Below are positions 1-64,000 of a stretch of 64,000 bases of DNA, one piece after another. Position 1 is the stretch's first letter; each line of letters starts with the position of its first letter. The translations under genes were made by a program, and so were the position numbers. The notes under the pieces are model-generated. The model made no database searches. It worked only from the letters and a program-made list of their open reading frames with translations, and had not been told where the DNA came from. The DNA comes from Brevundimonas sp. (GTDB lineage: Bacteria; Pseudomonadota; Alphaproteobacteria; Caulobacterales; Caulobacteraceae): assembly GCF_016742135.1 (NCBI RefSeq), contig NZ_JACVCG010000001.1, forward strand, positions 434,001 to 498,000, read 5' to 3'.

Positions 1-291
1 CCAGGCGATCGACAGCGAAAGGGTGCGCTCGGCCCGGTCAGCCAGGGTTTCGAGGGCTTCGGGAGTGGGGTCGTCGACGTAGGTGTCGACGGCCCAGGCG
101 ATGTCCCCGGCCAGTCCCTCGGACAGTCGGGCATTCACGGTCTGCCAGTGGGCGTCGAAAAAGATCCAGGTGACGAATACCTGCATGACCAGGACCGGCA
201 GGACGATGATCAGCAGGGACCGGCCCCACAGGGAGGTCGGCAGTCGGCGCTTGAGGAAGCGTGTCCAGACCGTGGACGGGAGAAGTTTCAT
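1..291 (-). CDS. Sensor histidine kinase, N-terminal part (truncated by window edge)
   Basis: Only the first 97 residues are in the window; the gene runs off the left edge. Reading the minus strand from ATG at 291, a basic cytoplasmic stretch is followed by one strongly hydrophobic segment (about residues 25-45, rich in I, L and V) and then a soluble stretch with acidic residues, which fits transmembrane helix 1 and the start of a periplasmic sensor domain. It lies 24 bases downstream of an OmpR-type regulator on the same strand, the usual place for the EnvZ-type partner kinase. The catalytic domains are not visible, so the kinase call rests on context and topology. Confidence 0.7.
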   Translation of the reverse strand, partial: MKLLPSTVWTRFLKRRLPTSLWGRSLLIIVLPVLVMQVFVTWIFFDAHWQTVNARLSEGLAGDIAWAVDTYVDDPTPEALETLADRAERTLSLSIAW

Positions 292-315
292 GGAACGGGC
301 CCGTCTCGCCGCGCG

Positions 316-1053
316 TCAGTCCGGCGCCAGCATATAGCCGACGCCGCGCACGGTCTGGAGATACCGCGGATTCTTGGGGTCGACCTCCAGCTTGCGGCGC
401 AGGCGGGTGACCTGGACGTCGACGGCGCGGCCGGTGATATCGGCGGTATCGGGCGAAAGGGCCATGCGCTCGACCGGGGCATGGGCGTGAATGGCTAGGG
501 TTTTCAGGAGTTGGGCCTCGGCCTCGGTTAGGCGCTGGGGGCGACCCCCGCGCATCAGTTCCAGCCGCTCCATGTCAAAGACGGCGTCGCCCAGCTTGAT
601 CTCACGCGGAGTCAGGGGCTTGCCGCCGGTCCGACGCAGGATGGCATCGATCCGGAGAGCCAGCTCGCGCGGATCGAAGGGCTTGGACATGTAGTCGTCG
701 GCCCCGCGTGACAGGCCCTCAATGCGGTCGCCGGACTCGCCGCGCGCGGTCAACAGCAGTACGGGGGTCTGGGACGTCTCGGCCTTGCTCCTGACCCAGG
801 TGGTCAGGTCTAGGCCGCTTTCGCCGGGCATCATGATGTCCAGCACGATCAGGTCGAACTCGATCAGCTCCATCAGGCGGCGGGCGGCGGCCGCGTGGGC
901 GGCGCCGGTCACGCGATAGCCCTCGCGCGCCAGATATTCCTTGAGCAGCTCGCGAATCCGGTCGTCGTCATCGACGATCAGCAGGTGCCGTCCCGAACCG
1001 GCCCCCGCGACCGGGCCCGACCGCCCGTGGGAACGCCCGTCTGCGCCACTCAT
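316..1053 (-). CDS. OmpR/PhoB-family response regulator
   Basis: 245 residues. The receiver domain occupies about residues 24-140: an acidic DDDD cluster at the end of beta 1, the phospho-acceptor aspartate in LIVLDIMMPG, the conserved threonine/alanine stretch LLLTARGE and the lysine in MSKPFDPREL. The C-terminal half is a winged-helix DNA-binding domain (LTEAEAQLLKTL, then VDVQVTRLRRKLE and the VRGVGYML end typical of OmpR-class proteins). The first 22 residues are poorly conserved in type, so the true start may be slightly downstream. It is followed by the partner kinase on the same strand and faces ilvE divergently across 82 bases. It resembles OmpR by class; the regulated genes are unknown. 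Confidence 0.93.
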   Translation of the reverse strand: MSGADGRSHGRSGPVAGAGSGRHLLIVDDDDRIRELLKEYLAREGYRVTGAAHAAAARRLMELIEFDLIVLDIMMPGESGLDLTTWVRSKAETSQTPVLLLTARGESGDRIEGLSRGADDYMSKPFDPRELALRIDAILRRTGGKPLTPREIKLGDAVFDMERLELMRGGRPQRLTEAEAQLLKTLAIHAHAPVERMALSPDTADITGRAVDVQVTRLRRKLEVDPKNPRYLQTVRGVGYMLAPD

Positions 1054-1135
1054 TTCAGGCTCTCCCCGGCGAGAACGTTGACCTGAGCGACCCCGGAGGT
1101 TCTAACCTGCGCACAGCTAAGGGAGACTTTGTTCA

Positions 1136-2011
1136 ATGGCCTTCGTTCCTTTCGACGACCGTGACGGCTGGATCTGGATGGACGGCGACTTCGTGCCCTG
1201 GCGCGACGCGAAAACGCACGTTCTGACCCATGCCCTGCACTATGGCTCGTCGGTGTTCGAGGGTGAGCGTATGTACGATGGCGAAATCTTCAAGCTGACC
1301 GAGCACAGCGAGCGCCTGCGCCGCTCGGCCGAGCTGTTGGACTTCGAACTTCCGTACAGCGTGGCCGAGATCGACGCCGCCTGCAAGGCGACGTGCGAGC
1401 GAATGGGGCTGCGCGACTGTTATGTACGGCCTGTTGCCTATCGCGGTCCGGAGCAGGTCGGTGTCTCGGCCGGCAAGACGAAGATCCACGTGGCCATCGC
1501 CGTCTGGGACTGGCCCAGCTATTTCGACCCGGAGACCAAGGCGAAGGGCATCCGTCTGGAATGGGCCAAATGGCGCCGGCCTGACCCCATGACGGCGCCC
1601 TCGGCGGCCAAGGCGGCCGGTCTCTACATGATCTGCACCCTGTCCAAGACGGCCGCGGAGAAGCGCGGCTATGCCGATGCCATGATGCTGGACTGGCGCG
1701 GCTATGTGGCCGAGGCCACCGGGGCCAACGTCTTCTTCGTGCGGGACGGCGTAATCCATACGCCGCCGATCGATGGCATTCTCGATGGCATCACCCGCCA
1801 GACGGTGATCGCCCTGGCAGAGTCGAAGGGCATCGAGGTCGTGGTACGCCATATCCGGCCCGAGGAGTTGTCCACCTTCTCCGAGTGTTTCCTGACCGGC
1901 ACTGCGGTCGAGGTCACCCCGGTCAGCGAGATCGGCGAATATCGCTTCACTCCGGGTTCCATGACCCTCGACCTGATGGAGACCTATTCCCGCCTGGTGC
2001 GGCGCACCTGA
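1136..2011 (+). CDS. ilvE: Branched-chain amino acid aminotransferase
   Basis: 291 residues, the normal length for fold-type IV PLP aminotransferases. It transfers the amino group between glutamate and the 2-oxo acids of valine, leucine and isoleucine. Visible family signatures are HYGSSVFEGERMY near the N-terminus, the likely PLP lysine in SAAKAAGLYM, and the EATGANVFFV and FLTGTAVEVTPV motifs that bind the cofactor phosphate. The ATG at 1136 is preceded by GGGAG. The gene stands alone between the divergent response regulator and the convergent caspase-like gene, whose stop codon lies only three bases beyond the ilvE stop. Confidence 0.95.
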   Translation: MAFVPFDDRDGWIWMDGDFVPWRDAKTHVLTHALHYGSSVFEGERMYDGEIFKLTEHSERLRRSAELLDFELPYSVAEIDAACKATCERMGLRDCYVRPVAYRGPEQVGVSAGKTKIHVAIAVWDWPSYFDPETKAKGIRLEWAKWRRPDPMTAPSAAKAAGLYMICTLSKTAAEKRGYADAMMLDWRGYVAEATGANVFFVRDGVIHTPPIDGILDGITRQTVIALAESKGIEVVVRHIRPEELSTFSECFLTGTAVEVTPVSEIGEYRFTPGSMTLDLMETYSRLVRRT

Positions 2012-2014
2012 TCC

Positions 2015-4261
2015 CTATCCGCGCCCAATGCGGATGACGACATCGTCGACCTGCACGCCGCCCCGCTCGACCACCAGGTGCTGGTAACTGCGCTGGCCGT
2101 CCATGGTCTGGGTCTGGACGTCCATGACCTCCGAGGCAAATTTGCGCCGCAGATAGGTGGTCAGCTCGCCGGCGGTGATCAGGTCGTCGCCGTCATAGTT
2201 GGCCTCGCCTGTCAGGCCTGTGCGCAGGAAGTGGGACAGATAGCCCCCGGCCTGGAATTTGACGGCTACCTGGCTGGTCAGATCCTCTTCCGAGCTGAAC
2301 AGACCGATCACGCCGGGACGATTGACGACGTTTCGCGCAAAGCCTCCCGAGAAGCAGCTGTCCAGCACAATCAGCGACAGGCGGGTGTCGAGGCTGGCGA
2401 ACAGTTCGGCCATTTCGGCGTCGGTGATCTGGCCATCGCGCAAAACGATGGTCTCGGCCAGCCCGTCCAGCTCATTGCCGCTGACGGCGACCGACTGTTG
2501 CGAGCCGTGGCCCGAGAAGAAGAACAGGAAGATGTCATCGGGACCGGCCTGGGCCGCAACTTCGGCAAAGGCCCGCCGCACGCCGCCCACTGTGGCGTCA
2601 GCGTCCGTCAGCACGATACTGGCCGGGTTCAGTACGCCTTCACGCCGCAGGGCCTCGGCCAGCTTCAGGGCGTCATCGGCCGTGTAGGCGAGGTCCGAGG
2701 CATAGCCGCCATAGTCGGAAACGCCGACCATGATGGCAAACACGCGAGGACCCCCGCGGACGCCGGCCTGACGCGGGGTGCCGAGGCTGAGGCCGGCCGT
2801 CAGGCTGTAGGGGCCGACCTCGCCGGGGCCGTAGCTGGTGACCGAAACTGTGTAATCGCCGTCGGCCGGCAGGATCATGTCGATCCGGCTGTTGGTGCCG
2901 TCCGGGCCGTCGTCATTGTCCGCCGAGGCATCGCCGGGGCCACGCAGCATCAGATAGGTGTCAAAGGCATCAGACTGCAGGTCCAGGGCAACCCTTTCCC
3001 CGCGCCGTCCCGTGATCACATAGCGATCGGCATATTCACCGGTGGTCAGTTGTTCATCGCTGCCTGAGAGCATTCCCGACAGGGAGACGCCGCCGGCGAA
3101 GCTGTTGCCCGCGCGGGGGGAGACAGCGGTCTGGACACTGCCGGCGTCGCTGCTTGACACGCTCAGGCGATAGGTGCCGGTTTCGCCGGGCTGATAGCTG
3201 GTGGCGACGATCTGGTATTCGCCAGTGGCCGGAAGGGTCAGGACCAGACGGCTGTTGACGCCGTCCTCGCCGGTCTCGTCATCGTCATTGGCGACCGCGA
3301 AGTCGCCCGGGCCCTGCACGAACAGATAGGGGTCGAACTGGTCCGATCGCAGGGTGACCTCGATGTGATCTCCGGCCTGACCGTGCAGGGTATAAACGGT
3401 CATGTATTCGCCGGACCGCAAGGTGTCGTTGCCGACGTCCAGCCGTCCCGTCACGGCCTGGCCCGGGCGCACAATGGACCCGCCGGTTGCGGCTATGGCG
3501 GTGGTGCCGCCCGCTTCTTCCAGGATCAGTGTGTAGGCACCGGTTTCGCCGACTTCATAGCTGGTGGTGATGATCGAGACTTCACCCGTGTCGGGCATGA
3601 CAAACTGAATGCGGCTGTTGCGGCTTCCGCGCCCGGTCTGGTCGTCGTCATTGTCTTCCTGAACCCCGACGCCCCGCACCATCAGATAGGGATCGAACTC
3701 GGCCGAGTTCAGTCGCACCACATAGGTCTGGCCCGGCGTGCCCGTGAACGACCAGCTGTCGGCATATTCCCCGCTGGAGATGGTTTCATCAGAGCCGTTG
3801 AGTTGACCGGCGTTGGCGGTGCCTTCCTGCGCACGGCCACCGCCCTGGGCGGAAATCGGGGGGCCGACGCCTTCCAGAACGCTCAGGGTGTAGCGACCGC
3901 TTTCGCCGGGCGCGAAGGTGGTGGCCTGAATGCGATACTGGCCACTGGCCGGCAGTCGGACCGTCAGCTGGGAATCGACATCGCCCTCGTCACGATCGTC
4001 ATTGAACTCGGCAAAGCCGGACGGACCTCGGATCATCACATAGGAATCGACGTCGCTGGACGACATCCGGACGGTCACCTGCTGGCCGGCGCGCCCCTCG
4101 AACACATAGACGTCGACATATTCGCCTGACGTCAGCTGGGCGTCGCCGGCCTGGAGCCGGCCCTGGACCTCTCCGCCCAGCCGGATCGGGTCCTGGGCCG
4201 AAGCCGGAAGCGCGGTCAGCGCCATGAGGCCCGTGGCCAGTGTGACCAGACAGCCCCTCAT
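2015..4261 (-). CDS. Secreted caspase-family (orthocaspase) protein with four PPC-like repeats
   Basis: 748 residues from the ATG at 4261, chosen because it directly begins a clean signal peptide (MRGCLVTLATGL..., cleavage near ALPASA-Q at residue 22); a start 42 bases upstream at 4303 is also open. Residues of about 28-490 form four repeats of roughly 100 residues, each containing a SGEYAD-like start, an acidic NDDD cluster and a GETGxYxL end, as in bacterial pre-peptidase C-terminal (PPC) beta-sandwich domains. The C-terminal third is a peptidase C14 domain with the catalytic dyad His585 (FFSGHGSQ) and Cys636 (LDSCFSGGF). Caspase-fold hydrolases of this type usually cut after Arg or Lys; substrate and role are unknown. 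PPC repeats normally lie C-terminal to a protease, so their N-terminal position here is unusual. It is single-gene, convergent with ilvE. Confidence 0.88.
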   Translation of the reverse strand: MRGCLVTLATGLMALTALPASAQDPIRLGGEVQGRLQAGDAQLTSGEYVDVYVFEGRAGQQVTVRMSSSDVDSYVMIRGPSGFAEFNDDRDEGDVDSQLTVRLPASGQYRIQATTFAPGESGRYTLSVLEGVGPPISAQGGGRAQEGTANAGQLNGSDETISSGEYADSWSFTGTPGQTYVVRLNSAEFDPYLMVRGVGVQEDNDDDQTGRGSRNSRIQFVMPDTGEVSIITTSYEVGETGAYTLILEEAGGTTAIAATGGSIVRPGQAVTGRLDVGNDTLRSGEYMTVYTLHGQAGDHIEVTLRSDQFDPYLFVQGPGDFAVANDDDETGEDGVNSRLVLTLPATGEYQIVATSYQPGETGTYRLSVSSSDAGSVQTAVSPRAGNSFAGGVSLSGMLSGSDEQLTTGEYADRYVITGRRGERVALDLQSDAFDTYLMLRGPGDASADNDDGPDGTNSRIDMILPADGDYTVSVTSYGPGEVGPYSLTAGLSLGTPRQAGVRGGPRVFAIMVGVSDYGGYASDLAYTADDALKLAEALRREGVLNPASIVLTDADATVGGVRRAFAEVAAQAGPDDIFLFFFSGHGSQQSVAVSGNELDGLAETIVLRDGQITDAEMAELFASLDTRLSLIVLDSCFSGGFARNVVNRPGVIGLFSSEEDLTSQVAVKFQAGGYLSHFLRTGLTGEANYDGDDLITAGELTTYLRRKFASEVMDVQTQTMDGQRSYQHLVVERGGVQVDDVVIRIGRG

Positions 4262-4473
4262 GACCCTGCCCCACCCGCCGAAAAGCCGCTCGGAACCCGC
4301 CATGGTGTGTGCCTCCCCCAGACCGGATGCAGACTATCAACGGTATGCGGCCCGGCAAGCCTGTCTGAACCTGACGACTCCTGGGGCCAGGATCAAACCG
4401 CCCCTTGCCAGTTCGCGTGGGCTGGCGTTCAAGCGATACGGGGCGCAGCACATCGCGCGGCCGGGGAGTGCCA

Positions 4474-5745
4474 ATGTTCACGACACTGAATGCCCAGAGC
4501 GCGCTGGGTCTGATCGTCATCGTCGCCGTTTGCTGGCTGCTGTCCGAGGACCGCAAGCGCTTTCCGTGGCGTTTGGCGCTGGGCGCGGTGGCGGTGCAGT
4601 CGACGCTGGTGCTGGCCCTGTTCGCCATTCCAGGCTCCGAAAGGCTGCTCTCGGCGATCAGCGGCGCTGTCGCCGGCCTGGCCGCCGCGACCAGCCGCGG
4701 GACGCAGTTTGTGTTCGGCTATCTGGCCGGCGGCGACCAACCCTATGCCGTGACCAACGACGGGGCCTTGTTCACCTTCGCCTTTCAGGTTCTGCCGCTG
4801 ATCCTGGTGATCTCGGCTCTGTCGGCCCTGCTTTGGCACTGGAAGATCCTGAAGTGGATCACCCTTGGGTTCGGCCTGCTGTTTCAGCGCACCATGGGGC
4901 TGGGAGGGGCGTCGGCCCTGGCGGTGGCGGCGAACATCTTTCTGGGCATGATCGAGAGCCCGATCGTGATCCGCGCCTATCTGGACAAGCTGACCCGGTC
5001 GGAACTGTTCCTGATGATGACGGTCGGCCTGTCCACGGTGGCGGGCTCGACCATGGTGGCCTATGCCGCGATCCTGTCTCCAGTGATGTTGAACGCCGCC
5101 GGCCATGTGCTGGTGGCCTCGATCATTGCGGCACCGGCGGGGGTGCTGCTGGCGCGCGTCATCGTTCCGGAGACGCCCGGTCAGGGCGGGGCCCACGCCG
5201 ACTATGACTCTGCGCTCAAGTACGACAGCGCCATCGACGCCATCGTCAAGGGCACGTCGGACGGACTGATGGTGGTGCTGAACATCTCCGCGGTACTGAT
5301 CGTGTTCGTCTCCCTGGTGGCCCTGACCAACCTCATGATGGGGGGGCTGTGGCTGTTCGACGGGCCGGTCACCGTGGAGAGGCTGCTGGGCTGGGTGTTC
5401 ATGCCGGTGGCGTGGCTGACCGGCGTCGAATGGGCCGAAGCGGGCAAGGCCGGGTGGCTGCTGGGGGTCAAGCTGACCCTGACCGAATTCGTCGCCTTCA
5501 TCGAGCTGGGCGGGATTCCGGTCGGCGACATCAGCGACCGCACCCGGATGCTAATGACCTATGCCCTGTGCGGATTCGCCAATATCGGCTCGGTGGGCAT
5601 CATGGTGACGGGTCTCAGCGTGCTGATGCCCGATCGCCGCCAGGAGGTGCTGAGCCTGATCTGGAAGGCCCTGTTCGCCGGCTTTCTCGCCACCCTGATG
5701 GCCGCCTCGGTTGTGGGCCTGATGCCCGACGCCATATTCGGCTGA
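4474..5745 (+). CDS. Concentrative nucleoside transporter (CNT/NupC family)
   Basis: 423 residues with about ten hydrophobic segments; an inner-membrane symporter that takes up nucleosides with H+ or Na+. Family features are the LGFGLLFQRTMGLGGASALAVAANIFLGM-type core around residues 130-160 (GASALAVAANIFLGMIESP), the TVGLSTVAGSTMVAYA stretch and the C-terminal YALCGFANIGSVGIM motif. The ATG at 4474 is preceded by GGGGAG at good spacing; an upstream in-frame ATG at 4405 would add a charged, unmembrane-like leader and was not used. A GST gene follows after 16 bases. Substrate range cannot be read from sequence. Confidence 0.9.
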   Translation: MFTTLNAQSALGLIVIVAVCWLLSEDRKRFPWRLALGAVAVQSTLVLALFAIPGSERLLSAISGAVAGLAAATSRGTQFVFGYLAGGDQPYAVTNDGALFTFAFQVLPLILVISALSALLWHWKILKWITLGFGLLFQRTMGLGGASALAVAANIFLGMIESPIVIRAYLDKLTRSELFLMMTVGLSTVAGSTMVAYAAILSPVMLNAAGHVLVASIIAAPAGVLLARVIVPETPGQGGAHADYDSALKYDSAIDAIVKGTSDGLMVVLNISAVLIVFVSLVALTNLMMGGLWLFDGPVTVERLLGWVFMPVAWLTGVEWAEAGKAGWLLGVKLTLTEFVAFIELGGIPVGDISDRTRMLMTYALCGFANIGSVGIMVTGLSVLMPDRRQEVLSLIWKALFAGFLATLMAASVVGLMPDAIFG

Positions 5746-5761
5746 AACCGGAGATCGAACC

Positions 5762-6382
5762 ATGAAGCTCTACACCTCGCATCGCGCCCCCAATCCCCGC
5801 CGGGTGCGCTGGGTCATGGCCGAAAAGGGTATCGAGGACATCGAGGTCGTGCAGGTCGATCTGCTGGCCGGCGAGCACCGCACCCCGGAGTATCGCGCCA
5901 AGGTCGGCGTGCCGCATGTTCCCGCGCTGGAACTCGACGACGGCACTTGTATCTCCGAGTCGGTGGCTATCTGCCGCTATCTGGAATCCCTCTATCCCGA
6001 GCCGAACCTGTTCGGGATCGACGCCCGTGAGCAGGCGATCGTCGAGATGTGGACCCGGCGCTGCGAATTCTATCTGGCCAATCCGGTGATGCTGACGGTG
6101 CGCTTTACCCACCCGGCTCTGGCCGTGCTGGAAGCCACGCCCCAGCCCCAGGTCGCGGACTACAACCGCGTCGCCGCCGAGCGGTTCATGAAGACGCTGG
6201 ATCGCCACCTCGACGGACGGGATTACCTCGCTCTGGACCGTTTCACCATCGCCGACATCGTCGCCGTGGTCGGGCTGGATTTCGCGAGGCTGATCAAATA
6301 CCGCCCGCCAGCCGAGCTGGAAAACCTGAACCGCTGGCTGGACGCCTGCCGCGCCCGTCCGGCGGCCAGGGCAGGGGCCTGA
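5762..6382 (+). CDS. Glutathione S-transferase family protein
   Basis: 206 residues. The N-terminal thioredoxin-like domain (KLYTSHRAPNPRRVRWVMAE, then VPALELDDGTCISESVAICRYLE, with the cis-Pro and the ESxAI glutathione gamma-glutamyl site) is followed by an all-helical C-terminal domain ending in the FTIADIVAVVGLDF motif, the N-capping box region of GSTs. It conjugates or reduces substrates with glutathione in the cytoplasm; the substrate is unknown. The start has GGAG upstream. It lies directly behind the nucleoside transporter and converges on the damaged oxygenase gene with a single base between stops. Confidence 0.9.
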   Translation: MKLYTSHRAPNPRRVRWVMAEKGIEDIEVVQVDLLAGEHRTPEYRAKVGVPHVPALELDDGTCISESVAICRYLESLYPEPNLFGIDAREQAIVEMWTRRCEFYLANPVMLTVRFTHPALAVLEATPQPQVADYNRVAAERFMKTLDRHLDGRDYLALDRFTIADIVAVVGLDFARLIKYRPPAELENLNRWLDACRARPAARAGA

Positions 6383-6383
6383 C

Positions 6384-7522
6384 CTACAGGTCGAGCCGGG
6401 TCAGATTGGCCTCCCGGATCGTGGCGGCGGCCTCGTCGTAAAGAAACGGCAGAAAGGCGTAGCGTCGCCCCCGCGAGACCGGCGTGACCTGGTGCAGCAG
6501 GGAACAGGAAAACACGACCGCCCCCCCGACCGGCGGGCGATACGTCTGGGGGCCATATTCCGGAAAGCCGACCTCTCCGCCCTCGAAATCGGCATTGAGA
6601 TTGATCGAGACGGCAAACCTCCTGTGTGCGGTGCCGGAGGTGGTATTGTCCCGGTGGGGGCGGAAATGCGCCTGATCGGTCGCGTCGTAACAGGCCACGA
6701 GGTAGCGTTCCATCCGGGTGACCTGAAACTGATAGGCGCGTTCGATCTGGGGAAGGATGCGCCGGTGGATACGCTCGGGGTGGCGGCGATCAGCGCCGGG
6801 TCCTCGATCAGGACGTCGCGGCGGGTCTTGTGACCCGGGTCGGTCACCAGCTTCGTACGCCCGTTGCGCTGGACCATGACGCCGGACAAGGCGCCGCCAG
6901 CCTTGTCATAGGTCTGGATCAGGCGGGCACACAGCTCCGGTTCAAAGATCTGCGGCAGGTAGAGGACGGGGGCAAACCCGGCAATGCCCGTGGCATGATT
7001 GACCGGCGGCAGATCCGACAGAAGGACCTGCAGGGCTTCAAGGTCCGTTCCGCCTTCGGCGAAGGGGATGATGGCCTTCACGCGAAGGGAGGGGTCGAGG
7101 ATCGTCCAGAACCGCCTCAACGGCTCGATCGCCGGATCCGGATGGGGGGAATCGGGGGCAGCGCCATAGAGGCGGGCGACGGAACGATCAAAGTCCCAGA
7201 ACCACCGGATTCCCGGCAGCCGGGCTTTCAGACGCGCTTCATCACGGGGATCCTGGGTCAGGCCGAAGAAGGCGATGTGGGTATCGTCGAACAGGGGCCG
7301 CTGTGCCTGCAGCCAGGTCAGGACCCTCTGTCCGGCCGCATCCGCCGTGCTGCCGATGAAGCCCAGCACGATCCAGCGCCCGGCAGCGGTGTCGAATACA
7401 TGGTCGTCGCGGCTGGTCGATCTCTGCCGGAACCACGGCGCGGTGTCCCCCGGACGGAGTGCGATATAGCGGCCACCGGGCATTGGGGTGTCCCCGGGCG
7501 GGCCTGTTTCAGCAGTCGTCAT
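6384..7522 (-). pseudogene. Peroxiredoxin-like / 2OG-Fe(II) oxygenase fusion, interrupted by a frameshift
   Basis: Two minus-strand reading frames together encode one protein of about 380 residues. The 5' part (from ATG at 7522) holds a thioredoxin-fold, AhpC/TSA-like domain (RPGDTAPWF, WIVLGFIGS) without an obvious peroxidatic CxxC pair, then the start of a prolyl-hydroxylase-like region (VLYLPQIFEPELCARLI). Near 6777-6780, at a run of four G on the plus strand, the frame changes; the other frame continues with the iron-binding HFRPHRDNT motif, a distal His in LLHQVTP and the YAFLPFLYDE end, stopping at 6384. Restoring one C in the coding run (ACCCC to ACCCCC) gives a continuous product. It may be a real pseudogene or a base-calling error. 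Family role is probably oxygen-dependent hydroxylation; the substrate is unknown. Confidence 0.82.
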
Positions 7523-7637
7523 GGGAACCGGCCTAGCAGCCGGGGAAATCCCCAACCAATCACGCCTGAATCACGGTTCTGCGAGCGGCCGGCAGGCGCG
7601 GCACGGTCAGGGACACCAGCGCCGTGACCGAGGCCGG

Positions 7638-8072
7638 TCAGTCGCGCGTATTGAATTTCCGGATGACGCCCGAGAAGGTCATCAGCACCCGCTCACCGGC
7701 ATTGATCTGTCCCCGCACGAAGATCAGGCTCTTGCCGGCGCGGATTACCTCGCCGGTCGCCTCGACCAGTTCGCCGACATACGCACCGTCGATGAAAGTC
7801 GAATCCAGTTGTACGGTCACGCCCGACGCGCCCTCCATCTCCTGATAGGCGGCCTGGAACAGGGCGATGTCAGCAAAGGTCATCAGGCAGCCGCCGTGCA
7901 TACGGCCGCCGGCGTTCATGTGCTTGGCCTCGGCGCGAAAGGCGCAACGCATCCGGCCATCGGGGTCGGGACGAAAGTAGAAGGGCCCGACCACCTGATC
8001 GAAGGTGCCATGCAGGTCGTAGGTCTGCCAGCCCGCGAACTCGCCCTCGGTGACGGTGATCTTGGCGACCAT
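7638..8072 (-). CDS. PaaI-type hotdog-fold thioesterase
   Basis: 144 residues from ATG at 8072. It has the hotdog-fold signature of PaaI/YigI-like acyl-CoA thioesterases: HMNAGGRMHGGCLMTFADIA, where the HGG loop and the following acidic residue form the active site, then VQLDSTFIDGAYVGELVEA and a GKSLIFVRGQI strand. Such enzymes release acids from acyl- or aryl-CoA. A long upstream extension of the frame exists but overlaps the divergent DUF3253 gene and was not used. No catabolic neighbours reveal the substrate. Confidence 0.88.
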   Translation of the reverse strand: MVAKITVTEGEFAGWQTYDLHGTFDQVVGPFYFRPDPDGRMRCAFRAEAKHMNAGGRMHGGCLMTFADIALFQAAYQEMEGASGVTVQLDSTFIDGAYVGELVEATGEVIRAGKSLIFVRGQINAGERVLMTFSGVIRKFNTRD

Positions 8073-8120
8073 ATGATCCTCAGCCTTCTTCTTCCCCCCG
8101 CAATGCAGCATATAGGGGCA

Positions 8121-8420
8121 ATGAGCGACCCCATCGAAGAAACAATCTACGAAAAACTGGCTGCCCTGGGACCAGGCAAAAGCATCGAGCCGGCGGATGT
8201 GGCCAAGGCCGTGCAGCCTGAGCAATGGCAGCGGATGCTGCCGCGGGTGCGTACCACCGCCCTGGGCCTGATGCGGCAGGGGCGTCTGATGATCACTAAG
8301 AAGGGCAAGCCGGTCGATCCCTCCAGCTTCAAGGGCGTGATCCGGCTGCGTCTGCCGACGGCCGAGGAGGCCCAGCAGCTGATCGAGGCCCGGACCGCCG
8401 CGCCGGACGATGCGGACTGA
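8121..8420 (+). CDS. DUF3253 small protein
   Basis: 99 residues from ATG at 8121, preceded by GGGG. The sequence (ETIYEKLAALGPGKSIEPADVAKAV, then LMRQGRLMITKKGKPVDP and a GVIRLRLP strand) matches what I recall of DUF3253, a small domain predicted to form a winged helix. It overlaps the following UDG-family gene by 11 bases, so the two are likely translated together, which suggests but does not prove a nucleic-acid-related role. No function is known to me. Confidence 0.8.
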   Translation: MSDPIEETIYEKLAALGPGKSIEPADVAKAVQPEQWQRMLPRVRTTALGLMRQGRLMITKKGKPVDPSSFKGVIRLRLPTAEEAQQLIEARTAAPDDAD

Positions 8421-8997
8421 TCTGGACGCGCTGCTGGCCGGGATCGCCGGGTGCCGTGCCTGTGCGCACACATTCGGCCATGAGCCCCGACCGGTGGTCA
8501 TGGTATCGGAACACACCCGTCTGCTGATCTGTGGCCAGGCGCCCGGGCGCCGGGTGCATGACAGCGGGCGGCCCTTCACCGACCCCTCGGGAGACCGGCT
8601 GCGCGCCTGGCTGGCCGTGGATGCGGAGACCTTCTATGGCGATGAGCGGATCGGCGTCGCGGCCCAGGCCTTTTGCTATCCCGGCACGAGTCCCAAGGGG
8701 GGCGATTATCCGCCTCCGGCCCGCTGTGCCGAGCTTTGGCGGGACCCTCTGCTGAAGGCGTTGGCCCAGGTTGAGCTTACCCTGCTGGTGGGCAGCCATG
8801 CCCAGGCGTGGGCCCTGGGGGATTGCTATCGCGGGATGACCGACACCGTGCGGAACTGGCGGGACCACCTGCCCGATGTGCTGCCCCTGCCGCATCCATC
8901 ATGGCGCAATACCGCCTGGCTGACCCGCCACCCCTGGTTCGAAGCCGAGGTGGTCCCGTATCTTCGCGAACGGGTCCGGGGCATTCTGAACCGATGA
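8410..8997 (+). CDS. Uracil-DNA glycosylase superfamily protein
   Basis: 195 residues. It carries the UDG-superfamily motif 1 (LLICGQAPGRRVHDSGRPFTD resembles GEAPG...GxPF of family 4/5 enzymes) and the C-terminal LPLPHPSWRN motif that inserts into DNA. An N-terminal CRAC pair is present, but a full set of four iron-sulfur cysteines is not obvious. The usual role is excision of uracil or related bases from DNA; members of this short subgroup are not well characterised. It sits in a tight run, overlapping DUF3253 upstream by 11 bases and the lipoprotein hydrolase downstream by ATGA. Confidence 0.82.
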   Translation: MRTDLDALLAGIAGCRACAHTFGHEPRPVVMVSEHTRLLICGQAPGRRVHDSGRPFTDPSGDRLRAWLAVDAETFYGDERIGVAAQAFCYPGTSPKGGDYPPPARCAELWRDPLLKALAQVELTLLVGSHAQAWALGDCYRGMTDTVRNWRDHLPDVLPLPHPSWRNTAWLTRHPWFEAEVVPYLRERVRGILNR

Positions 8998-9980
8998 TGC
9001 GACTCTGGGCGGCTCTGATTTCGGCTATGGTTCTGTCAGGGTGTGCCGCGCCCTATGTCCAGCGGGCGTTATTGCCTCCTGACCAGTATGGACAGGCCCG
9101 GATCGAGGGTGCCGCCTTCGTCATGCGCGATGGAGCGGTGCTGCCCTCCCTTCATTGGGCACCGCCCGACGCGGAGCCCTGGGCGGTCATTGTGGCCCTG
9201 CATGGCATCAACGACAGCCGCGCTGCCTTCCGGTTGGCCGGACCATGGTGGGCTGAGCGCGGGATCGCCACCTATGCCTATGACCAGCGCGGCTTTGGCG
9301 ATGCGCCGGGGCGGGGCGTGTGGCCCGGGAGGCTGATGGCGGACGATCTGGAGCAGGTGGTTACGCTGGTCCGCGCGCGCCATCCGGACGCCCTGATCGC
9401 GGTGGCCGGGGAAAGCATGGGGGGTGCCGTGGGGATTACGGCCTTTGCGTCAGAGACCCCGCCTGATGCGGACCGGTTGATCCTCCTGGCACCGGCGGTG
9501 TGGGGCTGGTCCAGCCAACCCTTGCTGTACAGGCTGAGCTTGTTCGCTGCGGCCCGGACCTTTGGCGATCTGGCGGTCGAGCCGCCCGCCTGGGCCGCCG
9601 ACCGGGTTCTGCCCTCGGATCATCTGATGGAGCTGATCCGCAGCGGTCGCGATCCGGCGCAGACGCTCTCGACCCGGTTCGATGTTCTGTACGGCCTCGT
9701 GGATCTGATGGAGGCGGCCGGGCAGAGACTGGGCGATGTCGATGTGCCCACGCTGTTTCTTTACGGTGCCCGGGACGACCTTGTGCCGGATCAGGCCGTG
9801 CGTCAGGCGCTCGGGCGGGCCGGGGCAATGCCGGGGCTGCGCACCGCCTTTTACGAGGACGGCTACCATCTGTTGAACCGTGATCTTCAGGCCGTGCGGG
9901 TGTTCGCTGACGTCGAGGCGTGGCTGAAGGACGCATCCTCGGTCCTGCCGTCCGGCGCCGGGCCGATTCCGCTGCGGTAG
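8994..9980 (+). CDS. Alpha/beta hydrolase lipoprotein (monoacylglycerol-lipase-like)
   Basis: 328 residues. The N-terminus is a lipoprotein signal with lipobox LSGC at about residues 16-19, so it should be anchored in the cell envelope. The hydrolase fold shows the oxyanion region VALHGINDSRAAF, the nucleophile elbow GESMGGAVG, an acidic residue in LYGARDDLVPDQAV and the late histidine in EDGYHLLNRD, giving a complete Ser-Asp-His triad. This arrangement is like monoacylglycerol lipases/serine aminopeptidase S33 (Hydrolase_4). Two in-frame ATGs (8994, 8997) are possible; the first overlaps the UDG stop in an ATGA. The substrate is unknown. Confidence 0.9.
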   Translation: MMRLWAALISAMVLSGCAAPYVQRALLPPDQYGQARIEGAAFVMRDGAVLPSLHWAPPDAEPWAVIVALHGINDSRAAFRLAGPWWAERGIATYAYDQRGFGDAPGRGVWPGRLMADDLEQVVTLVRARHPDALIAVAGESMGGAVGITAFASETPPDADRLILLAPAVWGWSSQPLLYRLSLFAAARTFGDLAVEPPAWAADRVLPSDHLMELIRSGRDPAQTLSTRFDVLYGLVDLMEAAGQRLGDVDVPTLFLYGARDDLVPDQAVRQALGRAGAMPGLRTAFYEDGYHLLNRDLQAVRVFADVEAWLKDASSVLPSGAGPIPLR

Positions 9981-10074
9981 CCGGGTGACCCTGCGTAAGG
10001 TCACGCTTGCCCCGGGTCTGTAACCCGCGTATCAGCCCCGCAACAAAAATACCCAGGAAAGGCTCGCAAAGGGC

Positions 10075-11163
10075 ATGACACTGTTCGATTCGCCGTCGTT
10101 CTCGAACCATGAGGGCGTCCACGCCTTCTATGACGAAAAGACTGGCCTCAAGGCAATTGCTGCGGTGCACTCGACGGCGCGTGGTCCGGCGGTGGGCGGC
10201 ACGCGCATGTGGAACTATGCCACGGCCGCCGAGGCGCTTGAGGACGTGCTGCGTCTGTCGCGGGGCATGAGCTACAAGAATGCCGTGGCGGATCTCGAAA
10301 TGGGCGGCGGCAAATCGGTCATCATCGGCGACAGCCGCACCCAGAAGACTCCGGAACTGTTCCAGGCCTTTGGTCGCGCGATCAACACCCTGGGCGGCAT
10401 CTATTATGCGGCCGAGGACGTCGGAGTTTCGGTCGAGGACATCGCCGAGGCTCGCAAGGAAACCGAGTTCGTCGTCGGCCTGTCGGGCGGTAAGGAGGGC
10501 TCGGGCGACCCCAGCCCGGTAACCGCCGAAGGCGTGTTCCGCTCGACCCTGACGGTCGCGCGCCGCCTGTGGAAGCAGGACGATCTGACCGGATTGACGG
10601 TCGCGGTGCAGGGCATAGGACACGTCGGGGGTTATCTGGCGGACAAGCTCCACAAGGCCGGGGCCAAACTGGTGATGACCGACGTCAACACCGCCCTGCT
10701 GGAAGAGGTCGCGGCCCGCAACAACGCCGAGATCGTGGCCCCCGACGCCATCTATGACGTCAAGGCCGACATCTATGCTCCTTGCGCGCTCGGAGCGACG
10801 CTGAACCCCGAAACGTTGGACCGTCTTTCGGCCAGGGCCATTGTTGGGGCCGCCAACAATCAGCTGGCCACGCCAGAGATCGGTCGCATCCTGTTCGAGC
10901 GCGGGGTGCTGTACGCGCCCGACTATGTCGTCAACGGCGGCGGCATCATCAACGTCGCCTCGGAGATGGCGGCCCGGAACAGCGGCGGCGCATACGACCC
11001 GGCGTGGGTGGAGGGCAAGCTGGCCCGCCTGATGGAGACGCTGGAGGAAGTCCTGGAACGCTCCGACCGTGAGAAGCGTCCGACGAACGAAGTGGCCGAC
11101 GCCATCGCTGAAGCCCGTATTCAGGCCGCGGCGGACGAAAAGGTGAGGGCCCGCGCGGCCTGA
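10075..11163 (+). CDS. Leucine/phenylalanine-type amino acid dehydrogenase
   Basis: 362 residues of the Glu/Leu/Phe/Val dehydrogenase family. It oxidatively deaminates an amino acid with NAD+. The glycine-rich substrate motif with its lysine is LEMGGGKSVIIGD, the catalytic lysine region KNAVADLEMGGGK is intact, and the Rossmann NAD site reads VAVQGIGHVGGYLADKL. Leucine dehydrogenase is the best guess because of the short length and the PAVGGTRMWNYATAAEAL segment. It is monocistronic, with about 95 bases of upstream sequence ending in AGGAAAGG before the start. Downstream is the flagellar operon. Confidence 0.9.
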   Translation: MTLFDSPSFSNHEGVHAFYDEKTGLKAIAAVHSTARGPAVGGTRMWNYATAAEALEDVLRLSRGMSYKNAVADLEMGGGKSVIIGDSRTQKTPELFQAFGRAINTLGGIYYAAEDVGVSVEDIAEARKETEFVVGLSGGKEGSGDPSPVTAEGVFRSTLTVARRLWKQDDLTGLTVAVQGIGHVGGYLADKLHKAGAKLVMTDVNTALLEEVAARNNAEIVAPDAIYDVKADIYAPCALGATLNPETLDRLSARAIVGAANNQLATPEIGRILFERGVLYAPDYVVNGGGIINVASEMAARNSGGAYDPAWVEGKLARLMETLEEVLERSDREKRPTNEVADAIAEARIQAAADEKVRARAA

Positions 11164-11214
11164 GGCCTGATCGCGTGATCCGGCCACGGCTAATTCAGTA
11201 ATCCCTGTCGCCTC

Positions 11215-11231
11215 TTAACGCGCCGTTTACC
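11215..11231 (+). promoter_or_regulatory. Probable CtrA-binding site upstream of fliF
   Basis: The sequence TTAA (11215-11218), seven bases, then TTTACC (11226-11231) matches the alphaproteobacterial CtrA consensus TTAA-N7-TTAA with one mismatch in the second half. It lies about 30 bases before the annotated fliF start. In Caulobacter the fliF operon is a class II flagellar operon activated by CtrA, which supports the reading. Binding itself is inferred. Confidence 0.6.
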
Positions 11232-11260
11232 ATGCGGGCGGCACTTTCTGCCTAGCGGGC

Positions 11261-12928
11261 GTGTCGCCTGTAAGTAGGGGTGTTGGGGCGCGCGTGGGCG
11301 GCTTTTCAGGGGCTTTGCAGAGATTTGGGGTCGGGCGGCTGGCCGCCCTGGCGGGTGTGGCTGCCGGAGTCGCGGCGGTGCTCGTGGTCCTGATGCTGCG
11401 CATCGGCCAGGCACCTGACGCCTTGCTCTATTCCAACCTCGACCTGCGCGAGGCGTCCGAGATCACCTCGGCGCTGGACACGGCCGGCATCAAATATTCG
11501 TCGCGCGGCGACGGCTCGACCATCTTCGTCAGCCGGGACGAGGTCGGCAAGGCCCGCATGCTGGTGGCCGGCAAGGGGATCGTGACCAGCGGCTCGGTCG
11601 GCTACGAAATTTTCGACAACCAGTCGGTGCTGGGCCAGACCGAATTCCAGCAAAACCTGAATGCCAAGCGCGCGCTTGAGGGCGAGCTGGCCCGCAACAT
11701 CATGACCCTGCGCGGGGTTACCATGGCCCGTGTGCTGATCGCCCTGCCCGAGCGGGCCCTGTTTCAGGCCCAGGCGGCCGAGCCGACCGCCTCGGTCGTC
11801 GTTGGCCTCGGGGGGCGTGACCTGACCGCCGATCAGATCCGGGGGATCCGCTCTCTGGTCGCCTCCAGCGTGCCGAACCTCAAGCCCACACGGGTCACCG
11901 TCATGGACGACACCAACCGCACCCTGGCGGCGGGCGGCGATGAGGACGGCTTCTCGGGAGCGAGCGCGGACCGGATGAAGGCGACGACCGAGGCCCAGCT
12001 GCAGGCGCGGGTCATGGACGTGGTTCAGGGCATCGTCGGTCCCGGTGCCGCGCGCGTCCAGGTCACCGCCGAGATCGATCACAGCCGGTCAACGACCCAG
12101 GAGCAGCGCTTTGACCCGGATGGTCAGGTGGTGCGCTCCATGGCCATCAATGGCTCGAATTCTCAGGATACGACCGGCCAGCCCCTGGGCGGGGTGGGGG
12201 CCGACCAGAACATCCCGGGCGGCGAAGCGCCGGGGATCTCTGCCCAGGGCTCGACCCGCACGGACGAGACCGAAACGACCAACTATGAAATCTCGAACAC
12301 CCTGACCACGACGGTCCGCGAACCGGGTGAGGTCAAGAAGCTGGCCGTGGCGGTCGCCGTTGACGGCGTCTGGACGCCGGGGGCTGACGGGGCCGAGCCA
12401 ACCTATGCGCCGCGCACGCCCGAACAGATCACCGAGATCGAGGAGCTGGTGAAGGCCGCCGTCGGCTTCAGCGCCGAGCGCGGCGACATCGTCCGGGTCA
12501 GCAATGTCGCCTTCAATCGCGAGGTTGCTCCGAATGGGGGAACCGAGGCGGGGGGTGGTCTGTTCGACTTCACCAAGAACGACATGATGCGCGGTATCGA
12601 ACTGCTGGTGTTGCTGATCACCGGCGTACTGCTGATCCTGTTCGTGCTTCGCCCGCTGCTGAAGGCCACGACCGGTGGCGGCGGGGGGAGTGCTCCGGCG
12701 CTCGCGGGCGGGGTGGGCGTCACCCCGCTTCAGACGACGCCCGTCGGTGCTTCGGGCCAGGCGGCGGTGGGCCAGCTGGCCGGCCCGACCGACATGGAAC
12801 AACGTCTGGATATCGCCCGCATCGAAGGACAGGTGAAGGCGTCTTCGGTCAGGAAGGTCTCGGAGTTCGTCGAGCGCCACCCGGAGGAATCGACCTCGAT
12901 CCTCCGCAACTGGGTGCATGAAGGCTGA
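11261..12928 (+). CDS. fliF: Flagellar M-ring protein FliF
   Basis: 555 residues from GTG at 11261; another in-frame GTG at 11294 could be the real start. FliF forms the MS ring in the inner membrane on which the switch and export gate assemble. Transmembrane helix 1 is at about residues 26-47, the YscJ-like ring-building domains follow ([14 protein letters not shown], then [19 protein letters not shown]), a low-complexity linker lies in the middle, and helix 2 ([18 protein letters not shown]) is at about residues 447-464. The final 40 residues ([22 protein letters not shown]) are the FliG-binding tail. It overlaps fliG by one base (TGATG). A CtrA-like site precedes it. Confidence 0.96.
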
Positions 12929-13965
12929 TGGCGGCCCGGATGGTCACGCGCAAGGCTGCGGTCGAGGATGTCCGCAAGCTGACCGGCCCCGAAAAGGCGG
13001 CCGTCGTACTGCTTTCGCTCGGCGAGGAGCATACCCGCCTGTGGCAGGGTCTGGACGAGGACGAGATCAAGGAGATTTCCCAGGCCATGGCGGCGCTGGG
13101 TACGGTCAGCTCGACTGTGGTCGAGGAGTTGCTGCTTGAATTCGTCTCGGGCATGAGCGGCTCGGGCGCGGTCATGGGCAGCTTCGAGCAGACCCAGAAG
13201 CTGCTGTCGTCCTTCATGCCGCCCGACCGCGTCGAAGGGCTGATGGAGGAGATCCGCGGTCCCGCCGGCCGGACCATGTGGGACAAGCTGGGCAATGTGA
13301 ACGAGGCCGTTCTCGCCAATTATCTGAAGAATGAATACCCCCAGACGGTCGCCGTGGTTCTGTCCAAGATCAAGCCGGACCATGCTTCACGCGTGCTGAC
13401 GGCCCTGCCCGAGGACTTCGCCATGGAGTGCGTCCAGCGGATGCTGCGGATGGAGCCGGTCCAGCGGGAGATCCTCGACAAGATCGAGCAGACCCTGCGG
13501 ACCGAATTCATGTCGAATCTGGCGCGTACCTCGAAGCGCGACAGCCACGAGATGATGGCGGACATCTTCAACAGTTTCGACCGTCAGACCGAGGCCCGCT
13601 TCATCGGTGCCCTGGAAGAGCGCAACCGCGAGGCGGCCGAGCGCATCCGGGCCCTGATGTTCGTGTTCGAGGATCTCGCCAAGCTGGATCCCGGCGGCAT
13701 CCAGACGCTGTTGCGCGCGGTCGAAAAGGACCAACTGGCCCTGGCCCTGAAGGGGGCCTCTGAATCCCTGCGCGAACTGTTCTTCGGCAATATGTCCGAG
13801 CGGGCGTCCAAGATCATGCGCGAGGACATGGAGTCGATGGGGCCGGTGCGCCTCAAGGACGTCGATTCCGCCCAGATGGCCATGGTTCAGGTTGCCAAGG
13901 ATCTCGCCGCCAAGGGCGAGATCATGCTGGTGGGCCAGGGCGGCGATGACGAGTTGATCTACTGA
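12928..13965 (+). CDS. fliG: Flagellar motor switch protein FliG
   Basis: 345 residues, normal length. FliG sits on the cytoplasmic face of FliF and transmits torque from the stator. The N-terminal domain ([17 protein letters not shown]) binds FliF, the middle armadillo domain contains the EHPQ-equivalent [16 protein letters not shown], and the C-terminal torque domain carries the charged [26 protein letters not shown]-type helix region (residues about 245-270) and the [14 protein letters not shown] stretch. Start ATG overlaps the fliF stop. It is second in the five-gene flagellar operon. Confidence 0.97.
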
Positions 13966-13966
13966 C

Positions 13967-14629
13967 ATGACCCCGTCTCCCGCCCTCTCACGTCCCTTTG
14001 TCTTCGACACCGAGTTCGACGCCTCGGGTGCGGTCGTGCGGTCCACGGACTGGCAACCGGTCAAGCGCGCCTATTCGCCGGCCGAGGTGGAGGCGCTGGT
14101 TGCCCGGGCCCGCAGCGAGGGACATGCCGAGGCGCTTGCCGAGGTCGACAGCCGCAGATCATTGGCCATTGCCGACCTGAGCGCAGCCCTGGCCGCCAAC
14201 CTGCCGCGACTGGCCGGTGTCGTGGAGACCTATCGCGAACAGACCGCCGACCTGGCCCTTGCGACCGGGCGTGCCCTGGCCTTCACCGCTCTGGATCGTC
14301 TGCCCCGTGCCGCCGTGCAGGCGGCGCTGGAGGCACTGGGCCGCGAGATCGACGCCTCGCCCCGTCTGGTGATCGCCATGGCCGGTCTGGACGAGGCCGG
14401 GCGCGCCGAGATCGAAACGCTGTGCGCCAATGTAGGTTATGCGGGGGCCGTCCGCTTTCGCGACCAGCCGGGCGCGACGCAGGCCGCCTTTGAGCTGGAA
14501 TGGACCGACGGCCGCGCCGCCTTTGATCCCGAAGAAGCCTTCACCCGACTGTCCGCCGCGGTCGCCCGCGCGCTCGCCGCTGACCAGACCCCCGATACCG
14601 CCGAATCGTCCGAAGGGATGACCCCATGA
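13967..14629 (+). CDS. flbE: FliH-like flagellar export protein FlbE
   Basis: 220 residues. Position between fliG and fliN, and the composition (a variable N-terminus, then a long alanine/glutamate-rich helical region about residues 45-110 and a conserved C-terminal domain), fit FlbE, the Caulobacter FliH-like protein. FliH proteins hold the export ATPase FliI inactive and link it to the C-ring through FliN. The match is from gene order plus general character rather than a strong motif. The stop overlaps the fliN start by ATGA, one base separates it from fliG. Confidence 0.85.
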   Translation: MTPSPALSRPFVFDTEFDASGAVVRSTDWQPVKRAYSPAEVEALVARARSEGHAEALAEVDSRRSLAIADLSAALAANLPRLAGVVETYREQTADLALATGRALAFTALDRLPRAAVQAALEALGREIDASPRLVIAMAGLDEAGRAEIETLCANVGYAGAVRFRDQPGATQAAFELEWTDGRAAFDPEEAFTRLSAAVARALAADQTPDTAESSEGMTP

Positions 14630-14958
14630 CTGCTGACAATCTGCCGCTTGAAGAGTTCGATCACGGGGTCATGCCCGTGCCGACCGAGGATGGCCTGGAC
14701 AAGTCCGCCAGCGACCTGGCCCCGGTATTCGACGTGCCGGTCAACATCTCGGCCGTGCTGGGCAAGTCGCACATGTCGGTCGCCCAGTTGCTGAAGCTGA
14801 CCAGTGGCTCGGTGCTGGAGCTGGACCGCAAGGTGGGCGAGGCCATCGACATCTTCGTCAACAACCGGCTGGTCGCGCGTGGAGAGGTGGTGGTGGTCGA
14901 GGACCGCCTGGGCGTGACCATGACGGAAATCATCAAGACCGAGGACACGGGCGCCTGA
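14626..14958 (+). CDS. fliN: Flagellar motor switch protein FliN
   Basis: 110 residues with the complete SpoA (surface presentation of antigens) domain: FDVPVNISAVLGKSHMSVAQ, LLKLTSGSVLELDRKVGEAI, DIFVNNRLVARGEVVVVEDR and the VTMTEII end. FliN forms the lower C-ring of the flagellar switch and recruits the FliH-FliI export complex, in line with its overlap with the fliH-like gene flbE. The first 35 residues are acidic and probably flexible. Confidence 0.96.
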   Translation: MTADNLPLEEFDHGVMPVPTEDGLDKSASDLAPVFDVPVNISAVLGKSHMSVAQLLKLTSGSVLELDRKVGEAIDIFVNNRLVARGEVVVVEDRLGVTMTEIIKTEDTGA

Positions 14959-14996
14959 GTTTGGCGACCGGCAGTGAGATTTAGAGGAGAAGACCC

Positions 14997-16370
14997 ATGC
15001 GGCTTCTGGTAGTTGGCAGACTGAGCGGGCAACTGGCCTCGGCCGTGAAAATGGCCATGGCCCACGGGGCCAAGGTGCATCACGTCGAGCGGGGCGATCA
15101 GGCCACGGAACAGCTGCGACGGGGGCAGGGCGCGGACCTGCTGATGGTCGATTATCGCATCGACATCGCCGCCCTGATCGCCGCCAATGAGGCCGAGCGC
15201 ATCCATGTGCCGGTCGTGGCCTGCGGCGTCGATGCGGGGCCGGACGATGCCGCCGCCACCATCCGCGCCGGGGCCAAGGAGTTCATCCCTCTCCCGCCCG
15301 AGGCGGATCTGATCGCCGCGGTCCTGTCGGCGGTGGCCGACGACGACCGCCCCCTGATCTCGGCCGATCCGTCGATGAAGGCGGTGATCGGTCTTGCGGA
15401 TCAGGTCGCCCGCTCGGAAGCCTCGATCCTGATCACCGGCGAAAGCGGCGTCGGCAAGGAGGTGATGGCCCGGTATCTGCACCAGAACTCGCGTCGCGCC
15501 GACAAGCCGTTCATCAGCGTCAACTGCGCCGCGATTCCGGACAATCTGCTCGAGTCCGAACTGTTCGGCCATGAGAAAGGTGCCTTCACCGGCGCCGTGG
15601 CCCGCCGGGTCGGCAAGTTCGAGGAAGCCGACGGCGGCACCCTGCTGCTGGACGAAATCAGCGAGATGGATGTGCGGCTGCAGGCCAAGCTGCTGCGCGC
15701 GCTTCAGGAGCGCGTCATCGACCGCGTCGGCGGCACGACCCCGGTCAAGGTGGATATCCGCATCATCGCCACCTCGAACCGCGACCTGGCCCGCTCGGTC
15801 TCGGAAGGCACTTTTCGCGAGGACCTGCTGTACCGGCTGAACGTCGTCAATCTGCGCCTGCCGTCCCTGCGCGAGCGCCCGGGCGACATCCCCGCGCTGG
15901 CTGACTTTTTCGTGCGGAAATATGCGGCCGCGAATGGTGTGCCGGTCCGTCCGATCTCGGCCGACGCGCGCCGCGCCCTGATGGCCCATCGCTGGAACGG
16001 AAACGTCCGGGAGCTGGAAAACGCCATGCACCGCGCCGTGCTTCTGGCTCAGGGGTCTGAGATCGATGCCGACGCCATCCGCCTGCCCGACGGCCAGCCC
16101 CTGACCGGGGCCGTCTATGATGCAGGCCCTGCCGGTCGCGCCGCCCAGACGGCCGATGCGGTGACCCGCGCCTATGTGGGCCAGACCGTGGCGCAGATGG
16201 AAAAGACCCTGATCCTCGACACCCTGGGTCACTGCCTCGGCAACCGCACCCATGCCGCCAACATTCTGGGCATCTCGATCCGCACCCTGCGCAACAAGCT
16301 GAACGAATACGCCGACGAAGGCACGCCCATCCCGGCGCCCCAGTCGGGCATTTCCGCCGCTGTCGGCTGA
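14997..16370 (+). CDS. flbD: Sigma-54-dependent flagellar regulator FlbD
   Basis: 457 residues. An N-terminal receiver-like domain (about 1-110) lacks the usual acidic pair after beta 1 (it reads VGRLSGQ) but keeps an aspartate in LLMVDYRID. The AAA+ domain contains Walker A GESGVGKE, the sigma-54-contacting GAFTGA loop, Walker B GGTLLLDEIS and the HRWNGNVRELEN sensor. The C-terminal Fis-type helix-turn-helix is HAANILGISIRTLRNKLNEY. In Caulobacter, FlbD activates class III/IV flagellar promoters and represses fliF in response to assembly. The gene follows fliN by 38 bases with GGAG before the ATG, as in the Caulobacter operon. Confidence 0.95.
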   Translation: MRLLVVGRLSGQLASAVKMAMAHGAKVHHVERGDQATEQLRRGQGADLLMVDYRIDIAALIAANEAERIHVPVVACGVDAGPDDAAATIRAGAKEFIPLPPEADLIAAVLSAVADDDRPLISADPSMKAVIGLADQVARSEASILITGESGVGKEVMARYLHQNSRRADKPFISVNCAAIPDNLLESELFGHEKGAFTGAVARRVGKFEEADGGTLLLDEISEMDVRLQAKLLRALQERVIDRVGGTTPVKVDIRIIATSNRDLARSVSEGTFREDLLYRLNVVNLRLPSLRERPGDIPALADFFVRKYAAANGVPVRPISADARRALMAHRWNGNVRELENAMHRAVLLAQGSEIDADAIRLPDGQPLTGAVYDAGPAGRAAQTADAVTRAYVGQTVAQMEKTLILDTLGHCLGNRTHAANILGISIRTLRNKLNEYADEGTPIPAPQSGISAAVG

Positions 16371-16381
16371 GGAGCGCGCGC

Positions 16382-17299
16382 GTGGATCGCCGACGCCTTC
16401 TTACGGGTATGGCGGCCCTGCCGCTGGTGGCCTGCCAGCGTCCGGAGGCGCAGGCCGATGCTGTCAAGGAAACCGTGGAATGGTTCCTGCCGGAAGCACA
16501 GGCGCTCGACCTCTCGGATCTGGAAGCCCGCTTCGGGGGTCGCCTCGGGTTCGGCCTGATCACGCCTGACTATCGACTGCTGTCGTGGCGGTCCGAGGAG
16601 CGCTTTGTCTATTGCTCGACCTTCAAGGCCTTTCTCGCCGCGGCGACGCTTGAGCGCATCCAGAAGGGCGAGGAACGACTGGACCGCGAGATCGCTGTCA
16701 CCGCCGCCGACATGACGCACCACGCTCCCGCCACCGAGCCCGCGGTGGGTGGCACACTGACGGTGGAGGCTCTGATGAAGGGGACGGTCGAACTGAGCGA
16801 CAACCCCGCTGCGAACCTGCTGCTGCGCGAGATGGGCGGGCTTGCACGCATGCAGGATTTCTATCGAAGCCTTGGCGATACCGTCACCCGGGTCGACCGC
16901 TGGGAACCCGAGATGAACCGGCTGGACGGCGACAAGGACACGACCTCGCCCCGCGCCGCCGCGACCAATCTTTACGCGCTTCTGGTCAACCGGGATGACG
17001 GTTCACGCCCGAGCGGACCCCTGGATGATGCCTCGATCACGAAGCTGAAGGGCTGGATGTTTGACACGCCGACCGGCCCGGGTCGCATCAAGGCCGGGCT
17101 GTCTTCGGGCTGGACCACAGCGCACAAGACCGGGACGGGGGGCTATGGCCCGACGAACGACATCGGCGTGATCTATGCTCCCGATGGCACGGCACTGCCC
17201 GTGGCAGTCTATTACCACGCGGGCCGGTCGTCCCGGGAAACAGACCGTGACGCCGTCATCGCCGAGGCCGTCCGGCGGGCGTTGGGGACCCTCGCATGA
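16382..17299 (+). CDS. Class A serine beta-lactamase, lipoprotein with Tat-like signal
   Basis: 305 residues from GTG at 16382, with GAGGAG just upstream. All class A motifs are present: nucleophile S79-x-x-K82 (CSTFKAF), SDN at 139-141, omega-loop Glu175 with Asn179 (RWEPEMN) and KTG at 249-251. The enzyme should hydrolyse beta-lactams in the periplasm. The leader begins with RRRLL, like a Tat signal, and also contains a lipobox LVAC (Cys18), so it may be a membrane-anchored lipoprotein. It lies between flbD and flhA, and its stop overlaps the flhA start by ATGA, so it is probably transcribed with the flagellar operon. Base composition does not obviously differ from its neighbours. Confidence 0.95.
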   Translation: MDRRRLLTGMAALPLVACQRPEAQADAVKETVEWFLPEAQALDLSDLEARFGGRLGFGLITPDYRLLSWRSEERFVYCSTFKAFLAAATLERIQKGEERLDREIAVTAADMTHHAPATEPAVGGTLTVEALMKGTVELSDNPAANLLLREMGGLARMQDFYRSLGDTVTRVDRWEPEMNRLDGDKDTTSPRAAATNLYALLVNRDDGSRPSGPLDDASITKLKGWMFDTPTGPGRIKAGLSSGWTTAHKTGTGGYGPTNDIGVIYAPDGTALPVAVYYHAGRSSRETDRDAVIAEAVRRALGTLA

Positions 17300-19398
17300 C
17301 GGACGCCCCCGTCATGATGAAGGACGGCATGGCCCGGCCTTCGGGCAGGGACATGCTGGGCTGGATCGCGCGCGGCGAGGTCGGCATGGCCGTCGGCGTC
17401 ATCGGCGTCATCCTGTTGCTGATCCTGCCGATCCCGGCCTTCCTGATGGATATGTTGCTGGCGATCTCGCTGATCTCCAGCGTGCTGATCCTGATGACGG
17501 CTCTGATGATGAAGAAGCCGCTGGACTTCGCCATCTTCCCGACGGTGCTGCTGGTCTCGACCCTGTTCCGGCTGGGGCTGAACCTGGCCTCGACCCGGCT
17601 GGTTCTGACGAGCGGGCACGAGGGAGGCGACGCCGCCGGCCATGTGATCGAGGCGTTCGGGGCCCTGATGATGGGCGGCAGCTTCATCATCGGCATCATC
17701 GTCTTTGCCATCATTCTGGTGGTGAACTTCGTCGTCATCACCAAGGGCTCGACCCGGATCGCCGAGGTCTCAGCCCGCTTCACCCTCGACTCCATGCCCG
17801 GCAAGCAGATGGCTATCGACGCCGATCTGTCGTCGGGCCTGATCAGTGAGGACCAGGCCAAGACCCGGCGCAAGGAACTGGAGCAGGAGTCGACCTTCTT
17901 CGGCGCCATGGACGGTGCCTCGAAATTCGTGCGCGGTGACGCGGTCGCCGGGCTGATCATCGTCTTCATAAATGTGCTGGGCGGCATTCTGATCGGCACC
18001 CTGCAGCACGGCATGCCCATGGGCGAGGCGGCCTCGGCCTATGTCCAGCTGACGATCGGGGACGGTCTGGTGACCCAGGTCCCGGCCATCATCATCTCGA
18101 TCGCGGCCGGCTTTCTGGTGTCCAAGGCCGGGGTCGAGGGCTCGGCCGACAAGGCCCTGGTCAGCCAGCTGGCCACCAATCCGATCAGCCTCGGCATGGT
18201 GGCGGCGGCCTCGGCCCTGATCGGCCTGATCCCGGGCATGCCGCTTCTGCCCTTTTTCGCCCTGGCGGCCGGGGCCGGCTTCATGGCCTGGCGACTGGGT
18301 CGGGCACGCCTGAAACCGGCACCTGTTGAGACGGCGGAGTCGGCCAAACCCCGCGAGGACGTCGAGGAGCCTATCCAGACGGCCCTCAACATCGATGAGG
18401 TCAAGATCGAGCTGGGCTATTCCCTGCTGGCCCTGATCAACGACCTGGAAGGCCGTCGCCTGACCGATCAGGTCCGCGCGCTGCGCCGGTCGCTGGCGCA
18501 GGAGTACGGCTTTGTCATGCCGGCCGTGCGCATTCTCGACAACATGCGTCTCGGGACCCAAGGCTATGCCATCCGGATCAAGGAGATGGACGCCGGAAAA
18601 GGTGAGGTTCGTCTTGGGCAACTGCTGGCCATGGACCCGGCGGGCCGCCAGGTCGAACTGCCCGGCGAACACACCAAGGAACCGGCCTTTGGCCTGCCCG
18701 CCACCTGGATCGACGAGTCCCTGCGCGAGGAGGCGACCTTCCGCGGCTACACGGTGGTCGACCCCTCGACCGTGTTGACGACCCACCTGACGGAAATCCT
18801 GAAGGAGAACATGGCCGAATTGCTGTCCTATGCCGAGGTGCAGAAGCTGCTGAACGGTCTGGAGGGCGAGGAGAAGAAGCTCGTCGAGGACCTGATCCCC
18901 GGCTCGGTGACCGTCACCACCCTGCAGCGGGTCCTGCAGGCCCTGCTCAAGGAAAAGGTCTCGATCCGGGATCTGCCCGCCATTCTGGAGGGACTGGCGG
19001 AAGCCGCCCCCCACACCAGTTCAGTGACCACCCTGGTCGAACACGTCCGGAGCCGTCTGGCGCGTCAGCTGTGCTGGCAGCACAAGGCCGACGATGGGGC
19101 CCTGCCCATCGTAACCCTGTCGCCCGAATGGGAGCAGGCCTTTGCCGAGAGTCTGGTGGGACAGGGCGAGGACAAGCAGCTGGCCATGGCCCCGTCACGC
19201 CTGCAGGATTTCATCCGCGCCGTGCGGGATGTGTTCGAGAGAGCCGCCATGTCCGGCGAGACGGCGGTGCTGCTGACCGGGCCCCAGGTGCGGCCCTATG
19301 TCCGCTCGATCATCGAACGCTTCCGCGGTCAGACGGTCGTTATGAGCCAGAACGAAATCCACCCGCGCGCGCGCCTACGGACGCTGGGACAGGTCTGA
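17296..19398 (+). CDS. flhA: Flagellar biosynthesis protein FlhA
   Basis: 700 residues, the normal size. FlhA forms the nonameric export gate of the flagellar type III apparatus. The N-terminal half has about eight transmembrane segments with the FHIPEP-type conserved loop (FAIFPTVLLVSTLFRLGLN and the cytoplasmic TKGSTRIAEVSARFTLDSM region, which holds the charged residues needed for proton coupling). The C-terminal cytoplasmic domain (from about residue 350) binds chaperone-substrate complexes and includes SLLALINDLEGRRLTDQV, the DPSTVLTTHL stretch and the C-terminal LARQL and RTLGQV ends. The start overlaps the beta-lactamase stop. Confidence 0.96.
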   Translation: MTDAPVMMKDGMARPSGRDMLGWIARGEVGMAVGVIGVILLLILPIPAFLMDMLLAISLISSVLILMTALMMKKPLDFAIFPTVLLVSTLFRLGLNLASTRLVLTSGHEGGDAAGHVIEAFGALMMGGSFIIGIIVFAIILVVNFVVITKGSTRIAEVSARFTLDSMPGKQMAIDADLSSGLISEDQAKTRRKELEQESTFFGAMDGASKFVRGDAVAGLIIVFINVLGGILIGTLQHGMPMGEAASAYVQLTIGDGLVTQVPAIIISIAAGFLVSKAGVEGSADKALVSQLATNPISLGMVAAASALIGLIPGMPLLPFFALAAGAGFMAWRLGRARLKPAPVETAESAKPREDVEEPIQTALNIDEVKIELGYSLLALINDLEGRRLTDQVRALRRSLAQEYGFVMPAVRILDNMRLGTQGYAIRIKEMDAGKGEVRLGQLLAMDPAGRQVELPGEHTKEPAFGLPATWIDESLREEATFRGYTVVDPSTVLTTHLTEILKENMAELLSYAEVQKLLNGLEGEEKKLVEDLIPGSVTVTTLQRVLQALLKEKVSIRDLPAILEGLAEAAPHTSSVTTLVEHVRSRLARQLCWQHKADDGALPIVTLSPEWEQAFAESLVGQGEDKQLAMAPSRLQDFIRAVRDVFERAAMSGETAVLLTGPQVRPYVRSIIERFRGQTVVMSQNEIHPRARLRTLGQV

Positions 19399-19407
19399 CG
19401 CGTCCGG

Positions 19408-20115
19408 TCAGTTGACCTCGGTCCAGCCTTCGGACGAGGCCTGACGCGCCGCCTCATTCGTCGGCCGGGCCACGAGACCGGACTGGGTGATCCAGACCTC
19501 ATATTCCGCGCCATCGGCCATCGGCATATAGGCCCCGCCGCCATACAGGGTGTCGACGGCATCGACATAGCGGCGATAGCGGCGGGCCGTATCCCAGGCG
19601 CTGATCCTCCAGGGCAGGGCATCGGGCTGGTCTCCGCCACTCAGGTCATGGACGCTGCGGATGCCCTCGCGTTCCTGCTGGATCGACCGGTAGCGTCCCG
19701 ACAGGCGGTCCAGCCGATACTGGGTATCGAGGCCCAGCACGGTGGCCCAAGGTTTCCAGCGCAGGACCTGGGCCTCGATCCGCCATTCATCGCCGTGCAG
19801 GGGGTAGACGGTCGTGACGGGAACGTTGGCATCCCCCGCCGCCGGCTGGATGACGGTCGTCTCGAAATACTGTGGCCCCAGTTGCTTGACCTGGATCGTG
19901 GCCACGGGCCGTTCATGGGTAAGCCGGGCGTAGGTCTGGATGTTCATGCCCAGCAGGGCCGCGATCGCCGCAGCTGCGGCCAGGCCCCCGCCGCCGATGG
20001 CCCCAAGGCCACCGCTCAGGAATTTGCCCCGAAAAAATGCCCCAAGTCCGCTGAACAGAAAGATGACACCTGCCGCGCCGACGATCGCCGGAATAATCCA
20101 CCACCACCAGACCAT
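19408..20115 (-). CDS. Predicted membrane protein of unknown function
   Basis: 235 residues. The N-terminus has two hydrophobic segments (about 3-24, WWWWIIPAIVGAAGVIFLF, and 33-55, glycine/alanine-rich), followed by a soluble domain of about 180 residues with alternating strands (RPVATIQVKQLGPQYFETTV, DEWRIEAQVLRWKPW) and a YDTLYGGG-like late motif (VDTLYGGGAYMPM). The large domain should be exposed on one side of the membrane. I do not recognise a characterised family. It converges on flhA with 9 bases between stops and is divergent from the CHASE3 kinase. Confidence 0.8.
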   Translation of the reverse strand: MVWWWWIIPAIVGAAGVIFLFSGLGAFFRGKFLSGGLGAIGGGGLAAAAAIAALLGMNIQTYARLTHERPVATIQVKQLGPQYFETTVIQPAAGDANVPVTTVYPLHGDEWRIEAQVLRWKPWATVLGLDTQYRLDRLSGRYRSIQQEREGIRSVHDLSGGDQPDALPWRISAWDTARRYRRYVDAVDTLYGGGAYMPMADGAEYEVWITQSGLVARPTNEAARQASSEGWTEVN

Positions 20116-20222
20116 GTCGCCCCCTTAACGCTACGGCTTCATCGCATGCTAACCCTAAATCGCGGGGGCGTCGAAGGTTTCACCCGACACGCGACTGGAC
20201 TTGGCGAGGGGGGCGGGTAAAC

Positions 20223-21764
20223 GTGGCCGCGATGGCCTGGGACCTCCGTGAAAATCTGACGGCATTCAGCCGCTTCCTGCGCACGGCCAGCCTTGGGCGG
20301 TCACTGCTTGGTTTGCTGTCGCTGGCGCTTGTGCTTCTGCTGGTCGTCAATCTGGCGACCTTCTTCATGATCGGTCGCACGGCCCAGTTCAATGACAGCC
20401 TCGATCGCAGCCTTCGCGTCCAGATGGCCGCGCGCGACGTCCTGACCCGTCTTGTGGACGCCGAAACCGGCCAGCGGGGCTATCTGCTGACGGGGCGCCA
20501 GCAGTTTCTGGCCATCCATGACGATGCCATCCGCGACCTGCCGCTGGTGATGCAGGAACTAGACGATCTGACGGCAGATGATCCGCAGGTGCGCCAACGG
20601 GTCGACCGCCTGCGGGATCTGACCCGAGAACGGCTGAGTGTAATGGACGCCAGCATCGCCCTGGCCCGGAGCGGTCGAGCCGGCGACGCGGTTCAGATCG
20701 TCCGCGACGGACGGGGCAGGGAACTGATGGACGCCATGCGAGCGGAACTCGCCGACATCGACTTGATCGAAAGCGAACGGTTCGACGCCCGCCGTCAGCA
20801 GTCCGAATGGTCCGCGCGGGCGACCATCGGCGTCAACGCCATGGCGGCCGTTCTGGTCCTGATGCTGGCCGGGATCATGGCCTGGATCGTGCTGCGTTAC
20901 CTGCGGGAGATGCAGGCCGCGCACTACGAACTGGATCGGATCAATGCCAATCTGGAGAATGAGGTCCGGGACCGCACGGGCGACCTCATCCGGGCCAATG
21001 AGGAGGTCCAGCGTTTCGCCTATATCGTCAGCCACGACCTGCGCGCGCCCCTGGTCAATGTGATGGGCTACACCTCAGAACTCGAGCAGGCGGGCAAGAC
21101 CATCGACCGCCAGATGACCAGGGTCGAAACCGAGGCACCGGGTGTGCTGGAGCGCGATGCCCTGGTCGCCGTGCGTGAGGATGTGCCCGAGGCCATCAGC
21201 TTCATCCGCGCCTCCACTGAAAAGATGGACCGGCTGATCAACGCCATCCTCAAGCTGTCCCGCGATGGGCGACGGGTGCTCTCCGCGGAGCCCATCAATA
21301 TGACGGCCATGGTCGGCAAGATTGCCGACAGCGTGAACCATCAGACGGAAAGCGCCGGTGCCGAGATCGAGGTGGCCGAGCTGCCGGTGCTGACCGGCGA
21401 TCGCCTGTCGCTGGAGCAGGTGTTCGGCAATATGATCGACAATGCGGTCAAATATCTGGATCCGAAGCGTCCGGGGCGTATCCGGATCGAAGGTCAGGAT
21501 CTGGCCGACGGCATGGTCGAATACCGGATCATCGACAACGGCCGGGGCATCTCCGAGCGCGACCACCAGCGGATCTTCGAACTGTTCCGGCGATCGGGCA
21601 AACAGGACCAGCCGGGCGAGGGCCTGGGGCTGGCCTTCGTCAGGAACAGCATTCGCCGCATGGGCGGCGACATCGCCGTGGAGTCGAGACTGGGCGAAGG
21701 CTCGACATTCATCCTCAAATTTCCCAAACGTCTCTACGTCTCGGACAACGGAACCCTGTCATGA
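20223..21764 (+). CDS. CHASE3-domain sensor histidine kinase
   Basis: 513 residues from GTG at 20223; ATG at 20232 is an equally good start. Transmembrane helix 1 is at about residues 28-50, then a CHASE3 periplasmic domain with the typical VDAETGQRGYLLTG motif, helix 2 near 205-225, a short coiled coil, and a HisKA/HATPase core: H-box FAYIVSHDLRAPL, N-box NMIDNAVKYL, G1 DNGRGIS and G2 GEGLGLAFV. The arrangement is that of phytochrome-like/Rcp1-linked membrane kinases. The stop overlaps the next receiver gene by ATGA, so that receiver is its likely phosphotransfer partner. Confidence 0.93.
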   Translation: MAAMAWDLRENLTAFSRFLRTASLGRSLLGLLSLALVLLLVVNLATFFMIGRTAQFNDSLDRSLRVQMAARDVLTRLVDAETGQRGYLLTGRQQFLAIHDDAIRDLPLVMQELDDLTADDPQVRQRVDRLRDLTRERLSVMDASIALARSGRAGDAVQIVRDGRGRELMDAMRAELADIDLIESERFDARRQQSEWSARATIGVNAMAAVLVLMLAGIMAWIVLRYLREMQAAHYELDRINANLENEVRDRTGDLIRANEEVQRFAYIVSHDLRAPLVNVMGYTSELEQAGKTIDRQMTRVETEAPGVLERDALVAVREDVPEAISFIRASTEKMDRLINAILKLSRDGRRVLSAEPINMTAMVGKIADSVNHQTESAGAEIEVAELPVLTGDRLSLEQVFGNMIDNAVKYLDPKRPGRIRIEGQDLADGMVEYRIIDNGRGISERDHQRIFELFRRSGKQDQPGEGLGLAFVRNSIRRMGGDIAVESRLGEGSTFILKFPKRLYVSDNGTLS

Positions 21765-22186
21765 CCACACCCGTCAAAATTCTGATGATCGAGGACGATC
21801 ACGGCCACGCGCGACTGATTGAGAAGAACATCCGTCGGGCCAACATCTCGAACGAGATCGAACATTTCGCCGACGGCACCTCGGCGCTGGAGCATCTGTT
21901 CAGCGAGGCGGTGCTGGCCAATGGTCCACTGCTGATCCTTCTGGATCTGAACCTGCCGGACATGTCGGGCACCGACATTCTGGAGAAGATCAAGTCGGAT
22001 GCCCGGCTGCGGCGCGCGCCCGTGGTGATCCTGACCACTACCGACGACAAGACGGAAATCCAGCGGTGCTATGATCTGGGCTGCAATGTCTACATCACCA
22101 AGCCGGTGGAGTATGAATCCTTCTCGGAAGCCATCCGGCAGCTGGGCCTGTTCCTGTCGGTCATCCAGGCTCCCGAAATCGATTGA
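21761..22186 (+). CDS. Single-domain response regulator (Rcp1/CheY-like)
   Basis: 141 residues, only a receiver domain. Acidic pair IEDDHGHARL, phospho-acceptor in ILLDLNLPDMSG, the T in VVILTTTDD and the lysine in VYITKPVEYESF are all present. The form (ARLIEKNIRRANI, LDLNLPDMSGTDIL) is typical of Rcp1-type regulators that act as shuttles next to CHASE3 or phytochrome kinases. It overlaps the kinase upstream by four bases and the receiver-kinase downstream by four, forming a three-protein relay. Confidence 0.93.
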   Translation: MTTPVKILMIEDDHGHARLIEKNIRRANISNEIEHFADGTSALEHLFSEAVLANGPLLILLDLNLPDMSGTDILEKIKSDARLRRAPVVILTTTDDKTEIQRCYDLGCNVYITKPVEYESFSEAIRQLGLFLSVIQAPEID

Positions 22187-23247
22187 ATGAGCACTGTTTG
22201 GAACCGCTGACCACACCCTTGCGCCTGCTGTACATCGACGACGACCGCGGCCTGTCGCGGCTGGTCGAGAAGGAGCTTGGCCGTCAGGGCTTTGTGGTGA
22301 CCTGCGCCGCTGATGGCGAGGCAGGGCTGGAGTGCCTGAAAAGCGGGCAGGTGTTCGACGTCTGCGCCCTGGACCACTACATGCCCGAGCGCGATGGCCT
22401 GGACGTCCTGCCGGATATCCTGGCCCTGCCGGACCCGCCGCCGGTCGTCTATGTCACCGGGGCCCAGGAAGGCCGCATTGCCGTGGCCGCCCTTCGCGCC
22501 GGGGCCGCGGACTATGTGATCAAGGACGTGTCGGAGGATTTCACCTCGCTCCTGCGCTCGGCCATCGAGGACGCCCACAACCGGCGCCGCCTGCAGCGGG
22601 AGAACGAGACCGCCCAGGACGAGGTCCGCATGGCTCGCGACCGGGCCGAGGCCATGCTGCGCGAGGTCAACCACCGGGTGGGCAATTCGCTTCAGCTGGT
22701 GTCCAGTTTCATCTCGCTGCAGATGCGGCAGTTGGCGGACGGGGCGGCCCGGGACGCCCTGCGCGAGGCCCAGGCCCGCATCGAGGCGGTCGCGCATGTG
22801 CACCGCAGGCTGTACACCTCGGGCGACATGGCCCAGGTGGCCGTGGACGAGTATCTGAAGAGCCTGATCGAGGAACTCTCCGCTTCCCTGGGCCGTGAGG
22901 ACAGCGCGCCCAACCTGACCCTGGACGCCGACCCCATGAAGGTCGGAACCGATCAGGCGGTCTCCCTGGGTGTGATCGTAACCGAACTGGTCACCAACGC
23001 TGTCAAATATGCCTATCAACCCGGTCAGGGCGGGGACATTCGCGTCCACCTCAAGGCTGATGGCGAGGGGCGAGCCCTGCTGACGGTCGAGGACGACGGC
23101 GTCGGTCTGGGCGACCCGTCGCAAGGGCCGAAGGGCACGGGGCTGGGCTCAAAGATCATCGCGGCCATGGCGGGTGGTTTGCGCTCGAAGGTCGATTTCG
23201 ACACGGCGCACAAGGGCGTGCGCGCCCGCCTGGCCTTCGATCTCTAG
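22183..23247 (+). CDS. Receiver-HisKA_2 histidine kinase
   Basis: 354 residues. An N-terminal receiver (YIDDDRGLS, phospho-acceptor in CALDHYMPERDG, lysine in YVIKDVSEDF) is joined by a helical linker to a HisKA_2/HWE-like kinase: phospho-His in LREVNHRVGNSLQLV, N-box VTELVTNAVKYAY, G-box DDGVGLG and KGTGLGSKI. Kinases of this class feed the alphaproteobacterial general stress response (PhyR) in several species, but a link is not shown here. The start appears to be TTG at 22183, overlapping the receiver gene; TTG at 22198 is an alternative. It probably reads the phosphorylation of the preceding regulator pair. Confidence 0.9.
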   Translation: MNEHCLEPLTTPLRLLYIDDDRGLSRLVEKELGRQGFVVTCAADGEAGLECLKSGQVFDVCALDHYMPERDGLDVLPDILALPDPPPVVYVTGAQEGRIAVAALRAGAADYVIKDVSEDFTSLLRSAIEDAHNRRRLQRENETAQDEVRMARDRAEAMLREVNHRVGNSLQLVSSFISLQMRQLADGAARDALREAQARIEAVAHVHRRLYTSGDMAQVAVDEYLKSLIEELSASLGREDSAPNLTLDADPMKVGTDQAVSLGVIVTELVTNAVKYAYQPGQGGDIRVHLKADGEGRALLTVEDDGVGLGDPSQGPKGTGLGSKIIAAMAGGLRSKVDFDTAHKGVRARLAFDL

Positions 23248-23256
23248 GCCGGACAC

Positions 23257-23706
23257 ATGTTGCAGTTCGGATATGCCAGACCTGACCGCACCTATGCGCC
23301 GCGCCCCACGGCGTTCGGCCTTCTGGTGCACGGGGGGCGGCTTGCCTGCGTCCGGATAGACCGGGGCGAGAACAGCTACCTCGATCTGCCGGGCGGCGCG
23401 CGGGACGGGGATGAGTCCGAGGCGGAGGCGGTCGTGCGGGAGTATCGCGAGGAGACGGGCCTGCGCGTTGCCGTCGATGCTCGCCTGACCGAGGCGGCCC
23501 AGTTCGTGGACAAGAGCGATGGGCGAACGGTCAACAACAGGGGTGGCTTCTGGACGCTGCGCCTGCTGGACCCCACCCCCTCCGGCAAGGTCGAGGATGA
23601 CCACGAGTTGATCTGGCTGGACCCGTTGGAGGCGTTGGTGAGCCTCCGCCACGAGGCTCATGCGTGGGCTGTGACCATGTGGCTGAGGACTCACAAACCC
23701 GCGTGA
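23257..23706 (+). CDS. Nudix hydrolase
   Basis: 149 residues with a complete Nudix box: GGARDGDESEAEAVVREYRE followed by ETGL, matching Gx5Ex7REUxEExGU. These enzymes hydrolyse nucleoside diphosphates linked to another group. The N-terminus (YAPRPTAFGLLVHGGRLACV) and C-terminal LIWLDPLEALVSLRHEAHAWAV-type region resemble housecleaning Nudix proteins of unknown substrate. It follows the receiver-kinase after nine bases and may be the last gene of that operon. Confidence 0.92.
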   Translation: MLQFGYARPDRTYAPRPTAFGLLVHGGRLACVRIDRGENSYLDLPGGARDGDESEAEAVVREYREETGLRVAVDARLTEAAQFVDKSDGRTVNNRGGFWTLRLLDPTPSGKVEDDHELIWLDPLEALVSLRHEAHAWAVTMWLRTHKPA

Positions 23707-23711
23707 TCCGG

Positions 23712-23736
23712 GGAACGACGGCGGGCCGAACCTGTT
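23712..23736 (+). promoter_or_regulatory. Possible EcfG-type general-stress promoter for csbD gene
   Basis: GGAAC at 23712-23716 and TGTT at 23733-23736 are separated by 16 bases, close to the alphaproteobacterial EcfG/SigT consensus GGAAC-N16/17-cGTT. The position about 50 bases before a CsbD stress-protein start fits a stress promoter. Only four to five bases per box are defined, so chance similarity is possible. Confidence 0.45.
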
Positions 23737-23785
23737 GAATTGGCATCGGGCGAACACCGGGTTCGCCAATCCCAGGAGAACAGTG

Positions 23786-23959
23786 ATGCCTAACAAGGAT
23801 CAAATTGAAGGCCGCGCCAAGGAAGCCATGGGCAACGTCAAGGACGCCGCAGGCGACATGACCGGCAACCACAGGCTGGAGGCCGAAGGCAAGGCCGATC
23901 AGGTCGAAGGCAAGGTCCAGAAGACCTTTGGTGACGTCAAGGAAGACATCAAGACCTGA
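23786..23959 (+). CDS. CsbD family stress protein
   Basis: 57 residues from ATG at 23786, with AGGAGAA directly upstream; a start 51 bases earlier lacks a ribosome site. The sequence is a charged, Lys/Asp/Glu-rich repeat protein (DQIEGRAKEAMGNVKDAAGD, then KADQVEGKVQKTFGDV), the standard CsbD pattern. In Bacillus CsbD belongs to the sigma-B general stress regulon; the molecular role is unknown. A GGAAC promoter-like site lies upstream and a strong terminator follows, so it is a one-gene stress unit. Confidence 0.93.
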   Translation: MPNKDQIEGRAKEAMGNVKDAAGDMTGNHRLEAEGKADQVEGKVQKTFGDVKEDIKT

Positions 23960-23984
23960 TCCGGATCATTCCGCCGGATCGAAG

Positions 23985-24012
23985 GGCCACCGTCGCAGGA
24001 CGGTGGCCTTTT
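23985..24012 (+). terminator. Rho-independent terminator after csbD gene
   Basis: A perfect ten-base stem GGCCACCGTC (23985-23994) and GACGGTGGCC (23999-24008) closes a GCAG loop and is followed by TTTT. It begins 25 bases after the csbD stop and ends at the stop codon of the convergent gene. Confidence 0.9.
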
Positions 24013-24449
24013 CAATTCTGTCCCGACAGGTTGATCCGCAAGCCGCCGGTATCCTCGCGCGAGCCGGCCGGATCGCAGACCTCTTCCCAGATCACGCCGC
24101 CGTCGGGCCGGGCACGGGGGCGGGTACTGCAGCGTGCCGGTTCGCGCAGCTGTGGTCCCGCCGGCCCGCGAACTTCACGGGACTGGCCGCACTGGACGGC
24201 GAAGTTGGCCTCGGCCTGGGCGCGGGCGCAGGCCTCGAGCGAGGTAGTCGGGCGCAGGGCCTCGGGCAGGCTGTCGCCCAGCTCGGCCGCCAGCTGTTGC
24301 CGGACGCGGAACTGGCAGGACTCCAGCGGAGTATCGCCCCGGATCTGGGGATGGCAGCGGGCGCGCTCCCAGGCAAAGGGGTCTTCGCGGGCCCATTGCG
24401 GCAGGGCGGGGTCCTGCAGGACCAGACCCAGGATGATTGCACCGAGCAT
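24012..24449 (-). CDS. Small secreted protein of unknown function
   Basis: 145 residues. A short hydrophobic start (MLGAIILGLVLQ) may act as a signal peptide. The rest is charged with six cysteines (for example ARCHPQIRGD, LESCQFRVRQQL, ACARAQAEANFAVQCGQ), suggesting disulfides in the periplasm. No family is recognised. It lies 27 bases behind the VWA-protein gene on the same strand, so the two are likely cotranscribed, and it converges on the csbD terminator. Confidence 0.7.
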   Translation of the reverse strand: MLGAIILGLVLQDPALPQWAREDPFAWERARCHPQIRGDTPLESCQFRVRQQLAAELGDSLPEALRPTTSLEACARAQAEANFAVQCGQSREVRGPAGPQLREPARCSTRPRARPDGGVIWEEVCDPAGSREDTGGLRINLSGQN

Positions 24450-24476
24450 GGACGCCTCCTTCTGGTGGTCGTCGGC

Positions 24477-25664
24477 CTATCGGGCCAAGGAGCGCATGGC
24501 GCGCTCCAGGCCGTCGAGAGTCAAGGGGAACATCTGGTCCTCCATCACCTCCCGGATCAGGCCGACCGAGGGCGTATAGGCCCAGTAGCGCTCGGGCACC
24601 GGATTCAGCCAGGCCGACTTTGGCCACTGCTGGCGCAGGCGTTTCAGCCATACCGCGCCGGCTTCTTCATTCCAGTGCTCGACCGAGCCGCCGGGCATGG
24701 TGACCTCATAGGGACTCATGGTGGCGTCGCCGACGATCACGGCCCGCCAGTCGCCGGGATAGCGGTTCAGGACTTCCCACGTCGGGGTCCGCGCCTCATG
24801 CCGGCGCCGGTTGTCCTTCCACACGCCCTCGTAAAGGCAGTTGTGGAAGTAGAAGAACTCAAGGTGCCGAAATTCGGATTTTGCGGCCGAGAACAGCTCC
24901 TCGCACAGCTTGACGTGCCCATCCATCGAGCCACCGATGTCGAGGAACAGCAGCACCTTGATTGTGTTGCGCCGCTCGGGCCGCATCTGGATGTCCAGCC
25001 AGCCCTGGCGCGCGGTGCCGTCTATGGTGGCGTCCATGTCCAGTTCGTCCGGCGTGCCCTGACGGGCGAACCGGCGCAGACGGCGGAGTGCCACCTTGAT
25101 GTTGCGAGTGCCCAGCTCGACCGAGTCGTCGAGGTTTCGGTATTCGCGCTTTTCCCATACCTTGACCGCCCGACCGTGCTGCGACTTGCCGCCGATGCGA
25201 ACCCCCTCGGGGTTATAGCCGCCGTTGCCGAAGGGGCTGGTGCCGCCCGTGCCGATCCATTTGTTGCCGCCCTGATGCCGGTCGTGCTGTTCCTCCAGGC
25301 GCTGTTTCAGCGTCTCCATCAACTTTTCGAAGCCGCCAAGGGCCTCGATCTCGGCCTTCTGCTCGTCGGTCAGGTATTTTTCATTAAGCAGCTTCAGCCA
25401 GTCCTCGGGCACGCCACCGACATCCGGCTCCTCGCCCGCGCCGACGGTCTCCATCCCCTTGAACACCTTGCCGAACACCTGATCGAACCGGTCGTAGTGT
25501 TTCTCATCCTTGATCAGGATGGCCCGCGACAGGTGGTAGAAGTCCTCGACACGGGTGCCGGCGGTCAGGACGCGCTTGTCCATGGCCTCCATCAGGAACA
25601 GCCATTCCTTGAGCGAGACCGGGACCCGGGCATCCCGCAGGGCCGTGAAGAAGGGGAGGAGCAT
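24477..25664 (-). CDS. VWA domain-containing CoxE-like protein
   Basis: 395 residues from ATG at 25664, where the conserved sequence LLPFFTALRDARVPVSLKEW begins. It matches CoxE/YehP-like proteins with a C-terminal von Willebrand A fold: the metal-site motif reads LFLDIGGSMDGHV, followed by HNCLYEGVWKDN and a PGDWRAVIVGDATMSPYE strand. Relatives usually act with a MoxR AAA+ ATPase in assembling or activating enzymes such as carbon monoxide dehydrogenase. No MoxR gene lies next to it in this window, and neither neighbour suggests its target. Confidence 0.87.
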   Translation of the reverse strand: MLLPFFTALRDARVPVSLKEWLFLMEAMDKRVLTAGTRVEDFYHLSRAILIKDEKHYDRFDQVFGKVFKGMETVGAGEEPDVGGVPEDWLKLLNEKYLTDEQKAEIEALGGFEKLMETLKQRLEEQHDRHQGGNKWIGTGGTSPFGNGGYNPEGVRIGGKSQHGRAVKVWEKREYRNLDDSVELGTRNIKVALRRLRRFARQGTPDELDMDATIDGTARQGWLDIQMRPERRNTIKVLLFLDIGGSMDGHVKLCEELFSAAKSEFRHLEFFYFHNCLYEGVWKDNRRRHEARTPTWEVLNRYPGDWRAVIVGDATMSPYEVTMPGGSVEHWNEEAGAVWLKRLRQQWPKSAWLNPVPERYWAYTPSVGLIREVMEDQMFPLTLDGLERAMRSLAR

Positions 25665-25671
25665 TCGGGCG

Positions 25672-26301
25672 TCAGTCGCTCCCGGCCTCGCGAGGAAGAG
25701 CCCGGGCGAGCGCCATGCTGGATACCTCGACGACGGTGTCATCGGTTGAAGGACCGGTACCCCGCGCCTTGAAGCTCCACTCGCCGATGTGGCGAACGAG
25801 GATCAGGCTGCGCACGGGCTGTCCGGACAGGCTCATATCGAAGACGGCCAGCAGGGGCTGCGGCTGTCCCGGCAGGGTCGTGATGGAGAAGTTCCGGTCG
25901 ACCGGGCGCGCATCGGGTGCGCCGTTTCTCAGGGCGCGTATCGCCGATTCCATGACCTCCTCGGGTGTGTAGACCTCGTCATAGCGGGTGGCGAAGAGGG
26001 TGACGAAGGTCGATCCCCTCCAGGATCCACAGCCGATGTCGAGACCGGAACGGTCAAACACCCGGATGTTGTCGCGCGCATCCGCCCCCGGAAATTCGCA
26101 GACCATGCCGCTCGGTCCATGACGGACCCGTGGAAGCGTCGAGTCGGTGACATTGGTCAGGAAGGCAGCCCCTCGGGAGCTGGCGATGATCGCGTCCGCA
26201 TGGTCGCGGGCGGCTTCCACACTTACGGATTGGGCTGTGGCCGCAACCGGCAGGATCAGCAGGTAAAGGCCAATCGCGGCCGCGGAAAGGTGACGCACCA
26301 T
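25672..26301 (-). CDS. Secreted protein of unknown function
   Basis: 209 residues from ATG at 26301. A classic signal peptide (LSAAAIGLYLLILPVAATAQ, cleavage about residue 23) is followed by a soluble domain with cysteines in MVCEFPG and DIGCGSWRG, presumably one disulfide in the periplasm. I do not recognise the domain. It ends eight bases before the VWA-protein start and could form an operon with it, although its own function is unknown. Confidence 0.82.
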   Translation of the reverse strand: MVRHLSAAAIGLYLLILPVAATAQSVSVEAARDHADAIIASSRGAAFLTNVTDSTLPRVRHGPSGMVCEFPGADARDNIRVFDRSGLDIGCGSWRGSTFVTLFATRYDEVYTPEEVMESAIRALRNGAPDARPVDRNFSITTLPGQPQPLLAVFDMSLSGQPVRSLILVRHIGEWSFKARGTGPSTDDTVVEVSSMALARALPREAGSD

Positions 26302-26366
26302 GGTGGGACCCTCAGTGGAACAGGCGGCTAACAGACCATGCCGCTGACCCCGCGTCCATGCCGGGA

Positions 26367-26897
26367 TCAGGCCGGTTTCCTCAGGATGAACTCGTCGTCC
26401 ATCCATTTGCCGACGGGGAACTGGTATTCGCCGGCTTTCTCGAAGCCATGGGCGGCATAGAGCTTCTGGGCCTTCAGATTGCCGCTCCAGACGCCGATCC
26501 ACTGGGCGCCGGTACCGTGTTCGGTCATCCAGTCCATGGCGACCTTGAGCAGGCGGGTGCCAAGGCCCAGCCCCTGGGCCTCCTTGAGGATGTACAGCCG
26601 TTTCAGTTCGGTCTCGCCGGGCCGGGCGTCCGGATGGGGCAGGGCGTTCGGGCCCGTATTGGCAAAGCCCAGCAGCCGGTGGTCGCGCTCGGCCACCCAC
26701 CAGCCCATGGCCGGGTCGGACAGCCGGACCCGGGTGGCCTCCAGGCTGAACACCTGTTCCATGAAGACGGCCAGGTCGTCCTCGGGATAGGGAATGCCGA
26801 AGCCCTCCATGAAGGTCTCGACGAAGGTGCGGGACCCGGCTTCGGACAGGGCGGCGGCGTCGGTCAGGCGGGCCGGGCGGATCAGGATGTCGCTCAT
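26367..26897 (-). CDS. GNAT family N-acetyltransferase
   Basis: 176 residues with a typical GNAT fold: N-terminal ILIRPARLTDAAALSEAG, the acetyl-CoA pyrophosphate loop in KEAQGLGLGTRLLKVAMD (Q/R-x-x-G-x-G/A) and a late YAAHGFEKAGEY motif. The overall form resembles YjgM/PhnO-like or spermidine-type acetyltransferases that modify small amines or protein N-termini. The substrate is unknown. The gene is divergent from the HDAC-like gene. Confidence 0.9.
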   Translation of the reverse strand: MSDILIRPARLTDAAALSEAGSRTFVETFMEGFGIPYPEDDLAVFMEQVFSLEATRVRLSDPAMGWWVAERDHRLLGFANTGPNALPHPDARPGETELKRLYILKEAQGLGLGTRLLKVAMDWMTEHGTGAQWIGVWSGNLKAQKLYAAHGFEKAGEYQFPVGKWMDDEFILRKPA

Positions 26898-26964
26898 ACG
26901 GGGCGCTTATCACGCTCTTGAGAGGCAGGCGACAAGGCGGGATTCGCGGCCTAGTCTTGTCGCA

Positions 26965-27885
26965 ATGACCCTGCCGATCTTCACCCATCCCGACATGACC
27001 GGACACCAGCCCGGCATCGGCCATCCCGAGCGGCCCGAGCGGTTAGAGGCGGTGCTGGCGGCGCTGGCGGACTCCGGACTGGACGGCAACCGTCGCGCGG
27101 CGACCGAGGCCTCGGTCGAGGACCTGGAGCGTCTGCATCCGGTCGACTATGTGGCCAACATCCTGAACGCCTCGCCCGAGGTCGGTCGGGTATCGCTGGA
27201 CGCCGATACCCACCTGTCGCCCGGGAGTGTGCGGGCCGCCCTTCTGGCTGCAGGGGCTGTGGTCGATGCCGTGCGGGCAGTTATGGCCAGCGACATGGAC
27301 CGGGCTTTCTGCGCGATCCGGCCGCCCGGCCACCATGCCGAGCCGAACCGGTCGATGGGGTTCTGCCTGTTCTCCAATGTCGCCGTGGCCGCCCGGGCGG
27401 CGCAGGCCGAGGGGGCAGGGCGCGTCGCGGTGGTGGATTTTGACGTGCACCACGGCAATGGGACCCAGGCGGCCTTTGAGGCAGACCCGACGCTGTTCCT
27501 GGCCTCGATCCATCAGATGCCCCTCTATCCCGGCACCGGCGCGCCGTCCGAGACGGGCGTCGGCAATATCGTCAATGCGGCGGTCGAGCCTCATGCAGCC
27601 CGCGAGGCCTGGCGCCGGACCTTTGCCGACCGCCTGATGCCGGCTCTGGAAGCCTTCTCGCCCGACCTGATCCTGATCTCGGCCGGGTTCGATGCACACA
27701 GGCGGGATCCGCTGGCGCACCAGAGCCTTGAGGCCGAGGATTTCGCCTGGGCAACGCGTGCGGTGGTCGAGGTCGCGAGGCGGGTCTGTTCGGGCAAGGT
27801 TGTCAGTTCGCTGGAGGGGGGCTACGACCTCGAGGGCCTGGGGCGATCCGCCGTGGCCCATGTTCAGGCACTGGGGGAGGAATGA
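26965..27885 (+). CDS. Histone-deacetylase-family (acetoin utilisation-type) deacetylase
   Basis: 306 residues from ATG at 26965. The family core is complete: IRPPGHHAE with two catalytic histidines, VVDFDVHHGNGTQ with zinc ligands, LYPGTGAPSETG and ISAGFDAHRRDPL with the third zinc aspartate, then SLEGGYDLEGL. Bacterial members remove acyl groups from proteins or polyamines; the target here is unknown. It overlaps the histidine-phosphatase gene by ATGA and heads a run into xseB, csaA, ispA and dxs, an order I associate with alphaproteobacteria. Confidence 0.93.
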   Translation: MTLPIFTHPDMTGHQPGIGHPERPERLEAVLAALADSGLDGNRRAATEASVEDLERLHPVDYVANILNASPEVGRVSLDADTHLSPGSVRAALLAAGAVVDAVRAVMASDMDRAFCAIRPPGHHAEPNRSMGFCLFSNVAVAARAAQAEGAGRVAVVDFDVHHGNGTQAAFEADPTLFLASIHQMPLYPGTGAPSETGVGNIVNAAVEPHAAREAWRRTFADRLMPALEAFSPDLILISAGFDAHRRDPLAHQSLEAEDFAWATRAVVEVARRVCSGKVVSSLEGGYDLEGLGRSAVAHVQALGEE

Positions 27886-28586
27886 GGGACACGTCGACCG
27901 ACAGTCTTGCTGTCGCCAGCCGCCCCGGCGCCATGCTTGACCCCGACCGCCTCAACGATCTGGCTGCGGACCACACGCGCAGGGATGCCGAATCGGCCAT
28001 GCCCCTGCCCGGGACCAGCGGTGACATTGTGCTGGCCCGCCACGGCGAGCCGGCCCTGTCGCGCAAATGCCTGATCACCGCACGTCAGTACCGCGACTGG
28101 TGGGGCAAATATGAGCTGGGCGGCCTGCTGGAAGGCCAGACGCCGCCGGCCGAACTGCTGGCGACCGCAGAGGGGGCCGCCCTGATCCTGTCGTCGACCC
28201 GCCAGCGCGCCATAGAGACGGCCGCTGCCATTTCGGGGGATCGCGAGGTGATCAGCGACGCCCTGTTCATCGAGGCTCCGCTGCCTCCGCCGCCCTTTCC
28301 CGACTGGTTCAAGCTGTCGCCCCGCTGGTGGGGCGTGGTGTCGCGCTTCTGGTGGCATGCCTTTGACCACCATCAGGGACAGGAGACCCGGCGCGAGGCT
28401 GAGGCCCGGGCCGATCGCGCCGCCCGCCTGCTGATCGAAAAGGCCGCCATGGGAGGCGATGTGCTGGTCCTGGCCCACGGCTATTTCAACCACATGGTCG
28501 GTCGGCGGCTGAAGGCCCACGGCTGGCGGCTGGCCCACAATCAGGGCTTCAAGTACTGGTCGCAGCGACGGTTCGTGAGACGCTGA
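27882..28586 (+). CDS. Histidine phosphatase family protein
   Basis: 234 residues. The phospho-accepting motif is IVLARHGEPAL and the second catalytic histidine lies in LVLAHGYFNHMVGRRL. The first 45 residues are extra and polar, with no signal peptide. An aromatic segment (RWWGVVSRFWWHAFDHHQ) may bind a hydrophobic surface or membrane. It is a phosphoglycerate-mutase-like enzyme; the substrate cannot be told. It overlaps the deacetylase gene by four bases. Confidence 0.88.
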   Translation: MRDTSTDSLAVASRPGAMLDPDRLNDLAADHTRRDAESAMPLPGTSGDIVLARHGEPALSRKCLITARQYRDWWGKYELGGLLEGQTPPAELLATAEGAALILSSTRQRAIETAAAISGDREVISDALFIEAPLPPPPFPDWFKLSPRWWGVVSRFWWHAFDHHQGQETRREAEARADRAARLLIEKAAMGGDVLVLAHGYFNHMVGRRLKAHGWRLAHNQGFKYWSQRRFVRR

Positions 28587-28635
28587 GCCGCCCCCTGTCT
28601 TGCCTGTCCTGACCGGGCCTGTCAGAACCGCAGCC

Positions 28636-28887
28636 ATGACCGCCGACCTTCCCAAGACCGATCCGGACCTGTCCTTCGAGGAGGCGCTCTCGCGACTGGA
28701 GAGCATCGTCTCGCGGCTCGAGTCGGGCCAGGCACCGCTGGAAGAGTCCATCACCCTGTACGAAGAGGGGGCCCGGCTGAAGGCCCTGTGCGAGGAACGG
28801 CTGAAGGCCGCCCAGCTGCGCGTCGAACAGATCGTCGTCGGCCCCGACGGCCAGGCGGCCCGGGCCGAACCAGCCGGGTTCGAGTGA
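28636..28887 (+). CDS. xseB: Exodeoxyribonuclease VII small subunit
   Basis: 83 residues from ATG at 28636. It has the standard XseB helix pair: LSFEEALSRLESIVSRLESG, QAPLEESITLYEEGARLKAL and a coiled C-terminus (CEERLKAAQLRVEQIV). XseB binds XseA to form exonuclease VII, which degrades single-stranded DNA; xseA lies about 16 kb away on the other strand. The stop overlaps the csaA start (TGATG). Confidence 0.95.
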   Translation: MTADLPKTDPDLSFEEALSRLESIVSRLESGQAPLEESITLYEEGARLKALCEERLKAAQLRVEQIVVGPDGQAARAEPAGFE

Positions 28888-29240
28888 TGGCCGGGCCCGC
28901 CGCCGATCAGATCACCTTTGATGACTTCCTGAAGGTTGACGTGCGCGTGGGTCGGATCGTCACCGCCGAGCCCTTTCCCGAGGCGCGGAAGCCCGCCTTC
29001 AGGCTGACGATCGATTTCGGCCCCGACATCGGGGTCAGGAAATCCTCGGCCCAGATCACCCGCCATTACACCCTCGACCAGCTGGTGGGCCGCAAGGTCG
29101 CCGCCGTGGTCAACTTCCCGCCGCGCCAGATCGGCCCGATGAGGTCCGAGGTGCTGACCCTCGGCTTTCCCGATGCCGAGGGCGAGGTCGTGCTGGTCGG
29201 GGTCGACCGCGAGGTTCCGGTCGGCGGGCGCCTGTTTTGA
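28887..29240 (+). CDS. csaA: tRNA-binding CsaA-like protein
   Basis: 117 residues forming a single EMAP/CsaA tRNA-binding (OB-fold) domain: [40 protein letters not shown] and a [20 protein letters not shown] end. CsaA dimers bind tRNA and were described as export-related chaperones. Its place between xseB and ispA is conserved in some alphaproteobacteria in my recollection. Overlaps are TGATG upstream and TTGA downstream, giving translational coupling on both sides. Confidence 0.92.
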
Positions 29241-30148
29241 TCCCGCTGGCCGCCAATTCGCCGGAGCAGGCGGTGATCGACCGGATCGCCGAGGTCGCCG
29301 ACCTGATCACTGTGGCGCTGGACGAACTGCTGCCCCGGGCAGATGGTCCGGAGTCCCGCCTGACCGAGGCCATGCGCTATGCGGCGCTGGGGCCGGGCAA
29401 GCGGCTGCGTCCCTTCTTCGCCATCGAGGCCTCGCGTCTGTTCGATCTGGACGAGGGACCGGTGCTGCGGGCGGCCTGCGCGCTGGAATGCGTGCACGCC
29501 TATTCGCTGATCCATGACGACCTGCCCTGCATGGACGACGACGACATGCGGCGGGGTCGTCCGACGCTGCACCGCGCCTATGACGAGGCGACGGCGGTGC
29601 TGGCCGGGGACGCGCTGCAGACAGCAGCGTTCGACATCCTGCTGGACCCGGACACGCATGACGATCCGGCCATCCGCTGCGAGCTGGCGCGCCGGCTGTC
29701 CTATGCCTCCGGGGCCCGGGGCATGGCGGGCGGCCAGATGATCGACCTGATGGGGGTACGCGACGATCTGGGCGGGGTGGCGCGGATGCAGCGGCTGAAG
29801 ACCGGGGCCCTGATCACCCACGCCTTCGAGATTCCGCTGATCATCGGCGACATCCGCGACGAACGGCGCACCGCCCTGATCGCCTTTGCCCATGATCTGG
29901 GGCTGGCCTATCAGATCGTCGACGATGTGCTGGACGCCGAGGGGGACGAGGCCCTGCTGGGCAAGGCGGCCGGCGGCAAGGACGCCCGGCTGGGCAAGAC
30001 CAATTTCGTCACCCTGCTGGGGCTGGAAGCCGCCCGTGAGCGGGTCGCCCACCTGCGCGATCAGGCACGCGGGCATCTGGAGGTCTTCGGCGACGAGGCC
30101 GAAATGCTGAAGGCCTGCGTCGATGTGGTGCTGCAGCGGCGCTCCTGA
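29237..30148 (+). CDS. ispA: Farnesyl/geranyl diphosphate synthase
   Basis: 303 residues from TTG at 29237, which overlaps the csaA stop; a GTG at 29272 is an alternative start. Both aspartate-rich motifs of trans-prenyltransferases are clear: the first in [19 protein letters not shown] and the second in [13 protein letters not shown], plus the GKRLRPFF lysine/arginine site. It condenses IPP with DMAPP and geranyl diphosphate to farnesyl diphosphate. The next gene, dxs, supplies the precursors of IPP and DMAPP. Confidence 0.94.
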
Positions 30149-30265
30149 CGGGATCGGCTGCGGCAATCAGGCATTCCTCAGGAATCCCTCACTGGTGTTC
30201 CGTACCCCGGTCAATCATGTAGAGAAGGCAGAGGGCGATCTCGCGCCCGACACTGAGCCTGTTTC

Positions 30266-32176
30266 ATGCCCGATACCCCCCTGCTCGACACCGTCAAGGT
30301 TCCCGCCGACTCGCGTGGCCTGACCACACCCCAGCTGAAGCAGCTGGCCGATGAGCTGCGGGCCGAGGTGATCGATGCCGTGTCGGTGACCGGCGGGCAT
30401 CTGGGCTCGGCGCTGGGCGTGGTGGAGCTGACCGTGGCCCTGCACCATGTGTTCGAGACGCCGAAGGACATTCTGATCTGGGACGTCGGGCACCAGTGCT
30501 ATCCGCACAAGATCCTGACCGGGCGGCGCGACCGCATCCGCACCCTGCGTCAGGGCGGGGGCCTGTCGGGCTTCACCAAGCGGTCGGAGAGCGACTACGA
30601 CCCGTTCGGCGCGGCGCATGCCTCGACCTCGATCTCGGCGGCGCTCGGCTTTGCCGCAGCCCGCGACCGGAAGGGCGAGAGCAACAAGGTGGTGGCGGTG
30701 ATCGGCGACGGCTCCATGTCGGCGGGCATGGCCTATGAGGCGATGAACAATGCGGCCGAGACGACCGGCCAGCTGACGGTGATCCTGAACGACAACGATA
30801 TGTCGATCGCCCCGCCGGTCGGGGGGATGAGCGCCTATCTGGCCAAGCTGGTGTCCGGCGGTGCCTATCAGAACATGCGGCGCTTCGGAAAGAAGGTGGC
30901 CGAGCACTTGCCGCGCCCGTTCCGCGACGCGGCGCGCAAGGCCGAGGAATACACCCGGGGCATGGTCACGGGGGGCACCTTCTTCGAGGAACTGGGCTTC
31001 TACTACGTCGGGCCCATCGACGGGCACGACATGGAGGCCCTGGTGCCGGTGCTGAAGAATGCCGCAGCCATCACCGACCGGCCCGTGCTGGTCCATGTGG
31101 TGACCCAGAAGGGCAAGGGCTATGCCCCCGCCGAGAACAGCGCCGACAAATACCACGGGGTGGTCAAGTTCGACGTGGTGTCGGGCAAGCAGTCCAAGGC
31201 CGTCTCCAACGCGCCCAGCTATACAAAGGTGTTCGGCACCGAGCTGATCAAGCGGGCCGGGCGCGATCCGTCGATCGTGGCGGTGACGGCGGCCATGCCG
31301 TCGGGCACGGGGCTGGACCTGTTCGGCCAGGCCTTCCCCGAGCGGACGTTCGATGTGGGCATTGCCGAGCAGCACGCGGTGACCTTCTGCGCCGGGCTGG
31401 CGGCCGACGGGATGAAACCGGTGTGCGCCATCTATTCGACCTTCCTGCAGCGCGGTTATGACCAGGTCGTCCACGATGTGGCCATCCAGTCGCTGCCGGT
31501 GCGCTTTGCCATGGACCGGGCCGGACTGGTGGGCGCCGACGGCTCGACCCACGCGGGCAGTTTCGACATCGGCTATATGGGCGCCCTGCCGGGCATGGTG
31601 CTGATGGCCGCGGCAGACGAGGCCGAACTGGCCGCGATGATCGCCACCAGCCTCGAGATCGACGACCGGCCGAGCGCCTTCCGCTATCCGCGCGGCGATG
31701 GCGTCGGGGTCGAGATCCCCGAACTGGCCGCCCCGCTGGCGATCGGCAAGGGCCGGATCGTGCGCGAGGGGACGACGGTCGCCATCCTGAGCCTCGGCAC
31801 GCGGCTGCAGGAATCGCTGAAGGCCGCCGAGGCGCTGGCGGCGCGCGGTGTGTCGACCACAGTCGCCGATGCGCGCTTCGCCAAGCCGCTGGACGAGGAT
31901 CTGATCCTGCGTCTGGCCCGCGAGCATGAGGTGCTGATCACGGTCGAGGAGGGCGCGATCGGCGGCTTCGGCGGCTTTGTGCTGCAGATGCTGGCCGACA
32001 AGGGCGCGCTGGACGGCGGGCTCAAGATCCGCACCCTGCACCTGCCCGATGTCTTCCAGGACCACGACAAGCCCGAGCTGCAATATGCCGCCGCCGGCCT
32101 GAACGCCGACCAGATCGCCGCGACGGCGCTGGTGGCGTTGGGGGTTGAGGGCCGGACCGGGGCGGTGCGGGCGTAG
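30266..32176 (+). CDS. dxs: 1-deoxy-D-xylulose-5-phosphate synthase
   Basis: 636 residues, full length. It condenses pyruvate with glyceraldehyde 3-phosphate, the first step of the MEP pathway. Thiamine diphosphate-binding features include [15 protein letters not shown], the [17 protein letters not shown] motif and the late [13 protein letters not shown] segment with the proton-relay glutamate; transketolase domain 2 and the C-terminal domain are intact. It starts 117 bases after ispA, in an interval holding a perfect ATTCCT-C-AGGAAT inverted repeat (30173-30185) and no other clear signal. Confidence 0.97.
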
Positions 32177-32184
32177 ATCAGACT

Positions 32185-32314
32185 CTCCTCCCTGACGAAG
32201 TCGGGGAGGTGGCGCGGCGCTTGCGCCGTGACGGAGGGGCTCTCCAGGTCGAGCACGAGGCAAGAACCCCTCCACCACTTCGTGGTCCCCCTCCCCATCG
32301 GCGATGGGGAGGAG
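32185..32314 (+). repeat. Palindromic intergenic element, copy A (CTCCTCCC termini)
   Basis: The ends are inverted: CTCCTCCC at 32185 and GGGGAGGAG at 32306-32314. Inside are two modules, one holding GGGGAGGTGGCGCGGCGC and its TGCGCCGTGACGGAGGGG continuation, the other holding CCCCTCCACCACTTCGTGG and CCCCCTCCCCATCGG. The same two modules appear in opposite order and orientation at 38717-38861. This looks like a MITE-like or REP-like repeat family. Confidence 0.75.
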
Positions 32315-32805
32315 ACGTGATTGTTCGCCTCTCGCCCGGGGGCAGAGGGTGGAGGGCAGGCGGAGCGCCGGGCCTTCGCCCGGAGTGAATAGAGTTTACC
32401 GTTTCGACGAAGACAGACGCTCCGCGCAGACGGTTTTCCGGGAGCTTGCGTCGGGTGGCCGTGTTCGGGCCTTACCGCAGCGCCCCCGGCGGGCGGGCTG
32501 AACCTGCGTTCAGTCCCGGACGATCGAGTATCCCCCTCGACCCAGTGTTGACGGCGGGCCTTGCGCCCGGCTGCCGAAGCCTCCCTGAGACCTGGAAGCC
32601 GGACAGCTCCGCCGCCAACCCCGCTCCATCCGCTCCCGCCGCCGCAAGGTCGCAGGCCTTACGAGCCCTCCGTGCAACGGGACGGGAGGAGTGTTGCACA
32701 CGGCTGGACCCGGTCGGGAAGAACGGTCCGGGAAACGGGAGCGGTATTGAAAGGGCGGGGGAATTTGGGGCCGGCTATCATAGCTGAGGGCTTCGACCCA
32801 GCGGT

Positions 32806-32973
32806 CCTTCTCCCCCTGTGGGAGAAGGTGGGCCGCGAGAGCGGGCCGGATGAGGGGTCTCTCAGAGGGTTGACGGGGAGCTCGATTCATCCCGCGCGAT
32901 GAACGTCCAATCGCAGTGTAACCCCTCATCCGCCCCCTTCTCCGGGGGCACCTTCTCCCACAAGGGGAGAAGG
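32806..32973 (+). repeat. Palindromic intergenic element, second family (CCTTCTCCCC termini)
   Basis: Terminal inverted repeat CCTTCTCCCC (32806) and GGGGAGAAGG (32964-32973). Subterminal parts also pair: GTGGGAGAAGGTG near the left end with CACCTTCTCCCAC near the right, and GGATGAGGGG with CCCCTCATCC inside. Length is about 168 bases. It resembles, but differs in sequence from, the CTCCTCCC family. Confidence 0.7.
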
Positions 32974-33048
32974 GCACGAGAGAATGGCCTGACCGAGGAT
33001 GACCACGCATCTCACTCCACCGCTGCGCGACAGGGAGGAGACGATGCG

Positions 33049-36000
33049 TTACCCCTTCCGCGCGTCCAGCCAGCGGACGGCGTCGGCGTCGCGGGCGCTG
33101 AGGTCGGGGTAGTCGGGGTCGGAGCCGACGGTGCCGTCGCGCTTCCACGACCGGGCGCATTTAGGGTGGTCTGTAATTGTCAGCACTTTGACGCGCACAG
33201 GCGCATTCAAGCCGACCCGAATGCCTCCCACGATCTGAAACTCTTCACCGGGTGTGCTCTGCCATACATCGCGTGTATCGCCCTCAATGGGGAGGACGTC
33301 GACGATGCTCACGCGCAGGATCTCGGCAAGAAAGTCGGTCGGCGATTGGCCCGGAACATCGAAGAGATCCAGCACGGGATTTCCGGTCTGGAGGACCAAT
33401 TTCAAGTCCAGCCCGCTACCGATTTTTTGATCGCGCCGCTTTACCTCGATAGCGCCCATTGCGGTCTCGATGACAAACTTCAGGTCCTCCCACCGCGCCG
33501 CCTCTTCCTCGTTCTGCCACTCGGCCGGGGTGTCGGGGATGACGCGGGCGCAGTTGGTGCCGGAGTCGGGGTAGCGGGTGGTCCAGGCCTCTTCCATGGT
33601 GAAGGGGACGATGGGGGCCAGCCAGGCGGTGAGGCGCAGGAAGACCTCGTGCATGACGGTGCGGGCCGCGCGACGGCGGATCGCGTCGGGGCGGTCGCAG
33701 TAGAGGCTGTCCTTGCGGACGTCGAAATAGAGGGCCGACAGGTCGCCCGAGCAGAACTCCAGCACCGGACGGATCACGTCTTGGAAGCGGTAGGTTTCGT
33801 AGGCCTGGCGGACCTGGCCATCCAGCTGCCACAGGCGGTGCAGGATGAAGCGCTCCAGCGGCGGCATCTGGTCGTAGTCGACGCGCTCCGCCTCATCGAA
33901 GTCAGCCAATGCGCCCAGCAGATAGCGGACGGTGTTGCGCAGCTTGCGATAGGCCTCAACCGTGGTCTGAAGGATCTGTTTGCCGATGCGCTGGTCCTCG
34001 GCATAGTCGACCAGGGCCACCCACAGACGCAGGATGTCGGCGCCCGACTCCTTGATGACGGTCGCGGGGTCGGTGGTGTTGCCCAGCGACTTGGACATCT
34101 TGCGGCCCTGCTCGTCCTGGGTGAAGCCGTGGGTCAGGACCGCCTTGTAGGGGGCGCGGCCACGGGTGCCGCAGCCCTCCAGCAGGTTGGACTGGAACCA
34201 GCCGCGGTGCTGGTCAGAGCCTTCCAGATAGAGGTCGGCGGGCCAGTGCGACGGGCGGTCGCCGTCATAGCCCTGCTCCGGGGTGCGGGGCTCGAGCGTG
34301 AAGGCGTGGGTGCAGCCCGAGTCGAACCAGACATCGAGGATGTCGGTGACCTTTTCAAACTGATCGGGGTCATAGGCGCCGAGGAAGTCGGCATCGGGGG
34401 TCTCGAACCAGGCGTCGGCGCCGCCGGCCTGGATGGCAGCGAGGATGCGCGCATCGACCGCGTCGTCATGCAGGGGCTGGCCGGTCTGTTTGTCGACGAA
34501 CATGGCCAGCGGCGTGCCCCAGGCGCGCTGGCGGCTGATCAGCCAGTCGGGGCGGTCGGCGACCATGGAGCGGATGCGGTTCTTGCCCGCCGCCGGATGG
34601 AAGGTGGTGGCGTCGATGGCGGTCAGCGCCGTCTCACGCAGGGTTTCACCCGACTTGAGCGGCTGATCCATGCGGATGAACCCCAGATTCCGGGAAGTAA
34701 GTGGTTCATCCATGCGGATGAACCACTGGGGGGTGTTACGGAAGATGATGGGCGCCTTGGACCGCCAGCTGTGCGGATAGGAATGCTCCATCCGGCCGCG
34801 CGCCAGCAGATTGCCGGCCTCGATCAGCTTTTCGGTGACGACCTTGTTGGCGGGGCCGAACTTGCCGATCTTGTCCTTCTTGCCCTCGGTCTCCAGCACC
34901 TTGAGCCCGGCGAACAGGGGGACGTGGGGATAGTAGGCGCCGTCGGCGTCGACGGTGTCGGGCACTTCCTTGTGGCCGTGGGCCTTCCACACCTCATAGT
35001 CATCGGCACCGTGACCGGGGGCGGTATGGACGAAGCCGGTTCCGGCCTCGTCGGTCACGTGATCGCCGGCCAGCAGGGGCACGGCATAGCCATAGCCGGG
35101 GTCAAGCGCGGCCAGCGGGTGGGCGCACTCCAGCCCTGACGGATTGATGTCGCCGAGGCGGGTGAAGGTCGCGATCTTTGCGGCCTTGAACACTTCGCCA
35201 GCCAGCTTGTCCGCCAGGATCAGCCGGTCGCCCGGTCTGGCCCAGGGCTCGAACTCGAGGCCCTCTTCCATGGCGGTGACCTCATAGACGCCATAGGCGA
35301 TCTCGGGGCTGTAGCTGATGGCGCGGTTGGCCGGGATGGTCCAGGGCGTGGTCGTCCAGATGACGATGGAGGGCGTGGCGTGGCGGAAGGCCAGCAGGTC
35401 GTCGTCGTGGTCGTCGGTGGCACCGGTGACCGGGAATTTCACCCAGATCGTGGGCGAGACGTGGTCATGGTATTCGATCTCGGCCTCGGCAAGCGCCGTG
35501 CGCTCGACCGGAGACCACATGACGGGCTTGGAGCCACGATAGAGCTGGCCCGAGTTCTTGAACCTGTGGAACTCGGCGACGATGGCGGCCTCGGTGCCAA
35601 AGTCCATGGTGGCATAGCGGTTGTCCCAGTCGGCGGTGACGCCGAGGCGCTTGAACTGCTCGCGCTGGACGTCGATCCAGCCCTCGGCATAGGTGCGGCA
35701 GGCGGCGCGGAACTCGGCCTTGGACACCTCGTCCTTGCGGCGGCCTTTCGCCCGGAACTGTTCCTCGATCTTCCATTCGATCGGCAGGCCGTGGCAGTCC
35801 CAGCCGGGGACATAGTCGACGTCATAGCCCAGCAGGAAGCGCGACCGGACCACGAAGTCCTTCAGCGTCTTGTTCAGTGCATGGCCGATGTGGATGTCGC
35901 CGTTGGCGTAGGGCGGGCCGTCGTGGAGAACGTAGAGGGGGGCGTTCTGCGCCTGGCGCTCGGCGCGCAGGCGGGCGTAGAGGTCGCCCCAGGCCTCGAG

Positions 36001-36126
36001 GATCTCGGGCTCCTTCTTGGGCAGGCCGCCACGCATGGGGAAGGGCGTGTCGGGCAGGAAGACGGTGTCGCGATAGTCGCGGCCAGCAGGAGCATTATCG
36101 CCAGAATTATTGCCGGTGTCGGCCAT
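33049..36126 (-). CDS. ileS: Isoleucyl-tRNA synthetase
   Basis: 1025 residues, slightly longer than typical. It charges tRNA-Ile; class I signatures are HIGHALNKTL near the N-terminus and KMSKSLGNT in the C-terminal part of the catalytic core, with a CP1 editing domain between. The C-terminal end keeps CARSWKRDG but not the four zinc cysteines, which is usual in this lineage. Around residues 467-495, the stretch FIRMDEPL is repeated as FIRMDQPL 14 residues later (see findings). Upstream lies ribF, 146 bases away on the same strand, the common ribF-ileS order; no lspA follows. Another protein here would normally end near residue 960-970, so the duplication and loop insertions explain part of the extra length. 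Confidence 0.97.
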   Translation of the reverse strand: MADTGNNSGDNAPAGRDYRDTVFLPDTPFPMRGGLPKKEPEILEAWGDLYARLRAERQAQNAPLYVLHDGPPYANGDIHIGHALNKTLKDFVVRSRFLLGYDVDYVPGWDCHGLPIEWKIEEQFRAKGRRKDEVSKAEFRAACRTYAEGWIDVQREQFKRLGVTADWDNRYATMDFGTEAAIVAEFHRFKNSGQLYRGSKPVMWSPVERTALAEAEIEYHDHVSPTIWVKFPVTGATDDHDDDLLAFRHATPSIVIWTTTPWTIPANRAISYSPEIAYGVYEVTAMEEGLEFEPWARPGDRLILADKLAGEVFKAAKIATFTRLGDINPSGLECAHPLAALDPGYGYAVPLLAGDHVTDEAGTGFVHTAPGHGADDYEVWKAHGHKEVPDTVDADGAYYPHVPLFAGLKVLETEGKKDKIGKFGPANKVVTEKLIEAGNLLARGRMEHSYPHSWRSKAPIIFRNTPQWFIRMDEPLTSRNLGFIRMDQPLKSGETLRETALTAIDATTFHPAAGKNRIRSMVADRPDWLISRQRAWGTPLAMFVDKQTGQPLHDDAVDARILAAIQAGGADAWFETPDADFLGAYDPDQFEKVTDILDVWFDSGCTHAFTLEPRTPEQGYDGDRPSHWPADLYLEGSDQHRGWFQSNLLEGCGTRGRAPYKAVLTHGFTQDEQGRKMSKSLGNTTDPATVIKESGADILRLWVALVDYAEDQRIGKQILQTTVEAYRKLRNTVRYLLGALADFDEAERVDYDQMPPLERFILHRLWQLDGQVRQAYETYRFQDVIRPVLEFCSGDLSALYFDVRKDSLYCDRPDAIRRRAARTVMHEVFLRLTAWLAPIVPFTMEEAWTTRYPDSGTNCARVIPDTPAEWQNEEEAARWEDLKFVIETAMGAIEVKRRDQKIGSGLDLKLVLQTGNPVLDLFDVPGQSPTDFLAEILRVSIVDVLPIEGDTRDVWQSTPGEEFQIVGGIRVGLNAPVRVKVLTITDHPKCARSWKRDGTVGSDPDYPDLSARDADAVRWLDARKG

Positions 36127-36272
36127 GAGGTCAGGTCTCGTGTCGTTGATCGTTCGCGTGACGTTTGATTCCGCTGTCTGAGCGGGGCATCCCGGCGAGC
36201 GCGAGGCGTCAGCCCTGCGGCGCTACGCCGGGCGGCTAATCGAAATCACACGGATCACGCGGACGGTCATGG

Positions 36273-37250
36273 TCAGGCCGGTCTAGCAGAGGCGGCGGGC
36301 ATGAGGCCAGCCGAAACCGCCAGTGCGGCGCGGGCGGCGGTGGCATCGGCCTCGATCTGAACCTTGAGGGCGTCGAGGCCGTCGAAGGTCATTTCGGGGC
36401 GGAGGAAGGCGACCAGCTCGGTCTCTACCGTCCGGCCGTAGAGGTCGCCGTCGAAGTCGAACAGCCAGACCTCGAGCAGCGGCTGTTCCAGCAGATACAT
36501 GGGCCGGACGCCGAGGCTGGCGACGCCGTCGATGACGCGGCCCTCGGCCAGACGGGTGCGGGTGGCGTAGATGCCGAAGGCCGGGCGCATATAGTCGCCC
36601 AGCGCGATGTTGAGGGTCGGTACGCCGATGGTGCGGCCGCGCTTGTCGCCATGAATGACCTCGCCCTCGATGGCGAAGGGGCGGCCGAGGATGGCGGTGG
36701 CGCGGGCCATGTCGCCGGCCTTGAGGGCCTCGCGCACGGCCGAGGAGGACAGCTTCAGGCCATCGGCGTCATCGACACGGGCGACCGGGCTGACGGTGAA
36801 GCCGGCCTGCTCGCCATAGCGGGCGAGAGCCTCGGGCGAGCCCGAGCGGCCCTTGCCGAAGGTGAAGTCAAAGCCGACGGCGGCGTGCCCGATGTGAAGT
36901 CCGTCCGGACCGAGAACCTCGAGGGCGAAGGCCTGGTCGCTCAGGGCGGCCATGTCGGCGTCGAAGGGCAGGCGGTACAGTCGGTCGACGCCGAGGCCGT
37001 CCAGGGCGCGCGCCATCTGGCCGGGCGACATCAGGCGGAAGGGGGCGGCGTCCGGCTGGAACCAGCGGCGCGGGTGGGGATCGAAGCTGACCACGCCGAG
37101 GGGCAGGTCGCGCTGCCGGGCCACCTGGCGCGCGGCGTCGATCACGGCCTGATGCCCCCGGTGGACGCCGTCGAAGGCGCCGATGGCGACCGCTGCGCCC
37201 TGTGCGGAAGCGGGAAGGTCCCGCCAGGTCTCGATGACGGTCAGGGCCAC
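36273..37250 (-). CDS. ribF: Bifunctional riboflavin kinase / FAD synthetase
   Basis: 325 residues from GTG at 37250, one base after the stop of the MaoC gene; longer upstream extensions of the frame overlap that gene and were rejected. The N-terminal nucleotidyltransferase domain has AVAIGAFDGVHRGHQAVI and the VSFDPHPRRWF and GFDFTFGKGRSG motifs; the C-terminal riboflavin kinase domain has GDKRGRTIGVPTLNI, FGIYATRT and the VEVWLFDFDGDLYG-type end (EVWLFDFDGDLYGR). It converts riboflavin to FMN and FAD. It precedes ileS, as in many proteobacteria. Confidence 0.95.
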   Translation of the reverse strand: MALTVIETWRDLPASAQGAAVAIGAFDGVHRGHQAVIDAARQVARQRDLPLGVVSFDPHPRRWFQPDAAPFRLMSPGQMARALDGLGVDRLYRLPFDADMAALSDQAFALEVLGPDGLHIGHAAVGFDFTFGKGRSGSPEALARYGEQAGFTVSPVARVDDADGLKLSSSAVREALKAGDMARATAILGRPFAIEGEVIHGDKRGRTIGVPTLNIALGDYMRPAFGIYATRTRLAEGRVIDGVASLGVRPMYLLEQPLLEVWLFDFDGDLYGRTVETELVAFLRPEMTFDGLDALKVQIEADATAARAALAVSAGLMPAASARPA

Positions 37251-37251
37251 G

Positions 37252-37713
37252 TCAGCCCTTTGCGGGACGCCGACGACGCGGCACGCGCACACTGGCCTCG
37301 CCGTCCAGCACCAGCTGGTCGCCGACCAGCCCCTCGCAGCGCAGGACCACGCGGGCCGATTCCGCATCGATGGAGGCGACGGTGACGCGCGCGATGACGG
37401 TGTCGCCGATCTTCACCGGCCGGTGGAAGGCAGTGTTCTGGCCGAGGAAGATGGAGCCCGCGCCCGGCAGGATCATGCCGACCACGGCCGAGCCGAACGA
37501 GGCGCTGAGCAGGCCATGGGCGATGCGACCGCGATAGGCGGTCTTCGACGCAAAGGCCTCGTCCATGTGCAGGGGATTGAAGTCGTCCGAGGCCTCGGCG
37601 AACTGCTGGATGCGGGCCTCGGTGACCTCGACAGCCTTTTCCGCCGTCATGCCGACGAACAGCTCGTCAAGGATGTATCCGCCCGAGGGGTGCGCGCTAA
37701 CCGTCTGTGTCAT
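37252..37713 (-). CDS. MaoC-like (R)-specific enoyl-CoA hydratase-type dehydratase
   Basis: 153 residues with the hotdog-fold hydratase 2 motif: the catalytic Asp and His in FAEASDDFNPLHMDEAFA and the YRGRIAHGLLSASFGSAV helix. Such proteins hydrate trans-2-enoyl-CoA or dehydrate 3-hydroxyacyl-CoA. The substrate is unknown. Its stop and the ribF GTG are separated by one base, so translation is probably coupled even though the functions do not obviously connect. Confidence 0.9.
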   Translation of the reverse strand: MTQTVSAHPSGGYILDELFVGMTAEKAVEVTEARIQQFAEASDDFNPLHMDEAFASKTAYRGRIAHGLLSASFGSAVVGMILPGAGSIFLGQNTAFHRPVKIGDTVIARVTVASIDAESARVVLRCEGLVGDQLVLDGEASVRVPRRRRPAKG

Positions 37714-37751
37714 CGGGCGGTGTTAGCGCCGGAATCGCGCGAAGGCGAGCC

Positions 37752-38621
37752 TTACCAGGCGAGGTCCAGAGCGGCGTAGCGGGCGGTGGTGCCTTCCTCG
37801 GCCAGCAGGGCGCCGGCGCGGGCGGCATCCAGGGCGCCGTCAGGACCGCGCGCGGCGTCGCCATGGATGCCCTGGGCGATGAACAGGCAGTCGAGGCCCT
37901 GCTGTTCCGCCCCCAGCACATCGGTGATGACTCCGTCGCCGATGCACAGCACGCGGGACCGGTCGACGGGGCCGGGGCGGTGGCGTCCGGCCTCGGTCAG
38001 GGCCAGCTCATAGATGGGGGCAAAGGGCTTGCCGGCCATGACCACCGGGCCGCCCAGCTGTTCATAGAGGTCGGCAAGCGAGCCGCCGCAATAGATCAGG
38101 GTGTCGCCGCGCTGGACCACCCGGTCGGGGTTGGCACAGATCAGGTCGATGCCGCGCCGGGCGGCGGTCGACAGCTCGGCGCGGTAGTCCTCGGGCGTCT
38201 CGGTGGTGTCGTCGCGGGGGCCGGTGACCGAGACGAAGGCGGCGTCCGCCACGTCTTCGGTGACGTCGAGGCCGAGGCCGGCATAGAGGGGGGCATCGCG
38301 CTCGGGCCCGATGATCAGGGCCGGGCCGGGCGCGCGTTTGGCCAGCTCCATCCGCGTCGCGTCGCCCGAGGTGACAAAGCCGTCCCAGGCCGCGCGCGGC
38401 ACACCGAGTCCATCCAGCTGGGCCACCACATCCGAGGCCGGCCGCGGCGAGTTGGAGATCAGCACGACGGTGCCGCCCTGATCCCGGAAGGCCTTGAGCG
38501 CGGCACAGGGGCCCGGCCAGCTCTCGCGGCCGTTATGGATCACCCCCCAGACGTCGCACAGCAGCAGGTCATAGTCGCCCGCAACAGCGGACAGGCGGGG
38601 CAGGGGGGCGGGCAGGGTCAT
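37752..38621 (-). CDS. HAD-superfamily class IIA hydrolase (TIGR01459-like)
   Basis: 289 residues. The N-terminal HAD motif is LLLCDVWGVIHNG with the nucleophile aspartate, motif II is VVLISNSPRP, the lysine is in VMAGKPFAPIYE and motif III is LCIGDGVITDVLGAEQQG. The substrate cap is of the IIA type. It likely dephosphorylates a small phosphoester; no specific substrate is known. It is the first gene of the minus-strand run into maoC, ribF and ileS. Confidence 0.92.
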   Translation of the reverse strand: MTLPAPLPRLSAVAGDYDLLLCDVWGVIHNGRESWPGPCAALKAFRDQGGTVVLISNSPRPASDVVAQLDGLGVPRAAWDGFVTSGDATRMELAKRAPGPALIIGPERDAPLYAGLGLDVTEDVADAAFVSVTGPRDDTTETPEDYRAELSTAARRGIDLICANPDRVVQRGDTLIYCGGSLADLYEQLGGPVVMAGKPFAPIYELALTEAGRHRPGPVDRSRVLCIGDGVITDVLGAEQQGLDCLFIAQGIHGDAARGPDGALDAARAGALLAEEGTTARYAALDLAW

Positions 38622-38667
38622 GCGGCTGTCGTTAGCCGAGCGGACGGGGTGGGGGAAGGGGAGGGGG

Positions 38668-38692
38668 CAGTAGGCAGTAGGCAGTAGGCAGT
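38668..38692 (+). repeat. Tandem heptamer repeat CAGTAGG, 3.6 copies
   Basis: Three perfect copies of CAGTAGG (38668-38688) plus CAGT. It is a simple-sequence tract within an intergenic region, probably prone to slippage. Confidence 0.9.
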
Positions 38693-38716
38693 GTGATCAG
38701 AGGTGGCTCTTTTCAT

Positions 38717-38861
38717 CTCCTCCCCGTTTGCGGGGAGGGGGACCGCGCAGCGGTGGAGGGGGCGTCGCTGCCTTTGACCGAACAAGACCTCCCACCCGCG
38801 ACGCCGCCCCCTCCGTCACGGCGCTTATGCGCCGCGCCACCTCCCCATGAATGGGGAGGAG
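38717..38861 (-). repeat. Palindromic intergenic element, copy B (inverted relative to copy A)
   Basis: Termini CTCCTCCCC (38717) and GGGGAGGAG (38853-38861). Compared with 32185-32314 the two inner modules are in reverse order and orientation: GGAGGGGGACCGCGCAGCGG corresponds to the reverse complement of the Y module, and CCCTCCGTCACGGCGC with GCGCCGCGCCACCTCCCC to that of the X module. The spacer between modules differs in sequence. Confidence 0.75.
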
Positions 38862-38925
38862 ATGAGGGAGCGGAACGCCGCCCCCGCCCTTGCGTTCGTG
38901 GATGGGGGTTTGAGGGAGAGACGAC

Positions 38926-39276
38926 ATGCGATCCATATTGGCAATGACGACGGTGGCGGCCTGCGGGCTGATGCTCAGCGGCTGTGCAACGGCGGGCTAC
39001 GGCGACTATGCCTCGGCGTGCGAGCGGGACTATGCGAAGAACCGCGAGCGGGCCATCAGCGCCGGAGCCGTGCTGGGCGCGGCCGTCGGTGCGGCGGTGG
39101 CCGGAGAGGGCAACCGCGAGCAGGGAGCCCTGATCGGTGCCGCGGCCGGGGCTTTGCTGGGCAGCGAACTGTCGGCCGAGGACGATCCCTGCGGCTATGG
39201 CTTTGGCGGCTACAACCGGGACTACCGCTATGGTCGCGAGCGGGTCTACTGGCGGGATGATAACCGGCGCTGGTGA
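38926..39276 (+). CDS. Glycine-zipper lipoprotein
   Basis: 116 residues. The N-terminus is a lipoprotein signal with lipobox LSGC (about residue 20). A glycine-zipper segment follows: AGAVLGAAVGAAVAGEGN and GALIGAAAGALLGSEL, of the kind found in SlyB/Rcp-like outer-membrane lipoproteins that span or brace the membrane. The C-terminus is rich in Tyr, Arg and Gly. No specific role is known. A good ribosome site lies upstream. Confidence 0.88.
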   Translation: MRSILAMTTVAACGLMLSGCATAGYGDYASACERDYAKNRERAISAGAVLGAAVGAAVAGEGNREQGALIGAAAGALLGSELSAEDDPCGYGFGGYNRDYRYGRERVYWRDDNRRW

Positions 39277-39324
39277 GGGAACGGGGTGCGCCCTGACCGG
39301 TTACCTCTTTGACAGGAGGAAACC

Positions 39325-39552
39325 ATGCGCAAGATCACGACCCTTTTGACCGCCGCCGCCCTGGCCACCGGCCTTGCGGCCTGCGACACGCGGTCCGGCG
39401 GGGACACGGAAACCAGTGTCGTGGCCGAGGCCATGCCCGAAACGCCCGACATCAGCGAGACGGCCAGAGACGAGCAGATCGTGCGGGAGGGCGTGCCTCC
39501 GTCGGAGGTCACCGGCCAGACGCCACCGCCAGAGCCGATCCCGGCCGAGTAG
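39325..39552 (+). CDS. Small lipoprotein of unknown function
   Basis: 75 residues. Signal peptide with lipobox LAAC (about residues 18-21), then an acidic, proline-rich and probably unstructured tail (DTETSVVAEAMPETPD...). AGGAGGAAA precedes the start at 39325. It follows the glycine-zipper lipoprotein by 48 bases and may be cotranscribed. Confidence 0.78.
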   Translation: MRKITTLLTAAALATGLAACDTRSGGDTETSVVAEAMPETPDISETARDEQIVREGVPPSEVTGQTPPPEPIPAE

Positions 39553-39570
39553 GCTGGTGCCCCGGCGCTT

Positions 39571-40074
39571 TCAGGTGAAGTGGTAGGCGTCGATCCGGGC
39601 TTCCCGAATGCGGCCATGGCGGTCGAACCGCAGGGTGATCCAGCCTTCACCCAGAGTTGCCCCGCACCTATGGCCGCGATCCACATCGGGACGGCACTCG
39701 AGTTCGGCTTCAGGCAGGAAGCGGCTCACCCGGGTGACAACGTCGTCCATTTCTCGCGCGGTGCCGATGCCGAGTACCGCTGCGGGTCGATTATTGTCCT
39801 CCGGGAAGACGAAAAACTTGACCAGTAGTTCGCCTTTCCAGAAGGCATGTCCGACCCCGTTCGCGTCGATGTAGCTGCATTCACCCCATTCCTGGCATTG
39901 GCCGTCGATGACCATCGTCAGGCCGGGTGATCCTTCCGGAGTGCCGAACGGGAGGTCGGAGAAGCTGCGCTCGGCCACCGTGAGCAGTTCGGGGCCGGAG
40001 CGGACGTTCTGGGCGCAGGCCACCGTTGCCAGTGACACCACTCCGGCGACAAGAACGACGAGACGCCCAAACAT
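39571..40074 (-). CDS. Secreted protein of unknown function
   Basis: 167 residues. A signal peptide (LVVLVAGVVSLATVACAQ) is followed by a soluble domain with four cysteines (GQCQEWGECSYID, and ELECRPDVDRGHRCGAT), probably two disulfides. The later part is strand-rich. No known family is recognised. It shares the interval after the tipF-like gene on the same strand, 25 bases downstream. Confidence 0.8.
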   Translation of the reverse strand: MFGRLVVLVAGVVSLATVACAQNVRSGPELLTVAERSFSDLPFGTPEGSPGLTMVIDGQCQEWGECSYIDANGVGHAFWKGELLVKFFVFPEDNNRPAAVLGIGTAREMDDVVTRVSRFLPEAELECRPDVDRGHRCGATLGEGWITLRFDRHGRIREARIDAYHFT

Positions 40075-40099
40075 CCAGTAATTCCCCTTTGCGTCGCCC

Positions 40100-41371
40100 C
40101 TACCCCACCCGGCGGCGTTGCTCGGCGCTGCGGAGGGTGGAGCGGAGGAAGTCGGCGGGGGGGTCGGTTTCGGCGAGGACCTGTTCCTTGATGGCGCGGG
40201 GTTCGCCGAACAGATGGCCCTGGCCCATGGAGACGTCGAGCTCGAGGATGTCGACGATCTGGCGTTCGCTTTCGCACTTCTCGGCGATCACCTCGATGCC
40301 GTAGCGGCGGGTGAGAGCAGCGAAGTCGGCGGCCTGGATGTCGCGCAGGCTGGGCAGGGGCGAGCCGCCGTCGAGGTCGAGCAGCTGCTCGATCAGCAGG
40401 TCGGCGGCCACCTTGACGAAGCGCACGTCCGAGCGCTGCAGGTCGGCGAAGTCGAGATCCAGCGTCTGGACCTTGTCGATGGAGAAACGGAAGCCGAGGT
40501 CGGCCAGCTTGGCCATGTTGCGGGCCTCGACCGCGCCGCGCGCGTCGAAGGTGGCCTGCCCCAGTTCGAAGATCAGCGACTGGTTGAGGTCGCGGTTCTC
40601 GCTGAGGAAATGCAGGAACTGGGGGAAGAAGGTCTCATCGCCCAGCGACGACAGGGCGACGTTGCAGAAGACGCCGACCTTGCGGTCCTGACGCGCGAGA
40701 CGGCGGACGATCTGGGCGCAGCGGAACAGCAGCAGATTATCGATGGCGGGAACCAGACCTTCGCCCTCGGCGACCGAGAGGTATTCGGCCGGCATCATGA
40801 CCCGGTCGGTCGAGTCGCGCAGGCGGGTGAAGCTTTCGTAGAAGACGGTGCGGCGCTGGGGCAGGGTGACGACCGGTTGCAGGTACAGGTCGACCCGGCC
40901 CTCGGTCAGGGCATCGTGGACGGTGCGCAAGAGGGCGTGGGACTGGGCCTGACGGCGGCCCTCGAAGGTGTCGGGGGCGGGGGCGGCGGTCGACAGGCGC
41001 TCGTCGATGCTGGCGCTCATCTGCTGGATCAGGCCCTCAAGCATGCGGACCTCGCCCGTCAGCTCGTCGGTGCGGTTGAGCGCGCCGGACTCGATGGCCT
41101 GGGCCAGCTCGGTCAGAGCGCCCTGGGTGGTTTCCAGCGCATCGGCCAGAAGGCGATGGGCATCGCGGATCTGGGCCACCTCGGCCCTGAGGGCCCGCTC
41201 GCGCATATGGCCGGTGAGGTAGAGGTGGATGACGCCCAGCACGCCCAGCGCGCCGAAGGTCGCGGCAACGCCCGCACCCGCGCCCAGTCCGCCACGCCAG
41301 ATCAGCGCCCCGACCGTCATGGCCAGGAACAGATAGCTGAAGATCAGGGCGGTACGAGTAAGCGTGCGCAT
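40100..41371 (-). CDS. tipF: TipF-like membrane protein with degenerate EAL domain
   Basis: 423 residues from ATG at 41371. Two transmembrane helices lie at about residues 8-28 and 33-52 (GALIWRGGL and GVAATFGALGVLGVIHLY), then a coiled-coil region (about 60-130) and a C-terminal EAL domain. The EAL catalytic motif is lost (YESFTRLRD in place of EALxR, and SIDKVQTLDLDF in place of the DDFG metal site), so it should bind but not cut c-di-GMP. This layout and size fit Caulobacter TipF, a c-di-GMP-binding protein that sites the flagellum at the pole. The identification is by architecture, not by a sequence search. Confidence 0.75.
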   Translation of the reverse strand: MRTLTRTALIFSYLFLAMTVGALIWRGGLGAGAGVAATFGALGVLGVIHLYLTGHMRERALRAEVAQIRDAHRLLADALETTQGALTELAQAIESGALNRTDELTGEVRMLEGLIQQMSASIDERLSTAAPAPDTFEGRRQAQSHALLRTVHDALTEGRVDLYLQPVVTLPQRRTVFYESFTRLRDSTDRVMMPAEYLSVAEGEGLVPAIDNLLLFRCAQIVRRLARQDRKVGVFCNVALSSLGDETFFPQFLHFLSENRDLNQSLIFELGQATFDARGAVEARNMAKLADLGFRFSIDKVQTLDLDFADLQRSDVRFVKVAADLLIEQLLDLDGGSPLPSLRDIQAADFAALTRRYGIEVIAEKCESERQIVDILELDVSMGQGHLFGEPRAIKEQVLAETDPPADFLRSTLRSAEQRRRVG

Positions 41372-41491
41372 AAGGGCCGTCTGTCCGATCTTCCCGAAGG
41401 AATCGATCCAGTATCGGGCTATCGGCCCGTGGCGGCTAGGGTTATTCAGAAAGAATCGGTGGACAGCGATAACCTGAGGAGTGGCGCGCAC

Positions 41492-42262
41492 ATGGAACTG
41501 TTTGACCTGACCGGCAAGGTGGCGGTGATCACCGGATCCTCACGCGGGATCGGCAGGGCCATCGCCGAGCGGATGGCCGAGCATGGGGCCAGGGTCGTCA
41601 TCTCCTCGCGCAAGGCCGGGCCCTGCGATGAGGTGGCCACCGAGATCAACCAGCGCTTTGGCGAGGGGCGGGCGATCGCCGTGCCCTGCAACATCGCTTC
41701 GAAGGAAGACCTGCAACGGCTGGTCGACACCACGATCGGGACCTGGGGCAAGATCGACATCCTGGTGTGCAACGCCGCGTCCAATCCCTATGCCGGGCCG
41801 ATGGCGGGCATTTCGGACGAACAGTTCGACAAGATCCTGCAGAACAATGTGGTCTCGAACCACTGGCTGATCCAGATGGTCGCGCCGGGGATGCTGGAGC
41901 GCAAGGACGGCTCGGTGATCATCGTCTCGTCGATCGGGGGCCTGCGCGGCAACGCCCTGATCGGGGCCTATAATGTGTCCAAGGCCGCTGACATGCAGCT
42001 GGCGCGCAACCTGGCGGTCGAGTGGGGGCCGTCGAATGTGCGGGTCAACTGTATCGCACCGGGCCTGATCAAGACAGATTTCGCGCGGTATCTGTGGGAG
42101 AACCCCGAGATCCTGAAGGTGGCGACCGATCCGGCCCCGCTGCGCCGTATCGGCCAGCCGGACGAGATCGCCGGCGCCGCCGTCTATCTGGCCGCGCCCG
42201 CCTCGACCTATATGACCGGCCAGACCCTGGTGGTCGACGGCGGCATCACCATTGCCTGGTGA
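41492..42262 (+). CDS. SDR family oxidoreductase
   Basis: 256 residues, a classical short-chain dehydrogenase/reductase. NAD(P)-binding motif VITGSSRGIGRAIA, NNAS motif variant CNAASNPY, catalytic Ser in VSSIGGLRG and Tyr/Lys in YNVSKAADMQL are all present. The PGLIKTDFARYLWENPE segment resembles members annotated as peroxisomal-type 2,4-dienoyl or 3-oxoacyl reductases. Substrate unknown. It overlaps or nearly abuts the acyltransferase gene; the two may act in lipid metabolism. Confidence 0.92.
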   Translation: MELFDLTGKVAVITGSSRGIGRAIAERMAEHGARVVISSRKAGPCDEVATEINQRFGEGRAIAVPCNIASKEDLQRLVDTTIGTWGKIDILVCNAASNPYAGPMAGISDEQFDKILQNNVVSNHWLIQMVAPGMLERKDGSVIIVSSIGGLRGNALIGAYNVSKAADMQLARNLAVEWGPSNVRVNCIAPGLIKTDFARYLWENPEILKVATDPAPLRRIGQPDEIAGAAVYLAAPASTYMTGQTLVVDGGITIAW

Positions 42263-42275
42263 GGCCGACAGGCGG

Positions 42276-43202
42276 GTGAGTTTCACCCAGGATCTCCAGT
42301 GGCGACTGGAGGCGATCGCCTTCGCCGGATTGACGGGCTTTCTGCGGCTGCTGGGGGTTGAACGGGCGTCGGCCCTGGGCGGCTGGCTGCTGAAGACCCT
42401 GGGGCCGCGCACGGGCACGCACCGGACCGTGACGCGGAACCTGAGGATAGCCTTTCCCGACATGCCCCGGGAGGAGCGCGAGGCGCTTGCGATCGCGGCC
42501 TGGGAGCAGACCGGCCGGACGTTCGCCGAGACGCCGCTGCTGGACCGGATCACCATCGAGAGCGGGCGGCTGGAAGTGGTCGGGATGGAACGGCTGCACA
42601 CCATTCGCGACAGTGGACGTCCCGTGGTGTTCGTGTCCGGGCACCTGGCCTGCTTCGAGACGATGTCGGCGGTGATCCTGGCCTCGGGCGTGCCGTGCCA
42701 GATCACTTATCGCGCGGCCAACAACCCCTATGTCGACGCCCAGATCCGCAAGGCGCGGGCGCGCTATGGCGTGAAATTGTTCGCGCCCAAGGGCGGGGAC
42801 GGGGCGCGTGAGCTGCTGGCCGGCATGGCGCGCGGCGAATCGGTCGCCCTGATGAATGATCAGAAGTTCTCGGAGGGGCCGGAGGTGACCTTCTTCGGTC
42901 AGCCGGTGAACGCCGCGCCGGGACCCAGCCGGCTGGCCCTGCGCTTCGGAACGGTGCTGCAGCCGATGTCGGTCGTGCGGCTGCCGGGTGTGCGGTTCCG
43001 GGTGACCGTCTATGAGCCGATCGAGCCGGAGCGGACCGACGACCGGCAGGCCGATATCGCGCGCGGGGTGCAGGCCATCACGAGCTTTATCGAAGCGCGG
43101 GTGCGCGAGCATCCCGTCGACTGGTTCTGGGTGCACAAACGCTGGCCCGACCGGGTCTATGCGTCGCTGGATTCGGCCCCGGCATCGGTCGAGCGGCGGT
43201 AG
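42276..43202 (+). CDS. LpxL/HtrB-family lysophospholipid acyltransferase
   Basis: 308 residues from GTG at 42276; a TTG at 42252 inside the SDR gene is an alternative. The family fold is clear: hydrophobic N-terminal helix, SGHLACFE (His with a Glu at position +5, the HX4E form), PYVDAQIRKARARYG, and QPMSVVRLPGVRFRV. Members add the secondary acyl chain to lipid A or to related lipids. It lies beside an SDR, and its 3' end overlaps the convergent response regulator by 46 bases. Confidence 0.9.
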   Translation: MSFTQDLQWRLEAIAFAGLTGFLRLLGVERASALGGWLLKTLGPRTGTHRTVTRNLRIAFPDMPREEREALAIAAWEQTGRTFAETPLLDRITIESGRLEVVGMERLHTIRDSGRPVVFVSGHLACFETMSAVILASGVPCQITYRAANNPYVDAQIRKARARYGVKLFAPKGGDGARELLAGMARGESVALMNDQKFSEGPEVTFFGQPVNAAPGPSRLALRFGTVLQPMSVVRLPGVRFRVTVYEPIEPERTDDRQADIARGVQAITSFIEARVREHPVDWFWVHKRWPDRVYASLDSAPASVERR

Positions 43203-43666
43203 GGGCCCTTGAAGGTCTTCGAGGCCGAGCGGCGGCGGTCGGGCCCGAAATAGCTGTCGGTCTTCACGAACGGCCGCGGCTTGTAGATCACGGCATTCAT
43301 GCGCTCGAGGATGGCCTTGGCCGTGATCGGCTTGACCACGAATTCGGTGACGCCGGCATCGCGCGCCTCAACCACGCGGCTTTTCTCGGAATGGCCGGTC
43401 ATCATGATGATCGGCAGATAGGGGTTGGTGCTGTCGGGGCTGTTGCGGACCAGGCGGGTGAACTCGACCCCGTCCAGCGGGAACATGTTGAAATCGACGA
43501 TGGCGAGGTCGAAGACGTCGCCCCGCAACGCCTCAAGCGCGGCCGAACCGTCGGCGACCTCGCGAATCTTGCGGATGCCCGCAGACTGGAGGATGGCCGA
43601 GGTGATGGCGCGCATGTGCTGGTTGTCGTCCACGAGAAGGATGTGAATCGACTGAAGGGACGACAT
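43157..43666 (-). CDS. CheY-like response regulator with C-terminal RR-rich tail
   Basis: 169 residues. The receiver has the acidic pair LVDDNQHMRAI, phospho-acceptor in IVDFNMFPLDG, Thr/Ser in IIMMTGHSEKS and the lysine in FVVKPITAKAI. The last 35 residues (GPDRRRSASKTFKGPYRRSTD) form the tail seen in alphaproteobacterial CheY-like proteins. The output partner is unknown. The gene converges on the acyltransferase with a 46-base overlap. Confidence 0.92.
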   Translation of the reverse strand: MSSLQSIHILLVDDNQHMRAITSAILQSAGIRKIREVADGSAALEALRGDVFDLAIVDFNMFPLDGVEFTRLVRNSPDSTNPYLPIIMMTGHSEKSRVVEARDAGVTEFVVKPITAKAILERMNAVIYKPRPFVKTDSYFGPDRRRSASKTFKGPYRRSTDAGAESSDA

Positions 43667-43764
43667 GAAGACACAGGAAGGCTGGGCCCGCGAGGGGCGT
43701 TGATTTGTTACATCCTAGTCATGAAAGTCGCGCGGGTCCACGGGGAGAAACCCGGCGTTCTGAC

Positions 43765-44595
43765 TTAGCCGCGGAGCAGCAGGGACGGGTCGAGGTTGCG
43801 GTCGCGCCACTTCATCCGCCAGCACAGATGCGGCCCCGTGGCCCGGCCGCGCGCGCCGACCCGGCCGATCAGCTGGCCGCGGTAGACGGTCTGGCCGACC
43901 GAGACCTCGACGCGGGACTGGTGCAGATAGGCAGTGGTCAGCCCCTGTCCATGGTCGATGAAGACGAGGCCGCCCTCGTAATGGAAGTCACGCTCGGCCA
44001 GGGTGACCAGACCGGCGGCCGGGGCGGTGATCGGGGCGCCGGTCGGCGCGCCGAGGTCGACGCCATAGTGAGGCTGGGCCGGGGTGTCGTTGAGGATGCG
44101 CTGGCTGCCCCAGGCGCTGGTGACACGCATGGTCTCGAGCGGGGGCGAAAAGCCGTCGCGGAAATAGTCGGCGTCGAGACGGCTGGCGTAGGCCTCGGCC
44201 TTGATCGCGGCCTGTTCGCGGATGCGGGCGAGCACCTCCGGGGCCTGGGGGGCGACGGTTGCGGGGGGTAGGCCGCTGATCCTGTGGGTGGGGAATCGGC
44301 CCTCTGCCAGGGTCACGTCGGTCGACAGTTCGCGGGAGCCCGAGCGGGCGGTGATGCGGTGGCGGAGCGGCGCGTCGCGGTCGAAACCGACGATGAACCA
44401 GCCCTCGGCCGAGGCGGTGGTCAGGGCCTCGTCGTTCAAAAAGACCAGGGCGCGCGGCCAGGTGCGGCCGATCAGGTGCCCGCCCTGGACCGGTCGGCCC
44501 TGAAGATTGAACGGGTCGCTGCGGGCGCGCGCGCCGGTCGCCGCCCATCCCGAAACCGCCAGGCCGGACAGGATGGCGCGGCGGTCGAGGGTCAT
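43765..44595 (-). CDS. M23-family peptidase, Tat-exported
   Basis: 276 residues from ATG at 44595. The start has a twin-arginine motif (LDRRAILSGLAVSG). The C-terminal LytM/M23 fold holds zinc motif 1 H176-x3-D180 (HYGVD), and the second motif reads H256-L-C258 (GPHLCWRMKW) where most family members have HxH. It should cut peptide crosslinks in peptidoglycan or act as an inactive regulator of an amidase. It overlaps the DUF2093 gene by ATGA. Confidence 0.88.
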   Translation of the reverse strand: MTLDRRAILSGLAVSGWAATGARARSDPFNLQGRPVQGGHLIGRTWPRALVFLNDEALTTASAEGWFIVGFDRDAPLRHRITARSGSRELSTDVTLAEGRFPTHRISGLPPATVAPQAPEVLARIREQAAIKAEAYASRLDADYFRDGFSPPLETMRVTSAWGSQRILNDTPAQPHYGVDLGAPTGAPITAPAAGLVTLAERDFHYEGGLVFIDHGQGLTTAYLHQSRVEVSVGQTVYRGQLIGRVGARGRATGPHLCWRMKWRDRNLDPSLLLRG

Positions 44596-44819
44596 TTCGG
44601 AGGGGCCAGGTTCTGGACGGCTTCCTCGGGGCCGAAATAGGCCTCCTGCCGGGCGACGCTCCAGTATCTGAGGGCCTGAAGCGGGATGGGGCGGCCGCTG
44701 ACGGCGCACCGGACGAAGGATCCGCCGGTCATGATGACGAAATCTCCGTCGGCATAGCGCAGCCGCGCTTCCTGCCCGTCTACCCGGCCATGGCCGGACC
44801 TGTCGCCCCTCACGTCCAT
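44592..44819 (-). CDS. DUF2093 small protein
   Basis: 75 residues with the DUF2093 pattern: RLRYADGDFVIMTGGSFVRC followed by AVSGRPIPLQALRYWS and VARQEAY. It is a small cytoplasmic protein of unknown function, common in alphaproteobacteria and often near xseA. The stop overlaps the M23 peptidase start by four bases, and xseA lies 38 bases upstream. Confidence 0.9.
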   Translation of the reverse strand: MDVRGDRSGHGRVDGQEARLRYADGDFVIMTGGSFVRCAVSGRPIPLQALRYWSVARQEAYFGPEEAVQNLAPPK

Positions 44820-44857
44820 GACGCCAGTCTAGCGCCTGTCCGGAAATAGAGAAGCAG

Positions 44858-46327
44858 TCAGAACAGGTCGCCCTGATCCGGTGGCGGCGGTGCAACACGG
44901 CGCGGTCTGGGCGCGGGCGTGGGGGCCGATTCAGGGGCTGTGCCGCCCTCGGCGCGGACGTCGACCCTGCCGTCGGCGAAGACGAGAGCAAGGGCCTGTC
45001 CGGGATGGATCCGCGATGCAGACGTGAGCCACGCGCCGTCCGCGCCTTCCACACGGGCAAAGCCGGGCTTGGGCGTGCGGGGGTTGAGGCTGTTGAGGGC
45101 GCGCGACAGGGCGATCAGCGACTGGGTGCCACGATCCAGTGCGCGCGGCGGGACGGACAGCTTCTCGGACAGGGTGGCCAGCCGGGTGGCGCGGCGCTCC
45201 AGCCCCCGGTCCAGCAGGCCCCGGCCCAGACGCCCCTGCAGCACGGCGAGCCGGTGCTGGTGGACGGCGACATTCCGGCCCAGCGCCGAGCCGAGGCGGC
45301 TGGAGGCATGGTCCAGCCGCTGACGGGCCAGACCCAGCAGGTCTTCGGGCCGTTTGGGCAGGCCACGCGCGGTGGCGCGCAGGCGGGTGCGGCGATCCTC
45401 GATCAGCCGGGCTGCGCCCTGCAGACGCCGGCGTTCGAGATCGGCAAGCGTGGCGACCAGTTCGGCCCGGACGGGGGTCAGGATTTCGGCCGCCCCCGTC
45501 GGCGTCGGCGCGCGGCGGTCCGAGACGAAGTCGATCAGGGTGGTGTCGGTCTCATGCCCCACGGCCGAGACCAGCGGAATGGAACAGGCGGCGACGGCGC
45601 GGGCCAGATCCTCGTCGTTGAAGGGCCACAGGTCCTCGACCGATCCGCCGCCGCGCGCCACGACCAGCACATCGGGGCGAGGGACGGGGCCGCCGGGCGT
45701 CAGGGCCTCGAACCCCCGGATGGCGGTGGCCACCTGACGCGCCGCGACCTCGCCCTGGACGACGACCGGCCAGACCAGCACATGGCAGGGCCAGCGCTCG
45801 CGGATCCGATGCAGGATGTCGCGGATCACGGCGCCGGTCGGGCTGGTGATGACGCCGATGACGCGGGGATAGCGGGGCAGGGCGGACTTGCGGGCGGGCT
45901 CGAACAGGCCCTCGTCGCGCAGCTTCGCCTTCAGCCGCTCCAGCTGGGCCAGCAGGGCGCCGGCCCCCGCCGCCTCCATGCTGTCGATGACGATCTGATA
46001 GCTGGAGCGCGCCGGGTAGCTGGTGATCTTGCCGGTGACGATGACCTCCAGCCCGGTCTCGGGCTGGATCGACAGGCCGCGCACCTGGCCCTTCCAGACC
46101 ACCCCGTCCAGCGAGGCCTTGTCGTCCTTGAGCGTCAGATAGACATGGCCAGAGGCATGGCGGTTGACCTTGGAAATCTCGCCCCTGAGCCGCACATGGC
46201 CGAACCGGTCCTCGAGCGTGCGCTTGAGCGCAAAGGCCAGCTCGGAGATCGAGACGGCCGGATTGTTGTCGCCCGGCGCGGGCGCAGCCGGGGCAGTCCC
46301 CTCAAAGGCATAGGAATCGTCGGTCAT
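44858..46327 (-). CDS. xseA: Exodeoxyribonuclease VII large subunit
   Basis: 489 residues. It carries the N-terminal OB-fold DNA-binding domain ([19 protein letters not shown]), the catalytic core with [16 protein letters not shown], the [19 protein letters not shown] motif and [19 protein letters not shown], then a long coiled-coil domain and a C-terminal beta region. With XseB it degrades single-stranded DNA in both directions. The gene is separated from xseB by 16 kb. A DUF2093 gene follows it. Confidence 0.96.
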
Positions 46328-46418
46328 GCGCTTTCAGGCTTAGACCCGCGGAGGCCGGAGAGGCAATGTTACCGGCCTGCGGCTTGACCCCGGGACGCGC
46401 GGCGGTCATGTCGCGGGC

Positions 46419-47705
46419 ATGAATATCCTCCTCGTCGGATCGGGCGGGCGCGAGCATGCGCTGGCCTGGAAAATCGCCCAGTCGCCGCTGTGCCGGAGAC
46501 TGGTGATCGCGCCGGGCAATCCGGGCATGGAGCGGCTGGGTGAGCTGCGCGGCGATGTGCGTGCCGACGATGCCGAGGCGCTGGCGGCGCTGGCGCGCGA
46601 GATCAAGGCCGATCTGGTGGTGGTCGGGCCGGAAATGGCGCTGGAGGCCGGGCTGGCCGACCGGCTTGATGCCGTGGGCATTCCCTGCTTCGGCCCGACG
46701 GCGAAGGCCGCGCGGCTTGAGACCTCCAAGGCCTTTGCCAAGGCATTCCTCGAGCGGCACGAGATTCCGACGGCGGGCTATGGCGTCTATGAGACCCTGA
46801 AGGACGCGCGCGAGGCGCTTTCGGTCTTCAGACCCCCCTATGTGATCAAGGCGGATGGCCTGGCGGCGGGGAAGGGGGTGGCGATCAGCCCCGACCGCAA
46901 GGACGCCGAGGCCGAGATCGAGCGCATGCTGGGCGGCCGGTTCGGCAGCGCCGGTGCCCGGGTGGTCATCGAAGAGTTCATGGAGGGCGAGGAGGGCTCG
47001 CTGTTCGCCCTGTGCGACGGCCGGACCGCGCGCCTGTTCGGCGGGGCCCAGGATCACAAGCGGGCCTTTGACGGGGACCTGGGGCCGAACACGGGCGGGA
47101 TGGGCGCCTATTCGCCGGCACCGGTATTCACGCCCGAGCTGGTCGAGGCGGTCGAGACCCGGATCGTCAAGCCGACCATGGCGGGCATGGCGGCGGAAGG
47201 GCATCCCTATCGCGGCGTGCTGTACGTCGGCCTGATGGCCACCGCCGAGGGACCTCGCGTGGTCGAGTTCAACGCCCGCTTCGGCGACCCGGAATGCCAG
47301 GTGCTGATGATGCGGCTGAAGGGCGATGTTGTGCCGCTGCTGCTGGCCTGCGCGCGAGGGGATGTGAGCCGCGTGGCAGAGCCCGAATTCCACGACGGCG
47401 TGGTGATCACCGTGGTGATGGCGGCCAAGGGCTATCCGGACAGCCCCCTGACCGGTTCCGTCATCCGGGGCGCCGAACAGGATTTCGGCCCGCATGTGCA
47501 GGTGTTCCACGCCGGCACCCGGCGTCGGGACGACGGCAGTCTGGTGGCCTCGGGCGGGCGGGTGCTGAACGTTTGCGCGCGCGGGGCGGACATCGCCCAG
47601 GCGCGCGAGCGGGCCTATGCCGCCGTGCGCAGGATCGACTGGCCGGGCGGCTTTTACCGGTCCGACATCGGCTGGCGGGCGCTGGAGCCCCGCGAAGTAA
47701 GCTGA
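46419..47705 (+). CDS. purD: Phosphoribosylamine-glycine ligase
   Basis: 428 residues, a full ATP-grasp enzyme that makes glycinamide ribonucleotide in purine synthesis. The N-terminus MNILLVGSGGREHALAWKIA, the ATP-grasp motifs KADGLAAGKGV and DGRTARLFGGAQDHKRAFDG, and the Mg-binding EFNARFGDPECQ are intact. It is divergent from xseA across 91 bases; a weak terminator-like hairpin follows. Confidence 0.97.
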   Translation: MNILLVGSGGREHALAWKIAQSPLCRRLVIAPGNPGMERLGELRGDVRADDAEALAALAREIKADLVVVGPEMALEAGLADRLDAVGIPCFGPTAKAARLETSKAFAKAFLERHEIPTAGYGVYETLKDAREALSVFRPPYVIKADGLAAGKGVAISPDRKDAEAEIERMLGGRFGSAGARVVIEEFMEGEEGSLFALCDGRTARLFGGAQDHKRAFDGDLGPNTGGMGAYSPAPVFTPELVEAVETRIVKPTMAGMAAEGHPYRGVLYVGLMATAEGPRVVEFNARFGDPECQVLMMRLKGDVVPLLLACARGDVSRVAEPEFHDGVVITVVMAAKGYPDSPLTGSVIRGAEQDFGPHVQVFHAGTRRRDDGSLVASGGRVLNVCARGADIAQARERAYAAVRRIDWPGGFYRSDIGWRALEPREVS

Positions 47706-47729
47706 CGTTCGCGTCATACCGTCAGTTTT
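47702..47729 (+). terminator. Possible weak terminator after purD
   Basis: CTGACG (47702-47707) pairs with CGTCAG (47720-47725) around a 12-base loop, with an alternative inner GACG-TTCG-CGTC hairpin, followed by TTTT. The stem starts within the purD stop region. The six-base stem makes it weak. Confidence 0.4.
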
Positions 47730-47788
47730 CGACAGGTGCGCGGCGGGGTCTGATCTTTCCATTCTTCCCCATCGGCAGGGAGGCTGGC

Positions 47789-48187
47789 ATGACGGTTCAT
47801 GGATATCTGAAGACAGGCGTGGCGGCGGCGGGCCTGGCCCTGGCCCTGTCCGGCTGCGCCTCATTGATCACGGGCGGCGATCTGATCCGCGAGGGCGAGC
47901 CCATGGCGCGGTTCACCTTCGAGAACCGGTCGGACGGTCAGCCGTTCGACACCGTCCTGATCTCGACTTGCCAGGCCTCTTCCTATGGGCTGGATCGCCT
48001 GCCCCAGGGCGTGGTCGTCCGGCCGGGCCAGTCTTACACCTGGGATGTCTCGGCGGGATGCTATGATGTCATGGCGGGCATGACCGGCCAGGGGTCGACA
48101 CCGGGCGAGCGGATCACCATCCCGCCCCGCACCCATTTCACCCTCTACTACGACGGCAAGGGCACCTCACGCCAGGACGTGCGCTGA
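47789..48187 (+). CDS. Lipoprotein of unknown function
   Basis: 132 residues from ATG at 47789, preceded by GGGAGG. A lipoprotein signal (GVAAAGLALALSGC) is followed by a strand-rich domain: ARFTFENRSDGQPFDTVL, a STCQASSYG and DVSAGCYDVM cysteine pair, and the late THFTLYYDGKG. No family is known to me. It stands alone behind purD. Confidence 0.83.
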   Translation: MTVHGYLKTGVAAAGLALALSGCASLITGGDLIREGEPMARFTFENRSDGQPFDTVLISTCQASSYGLDRLPQGVVVRPGQSYTWDVSAGCYDVMAGMTGQGSTPGERITIPPRTHFTLYYDGKGTSRQDVR

Positions 48188-48255
48188 GATCAGCCCGTTC
48201 CGCTGGACGGGGCAATGAACGACCTGTAGCGCTGGAGCCGGCGTCGGGGCCCGGC

Positions 48256-49118
48256 GTGACCGGATGGACCACGCCCATGTTCGTGCACGATGACGGCACC
48301 ATCGCCCTGGCCCGGTACGCGGTCCGGCGCGGACATGCAGAGGTCGTCGGCGCCCATGACCTGTTTGGCTTCGTGCGGCCGACAGAGGCGGTCATTCAGT
48401 GCTTCCAGTCCAACCCATTGATGCTGGTCGCCACTGATCCGATGCCATTTGGCACCACGGCGCCAAGGTTGTCTGGGGACGCCCGATTCCGGAACCGGCT
48501 GGATATCGGCGACTGGCGGTTCCGGCTGAACATCGGCCGGGGCTCGACCACGACCGACTTCCGCAATGTGCTGATTGTGAAGATGTGTAGCGGAACGCTC
48601 CGGGATCGGTTGGCCGATCCGAGCAGGTGGACTGCTGCTCAGGCGTTCAACGTTCCGGACCGGATCACCGCGCTCAGCGTCTGGCTGAAGGCCTATTGCG
48701 GGGCGGCGACGACGCGCGGGAGGGATGCTCTCTACCAGTATTTCGTCGATACGGTGCTCGACGACCCTAGCTGGAGCGGGTTCGTGGCCCTGAACGTCAC
48801 GCTCGACGCCATGGAGACCCTGCCGGATGAGTTCAGGCGCTACGGCGCGGATTTCGCCGCGAAGGGCCTGACCGCGCACCATTTCGGGGCGACCTTTAAC
48901 TCCGTTTCCCACGGTGAAGCGGCGCGTGCTGCGCCAGAAAGCACCTTCGGCCTGATCGACGATGCCATAGCGGACCCGGTCTCACCGCCGACCAAATGGC
49001 TGACCTGGCAAAACGGTCAGCCCAGTCCATCGCAACCCGGCACCGCCGTGGTCCTGAAAGCGCTCTTTGCGAACAGCGGCTTGGCCAACTTTTCGATGGG
49101 CCTTCGCGAGGGGGACGA

Positions 49119-49128
<10 letters not shown>
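48256..49128 (+). CDS. Protein of unknown function overlapping tRNA-Lys
   Basis: 290 residues from GTG at 48256 (ATG at 48277 possible). No signal peptide or membrane segment; a soluble protein with a globular composition, for example FVRPTEAVIQCFQSNPLMLV, DIGDWRFRLNIGRGSTTTDF and VLDDPSWSGFVALNVTLDAM. I recognise no family. Its last ten bases, including the stop TGA (49126-49128), lie within the antisense 3' end of the tRNA-Lys gene. It is less obviously conserved than its neighbours, and the position beside a tRNA allows for past insertion of foreign DNA, but there is no integrase or repeat. Confidence 0.7.
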
Positions 49129-49194
<66 letters not shown>

Positions 49195-49328
49195 GTATCG
49201 TCCGGTCGGGCATGGGGCCCGGTCGCGCGAAGGGGCCGGACATACTGGCTCGGTCCTCCGAACGCAAGGCCGATTTCGCGCGCGGGCCTGCGGCGTTAAG
49301 CTGCGGCCTCTGAGTCGGAGGGGTCACC

Positions 49329-49682
49329 ATGGCACGGCGGGATCTGAGCGGGGCGGTCGACTTTTCGGTGCTTGAGGCCATGACCGGCGGCGATGACGCT
49401 GTTTCGGAAGAGGTGCTGGCCCTGTTCGTGCAGCAGGCGGGGCTATGGTCACCGATGCTGGATATCCGCCACGAGGGCTGGCGCGATGCGGCGCATACCG
49501 TCCGGGGTGCGGCGGCGGGCATCGGGGCTGTGGCGTTGGCCGAGGCCTGTGCTGCCGCCGAAGCTGCCGACAGGGTCGAAGCGCCGCCCCTGCTGGATCG
49601 GGTCAGGGATGCGCTGGATATAGCCTTGGCCGATGTGGCGGCCTGGCGGCATGAGCTGATGCTGCGGGGACTGCGGGGCTAG
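49329..49682 (+). CDS. Hpt (histidine phosphotransfer) domain protein
   Basis: 117 residues, one helical bundle. The motif DAAHTVRGAAAGIGAVALAEA fits the HxxRGxxxxxG phosphotransfer site with the phospho-histidine in AAHTVRG. Such proteins pass phosphate between receiver domains of a relay. No partner kinase is adjacent. It starts with GGAGGGG upstream and ends in a four-base convergent overlap with the chorismate mutase gene. Confidence 0.85.
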   Translation: MARRDLSGAVDFSVLEAMTGGDDAVSEEVLALFVQQAGLWSPMLDIRHEGWRDAAHTVRGAAAGIGAVALAEACAAAEAADRVEAPPLLDRVRDALDIALADVAAWRHELMLRGLRG

Positions 49683-49987
49683 TTCCGCGTGCGGTCCCAG
49701 GTGGCGAACTCATGGGCGATGCAGCGGTCGATCAGCAGCCGCCAGACCGGCTCGGCAATGTCGGGGGAGAGGCCCGCGTCCCGTGCGGCGGCCAGCACCT
49801 TGGCGACCACATCCTCGATCCGGGCGTCGTCGTGGACCACGTCGCGGCTGGGCTTGATGCGGGCGGCGGCCTCCATATAGGCCTGACGCTCGGCCAGAAG
49901 GGCGACCAGCGCGCGGTCCAGCGCGTCGACGCCCTGCCGGACCTCGGCCATGGAGGTGCAGGCCTCCGGCGCGGTGCGGCGGTCCAC
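49679..49987 (-). CDS. Chorismate mutase (AroQ class)
   Basis: 102 residues from GTG at 49987; ATG at 49948 is an alternative with GGAGG upstream. It is an all-helical AroQ-type enzyme: MAEVRQGVDALDRALVALLA, AAARIKPSRDVVHDDARIED and the C-terminal EPVWRLLIDRCIAHEF. It converts chorismate to prephenate for phenylalanine and tyrosine synthesis. The longer start is preferred because PEACTSMAEVR precedes it in relatives I recall. It follows the ferredoxin reductase gene by seven bases. Confidence 0.9.
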   Translation of the reverse strand: MDRRTAPEACTSMAEVRQGVDALDRALVALLAERQAYMEAAARIKPSRDVVHDDARIEDVVAKVLAAARDAGLSPDIAEPVWRLLIDRCIAHEFATWDRTRN

Positions 49988-49994
49988 GGGGATG

Positions 49995-50834
49995 CTATCC
50001 GACAAAGGCGCGCTCCAGCACATAGTCGCCCGGCTCGGCATTCGAGCCTTCCTTCAGGCCCCAGGTCTCGAGCAGTTCGCCGGCTTCCCTGATCATGGCC
50101 ATGGAGCCGCACAGCATGACGCGGTCGGTATTGGGCGAAAACCCGATCGGCAGTTGCAGGTCGGCGAACAGATCGCCCGAGCGGATGCGGTCGGTGATCC
50201 GCCCCGGCGTCTCGAACCGTTCGCGCGTGACGGTAGGATAATAGGTCAGCTGGGCCCGGGCCTCATCGCCGACCAGCGGATCGTCGTGGATGCCTCGCGT
50301 GAAGAAGTCGCGATAGGCCAGGTCGGCGACGTTTCGCACCGTATGGCACACGATCACCTGGCCGAACCGGCTGTAGGTCTCGGGATCGCGGGCCACCGAC
50401 AGCCAGGGGGCGAGGCCCGTCCCCGTGCCGATCAGCCACAGCCGCTCGCCGCCGGTCAGGGCATCCAGCACCAGGGTGCCGGTCGGCTTCTTGCCCATCA
50501 GAACCGTGTCGCCGGGCTGGATCTTCTGCAGGCGCGAGGTCAGGGGGCCGTCCGGCACCTTGATCGAGAAGAATTCCAGCTCCTCGGCCCAGTGGGGGCT
50601 GGCGATGGAATAGGCCCGCAGCACGGGCTTCGCGCCATCCTCTCCCGGCAGGCCGATCATGACGAACTCGCCCGAGCGGAAGCGGAAGTCCTCGGGCCGC
50701 TCGAGGGTGAAGCTGAACAGCTGGTCGGTCCAGTGGCGCACCGACAGCACCTTCAGCGCGTGGTGGGGCGACGGCCGGGCAGGGGCGGTATCGGCCGGAG
50801 CGGGGGCCGGAGTGGACGAAAGGGTCTGGGTCAT
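49995..50834 (-). CDS. fpr: Ferredoxin-NADP+ reductase
   Basis: 279 residues from ATG at 50834. FAD-binding domain with RAYSIASPHWAEELEFFSIK, NADP domain with LIGTGTGLAPWLSVARDP and the VMLCGSMAMIREA motif, and the typical C-terminal YVLERAFVG end. Fpr moves electrons between NADPH and ferredoxin or flavodoxin. The first 35 residues are a proline/alanine-rich extension. A chorismate mutase gene follows on the same strand. Confidence 0.95.
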   Translation of the reverse strand: MTQTLSSTPAPAPADTAPARPSPHHALKVLSVRHWTDQLFSFTLERPEDFRFRSGEFVMIGLPGEDGAKPVLRAYSIASPHWAEELEFFSIKVPDGPLTSRLQKIQPGDTVLMGKKPTGTLVLDALTGGERLWLIGTGTGLAPWLSVARDPETYSRFGQVIVCHTVRNVADLAYRDFFTRGIHDDPLVGDEARAQLTYYPTVTRERFETPGRITDRIRSGDLFADLQLPIGFSPNTDRVMLCGSMAMIREAGELLETWGLKEGSNAEPGDYVLERAFVG

Positions 50835-50946
50835 CGCCGCCCTATCTAGAGCGTGACGCCCGCCGGCGAAACCCGGGTGAGACGTTCCGTCTGCCCGATG
50901 CATTTCCGGGGTGACGATCCGCAAAAGCCGCACTAGCGTGCCGCCC

Positions 50947-53217
50947 ATGCACACCACGACCCTTCGACGCACCGTCTCCGCCCTCACCCTCGTTTCCGCG
51001 ACCGCCGTGGCCGGTCTGGCCCAGGCCCAGCAGGCGGCGGATCCGTCGATCCTGACGCCCGAGCGGGTGTTTTCCAGTCCGTCGCTGAACGGGCCGGTGG
51101 CGCGCGGCGTCAGCCTGTCGCCCGACGGCCAGCTGGTCGCCTTCCTGCGTTCGCGCGAGGACGATGTGAACGTGCAGGACCTGTGGGCTGTCCCGGTCGA
51201 GGGCGGCGAGCCCTTCAAGCTGGTCGATGCCCGGGCCCTTGTGCCGGACGCCGGGGAGCTGTCCGAGGCGGAAAAGGCCCGACGCGAGCGTATGCGGATC
51301 AGCGCCCGGGGTGTGGTCGAATATGCCTGGGACCAGCAGGGCCGTTATATCCTGACGCCGCTGGAGGGCGATGTCTTCCTGGCCGAACGTGAGGGCGGGG
51401 CGGTGCGCCGCCTGACCGAGACCGAAGCCGACGAGATCGACGCCAAGGTCAGCCCGGACGGCAACTATGTCTCCTGGGTGCGGGATCAGGACCTGATCGT
51501 CTATGACCTCGCCAGCGGCCGCGAGATGGCCGTCACGACGGACGGCGAAGGTCTGATCACCTGGGCCACCGCCGAGTTCATCGCCCAGGAGGAGATGGAC
51601 CGTGACACCGGCTACTGGTGGAGCCCGGACGAGCGCTACATCGCCCTGCAGCGCACGGATGAGTCGACGGTCGACATCATTCCCCGGCTGGACATCACTG
51701 GCGGCGGGGCCACGGTGATCGAGCAGCGCTACCCCCGCGCCGGGCGGCCCAATGCCCTGGTCGACCTGTATGTCCACGATCTTCAGACCGGACGCCGCAT
51801 CAAGGTCGACCTGGGGTCCAATCCGGACATCTATCTGGCCCGGGTGGCCTGGTCAGTCGATGGCCAGACCCTGTACGTCCAGCGCCAGTCGCGCGACCAG
51901 AAGACCCTGGATCTGATGACGGTCGATCCGGCCACGGGCCGGTCGCGGGTGATCCTGACCCAGACCAGCGACGCCTGGGTGGGGCTGACGCACAACTTCA
52001 AACCGCTGGCCGACGGGCGCTTCATCTGGTCGTCGGAGGAGAGCGGCTGGCGGCACCTGTATCTCTATGACCGCGACGGCACCCTGATCCGGCCGCTCAC
52101 GACCGGTGAGTATGCGGTCAAGGCGCTGGAGGGGGTGAATGCCTATACCGGCGACGTCTTCTTCACCGCCTCCATGCGCGACGGCAAGGAGTATCCGATC
52201 GAGCAGCAGCTGTTCCGGGTCAACCTGGACGAGACGGCCACGCCGTTCGAGGTGACCCCGCGGGGCGGCTGGTGGTCGGTCTCGCTCAATGCCACGGGCA
52301 CGGCCTATGTCGGCAACTACACCGATCTGCAGACACCGCCCCAGTCGGCCCTCTATAACGTCCACGGCTCGCGGCTGCGCTGGATCGAGGAAAACCGGCT
52401 GGATGAGAGCCACCCCTTCTGGCCCTATGTCTCGCGCCGCCAGACCCCGACCTTCGGCACGCTGGAAAGCAACGGCGAGACCCTGGTCTGGCAGATGACG
52501 ACACCCCCGGGCTTTGATCCGTCGAGGACCTACCCGGTCGTCATGCAGGTCTATGGCGGGCCTTCTGGCGGGGGCGTGCGCAACGCCTGGCAGGCCGCGA
52601 CCACTCAACTGTTGACCGAAGCCGGATACATCGTCTTCCGCCTCGACAACCGGGGCGAGGGCGAGCGCTCGACGAAGTTCAAACAGGCGCTCTATCTGAC
52701 CATGGGTCAACCTGAGATCGAGGATCAGGTTCTGGCCTCCAACTATCTGAGAACGCTTCCCTATGTGGATGACAGGCGTATCGCCGCCATGGGCTGGAGC
52801 TACGGCGGCTTCATGACGCTGCACATGCTGACCGAGCCGAAAATGGGTCTGGCGGCGGCCATTTCCGGGGCCCCGGTCACGGACTGGAGCCTCTATGACA
52901 CCCACTATACCGAACGCTTCATGTCGACGCCGGAGGCCAACCCCGAGGGCTATGCGGCCTCGGACGTGGTCAATCAGCTGGACCAGCTGACCGGGCGCCT
53001 GCTGCTGATGCACGGCATGGCCGACGACAATGTCATCTTTGAAAACGCCACCCGCGTGCTGGACTCGCTGCAGGCCCAGAGCATTCCGTTCGAGACCATG
53101 CTCTATCCCGGCCAGCGCCACGGCATCCGGGGCAATGAGCGGGGGCTTCACCAATGGCGGACCTATCTGGACTTCCTCGACCGCACGATCGGTTCTCGAT
53201 CGCCGCACGCGGACTGA
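50947..53217 (+). CDS. Dipeptidyl-peptidase IV-like S9 family peptidase
   Basis: 756 residues from ATG at 50947; the extra upstream 12 residues do not form a signal peptide. A signal peptide (LTLVSATAVAGLAQAQ) is followed by an N-terminal beta-propeller (DPP IV_N) with DRDTGYWWSPDERYIALQR, and a C-terminal catalytic domain with nucleophile GWSYGGFM, acidic HGMADDNVIFEN and His GQRHGIRG, a complete triad. It should remove N-terminal dipeptides, often Xaa-Pro, from peptides in the periplasm. A lipoprotein amidase gene overlaps its end by 64 bases. Confidence 0.94.
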   Translation: MHTTTLRRTVSALTLVSATAVAGLAQAQQAADPSILTPERVFSSPSLNGPVARGVSLSPDGQLVAFLRSREDDVNVQDLWAVPVEGGEPFKLVDARALVPDAGELSEAEKARRERMRISARGVVEYAWDQQGRYILTPLEGDVFLAEREGGAVRRLTETEADEIDAKVSPDGNYVSWVRDQDLIVYDLASGREMAVTTDGEGLITWATAEFIAQEEMDRDTGYWWSPDERYIALQRTDESTVDIIPRLDITGGGATVIEQRYPRAGRPNALVDLYVHDLQTGRRIKVDLGSNPDIYLARVAWSVDGQTLYVQRQSRDQKTLDLMTVDPATGRSRVILTQTSDAWVGLTHNFKPLADGRFIWSSEESGWRHLYLYDRDGTLIRPLTTGEYAVKALEGVNAYTGDVFFTASMRDGKEYPIEQQLFRVNLDETATPFEVTPRGGWWSVSLNATGTAYVGNYTDLQTPPQSALYNVHGSRLRWIEENRLDESHPFWPYVSRRQTPTFGTLESNGETLVWQMTTPPGFDPSRTYPVVMQVYGGPSGGGVRNAWQAATTQLLTEAGYIVFRLDNRGEGERSTKFKQALYLTMGQPEIEDQVLASNYLRTLPYVDDRRIAAMGWSYGGFMTLHMLTEPKMGLAAAISGAPVTDWSLYDTHYTERFMSTPEANPEGYAASDVVNQLDQLTGRLLLMHGMADDNVIFENATRVLDSLQAQSIPFETMLYPGQRHGIRGNERGLHQWRTYLDFLDRTIGSRSPHAD

Positions 53218-54770
53218 TCGGCGCCAGCCTGCTGGCTCTGACGCTGGGCGGCTGCATCAGCGTCGAGGTCACGCGGACGAGTGACGAGGCCTTGTCGGAT
53301 GCGCGCGCTGTAGAGCAAGCCGTGTACGCTGCGGGCGGCTGTGTGGAACTCAGCGCTGAAGTTGTCGTCCTGTGCGGCCGCGACCGGATGACCACCAATG
53401 CGGTCATCACCTGGTCGCCCTCGGTGACGGAGATCGACTGGCAACCCGGTGACGGCATCCGGGGCATGCCGATCCTGCTGAAGGACAATATCGAGACCTT
53501 CGACATGCCGACCACGGCGGGGTCGATGGCGCTGATCGACAATGCGCCCCGGCGGGATGCGCCGCTGGTCGCGCGGCTGCGGGCCGAGGGGGCCGTGATC
53601 CTCGGCAAGGCCAATCTGTCGGAGTGGGCCAATATCCGCTCGTCGGAGTCGATCAGCGGCTGGAGCGCCGTGGGCGGCCTGTCGCGCAATCCCTATGCGC
53701 TGGACCGGAACACCTGTGGGTCGTCCGCGGGCTCGGCGGCGGCGGTGGCGGCCGGTCTGGCCCCTGCGGCCATCGGCACCGAGACGGACGGTTCGATCAC
53801 CTGCCCGGCGGCCATCAACGGCATCGTCGGCTTCAAGCCCACCGTGGGTCTGGTGTCGCGCACCCATATCGTGCCGATCAGCCGCAGCCAGGACACGGCC
53901 GGTCCCATGACCCGCACCGTGCGCGATGCCGCCGTGGTGCTGACCGTCATCGCAGGCGGCGACCCCGCCGATCCCGCGACCGCCGAGGCGGATGCCCACC
54001 GCGTGGATTTTGCCGCAGGGCTGGACGCCGGTTCCCTGCGCGGTCAACGGATCGGCGTGATGCGCTTCCTGACCGGCTATTCCACCGGCACAGATCAGGT
54101 TTTCGAGGAGAACCTGAAGGCCTTGGAAGCGGCCGGAGCCATTCTGGTCGACATCACCGAGGGGCCCAATCGCGGCGCTATCGGCGGGGCCGAGTTCGCC
54201 GTGCTGCTGACCGAGCTGAAGGTCGACCTCAACCTCTATCTGGCCTCGACCGATCCGGCGCAGGTTTCGACCCGGACGCTGGCCGATGTGATCGCCTTCA
54301 ACGAGGCCACGCCGCGCGAGCTGGCCCTGTTCGGCCAGGACATCTTCGTGGCTGCCGAAGCGACGAAGGGGCTTGAGGACCCGGACTATATCGCCGCGCG
54401 TGAACGGTCCTTCCGGCTGGCCGGGCCTGAGGGCATCGACAGGATGATGGCCGACCATGACGTCGTGGTGCTGATCGCGCCGACCACCGGCCCGGCCTGG
54501 TCGATCGATGTGGTCAATGGCGACCACTATCTGGGCTCGGCCAGCCAGCTGGCGGCGGTCGCCGGCTATCCGCACCTGACCGTGCCGATGGGCTTCGTCG
54601 ACGGCCTGCCCGTTGGCATGAGCTTCATCGCCGGCAAATGGCAGGACCAGCGGGTGCTGTCGTTCGGCTATGCCTTTGAACAGGCCACCCAGGCGCGGCG
54701 CGACCCGGAGTTCGCCCCGTCGGTCGACCGGATGGAGGCGGTGGCGCCGCTGCTCCGGCCGCTGCAGTAG
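53154..54770 (+). CDS. Amidase-signature lipoprotein
   Basis: 538 residues from ATG at 53154. Hydrophobic N-terminus with lipobox LGGC (about residue 33), so a membrane-anchored periplasmic enzyme. The amidase Ser-cisSer-Lys triad is present: Lys in [11 protein letters not shown], the cis-Ser in [11 protein letters not shown] and nucleophile Ser in [12 protein letters not shown]. It hydrolyses an amide bond; the substrate is unknown. It starts 64 bases before the S9 peptidase stop in another frame; no closer start codon exists that keeps the lipobox, so the overlap is probably real. Confidence 0.87.
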
Positions 54771-54776
54771 GGCCGG

Positions 54777-55034
54777 TCAGAGCCTCCGCAGGGCGGTCCA
54801 GTTCAGGCGGAGCATGCGGACGCCGAAGCGGAGCGCGGAGATGCTAGCGACAAGGAGCCCGATGCCCAAGGCACTGTCGATAGCGGTGTCAACCAAACCC
54901 GCCGACAACATTTCTCGCCAGTGACGGGCGATCTGCCAGATCATGACAGCTGGAAGCACGCTGGCCAGCATGGTGACCATCGTCCCGTTCAACAGACCGG
55001 CGAGAGCCTGTTCCTTGTCCTTGGGCGGTTCCAT
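54777..55034 (-). CDS. Small predicted membrane protein
   Basis: 85 residues from ATG at 55034 (GTG at 55043 also possible). Two hydrophobic segments at about residues 15-35 (LNGTMVTMLASVLPAVMIW) and 53-74 (DSALGIGLLVASISALRFG) predict two transmembrane helices. No family is recognised. It converges on the amidase gene and lies 42 bases downstream of the M42 peptidase gene. Confidence 0.6.
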   Translation of the reverse strand: MEPPKDKEQALAGLLNGTMVTMLASVLPAVMIWQIARHWREMLSAGLVDTAIDSALGIGLLVASISALRFGVRMLRLNWTALRRL

Positions 55035-55076
55035 GACCGGCACCTTAGGGCAGCGGTAACGGACGGCAAGGGACGG

Positions 55077-56189
55077 TCAGTCGATCGGCTGGTGGGTGAA
55101 GCCGCTGACGCCGGTCAGGGGGCGGCTGTCGCGTTCGATCTCGACCTCGCTCCCGGCATAGACCACCAGCAGTTCGGCCAGACAGGTCAGGGCATTCAGG
55201 TGGATGCGCTCATAGCCATGGCTGGCGTCGATGCCGAAGGTCAGCAGGGCCGTGCGGATGTCAGCCCCTGACTCCAGCGCCGAGGCCGAGTCCGACCGGT
55301 AATAGCGGAACACATCCTTCTGCAGGGGAATGTCATGCTCGCGCGCCAGCCGCGCCAGCTTGCGCGACAGGTGCCAGTCGAACGGCCCGGTCTGGTCGGC
55401 CATGGCGAGCGTCACGCCGAACTCGGACGAATTCTGGCCCGGCGCGGTCGTGCCGTTGTCGATGGTGATCATGGCGGCGACGTCTGGCACCAGCACGGAT
55501 GAGGCGCCGACACCGACCTCCTCGGCGATGGTTATCAGGGCATAGGTGTCGACTTCGGGCACACGCCCTTCGCGGACCATACACTCCAGCGCCGCCAGAA
55601 GCGTGGCGACCCCCGCCTTGTTGTCCAGATGGCGCGAGACAATGTAGCCATTGTCGAGGAATTCCGGTTGGGGGTCGATGGCGATTATATCGCCAACCTC
55701 TATGCCGAGGGCCTCGGTCGCCGCGCGGTCATAGGCGCGTTCGTCGATGCGCAGTTCGACCTGGCTCCAGGCGACGGGCTGGGTGTCGACCTCCTCGTTG
55801 AAGGTGTGACCCGAGGCCTTGAGCGGCAGGAGGGTACCCCGAAACCGCTGGCCCTCGGCAAAGATGGTCGCGCGGGCCCCCTCGGCAAAGCGGGACGACC
55901 AGTGGCCGATGGGCACGACCTCGAGCCGGCCGTTGTCCTTGATGCGTTTGACCTGGGCACCCAGGGTGTCGACGTGGGCCACGAGGGCCCGCGCGGGCTT
56001 GGAGGCTTTTCCCGCCAGCTTGGCCCGGATGGCACCGCGCCGGGTCAGGTCGAAGGAAATGCCCAGCCGTTGCAACTCGCGGCAGATCTCCCACACGGCC
56101 TCGTCCGTATAGCCGGTCGGGCTGGGAATGCTCAGCAGGGCGGACAGGCGGTCGGTCAGATAGGTGGCGTCAATCGCGGGCTTGGACAT
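55077..56189 (-). CDS. M42-family peptidase of the NAGGN osmoprotectant cluster
   Basis: 370 residues. Two-zinc aminopeptidase motifs are present: ALVAHVDTLGAQ, HLDNKAGVATLLAALE, the catalytic EEVGVGASSV and the late His in IDASHGYERIHL. Its place directly behind ngg matches the family annotated as the M42 peptidase of the N-acetylglutaminylglutamine amide system, which probably degrades or trims the osmolyte dipeptide. It starts 15 bases after the ngg stop and has ATG at 56189. Confidence 0.9.
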   Translation of the reverse strand: MSKPAIDATYLTDRLSALLSIPSPTGYTDEAVWEICRELQRLGISFDLTRRGAIRAKLAGKASKPARALVAHVDTLGAQVKRIKDNGRLEVVPIGHWSSRFAEGARATIFAEGQRFRGTLLPLKASGHTFNEEVDTQPVAWSQVELRIDERAYDRAATEALGIEVGDIIAIDPQPEFLDNGYIVSRHLDNKAGVATLLAALECMVREGRVPEVDTYALITIAEEVGVGASSVLVPDVAAMITIDNGTTAPGQNSSEFGVTLAMADQTGPFDWHLSRKLARLAREHDIPLQKDVFRYYRSDSASALESGADIRTALLTFGIDASHGYERIHLNALTCLAELLVVYAGSEVEIERDSRPLTGVSGFTHQPID

Positions 56190-56203
56190 GGCGCTTCCGG
56201 GTA

Positions 56204-57976
56204 TCAGCTGTGCAGGGCGGCGCGGCTGGCGGCAGCGCCCGACAGGGGGAACAACAGGTCGATGAACCGCTCGGCCGTCGGCTGGGGCTCATGATTGGCC
56301 AGACCGGGGCGTTCATTGGCCTCGATGAAATGATAGTCCGCGCCCCGGTGGTCGGGCACCATCAGATCAATGCCGGTGACCGAGATGTCGATGGCGCGCG
56401 CTGCGGTCACGGCGGCGTTGATCAGGGCCGGATGCACCTCGCCGGTCACGTCGTGGATGGTGCCGCCGAGATGCAGGTTGGCGGCCTTGCGCACGCGGAT
56501 CTCCTCACCGGCCGGGGCCACGTCGTCGAGGCTGTAGCCCGCCTCGGCCAGGGTGCGGCGGGTCTCGCCATCCAGCGGAATACGGGACTCCCCGCCGGTT
56601 GCCGCCTCACGCCTCCGGCTCTGATGGGCGATAAGGTCGCGCAGGGTGGACTGCCCGTCCCCGACCACGCGCGGCGGGCGGCGGACGGCGGCGGCCACGA
56701 CCTTGAAGTCGATCACCACCAGCCGCAGATCCTCGCCCTCGACATGATCCTCGACCAGCACCTCGGGGCAGAGGGTGCGCGCTTCCGCAATGGCGGCTTG
56801 CACTTCGCTGAGCGTGGTCAGCCCGACGGCCACGCCCTTGCCCTGTTCGCCGCGCGCGGGCTTGACCACGAGGGCCGAGCCGTCGGCCAGCGCCGCTGCC
56901 AGGGCCTGGGTATCGTCCGGTTCATGGCGGCCCGGCACGACCAGTCCCGCGTGCTCGACAATCCGGCGGGTCATCCGCTTGTCGTCGCAGATGCTGACGG
57001 CGACGGCCGAGGTCAGTTCCGACAGGCTTTCGCGACAGCGGATGGACCGGCCACCCCAGGTCATGCGCACCAATCCACCCTCGGCGTCGATCACCTCGGT
57101 CGCAATGCCCCGACGCCGGGCTTCATCGACAATGATCCGGGCATAGGGGTTGAGGTCGGCGGCCGGGTCCGGTCCCTTGAACAGGGGCTCGTTGATCGGG
57201 TTCTTGCGCTTGACCCCGAAGAAGGAGACGCGGCGGAACCCGAGCTTCTCATAGAGGGCGATGGCCTGTTCGTTATCGTGAATGACGGACAGGTCCATGA
57301 AGGCCAGCCCTCGTGTCTTGAAATGTTCCGCCAGACGCCGGACCAGGGCCTCGCCGACGCCCGGCTGGGTGGCCTGGGGGTCGACGGCCAGGCACCAGAG
57401 GGAGGAGCCCTCCTCCGGATCGGAAAACGCCTTCACGTGATCGACGCCGGTCACTGTGCCGATCACCGCGCCGGTGGTCTCATCCTCGGCCACGAAATAG
57501 GTCAGGGCGCGGTCATCCTTGCGGCTGGTGAAGAAGTCGGGGCGGATCTGGACCATCCGCCGGGCGGCATAGATGCGGTTGGTCGCCTCGACATCGTCCT
57601 CAGAGACCAGCCGTCGAACACTGAAGCCTCGCGGCTGGCGCCGGCCCGGGCGATAGGTGGCGAGGTCCAGCCGAAAGGTGTGCGACGGGTCGAGGAACAC
57701 CTCCTGCGGGGCCGAGGCCAGCAGCACATGCGGATTGCGCACATAGAAGGCGATGTCGCGCCGGTCCGGCCCCTCGGCCCGCAGGGCCTCGATCAGCGGC
57801 TGGGCATTGGCAAAGGTCTGGGCGAACAACAGCCGGCCCCAGCCCATGTCGAGTACGGCATCGGGCGTCATCTCGCGCTCGGTGCCGCCGACCATCGGCT
57901 TCAGCCCCTCATGGCGCATGCGTTTCAGGCGGTGGGCGGTCGCGCGCGGCTTCTGGCGGGGGACATCAGACGCCAT
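56204..57976 (-). CDS. ngg: N-acetylglutaminylglutamine synthetase (GNAT + ATP-grasp)
   Basis: 590 residues. N-terminal GNAT acetyltransferase domain (about 100-260, with PQATQPGVGEALVRRLAEHF as the acetyl-CoA site) is fused to a C-terminal ATP-grasp ligase (about 300-580, with VVKPARGEQGKGVAVGL and the HFIEANERPGL end). In the described Sinorhizobium and Pseudomonas pathway, Ngg acetylates and joins glutamines to form N-acetylglutaminylglutamine. Start ATG at 57976 overlaps the asnO stop by 11 bases. Confidence 0.93.
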   Translation of the reverse strand: MASDVPRQKPRATAHRLKRMRHEGLKPMVGGTEREMTPDAVLDMGWGRLLFAQTFANAQPLIEALRAEGPDRRDIAFYVRNPHVLLASAPQEVFLDPSHTFRLDLATYRPGRRQPRGFSVRRLVSEDDVEATNRIYAARRMVQIRPDFFTSRKDDRALTYFVAEDETTGAVIGTVTGVDHVKAFSDPEEGSSLWCLAVDPQATQPGVGEALVRRLAEHFKTRGLAFMDLSVIHDNEQAIALYEKLGFRRVSFFGVKRKNPINEPLFKGPDPAADLNPYARIIVDEARRRGIATEVIDAEGGLVRMTWGGRSIRCRESLSELTSAVAVSICDDKRMTRRIVEHAGLVVPGRHEPDDTQALAAALADGSALVVKPARGEQGKGVAVGLTTLSEVQAAIAEARTLCPEVLVEDHVEGEDLRLVVIDFKVVAAAVRRPPRVVGDGQSTLRDLIAHQSRRREAATGGESRIPLDGETRRTLAEAGYSLDDVAPAGEEIRVRKAANLHLGGTIHDVTGEVHPALINAAVTAARAIDISVTGIDLMVPDHRGADYHFIEANERPGLANHEPQPTAERFIDLLFPLSGAAASRAALHS

Positions 57977-59741
57977 GGGACTGCAGCCACATTTCCAGAA
58001 CCGCGACCTGCCACAGCTCGGAGCCGCGCAGGGGGGTGATGTGGTCGCGCGGGTTCTCGAACAGGGTTTCCAGATACGGTCGCTGGAACAGGCCGCGCTC
58101 CCGCGCCACCTGGCTGTTCAGCGTGTCCCGGACCATCTCCAGATAGGGCCCGTCGATGTATTTGAGGGCGGGGACGGGGAAATAGCCCTTCTTGCGGTCG
58201 ATCACCTCGGACGGAATGACCAGCCGCGCGGCTTCCTTCAGGACGCCCTTGCCGCCCTGCGAAAGCTTGTGTTCGGGGGGGATGCGCCCGGTCAGCTCGA
58301 CCAGTTCGTGGTCGAGGAAGGGGACCCGGGCCTCGAGCCCCCAGGCCATGGTCATATTGTCCACCCGCTTGACCGGGTCGTCGACCAGCATGACCTGGCT
58401 GTCGAGACGCAGCGCCTTGTCGACGGCGGTCTCGGCACCCGGAAGGCCGAAATGGGCACGGACCAGATCGAGGCTGGCGTCGGTCTCGGGCAGATAGTCC
58501 GGATTGACCTGGGTGCGCAGGGAAGCGTCGCTGCGGTCGAAGAAGGCCCCCGCATAGGTCGAGACCGGATCGGTCGTATCCAGCATCGGCGGGTACCAGT
58601 GATAGCCGCCGAACACCTCATCGGCGCCCTGGCCCGACTGGACGACCTTGATGTGTTTCGCGACTTCCTGGCTGAGCAGGTAGAAGCCGACGTTGTCATA
58701 GCTGACCATCGGCTCGGACATGGCGCCGATGGTGCCGGGCAGGGACTGCATCAGCCGGTCGTGCGGCACGAAGATCTGGTGGTGGTCGGTGGCATAATGG
58801 TTGGCGATCAGGTCGGAATAGACGAACTCGTCGCCCTTCTCCTGATTGGCGGCCTCAAAGCCGACCGAGAAGGTCTTGAGGTCGGTCTGGCCCAGTTCGG
58901 CCAAGAGGCCGACGACGAGGCTGGAGTCCACCCCGCCGGACAGCAGCACCCCGACGGGCACATCGGCGACCATGCGGCGCTTCACGGCGACCCGCAGGGC
59001 CTCCAGCACGCGGTCACGCCAGTCTTCGGCCGTCAGGGTCGCGTCCTCTGCCCGGCGTACATTCTGCGGCGCCCAGTAGAGGCGATCCTTATGAGTGCCG
59101 TCAGCCTCGAAAATGCGCAGGGTCGCGGGCGGCAGTTTCCGCACGCCCTTCAGGATGGTGTGCGGCGGCGGCACGACCGCGTGGAAGGTCATATAGTGGT
59201 GCAGGCCGACCGGATCGATCGAGGTGTCCACATCTCCGCCCGCCAGCAGCGACGGCAGGCTGGAGGCGAAGCGCAGCCGCTTGCCCTGTTCCGCCAGATA
59301 CAGCGGCTTGATGCCGAACCGGTCGCGGCCCATCACCACGCGACCGCTGTCGCGCTCATGGATGACGAAGGCGAACATGCCGCGGAAGCGGTCGACACAG
59401 GCCTCGCCCCAGGCGTGCCAGGCCTTGAGGATCACCTCGCTGTCGCCTTCGGAAAAGAAGCGGTAACCCAGACCCCGCAGTTCGGCGCGCAGCTCGGCGT
59501 AGTTATAGATACAGCCGTTGAAGACCATCATCAGGCCGAGGTCGGGATCGACCATGGGCTGCTGGGCCTTGTCGCTGAGATCGATGATCTTGAGGCGTCG
59601 GTGGCCAAAGGCGACGGGGCCCCTTGCGACCACCCCGCTGCCGTCCGGCCCGCGTGGGGCCAGCGCCCCGGTCATCCGTTCCACAGCGGCGATATCGGCC
59701 GTCTGTCCGTCGAAATTGATCTCGCCACTCAGGCCACACAT
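57966..59741 (-). CDS. asnO: N-acetylglutaminylglutamine amidotransferase
   Basis: 591 residues, an asparagine-synthetase-B-type enzyme. The N-terminal class II glutaminase begins MCGLSGEINFDG with the catalytic Cys2, and shows RGPDGSGV and FNGCIYNYAELR. The C-terminal synthetase domain has the SGGVDSSLVVGLLAEL ATP pyrophosphatase loop. It amidates N-acetylglutaminylglutamine to give NAGGN, an osmoprotectant. It is the first gene of the asnO-ngg-M42 operon, and the promoter region 59742-59905 shows no clear motif. Confidence 0.94.
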   Translation of the reverse strand: MCGLSGEINFDGQTADIAAVERMTGALAPRGPDGSGVVARGPVAFGHRRLKIIDLSDKAQQPMVDPDLGLMMVFNGCIYNYAELRAELRGLGYRFFSEGDSEVILKAWHAWGEACVDRFRGMFAFVIHERDSGRVVMGRDRFGIKPLYLAEQGKRLRFASSLPSLLAGGDVDTSIDPVGLHHYMTFHAVVPPPHTILKGVRKLPPATLRIFEADGTHKDRLYWAPQNVRRAEDATLTAEDWRDRVLEALRVAVKRRMVADVPVGVLLSGGVDSSLVVGLLAELGQTDLKTFSVGFEAANQEKGDEFVYSDLIANHYATDHHQIFVPHDRLMQSLPGTIGAMSEPMVSYDNVGFYLLSQEVAKHIKVVQSGQGADEVFGGYHWYPPMLDTTDPVSTYAGAFFDRSDASLRTQVNPDYLPETDASLDLVRAHFGLPGAETAVDKALRLDSQVMLVDDPVKRVDNMTMAWGLEARVPFLDHELVELTGRIPPEHKLSQGGKGVLKEAARLVIPSEVIDRKKGYFPVPALKYIDGPYLEMVRDTLNSQVARERGLFQRPYLETLFENPRDHITPLRGSELWQVAVLEMWLQSHGV

Positions 59742-59905
59742 GCGCTGGTTCAGACCTCGCTTGTCAGTTGGAACAGGGGCGCGCCGATGGCGCGCACACC
59801 CAAGCTCAACCGCTGCGACCCGGAACCGTTCCGCCTAATCTGGCCGGGACTGCCGTCGGCGGAGTTCACAGTGCGGGCCGCAAGAGGGCCGCTTCCTCCT
59901 GCGGA

Positions 59906-60229
59906 TCAGAGGCAGTAGGTGGTTGTGACCGTCGGGAACAGGGACCAGGCCGTCGCTACCAGACCGGTCCATCCGGTGGCCCGACTGGCGAAGGTGACGA
60001 AGGACGATCCCGAGGCGAAACGCGGGGCATGGAGCGCCCACAGAAGGCCGACCTGGATCCCAAGCACGACCAGCCAGGCCGTTCCCATGAGCACGCGCTG
60101 AAGTGAGATCATGCCGAACACCTCGCCGCCGATGCCGTGTCCGCAGATGAGACCATGCAGGCCATAGACCGCGCTGAACGACGCCAGCCAGACGAGCGGG
60201 GCAATCAGGATTCGCAGAACATCCTTCAT
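59906..60229 (-). CDS. Small membrane protein of the terminal oxidase operon
   Basis: 107 residues with three to four hydrophobic segments (LRILIAPLVWLASFSAVYGL, ISLQRVLMGTAWLVVLGIQ and a C-terminal helix). It overlaps the oxidase subunit I-III gene by ATGA, so it is translated with it. Position suggests a subunit IV-like or assembly protein, but I recognise no family. A histidine in GLICGHGIGGE lies near the first helix. Confidence 0.78.
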   Translation of the reverse strand: MKDVLRILIAPLVWLASFSAVYGLHGLICGHGIGGEVFGMISLQRVLMGTAWLVVLGIQVGLLWALHAPRFASGSSFVTFASRATGWTGLVATAWSLFPTVTTTYCL

Positions 60230-62709
60230 GTCAGCAGGGCCGGCAGATGGGTCATGATCAGAACCAGCGTTGAAATGACGGCAAGGTAGTCAATCCAGAG
60301 ATTGACCACCGGAAACTCGGCCCGCCGGACGGGCGAGGTGAAACCCCGCGCGACACGGGCCATCAGGAAGGCGACCATCACCGCCGAAAGCGCGGCGTGA
60401 AACAGCACGTAGCCGCCCAGCACCAGAAGCGTGGCGCCGTAGGCATGGGCGTCAGGCGTCGGCGCGCGCAGGAGAATGGCCCCCGCGGCGATACCGACCG
60501 CGAGGATGCCCGCAAGGGCCACGGCCAGTGCCCGCCTGACGTCGCCCCCCCTGTGATTGGCCCGGGTGGCGCGGCGGGTGGCTACCGCTGCCAGCGCGGC
60601 CCCTCCGACGCCCAGCCCCACCTCGAGCAGGGATGCGGTAAACCACGCCGGGGGCGGCCAGTTCGGGGCCACCGTCCACAGAAAGGCGAAACCGAACAGA
60701 AGCGATCCGAAGAAGGTGGCGTTGGCGGTCAACAGGAAGACGGACCCCCACCAGCTGGGTGAGCGGTCGACGCCGGTGGCGTTCGGCAGCTCGATCCCGC
60801 GCCCGACCGCCTGGGGCGGCAGATCCTGCTTGCGGCCCTGCGACCAGGCCCAGCGCCAGGCCAGCAGGGTGACGCCGATCACGGCGATCGGGACGGTCCA
60901 CCAGAATTTGAGCAGAACGGACAGGAAGAAGACCCCCGTCACCGCTGCCATCAGGATCGGCAGGCGGGTGTTGGTCGGATAGATGACGTGGAAGTCGGGC
61001 TTTCCGGTCGCGATATCGACGGTCAGGGTTTCGCGCCACCCCTGCTTCGGCTCGGGCAGATAGCCCTCGCCCCGCGCGAGGCGATTGGCCAGGCCCGGAT
61101 CGTCGGTGAGGGGATCCCGGGAGGTGACGTGTGGCAGGCTGGCAAAATTATAGGCGGGCGGCGGGGTCATCATCGCCCACTCGAGCGTACCGGCCTGCCA
61201 TGGGTTGCGCCGGCTGCGCCGGGCGGTCCGGGCATGAAGGATCAGATCGATGATGACCATGGCGATGCCGATCGCCAGCACGAAGCTGCCGATCGAGGAG
61301 ATCAGGTTGATGGTCGTCCAGCCGTCCTCGGGCAGATAGGTGGAGATGCGCCGTCGCTGACCCAGCAAGCCGACCCAGTGCATGGCCAGGAAGGTCACGT
61401 GAAAGCCGATGAAGATCAGGGCGAAGGCCAGTTCGCCGAGGCGGAAAAAGCGCCGGCGTCCGCTGACGTGCGGCAGCCAGTAATAGAGGCCCGCCAGGAT
61501 CGGAAAGACGAAGCCGCCGAACAGGACGTAGTGCAGATGGGCGGTGACGAAGGCGGTGTCGTGTGCCTGCCAGTCGAAGGGCACGACAGCCACCATGACC
61601 CCCGTCAGGCCGCCGATCACAAAGGTGAAGAAGAAGCCCAGCAGGTGCAGCATGGGCAGGCGCAACTGGGGGTGCCCCTTCCACATGGTGCCGATCCAGG
61701 CGAAGATCTGCACCCCCGTCGGCACCGCCACCAGGGTGGATGCGGCCGAGAAGAAGGCCAGGCCCATGTGCGGAATGCCCGTCGTGAACATGTGGTGCAC
61801 CCATAGTCCGAACGACAGGAAGGCGAGGGCAACGGCCGAGGCCACGATCCAGCCGTAGCCGAGGATCGTCGTCCGGCACATGACCGGCAGCACCGTCGAG
61901 ATCACCCCCGCCGCCGGCAGGAAGATGATGTAGACCTCGGGGTGGCCGAACAGCCAGAACAGGTGCTGCCACAGCAGGCTGTCGCCGCCCAGATCGGCCT
62001 GGAAGAAGGGCAGGCCGAAGGCGCGTTCCACTTCCAGCAGGATCGAGCCCAGGATCAGCGGCGGAAATCCGGTCAGGATCATCAGGGCGGTCACCAGCGC
62101 GTACCAGCCGAAGATCGGCATCTTCGCCAGCGACATCCCCGGGGCGCGATATTTCAGGATCGACACGGTGATCTCGACCGCAGCCGCGATGGCTGAAATC
62201 TCGACGAAGGTAATGCCGATCAGCCAGAAGTCGGTGTTGATCCCGGGGGAGAAGAGGGGGCCGGTGAGGGGCGGGTACATGAACCAGCCGCCGTCCGGCG
62301 CGATGCCCATCACCATGGACGCGAGCAGCATGGTCCCGCCGAAGACATAGCACCAGTAGCCGTAGGCGGTCAGCCGCGGGAAGGCCAGGTCGCGTGTCCC
62401 CAGCAGCTTGGGCAGCAGGTAGATCGCCAGCCCCTCGAACGTGGGGATCGCGAACAGGAACATCATGATGGTCCCGTGCATGGTGAAGATCTGGTTGTAG
62501 ATCTCCGGCCCCGCGAAGGCCGAATGCGGGGTCGCCAGCTGCGCCCGGATCAGCATCGCCAGCACGCCGCCCACAAGAAAGAAGAAGAAGGCCGTGCCGA
62601 GGAACAGCTTGCCGAGATCGGTGTGGTTGACGGTCGAGAACAGGCCCCGCACGCCGGGCTTCGACGACCAGATGGCGGTCAGCTTGCGGTGTCGCTCAAG
62701 CGTGTTCAT
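60226..62709 (-). CDS. Heme-copper oxidase subunit I-III fusion
   Basis: 827 residues. The first 540 residues are subunit I with the low-spin heme and CuB ligands (NQIFTMHGTIMMFLF, WLFGHPEVYIIFLPAAG, WVHHMFTTG, FVTAHLHYVLFGG) and the proton-channel glutamate in GHPEVY. After a linker (about 540-600) the C-terminal 230 residues form subunit III-like helices (ANATFFGSLLFGFAFLW, HAALSAVMVAFL). It reduces O2 to water and pumps protons in the inner membrane. It overlaps coxB upstream and the 107-residue gene downstream by ATGA each. Confidence 0.93.
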   Translation of the reverse strand: MNTLERHRKLTAIWSSKPGVRGLFSTVNHTDLGKLFLGTAFFFFLVGGVLAMLIRAQLATPHSAFAGPEIYNQIFTMHGTIMMFLFAIPTFEGLAIYLLPKLLGTRDLAFPRLTAYGYWCYVFGGTMLLASMVMGIAPDGGWFMYPPLTGPLFSPGINTDFWLIGITFVEISAIAAAVEITVSILKYRAPGMSLAKMPIFGWYALVTALMILTGFPPLILGSILLEVERAFGLPFFQADLGGDSLLWQHLFWLFGHPEVYIIFLPAAGVISTVLPVMCRTTILGYGWIVASAVALAFLSFGLWVHHMFTTGIPHMGLAFFSAASTLVAVPTGVQIFAWIGTMWKGHPQLRLPMLHLLGFFFTFVIGGLTGVMVAVVPFDWQAHDTAFVTAHLHYVLFGGFVFPILAGLYYWLPHVSGRRRFFRLGELAFALIFIGFHVTFLAMHWVGLLGQRRRISTYLPEDGWTTINLISSIGSFVLAIGIAMVIIDLILHARTARRSRRNPWQAGTLEWAMMTPPPAYNFASLPHVTSRDPLTDDPGLANRLARGEGYLPEPKQGWRETLTVDIATGKPDFHVIYPTNTRLPILMAAVTGVFFLSVLLKFWWTVPIAVIGVTLLAWRWAWSQGRKQDLPPQAVGRGIELPNATGVDRSPSWWGSVFLLTANATFFGSLLFGFAFLWTVAPNWPPPAWFTASLLEVGLGVGGAALAAVATRRATRANHRGGDVRRALAVALAGILAVGIAAGAILLRAPTPDAHAYGATLLVLGGYVLFHAALSAVMVAFLMARVARGFTSPVRRAEFPVVNLWIDYLAVISTLVLIMTHLPALLT

Positions 62710-63458
62710 CGGGCCTGGCCTGTCACGAAATTCTCCCAGCCCTCCGGGTCGTGGGCGACGACGGTAAAGGCGAAATGGTCATAGCCGGGGCCGCTGAACT
62801 CGGCGCTGAGCCCGGCATAGACGCCCGGGTCATCCGCCTCGATACGCAGGACATTCACATGACCCGGAATGGCGTCGATCTTGCCCGCCAGACGCGGAAC
62901 CCAGAAGCTGTGAATGACATCCGCCGTCGTGACGGCGACATCGACCGGTCGGCCCGCCGGAATGTGGAGGACGTTGTCGGTGGTCAGCTCGGGTGCATCC
63001 GCATAGGTGAAGGTCCAGGCCGAGCGTCGCGCCTCGGCCCCCACGCCGACGACCTCGGGCCCCGGACGCGGAAGCAGGTGCTCCCCGACGACCAGTCCAT
63101 AACCGAGCAGCGCCAGAAGGACGACCACCGGAAAGGCGATACCCAGCTTGATGACCCAGAGGCGCTCGTGCCGGGCTTCGTCCGGGGCGGGACGGGACTT
63201 GCGAAACGCGAGCGCGAGCAGCACCATCACCAGGGAGAAGATCATCACCGCGCCAGCGAGCATCACCCACCACAGCGTGGCGATGGTCCGGGCGGCGGGC
63301 CCCGCCGGGTCCACGGTCGACAGCGCGCCTTCGCAACCGGCGAGCGCCAGCGCCGTTGTCGAGACCAGAAGGCAGCGGCAGAGGGAGGCACCGTGTCGAG
63401 AGAATCCGTTGAGCAGGAAGCGGAAGAGCTGATCGACCCGATCGCGGCGGCGCCTCAT
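62706..63458 (-). CDS. Heme-copper oxidase subunit II lacking CuA ligands
   Basis: 250 residues from ATG at 63458; the true start is uncertain because it overlaps the divergent DUF2231 gene. A lipobox LAGC is at about residues 39-42, then two helices (TIATLWWVMLAGAVMIFSLV, WVIKLGIAFPVVVLLALLGY) and a cupredoxin domain with VIHSFWVPRLAGKIDAIPGH. Where CuA proteins have CxxxCGxxH, this reads LSAEFSGPGYDHF, with no cysteines, as in quinol oxidases. The complex therefore probably takes electrons from quinol. The stop overlaps the subunit I-III start. Confidence 0.85.
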   Translation of the reverse strand: MRRRRDRVDQLFRFLLNGFSRHGASLCRCLLVSTTALALAGCEGALSTVDPAGPAARTIATLWWVMLAGAVMIFSLVMVLLALAFRKSRPAPDEARHERLWVIKLGIAFPVVVLLALLGYGLVVGEHLLPRPGPEVVGVGAEARRSAWTFTYADAPELTTDNVLHIPAGRPVDVAVTTADVIHSFWVPRLAGKIDAIPGHVNVLRIEADDPGVYAGLSAEFSGPGYDHFAFTVVAHDPEGWENFVTGQAR

Positions 63459-63908
63459 TTCGACAACACCGAGTCCCGCATCGCGGTACTGGGCCACCCC
63501 ATCCACGCGATGAGCGTGGCCTTTCCGATCGCCCTGACCTTCTGCACCTTTGGCGCGGACGCCCTCTACTGGTGGACCGGCGACGCCTTCTGGGCGCGTG
63601 CCGCCCTGTGGGCTGCAGGCACGGGCTTCCTGTTCGGCATGCTGGCGGGCTTTTCCGGAACGGCCGAGCTGCTGCTGGTGTCGGGCATCCGGGCTCGGGC
63701 TCCGGCCTGGACGCATTTCATCATCGCCGTGACCCTGCTGGCCCTGCTGGGCGCCAACTGGGGCTATCGGCTGTATGGCTATGAGGACGCGGTGCTGCCT
63801 TATGGAATTCTCCTGTCGGCGCTGTCGGTCGGTATGGTGGCGATCACGGGCTGGCATGGCGGCAAACTGGTCTTCGACTATCAGCTGGGGACGTCAAACA
63901 AGAGCTGA
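63393..63908 (+). CDS. DUF2231 membrane protein
   Basis: 171 residues from GTG at 63393, preceded by GAGGGAG; later starts would cut the conserved LGHPIHAMSVAFPIAL motif. Four hydrophobic segments follow, with WTHFIIAVTLLALL and GMVAITGWHGGKLVFDY near the end. DUF2231 proteins are four-helix membrane proteins often linked with heme or redox genes. It is divergent from the oxidase subunit II gene, and the two start regions overlap by up to 66 bases. Confidence 0.88.
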   Translation: MSRESVEQEAEELIDPIAAAPHFDNTESRIAVLGHPIHAMSVAFPIALTFCTFGADALYWWTGDAFWARAALWAAGTGFLFGMLAGFSGTAELLLVSGIRARAPAWTHFIIAVTLLALLGANWGYRLYGYEDAVLPYGILLSALSVGMVAITGWHGGKLVFDYQLGTSNKS

Positions 63909-64000
63909 CCTCCCTGCGTTTCCGTCAGCCAGGCCGGGAAGCTGATCCAGCCCAGATACGGCTTGGCCAGCACCAGAAAAAGGATCGCGAGCGTGGGCAG
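63881..64000 (-). CDS. C-terminal fragment of an unidentified membrane protein
   Basis: The last 39 codons of a minus-strand frame that runs off the right edge. It begins with a hydrophobic stretch (LPTLAILFLVLAKPYLGWI) and ends LLFDVPS. The other two minus-strand frames are less protein-like in this short span. The stop at 63881 overlaps the DUF2231 gene by 28 bases. Too short to identify. Confidence 0.4.
   Translation of the reverse strand: MPTLAILFLVLAKPYLGWISFPAWLTETQGGQLLFDVPS

Follow-up and report, generated by a model that had tools for sequence, protein, structure and literature searches.

We report that a class A beta-lactamase gene, bla, lies between the flagellar genes flbD and flhA in a Brevundimonas sp. 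genome (the window, i.e. the whole stretch of DNA analysed, is 64,000 nucleotides long), and that within the genus this gene shows a sharply bounded divergence at a fixed site, incongruent with that of its neighbours and with conserved catalytic residues. We consider it likely that bla encodes a genus-intrinsic, exported and probably lipid-anchored class A enzyme in the early fli operon, and that its alleles have been replaced at this fixed site.

The bla gene and its product

The open reading frame at positions 16382-17299 (plus strand) is complete according to both the ORF prediction and the sequence check, has a GTG start and encodes 305 amino acids. The predicted protein, Bla, scores 243.3 bits against the NCBIfam class A beta-lactamase profile NF033103 (cut-off 200) and 124 bits against Pfam PF13354 (cut-off 22), and its nearest solved chains are beta-lactamases, with 4c6y, 4b88 and the GNCA set at the top. 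The STFK, SDN, ExxxN and KTG motifs are all present in the window copy. With Ambler numbering assigned from the spacing of the motifs, these correspond to the nucleophile Ser70 together with Lys73 (STFK, 16616-16627), the Ser130 motif (SDN, 16796-16804), the general base Glu166 together with Asn170 (EPEMN, 16904-16918) and the Lys234 motif (KTG, 17126-17134), all on the plus strand. By profile score and catalytic motifs Bla is a class A beta-lactamase, and it would be expected to hydrolyse beta-lactams. Sequence and profiles hence agree with an earlier note on this DNA, in which a complete class A enzyme between flbD and flhA, with an ATGA overlap, had been described.

The comparison within the genus covers 39 copies, namely locus L033 and those from 38 of the 40 genomes that represent the genus in the family sample; L001, L002 and L108-L123 were duplicates or off-target sequences and did not enter the Bla set. 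STFK, SDN and KTG, the Glu and Asn of the ExxxN motif, and Cys69 are unchanged in 39/39 copies, and 62 of the 263 positions of the mature protein are invariant. Bla has the family and the catalytic motifs in common with chromosomal class A enzymes such as PEN, L2 and others; unlike PEN and L2, it sits between flbD and flhA, and it falls far under the subfamily cut-offs shown. Specifically, among the best 25 of the 102 matched families no cut-off for a named class A subfamily was reached, the best named one being PEN-Bcc (194.4 bits vs a cut-off of 540), with L2 coming after it among the best.

The genome that contains the window (2.6 Mb, 8 contigs) has bla as its only NF033103 match, and the other two classes searched in it, B3 and class C, gave no above-cut-off match. 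One further PF13354 locus scored above the cut-off (46 bits); the motifs of this 475-aa ORF resemble those of a D-alanyl-D-alanine carboxypeptidase.

Signal sequence

The N-terminus of the window copy, VDRRRLLTGMAALPLVAC, combines a twin arginine with a strict lipobox: a Tat-type signal (DRRRLL) is encoded at 16382-16435 (plus strand) and ends at the lipobox cysteine (LVAC, residue 18). An RR within residues 1-12 plus [AGS]C within residues 11-30 is found in 39/39 genus copies, and the strict four-letter lipobox in 21 of them, the window copy included. The Tat-like RRRLL motif and the lipobox to which the earlier note drew attention are thus both present in the window copy and kept, in lipobox-like form, across the genus. 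Among 10 same-site copies from other genera the twin arginine is present near the start in nine, and an [AGS]C cysteine within the first 40 residues in none. On these motifs, Brevundimonas Bla would be exported and is probably lipid-anchored.

Organization of the flagellar operon

The window has, all on the plus strand, fliF (11261-12928; PF01514, PF08345), fliG (12928-13965; TIGR00207), a fliH (flbE)-like gene (13967-14629; NF004693, 206 bits, under the cut-off of 288), fliN (14626-14958; TIGR02480, PF01052), flbD, encoding the sigma-54-dependent flagellar regulator (14997-16370; NF050807, 808 bits, cut-off 750), bla, and flhA, encoding the flagellar export gate protein (17296-19398; TIGR01398, 912 bits, cut-off 772). 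The genes flbD, bla and flhA are tightly packed with no mobile-element gene between them. The flbD stop codon TGA is at 16368-16370 and 11 nt separate flbD from bla, while the flhA ATG (17296-17298) overlaps the bla TGA (17297-17299), forming an ATGA at 17296-17299 (plus strand). An in-frame flhA start that overlaps the bla stop is present in 31 of the 39 genus copies (in the remaining ones the next flhA start is 47-59 nt downstream in seven and adjacent in one), and in 7 of the 10 same-site copies of other genera. Past flhA, at 20223-23247 and on the same strand, there is a gene for a CHASE3 histidine kinase, followed by a response-regulator-like ORF and a regulator/kinase-like ORF.

No promoter-like site was seen for bla, which has the same strand as the fli operon and tight spacing. 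A promoter scan of 10900-20200 aimed at sigma-70-like sites gave none, CtrA and sigma-54 core patterns had no match in 10901-17500, and near the flbD-bla junction there are two bare matches to GG-N10-GC. Upstream of fliF there is a candidate CtrA box, TTAACGCGCCGTTTACC (11215-11231, plus strand), with one mismatch to the CtrA motif; it is the sole match in the window at ≤2 mismatches, where 0.92 would be expected by chance. We also looked for a conserved block inside bla that would hint at an internal flhA promoter, and the last third of the gene is unconserved in most pairs with unlike alleles (see below), the exception being a short block, conserved in one group of copies and located approximately 50-70 nt upstream of the flhA start.

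These sequence features support that bla is built into the flagellar operon. Given the tight spacing and the ATGA overlap we propose read-through into bla, i.e. the gene would be transcribed together with the early flagellar genes, from fliF to flhA, and be translationally coupled to flhA. In Caulobacter, as described in PMC3930126, CtrA switches on the early flagellar genes, and fliF afterwards comes under repression by FlbD; by analogy, this control might carry over to the Brevundimonas fli operon.

Distribution of bla in Brevundimonas and other Caulobacteraceae

A bla match (E ≤1e-20) was found in 123 of 131 genus genomes and FlhA in 129, which rules out that bla is a single-species oddity. 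In all 123 bla-bearing genomes the match has contig and strand in common with flhA, and in 121 it is at most 200 nt upstream of flhA, so that the synteny across Brevundimonas, a comparison suggested in the earlier note, is well borne out. As to the other two, G271 has a genuine gap of 677 nt between bla and flhA, and the 366 nt listed for G199 reflect a late-starting FlhA match, the genes themselves adjoining. One bla locus, G257:C229:22280-23154 (L153), is split in two, one part being interrupted by stops, and may be a pseudogene or an assembly error.

Eight genus genomes have no bla match, and six of these have FlhA. The flbD-flhA sites of G117, G186, G258 and G262 were read and are without bla; G278 has a gap of approximately 230 nt without bla, and in G234 the contig ends. 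In G186 (L057) a stub of the bla start, TDRRSVLT, is present, and the sequence across the flbD-bla junction is 84% identical over 83 nt to that of a bla-bearing relative; a weaker stub, ARRQVLT, is present in G117 (L056). Since these stubs resemble the start of the bla signal peptide, both genomes would once have had bla, which points to its absence having resulted from internal deletion.

The four bla-less genomes with read sites retain near full-length matches to both FlbD and FlhA, and this bears on the function of Bla. Its fixed place early in the operon, the overlap with the flhA start in 31/39 copies and the lipoprotein-like signal in 39/39 could be taken to mean that Bla serves flagellar assembly, or local remodelling of the cell wall at the flagellar pole, rather than antibiotic defence. 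However, apart from the retention of FlbD and FlhA where bla is missing, a bla homologue is present even in some family genomes without an FlhA match (e.g. G021, G034, G046 and G055), the residues that mark a beta-lactamase are retained, and 13 of 20 other genera are without bla at any flbD-flhA locus read. We therefore regard a flagellar role as improbable.

In the wider family a bla-type match at 1e-5 was obtained in 154 of 199 sampled genomes. Among 49 loci from 20 other Caulobacteraceae genera, each with flbD and flhA (a biased sample, partly picked for a nearby bla), bla lies between these two genes in 10, which come from seven genera, and is missing there from the other 39. The site is therefore not genus-specific; nor is bla universal at this position in Caulobacterales, in keeping with the earlier note. 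That note had also described flbD and flhA as neighbours in Caulobacter, without this gene between them. The named control Caulobacter vibrioides, with no NF033103 match at E 0.001, lends this indirect support, although the broader PF13354 does match in that genome.

Three further observations concern other genera or other loci. Eleven genomes of the genus coded g22 (G035, G082, G096, G116, G126, G138, G164, G170, G173, G185 and G197) have a class A-like homologue that is outside the operon, on the other strand and at a distance of approximately 22-29 kb from flhA. In genus g14 (G141, G029 and G145; L088, L089 and L090) approximately 1.8-1.9 kb without a bla match separate flbD and flhA. A second, distant FlhA-like protein (38-45% identity) is encoded beside the normal FlhA at G211:C11:478954-480933, with partial matches in G206, G207, G217 and G230, and perhaps belongs to another type III export system.

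A plasmid search returned at least 5000 matches, and all those listed are below 60% identity to the window Bla. The best plasmid match listed is a class A enzyme from Bosea sp. (NZ_CP102773.1:197609-198379; 48.9%), which is about as near to the window Bla as the best homologues from other Caulobacteraceae genera.

Divergence of bla compared with neighbouring genes

Over the 741 pairs formed by the 39 genus copies, the Spearman correlation of identities was 0.72 for FlbD vs FlhA and 0.30 for FlhA vs Bla. Judged by FlhA, the window's closest relatives are four species (96-98% identity), whose Bla proteins are just 50-60% identical to the window's, and 34 of 118 more distant species have a Bla with more than 60% identity to it. 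Eleven pairs, chosen for contrast and not at random, were compared in windows of 300 nt. For seven of them the DNA identity was 85-90% directly before bla, 59-70% in all three bla windows and 84-93% directly after it; in G183/G165 it drops over the first two thirds of bla only, G159/G192 and G127/G198 show a slight and uneven drop over bla, and G168/G155 shows none.

The pair G002/G253 illustrates this pattern: protein identity is 99.3% for FlbD and 98.7% for FlhA (94-95% at the DNA level) vs 47.4% for Bla (58% DNA), and in windows of 100 nt the two sequences match completely (100%) in the last window before bla, drop to 49-71% within the gene and return to 97% where flhA begins (the G253 assembly consists of 320 contigs). 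The Bla of G253 is in turn 82-85% identical to those of G058 and G246. Where alleles are unlike, they begin to diverge within approximately 10 codons of the bla start and are alike again within approximately 25 codons of the flhA start. An assembly artefact is unlikely for the whole set; the unlike-allele pairs include genomes of 1-20 contigs, and the contig counts are e.g. 1 for G155, 6 for G078, 7 for G058 and 7 for G159.

As a collinear control we used 284 kb of the window's contig, in which 229 genes were called. Of these, 185 are in collinear context with G002, and the 154 matched over at least 60% of their length were kept (29 of the 185 lacked any collinear match). With 58.4% identity vs a median of 92.3%, bla is third lowest of the 154 G000/G002 pairs. 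Two pairs rank below it, one for an 85-aa ORF and one for a 239-aa ORF that contains low-complexity stretches, and besides bla four other pairs are at or under 65.2%.

In eight unlike-allele pairs the synonymous divergence (dS) of bla is 0.93-1.59, where values of about 1 or above near saturation under the simple method used. Seven of these pairs have dS values of 0.17-0.80 for the other operon genes, and the eighth, G171/G078, has values of 0.75-1.48, so that the values for bla are mostly two- to several-fold above those of the neighbours; in G171/G078 the FliH dS of 1.48 nearly matches the Bla dS of 1.59. In four like-allele pairs the bla dS is 0.20-0.51 and within the range of the neighbours. 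The dN/dS ratio in these four pairs is approximately 0.12-0.30, which together with the retention of the gene in 123/131 genomes argues that bla is in use. This bears on the view that the position is an accident, i.e. an old and tolerated insertion whose expression and exchange are without consequence. A single origin of all operon copies would suit such an accident (one clade for all 49 operon bla copies is not rejected by the AU test, p 0.381, although the free tree splits them), as would the losses (6 of 129 FlhA-bearing genomes are without a bla match, G234 being a contig end), but in view of the retention and the dN/dS values we judge it very improbable, slightly more so than a flagellar role.

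Phylogenetic incongruence and proposed replacement of alleles

In the Bla tree (83 rows, without L040) the genus copies form a single clade with a support of 100. Within the genus, 12 of 22 supported splits of the flank tree are contradicted by supported splits of the Bla tree, and allele groups I and II require at least four changes on the flank tree, in which the named Brevundimonas MAG Ess09-07 (L033) falls inside the genomes of the same genus, in agreement with the genus given in the earlier note. AU tests on Bla, for groups chosen with the identity table already known, reject four groups that the flanks support (G000 with G002 and G058; G171 with G078; G139 with Ess09; G192 with six relatives; p ≤0.0003) and do not reject G000 with G002 (p 0.225). 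Given this last result, replacement between G000 and G002 rests on dS (1.27 vs 0.17-0.56) and on low identity. G183 and G165 group with support in the Bla tree too, despite a Bla dS of 0.93, and here the change of allele looks partial or mosaic.

Could bla instead never have been replaced, and have diverged rapidly at its present site, driven by diversifying selection or held by little constraint? At the protein level Bla is indeed more divergent than its neighbours even in like-allele pairs, e.g. G159/G127 (87.1% vs 98.7% for FlbD and 97.6% for FlhA), and G000 with G002 is the group left unrejected. Nevertheless, synonymous divergence is high for unlike alleles only, the excess in the eight unlike-allele pairs being absent from the four like-allele pairs, and this is what tells replacement and fast evolution apart. 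Moreover, G253 Bla is close to those of G058 and G246 and only 47% identical to that of its sister G002, the catalytic core is invariant, and the conflict between supported trees, involving four clades, leaves room for fast evolution in single lineages only, e.g. G000 vs G002. As a general explanation we find fast evolution in place hard to credit, about as much so as a flagellar role.

We therefore favour replacement, in which the allele at the fixed site would repeatedly have been exchanged for divergent alleles from other Brevundimonas species. Donor DNA would be taken up and then recombine homologously within the conserved flagellar genes that flank bla; since the divergence begins and ends near the gene boundaries, exchange would most likely have occurred via recombination in flbD and flhA. 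Because all genus Bla copies form one clade, the simplest assumption is that the donors, too, belong to the genus. Such in-place exchange of divergent alleles was missed in the interpretation given in the earlier note, of which the part on the build of the operon stands at the level of sequence.

A more speculative extension, which we think rather doubtful though better placed than the alternatives above, is that the flbD-flhA junction acts as a genus-wide exchange platform for bla. The motility genes would then serve as recombination arms, and selection by natural beta-lactams would keep divergent alleles in circulation. Control by CtrA/FlbD would largely confine production of the enzyme to the time at which a new flagellated cell forms, and the sister cells of one division could then differ in beta-lactam tolerance.

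Relation to known systems and implications

A fixed place, incongruent gene and flank trees, and sharp boundaries, as expected for an intrinsic locus that is exchanged, were all found for bla. The closest precedent that we found for the proposed exchange of its alleles is ant(3")-II of Acinetobacter, encoding intrinsic aminoglycoside nucleotidyltransferases (PMC5313234). Both are intrinsic genes of a genus in one conserved region, with several divergent clades that recurrently moved, or in the case of bla would have moved, between species by homologous recombination. They differ in that bla encodes another enzyme, which would act on another drug class, in that the abstract of PMC5313234 names no flagellar operon, and in that for ant(3")-II resistance was tested.

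Among relatives, Caulobacter crescentus also has an intrinsic beta-lactamase, BlaA, to which the available text of PMC13046382 attributes its intrinsic ampicillin resistance; unlike Bla, BlaA is there described as a metallo-enzyme, encoded in a five-gene operon with methionine-synthesis genes. The 'penP' of Brevundimonas brasiliensis (299 aa, identified via KEGG, 60% identity; PMC10269605) is, as far as the text available goes, likewise a class A gene of the same genus and possibly the same locus, and the part of PMC10269605 at hand gives no flagellar operon position and no allele exchange. A literature search, in which few subscription papers were covered, found no description of bla in a flagellar operon.

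Taken together, an intrinsic resistance-type enzyme would be tied to the flagellar programme, and possibly also to that of the cell cycle, in a genus that includes clinical isolates. Should bla be transcribed in step with the flagellar programme, cells of different types would differ in beta-lactam tolerance. Our data further suggest that enzyme diversity spreads by allele swapping at a fixed chromosomal site, and resistance surveys restricted to mobile genes would miss such allele traffic.
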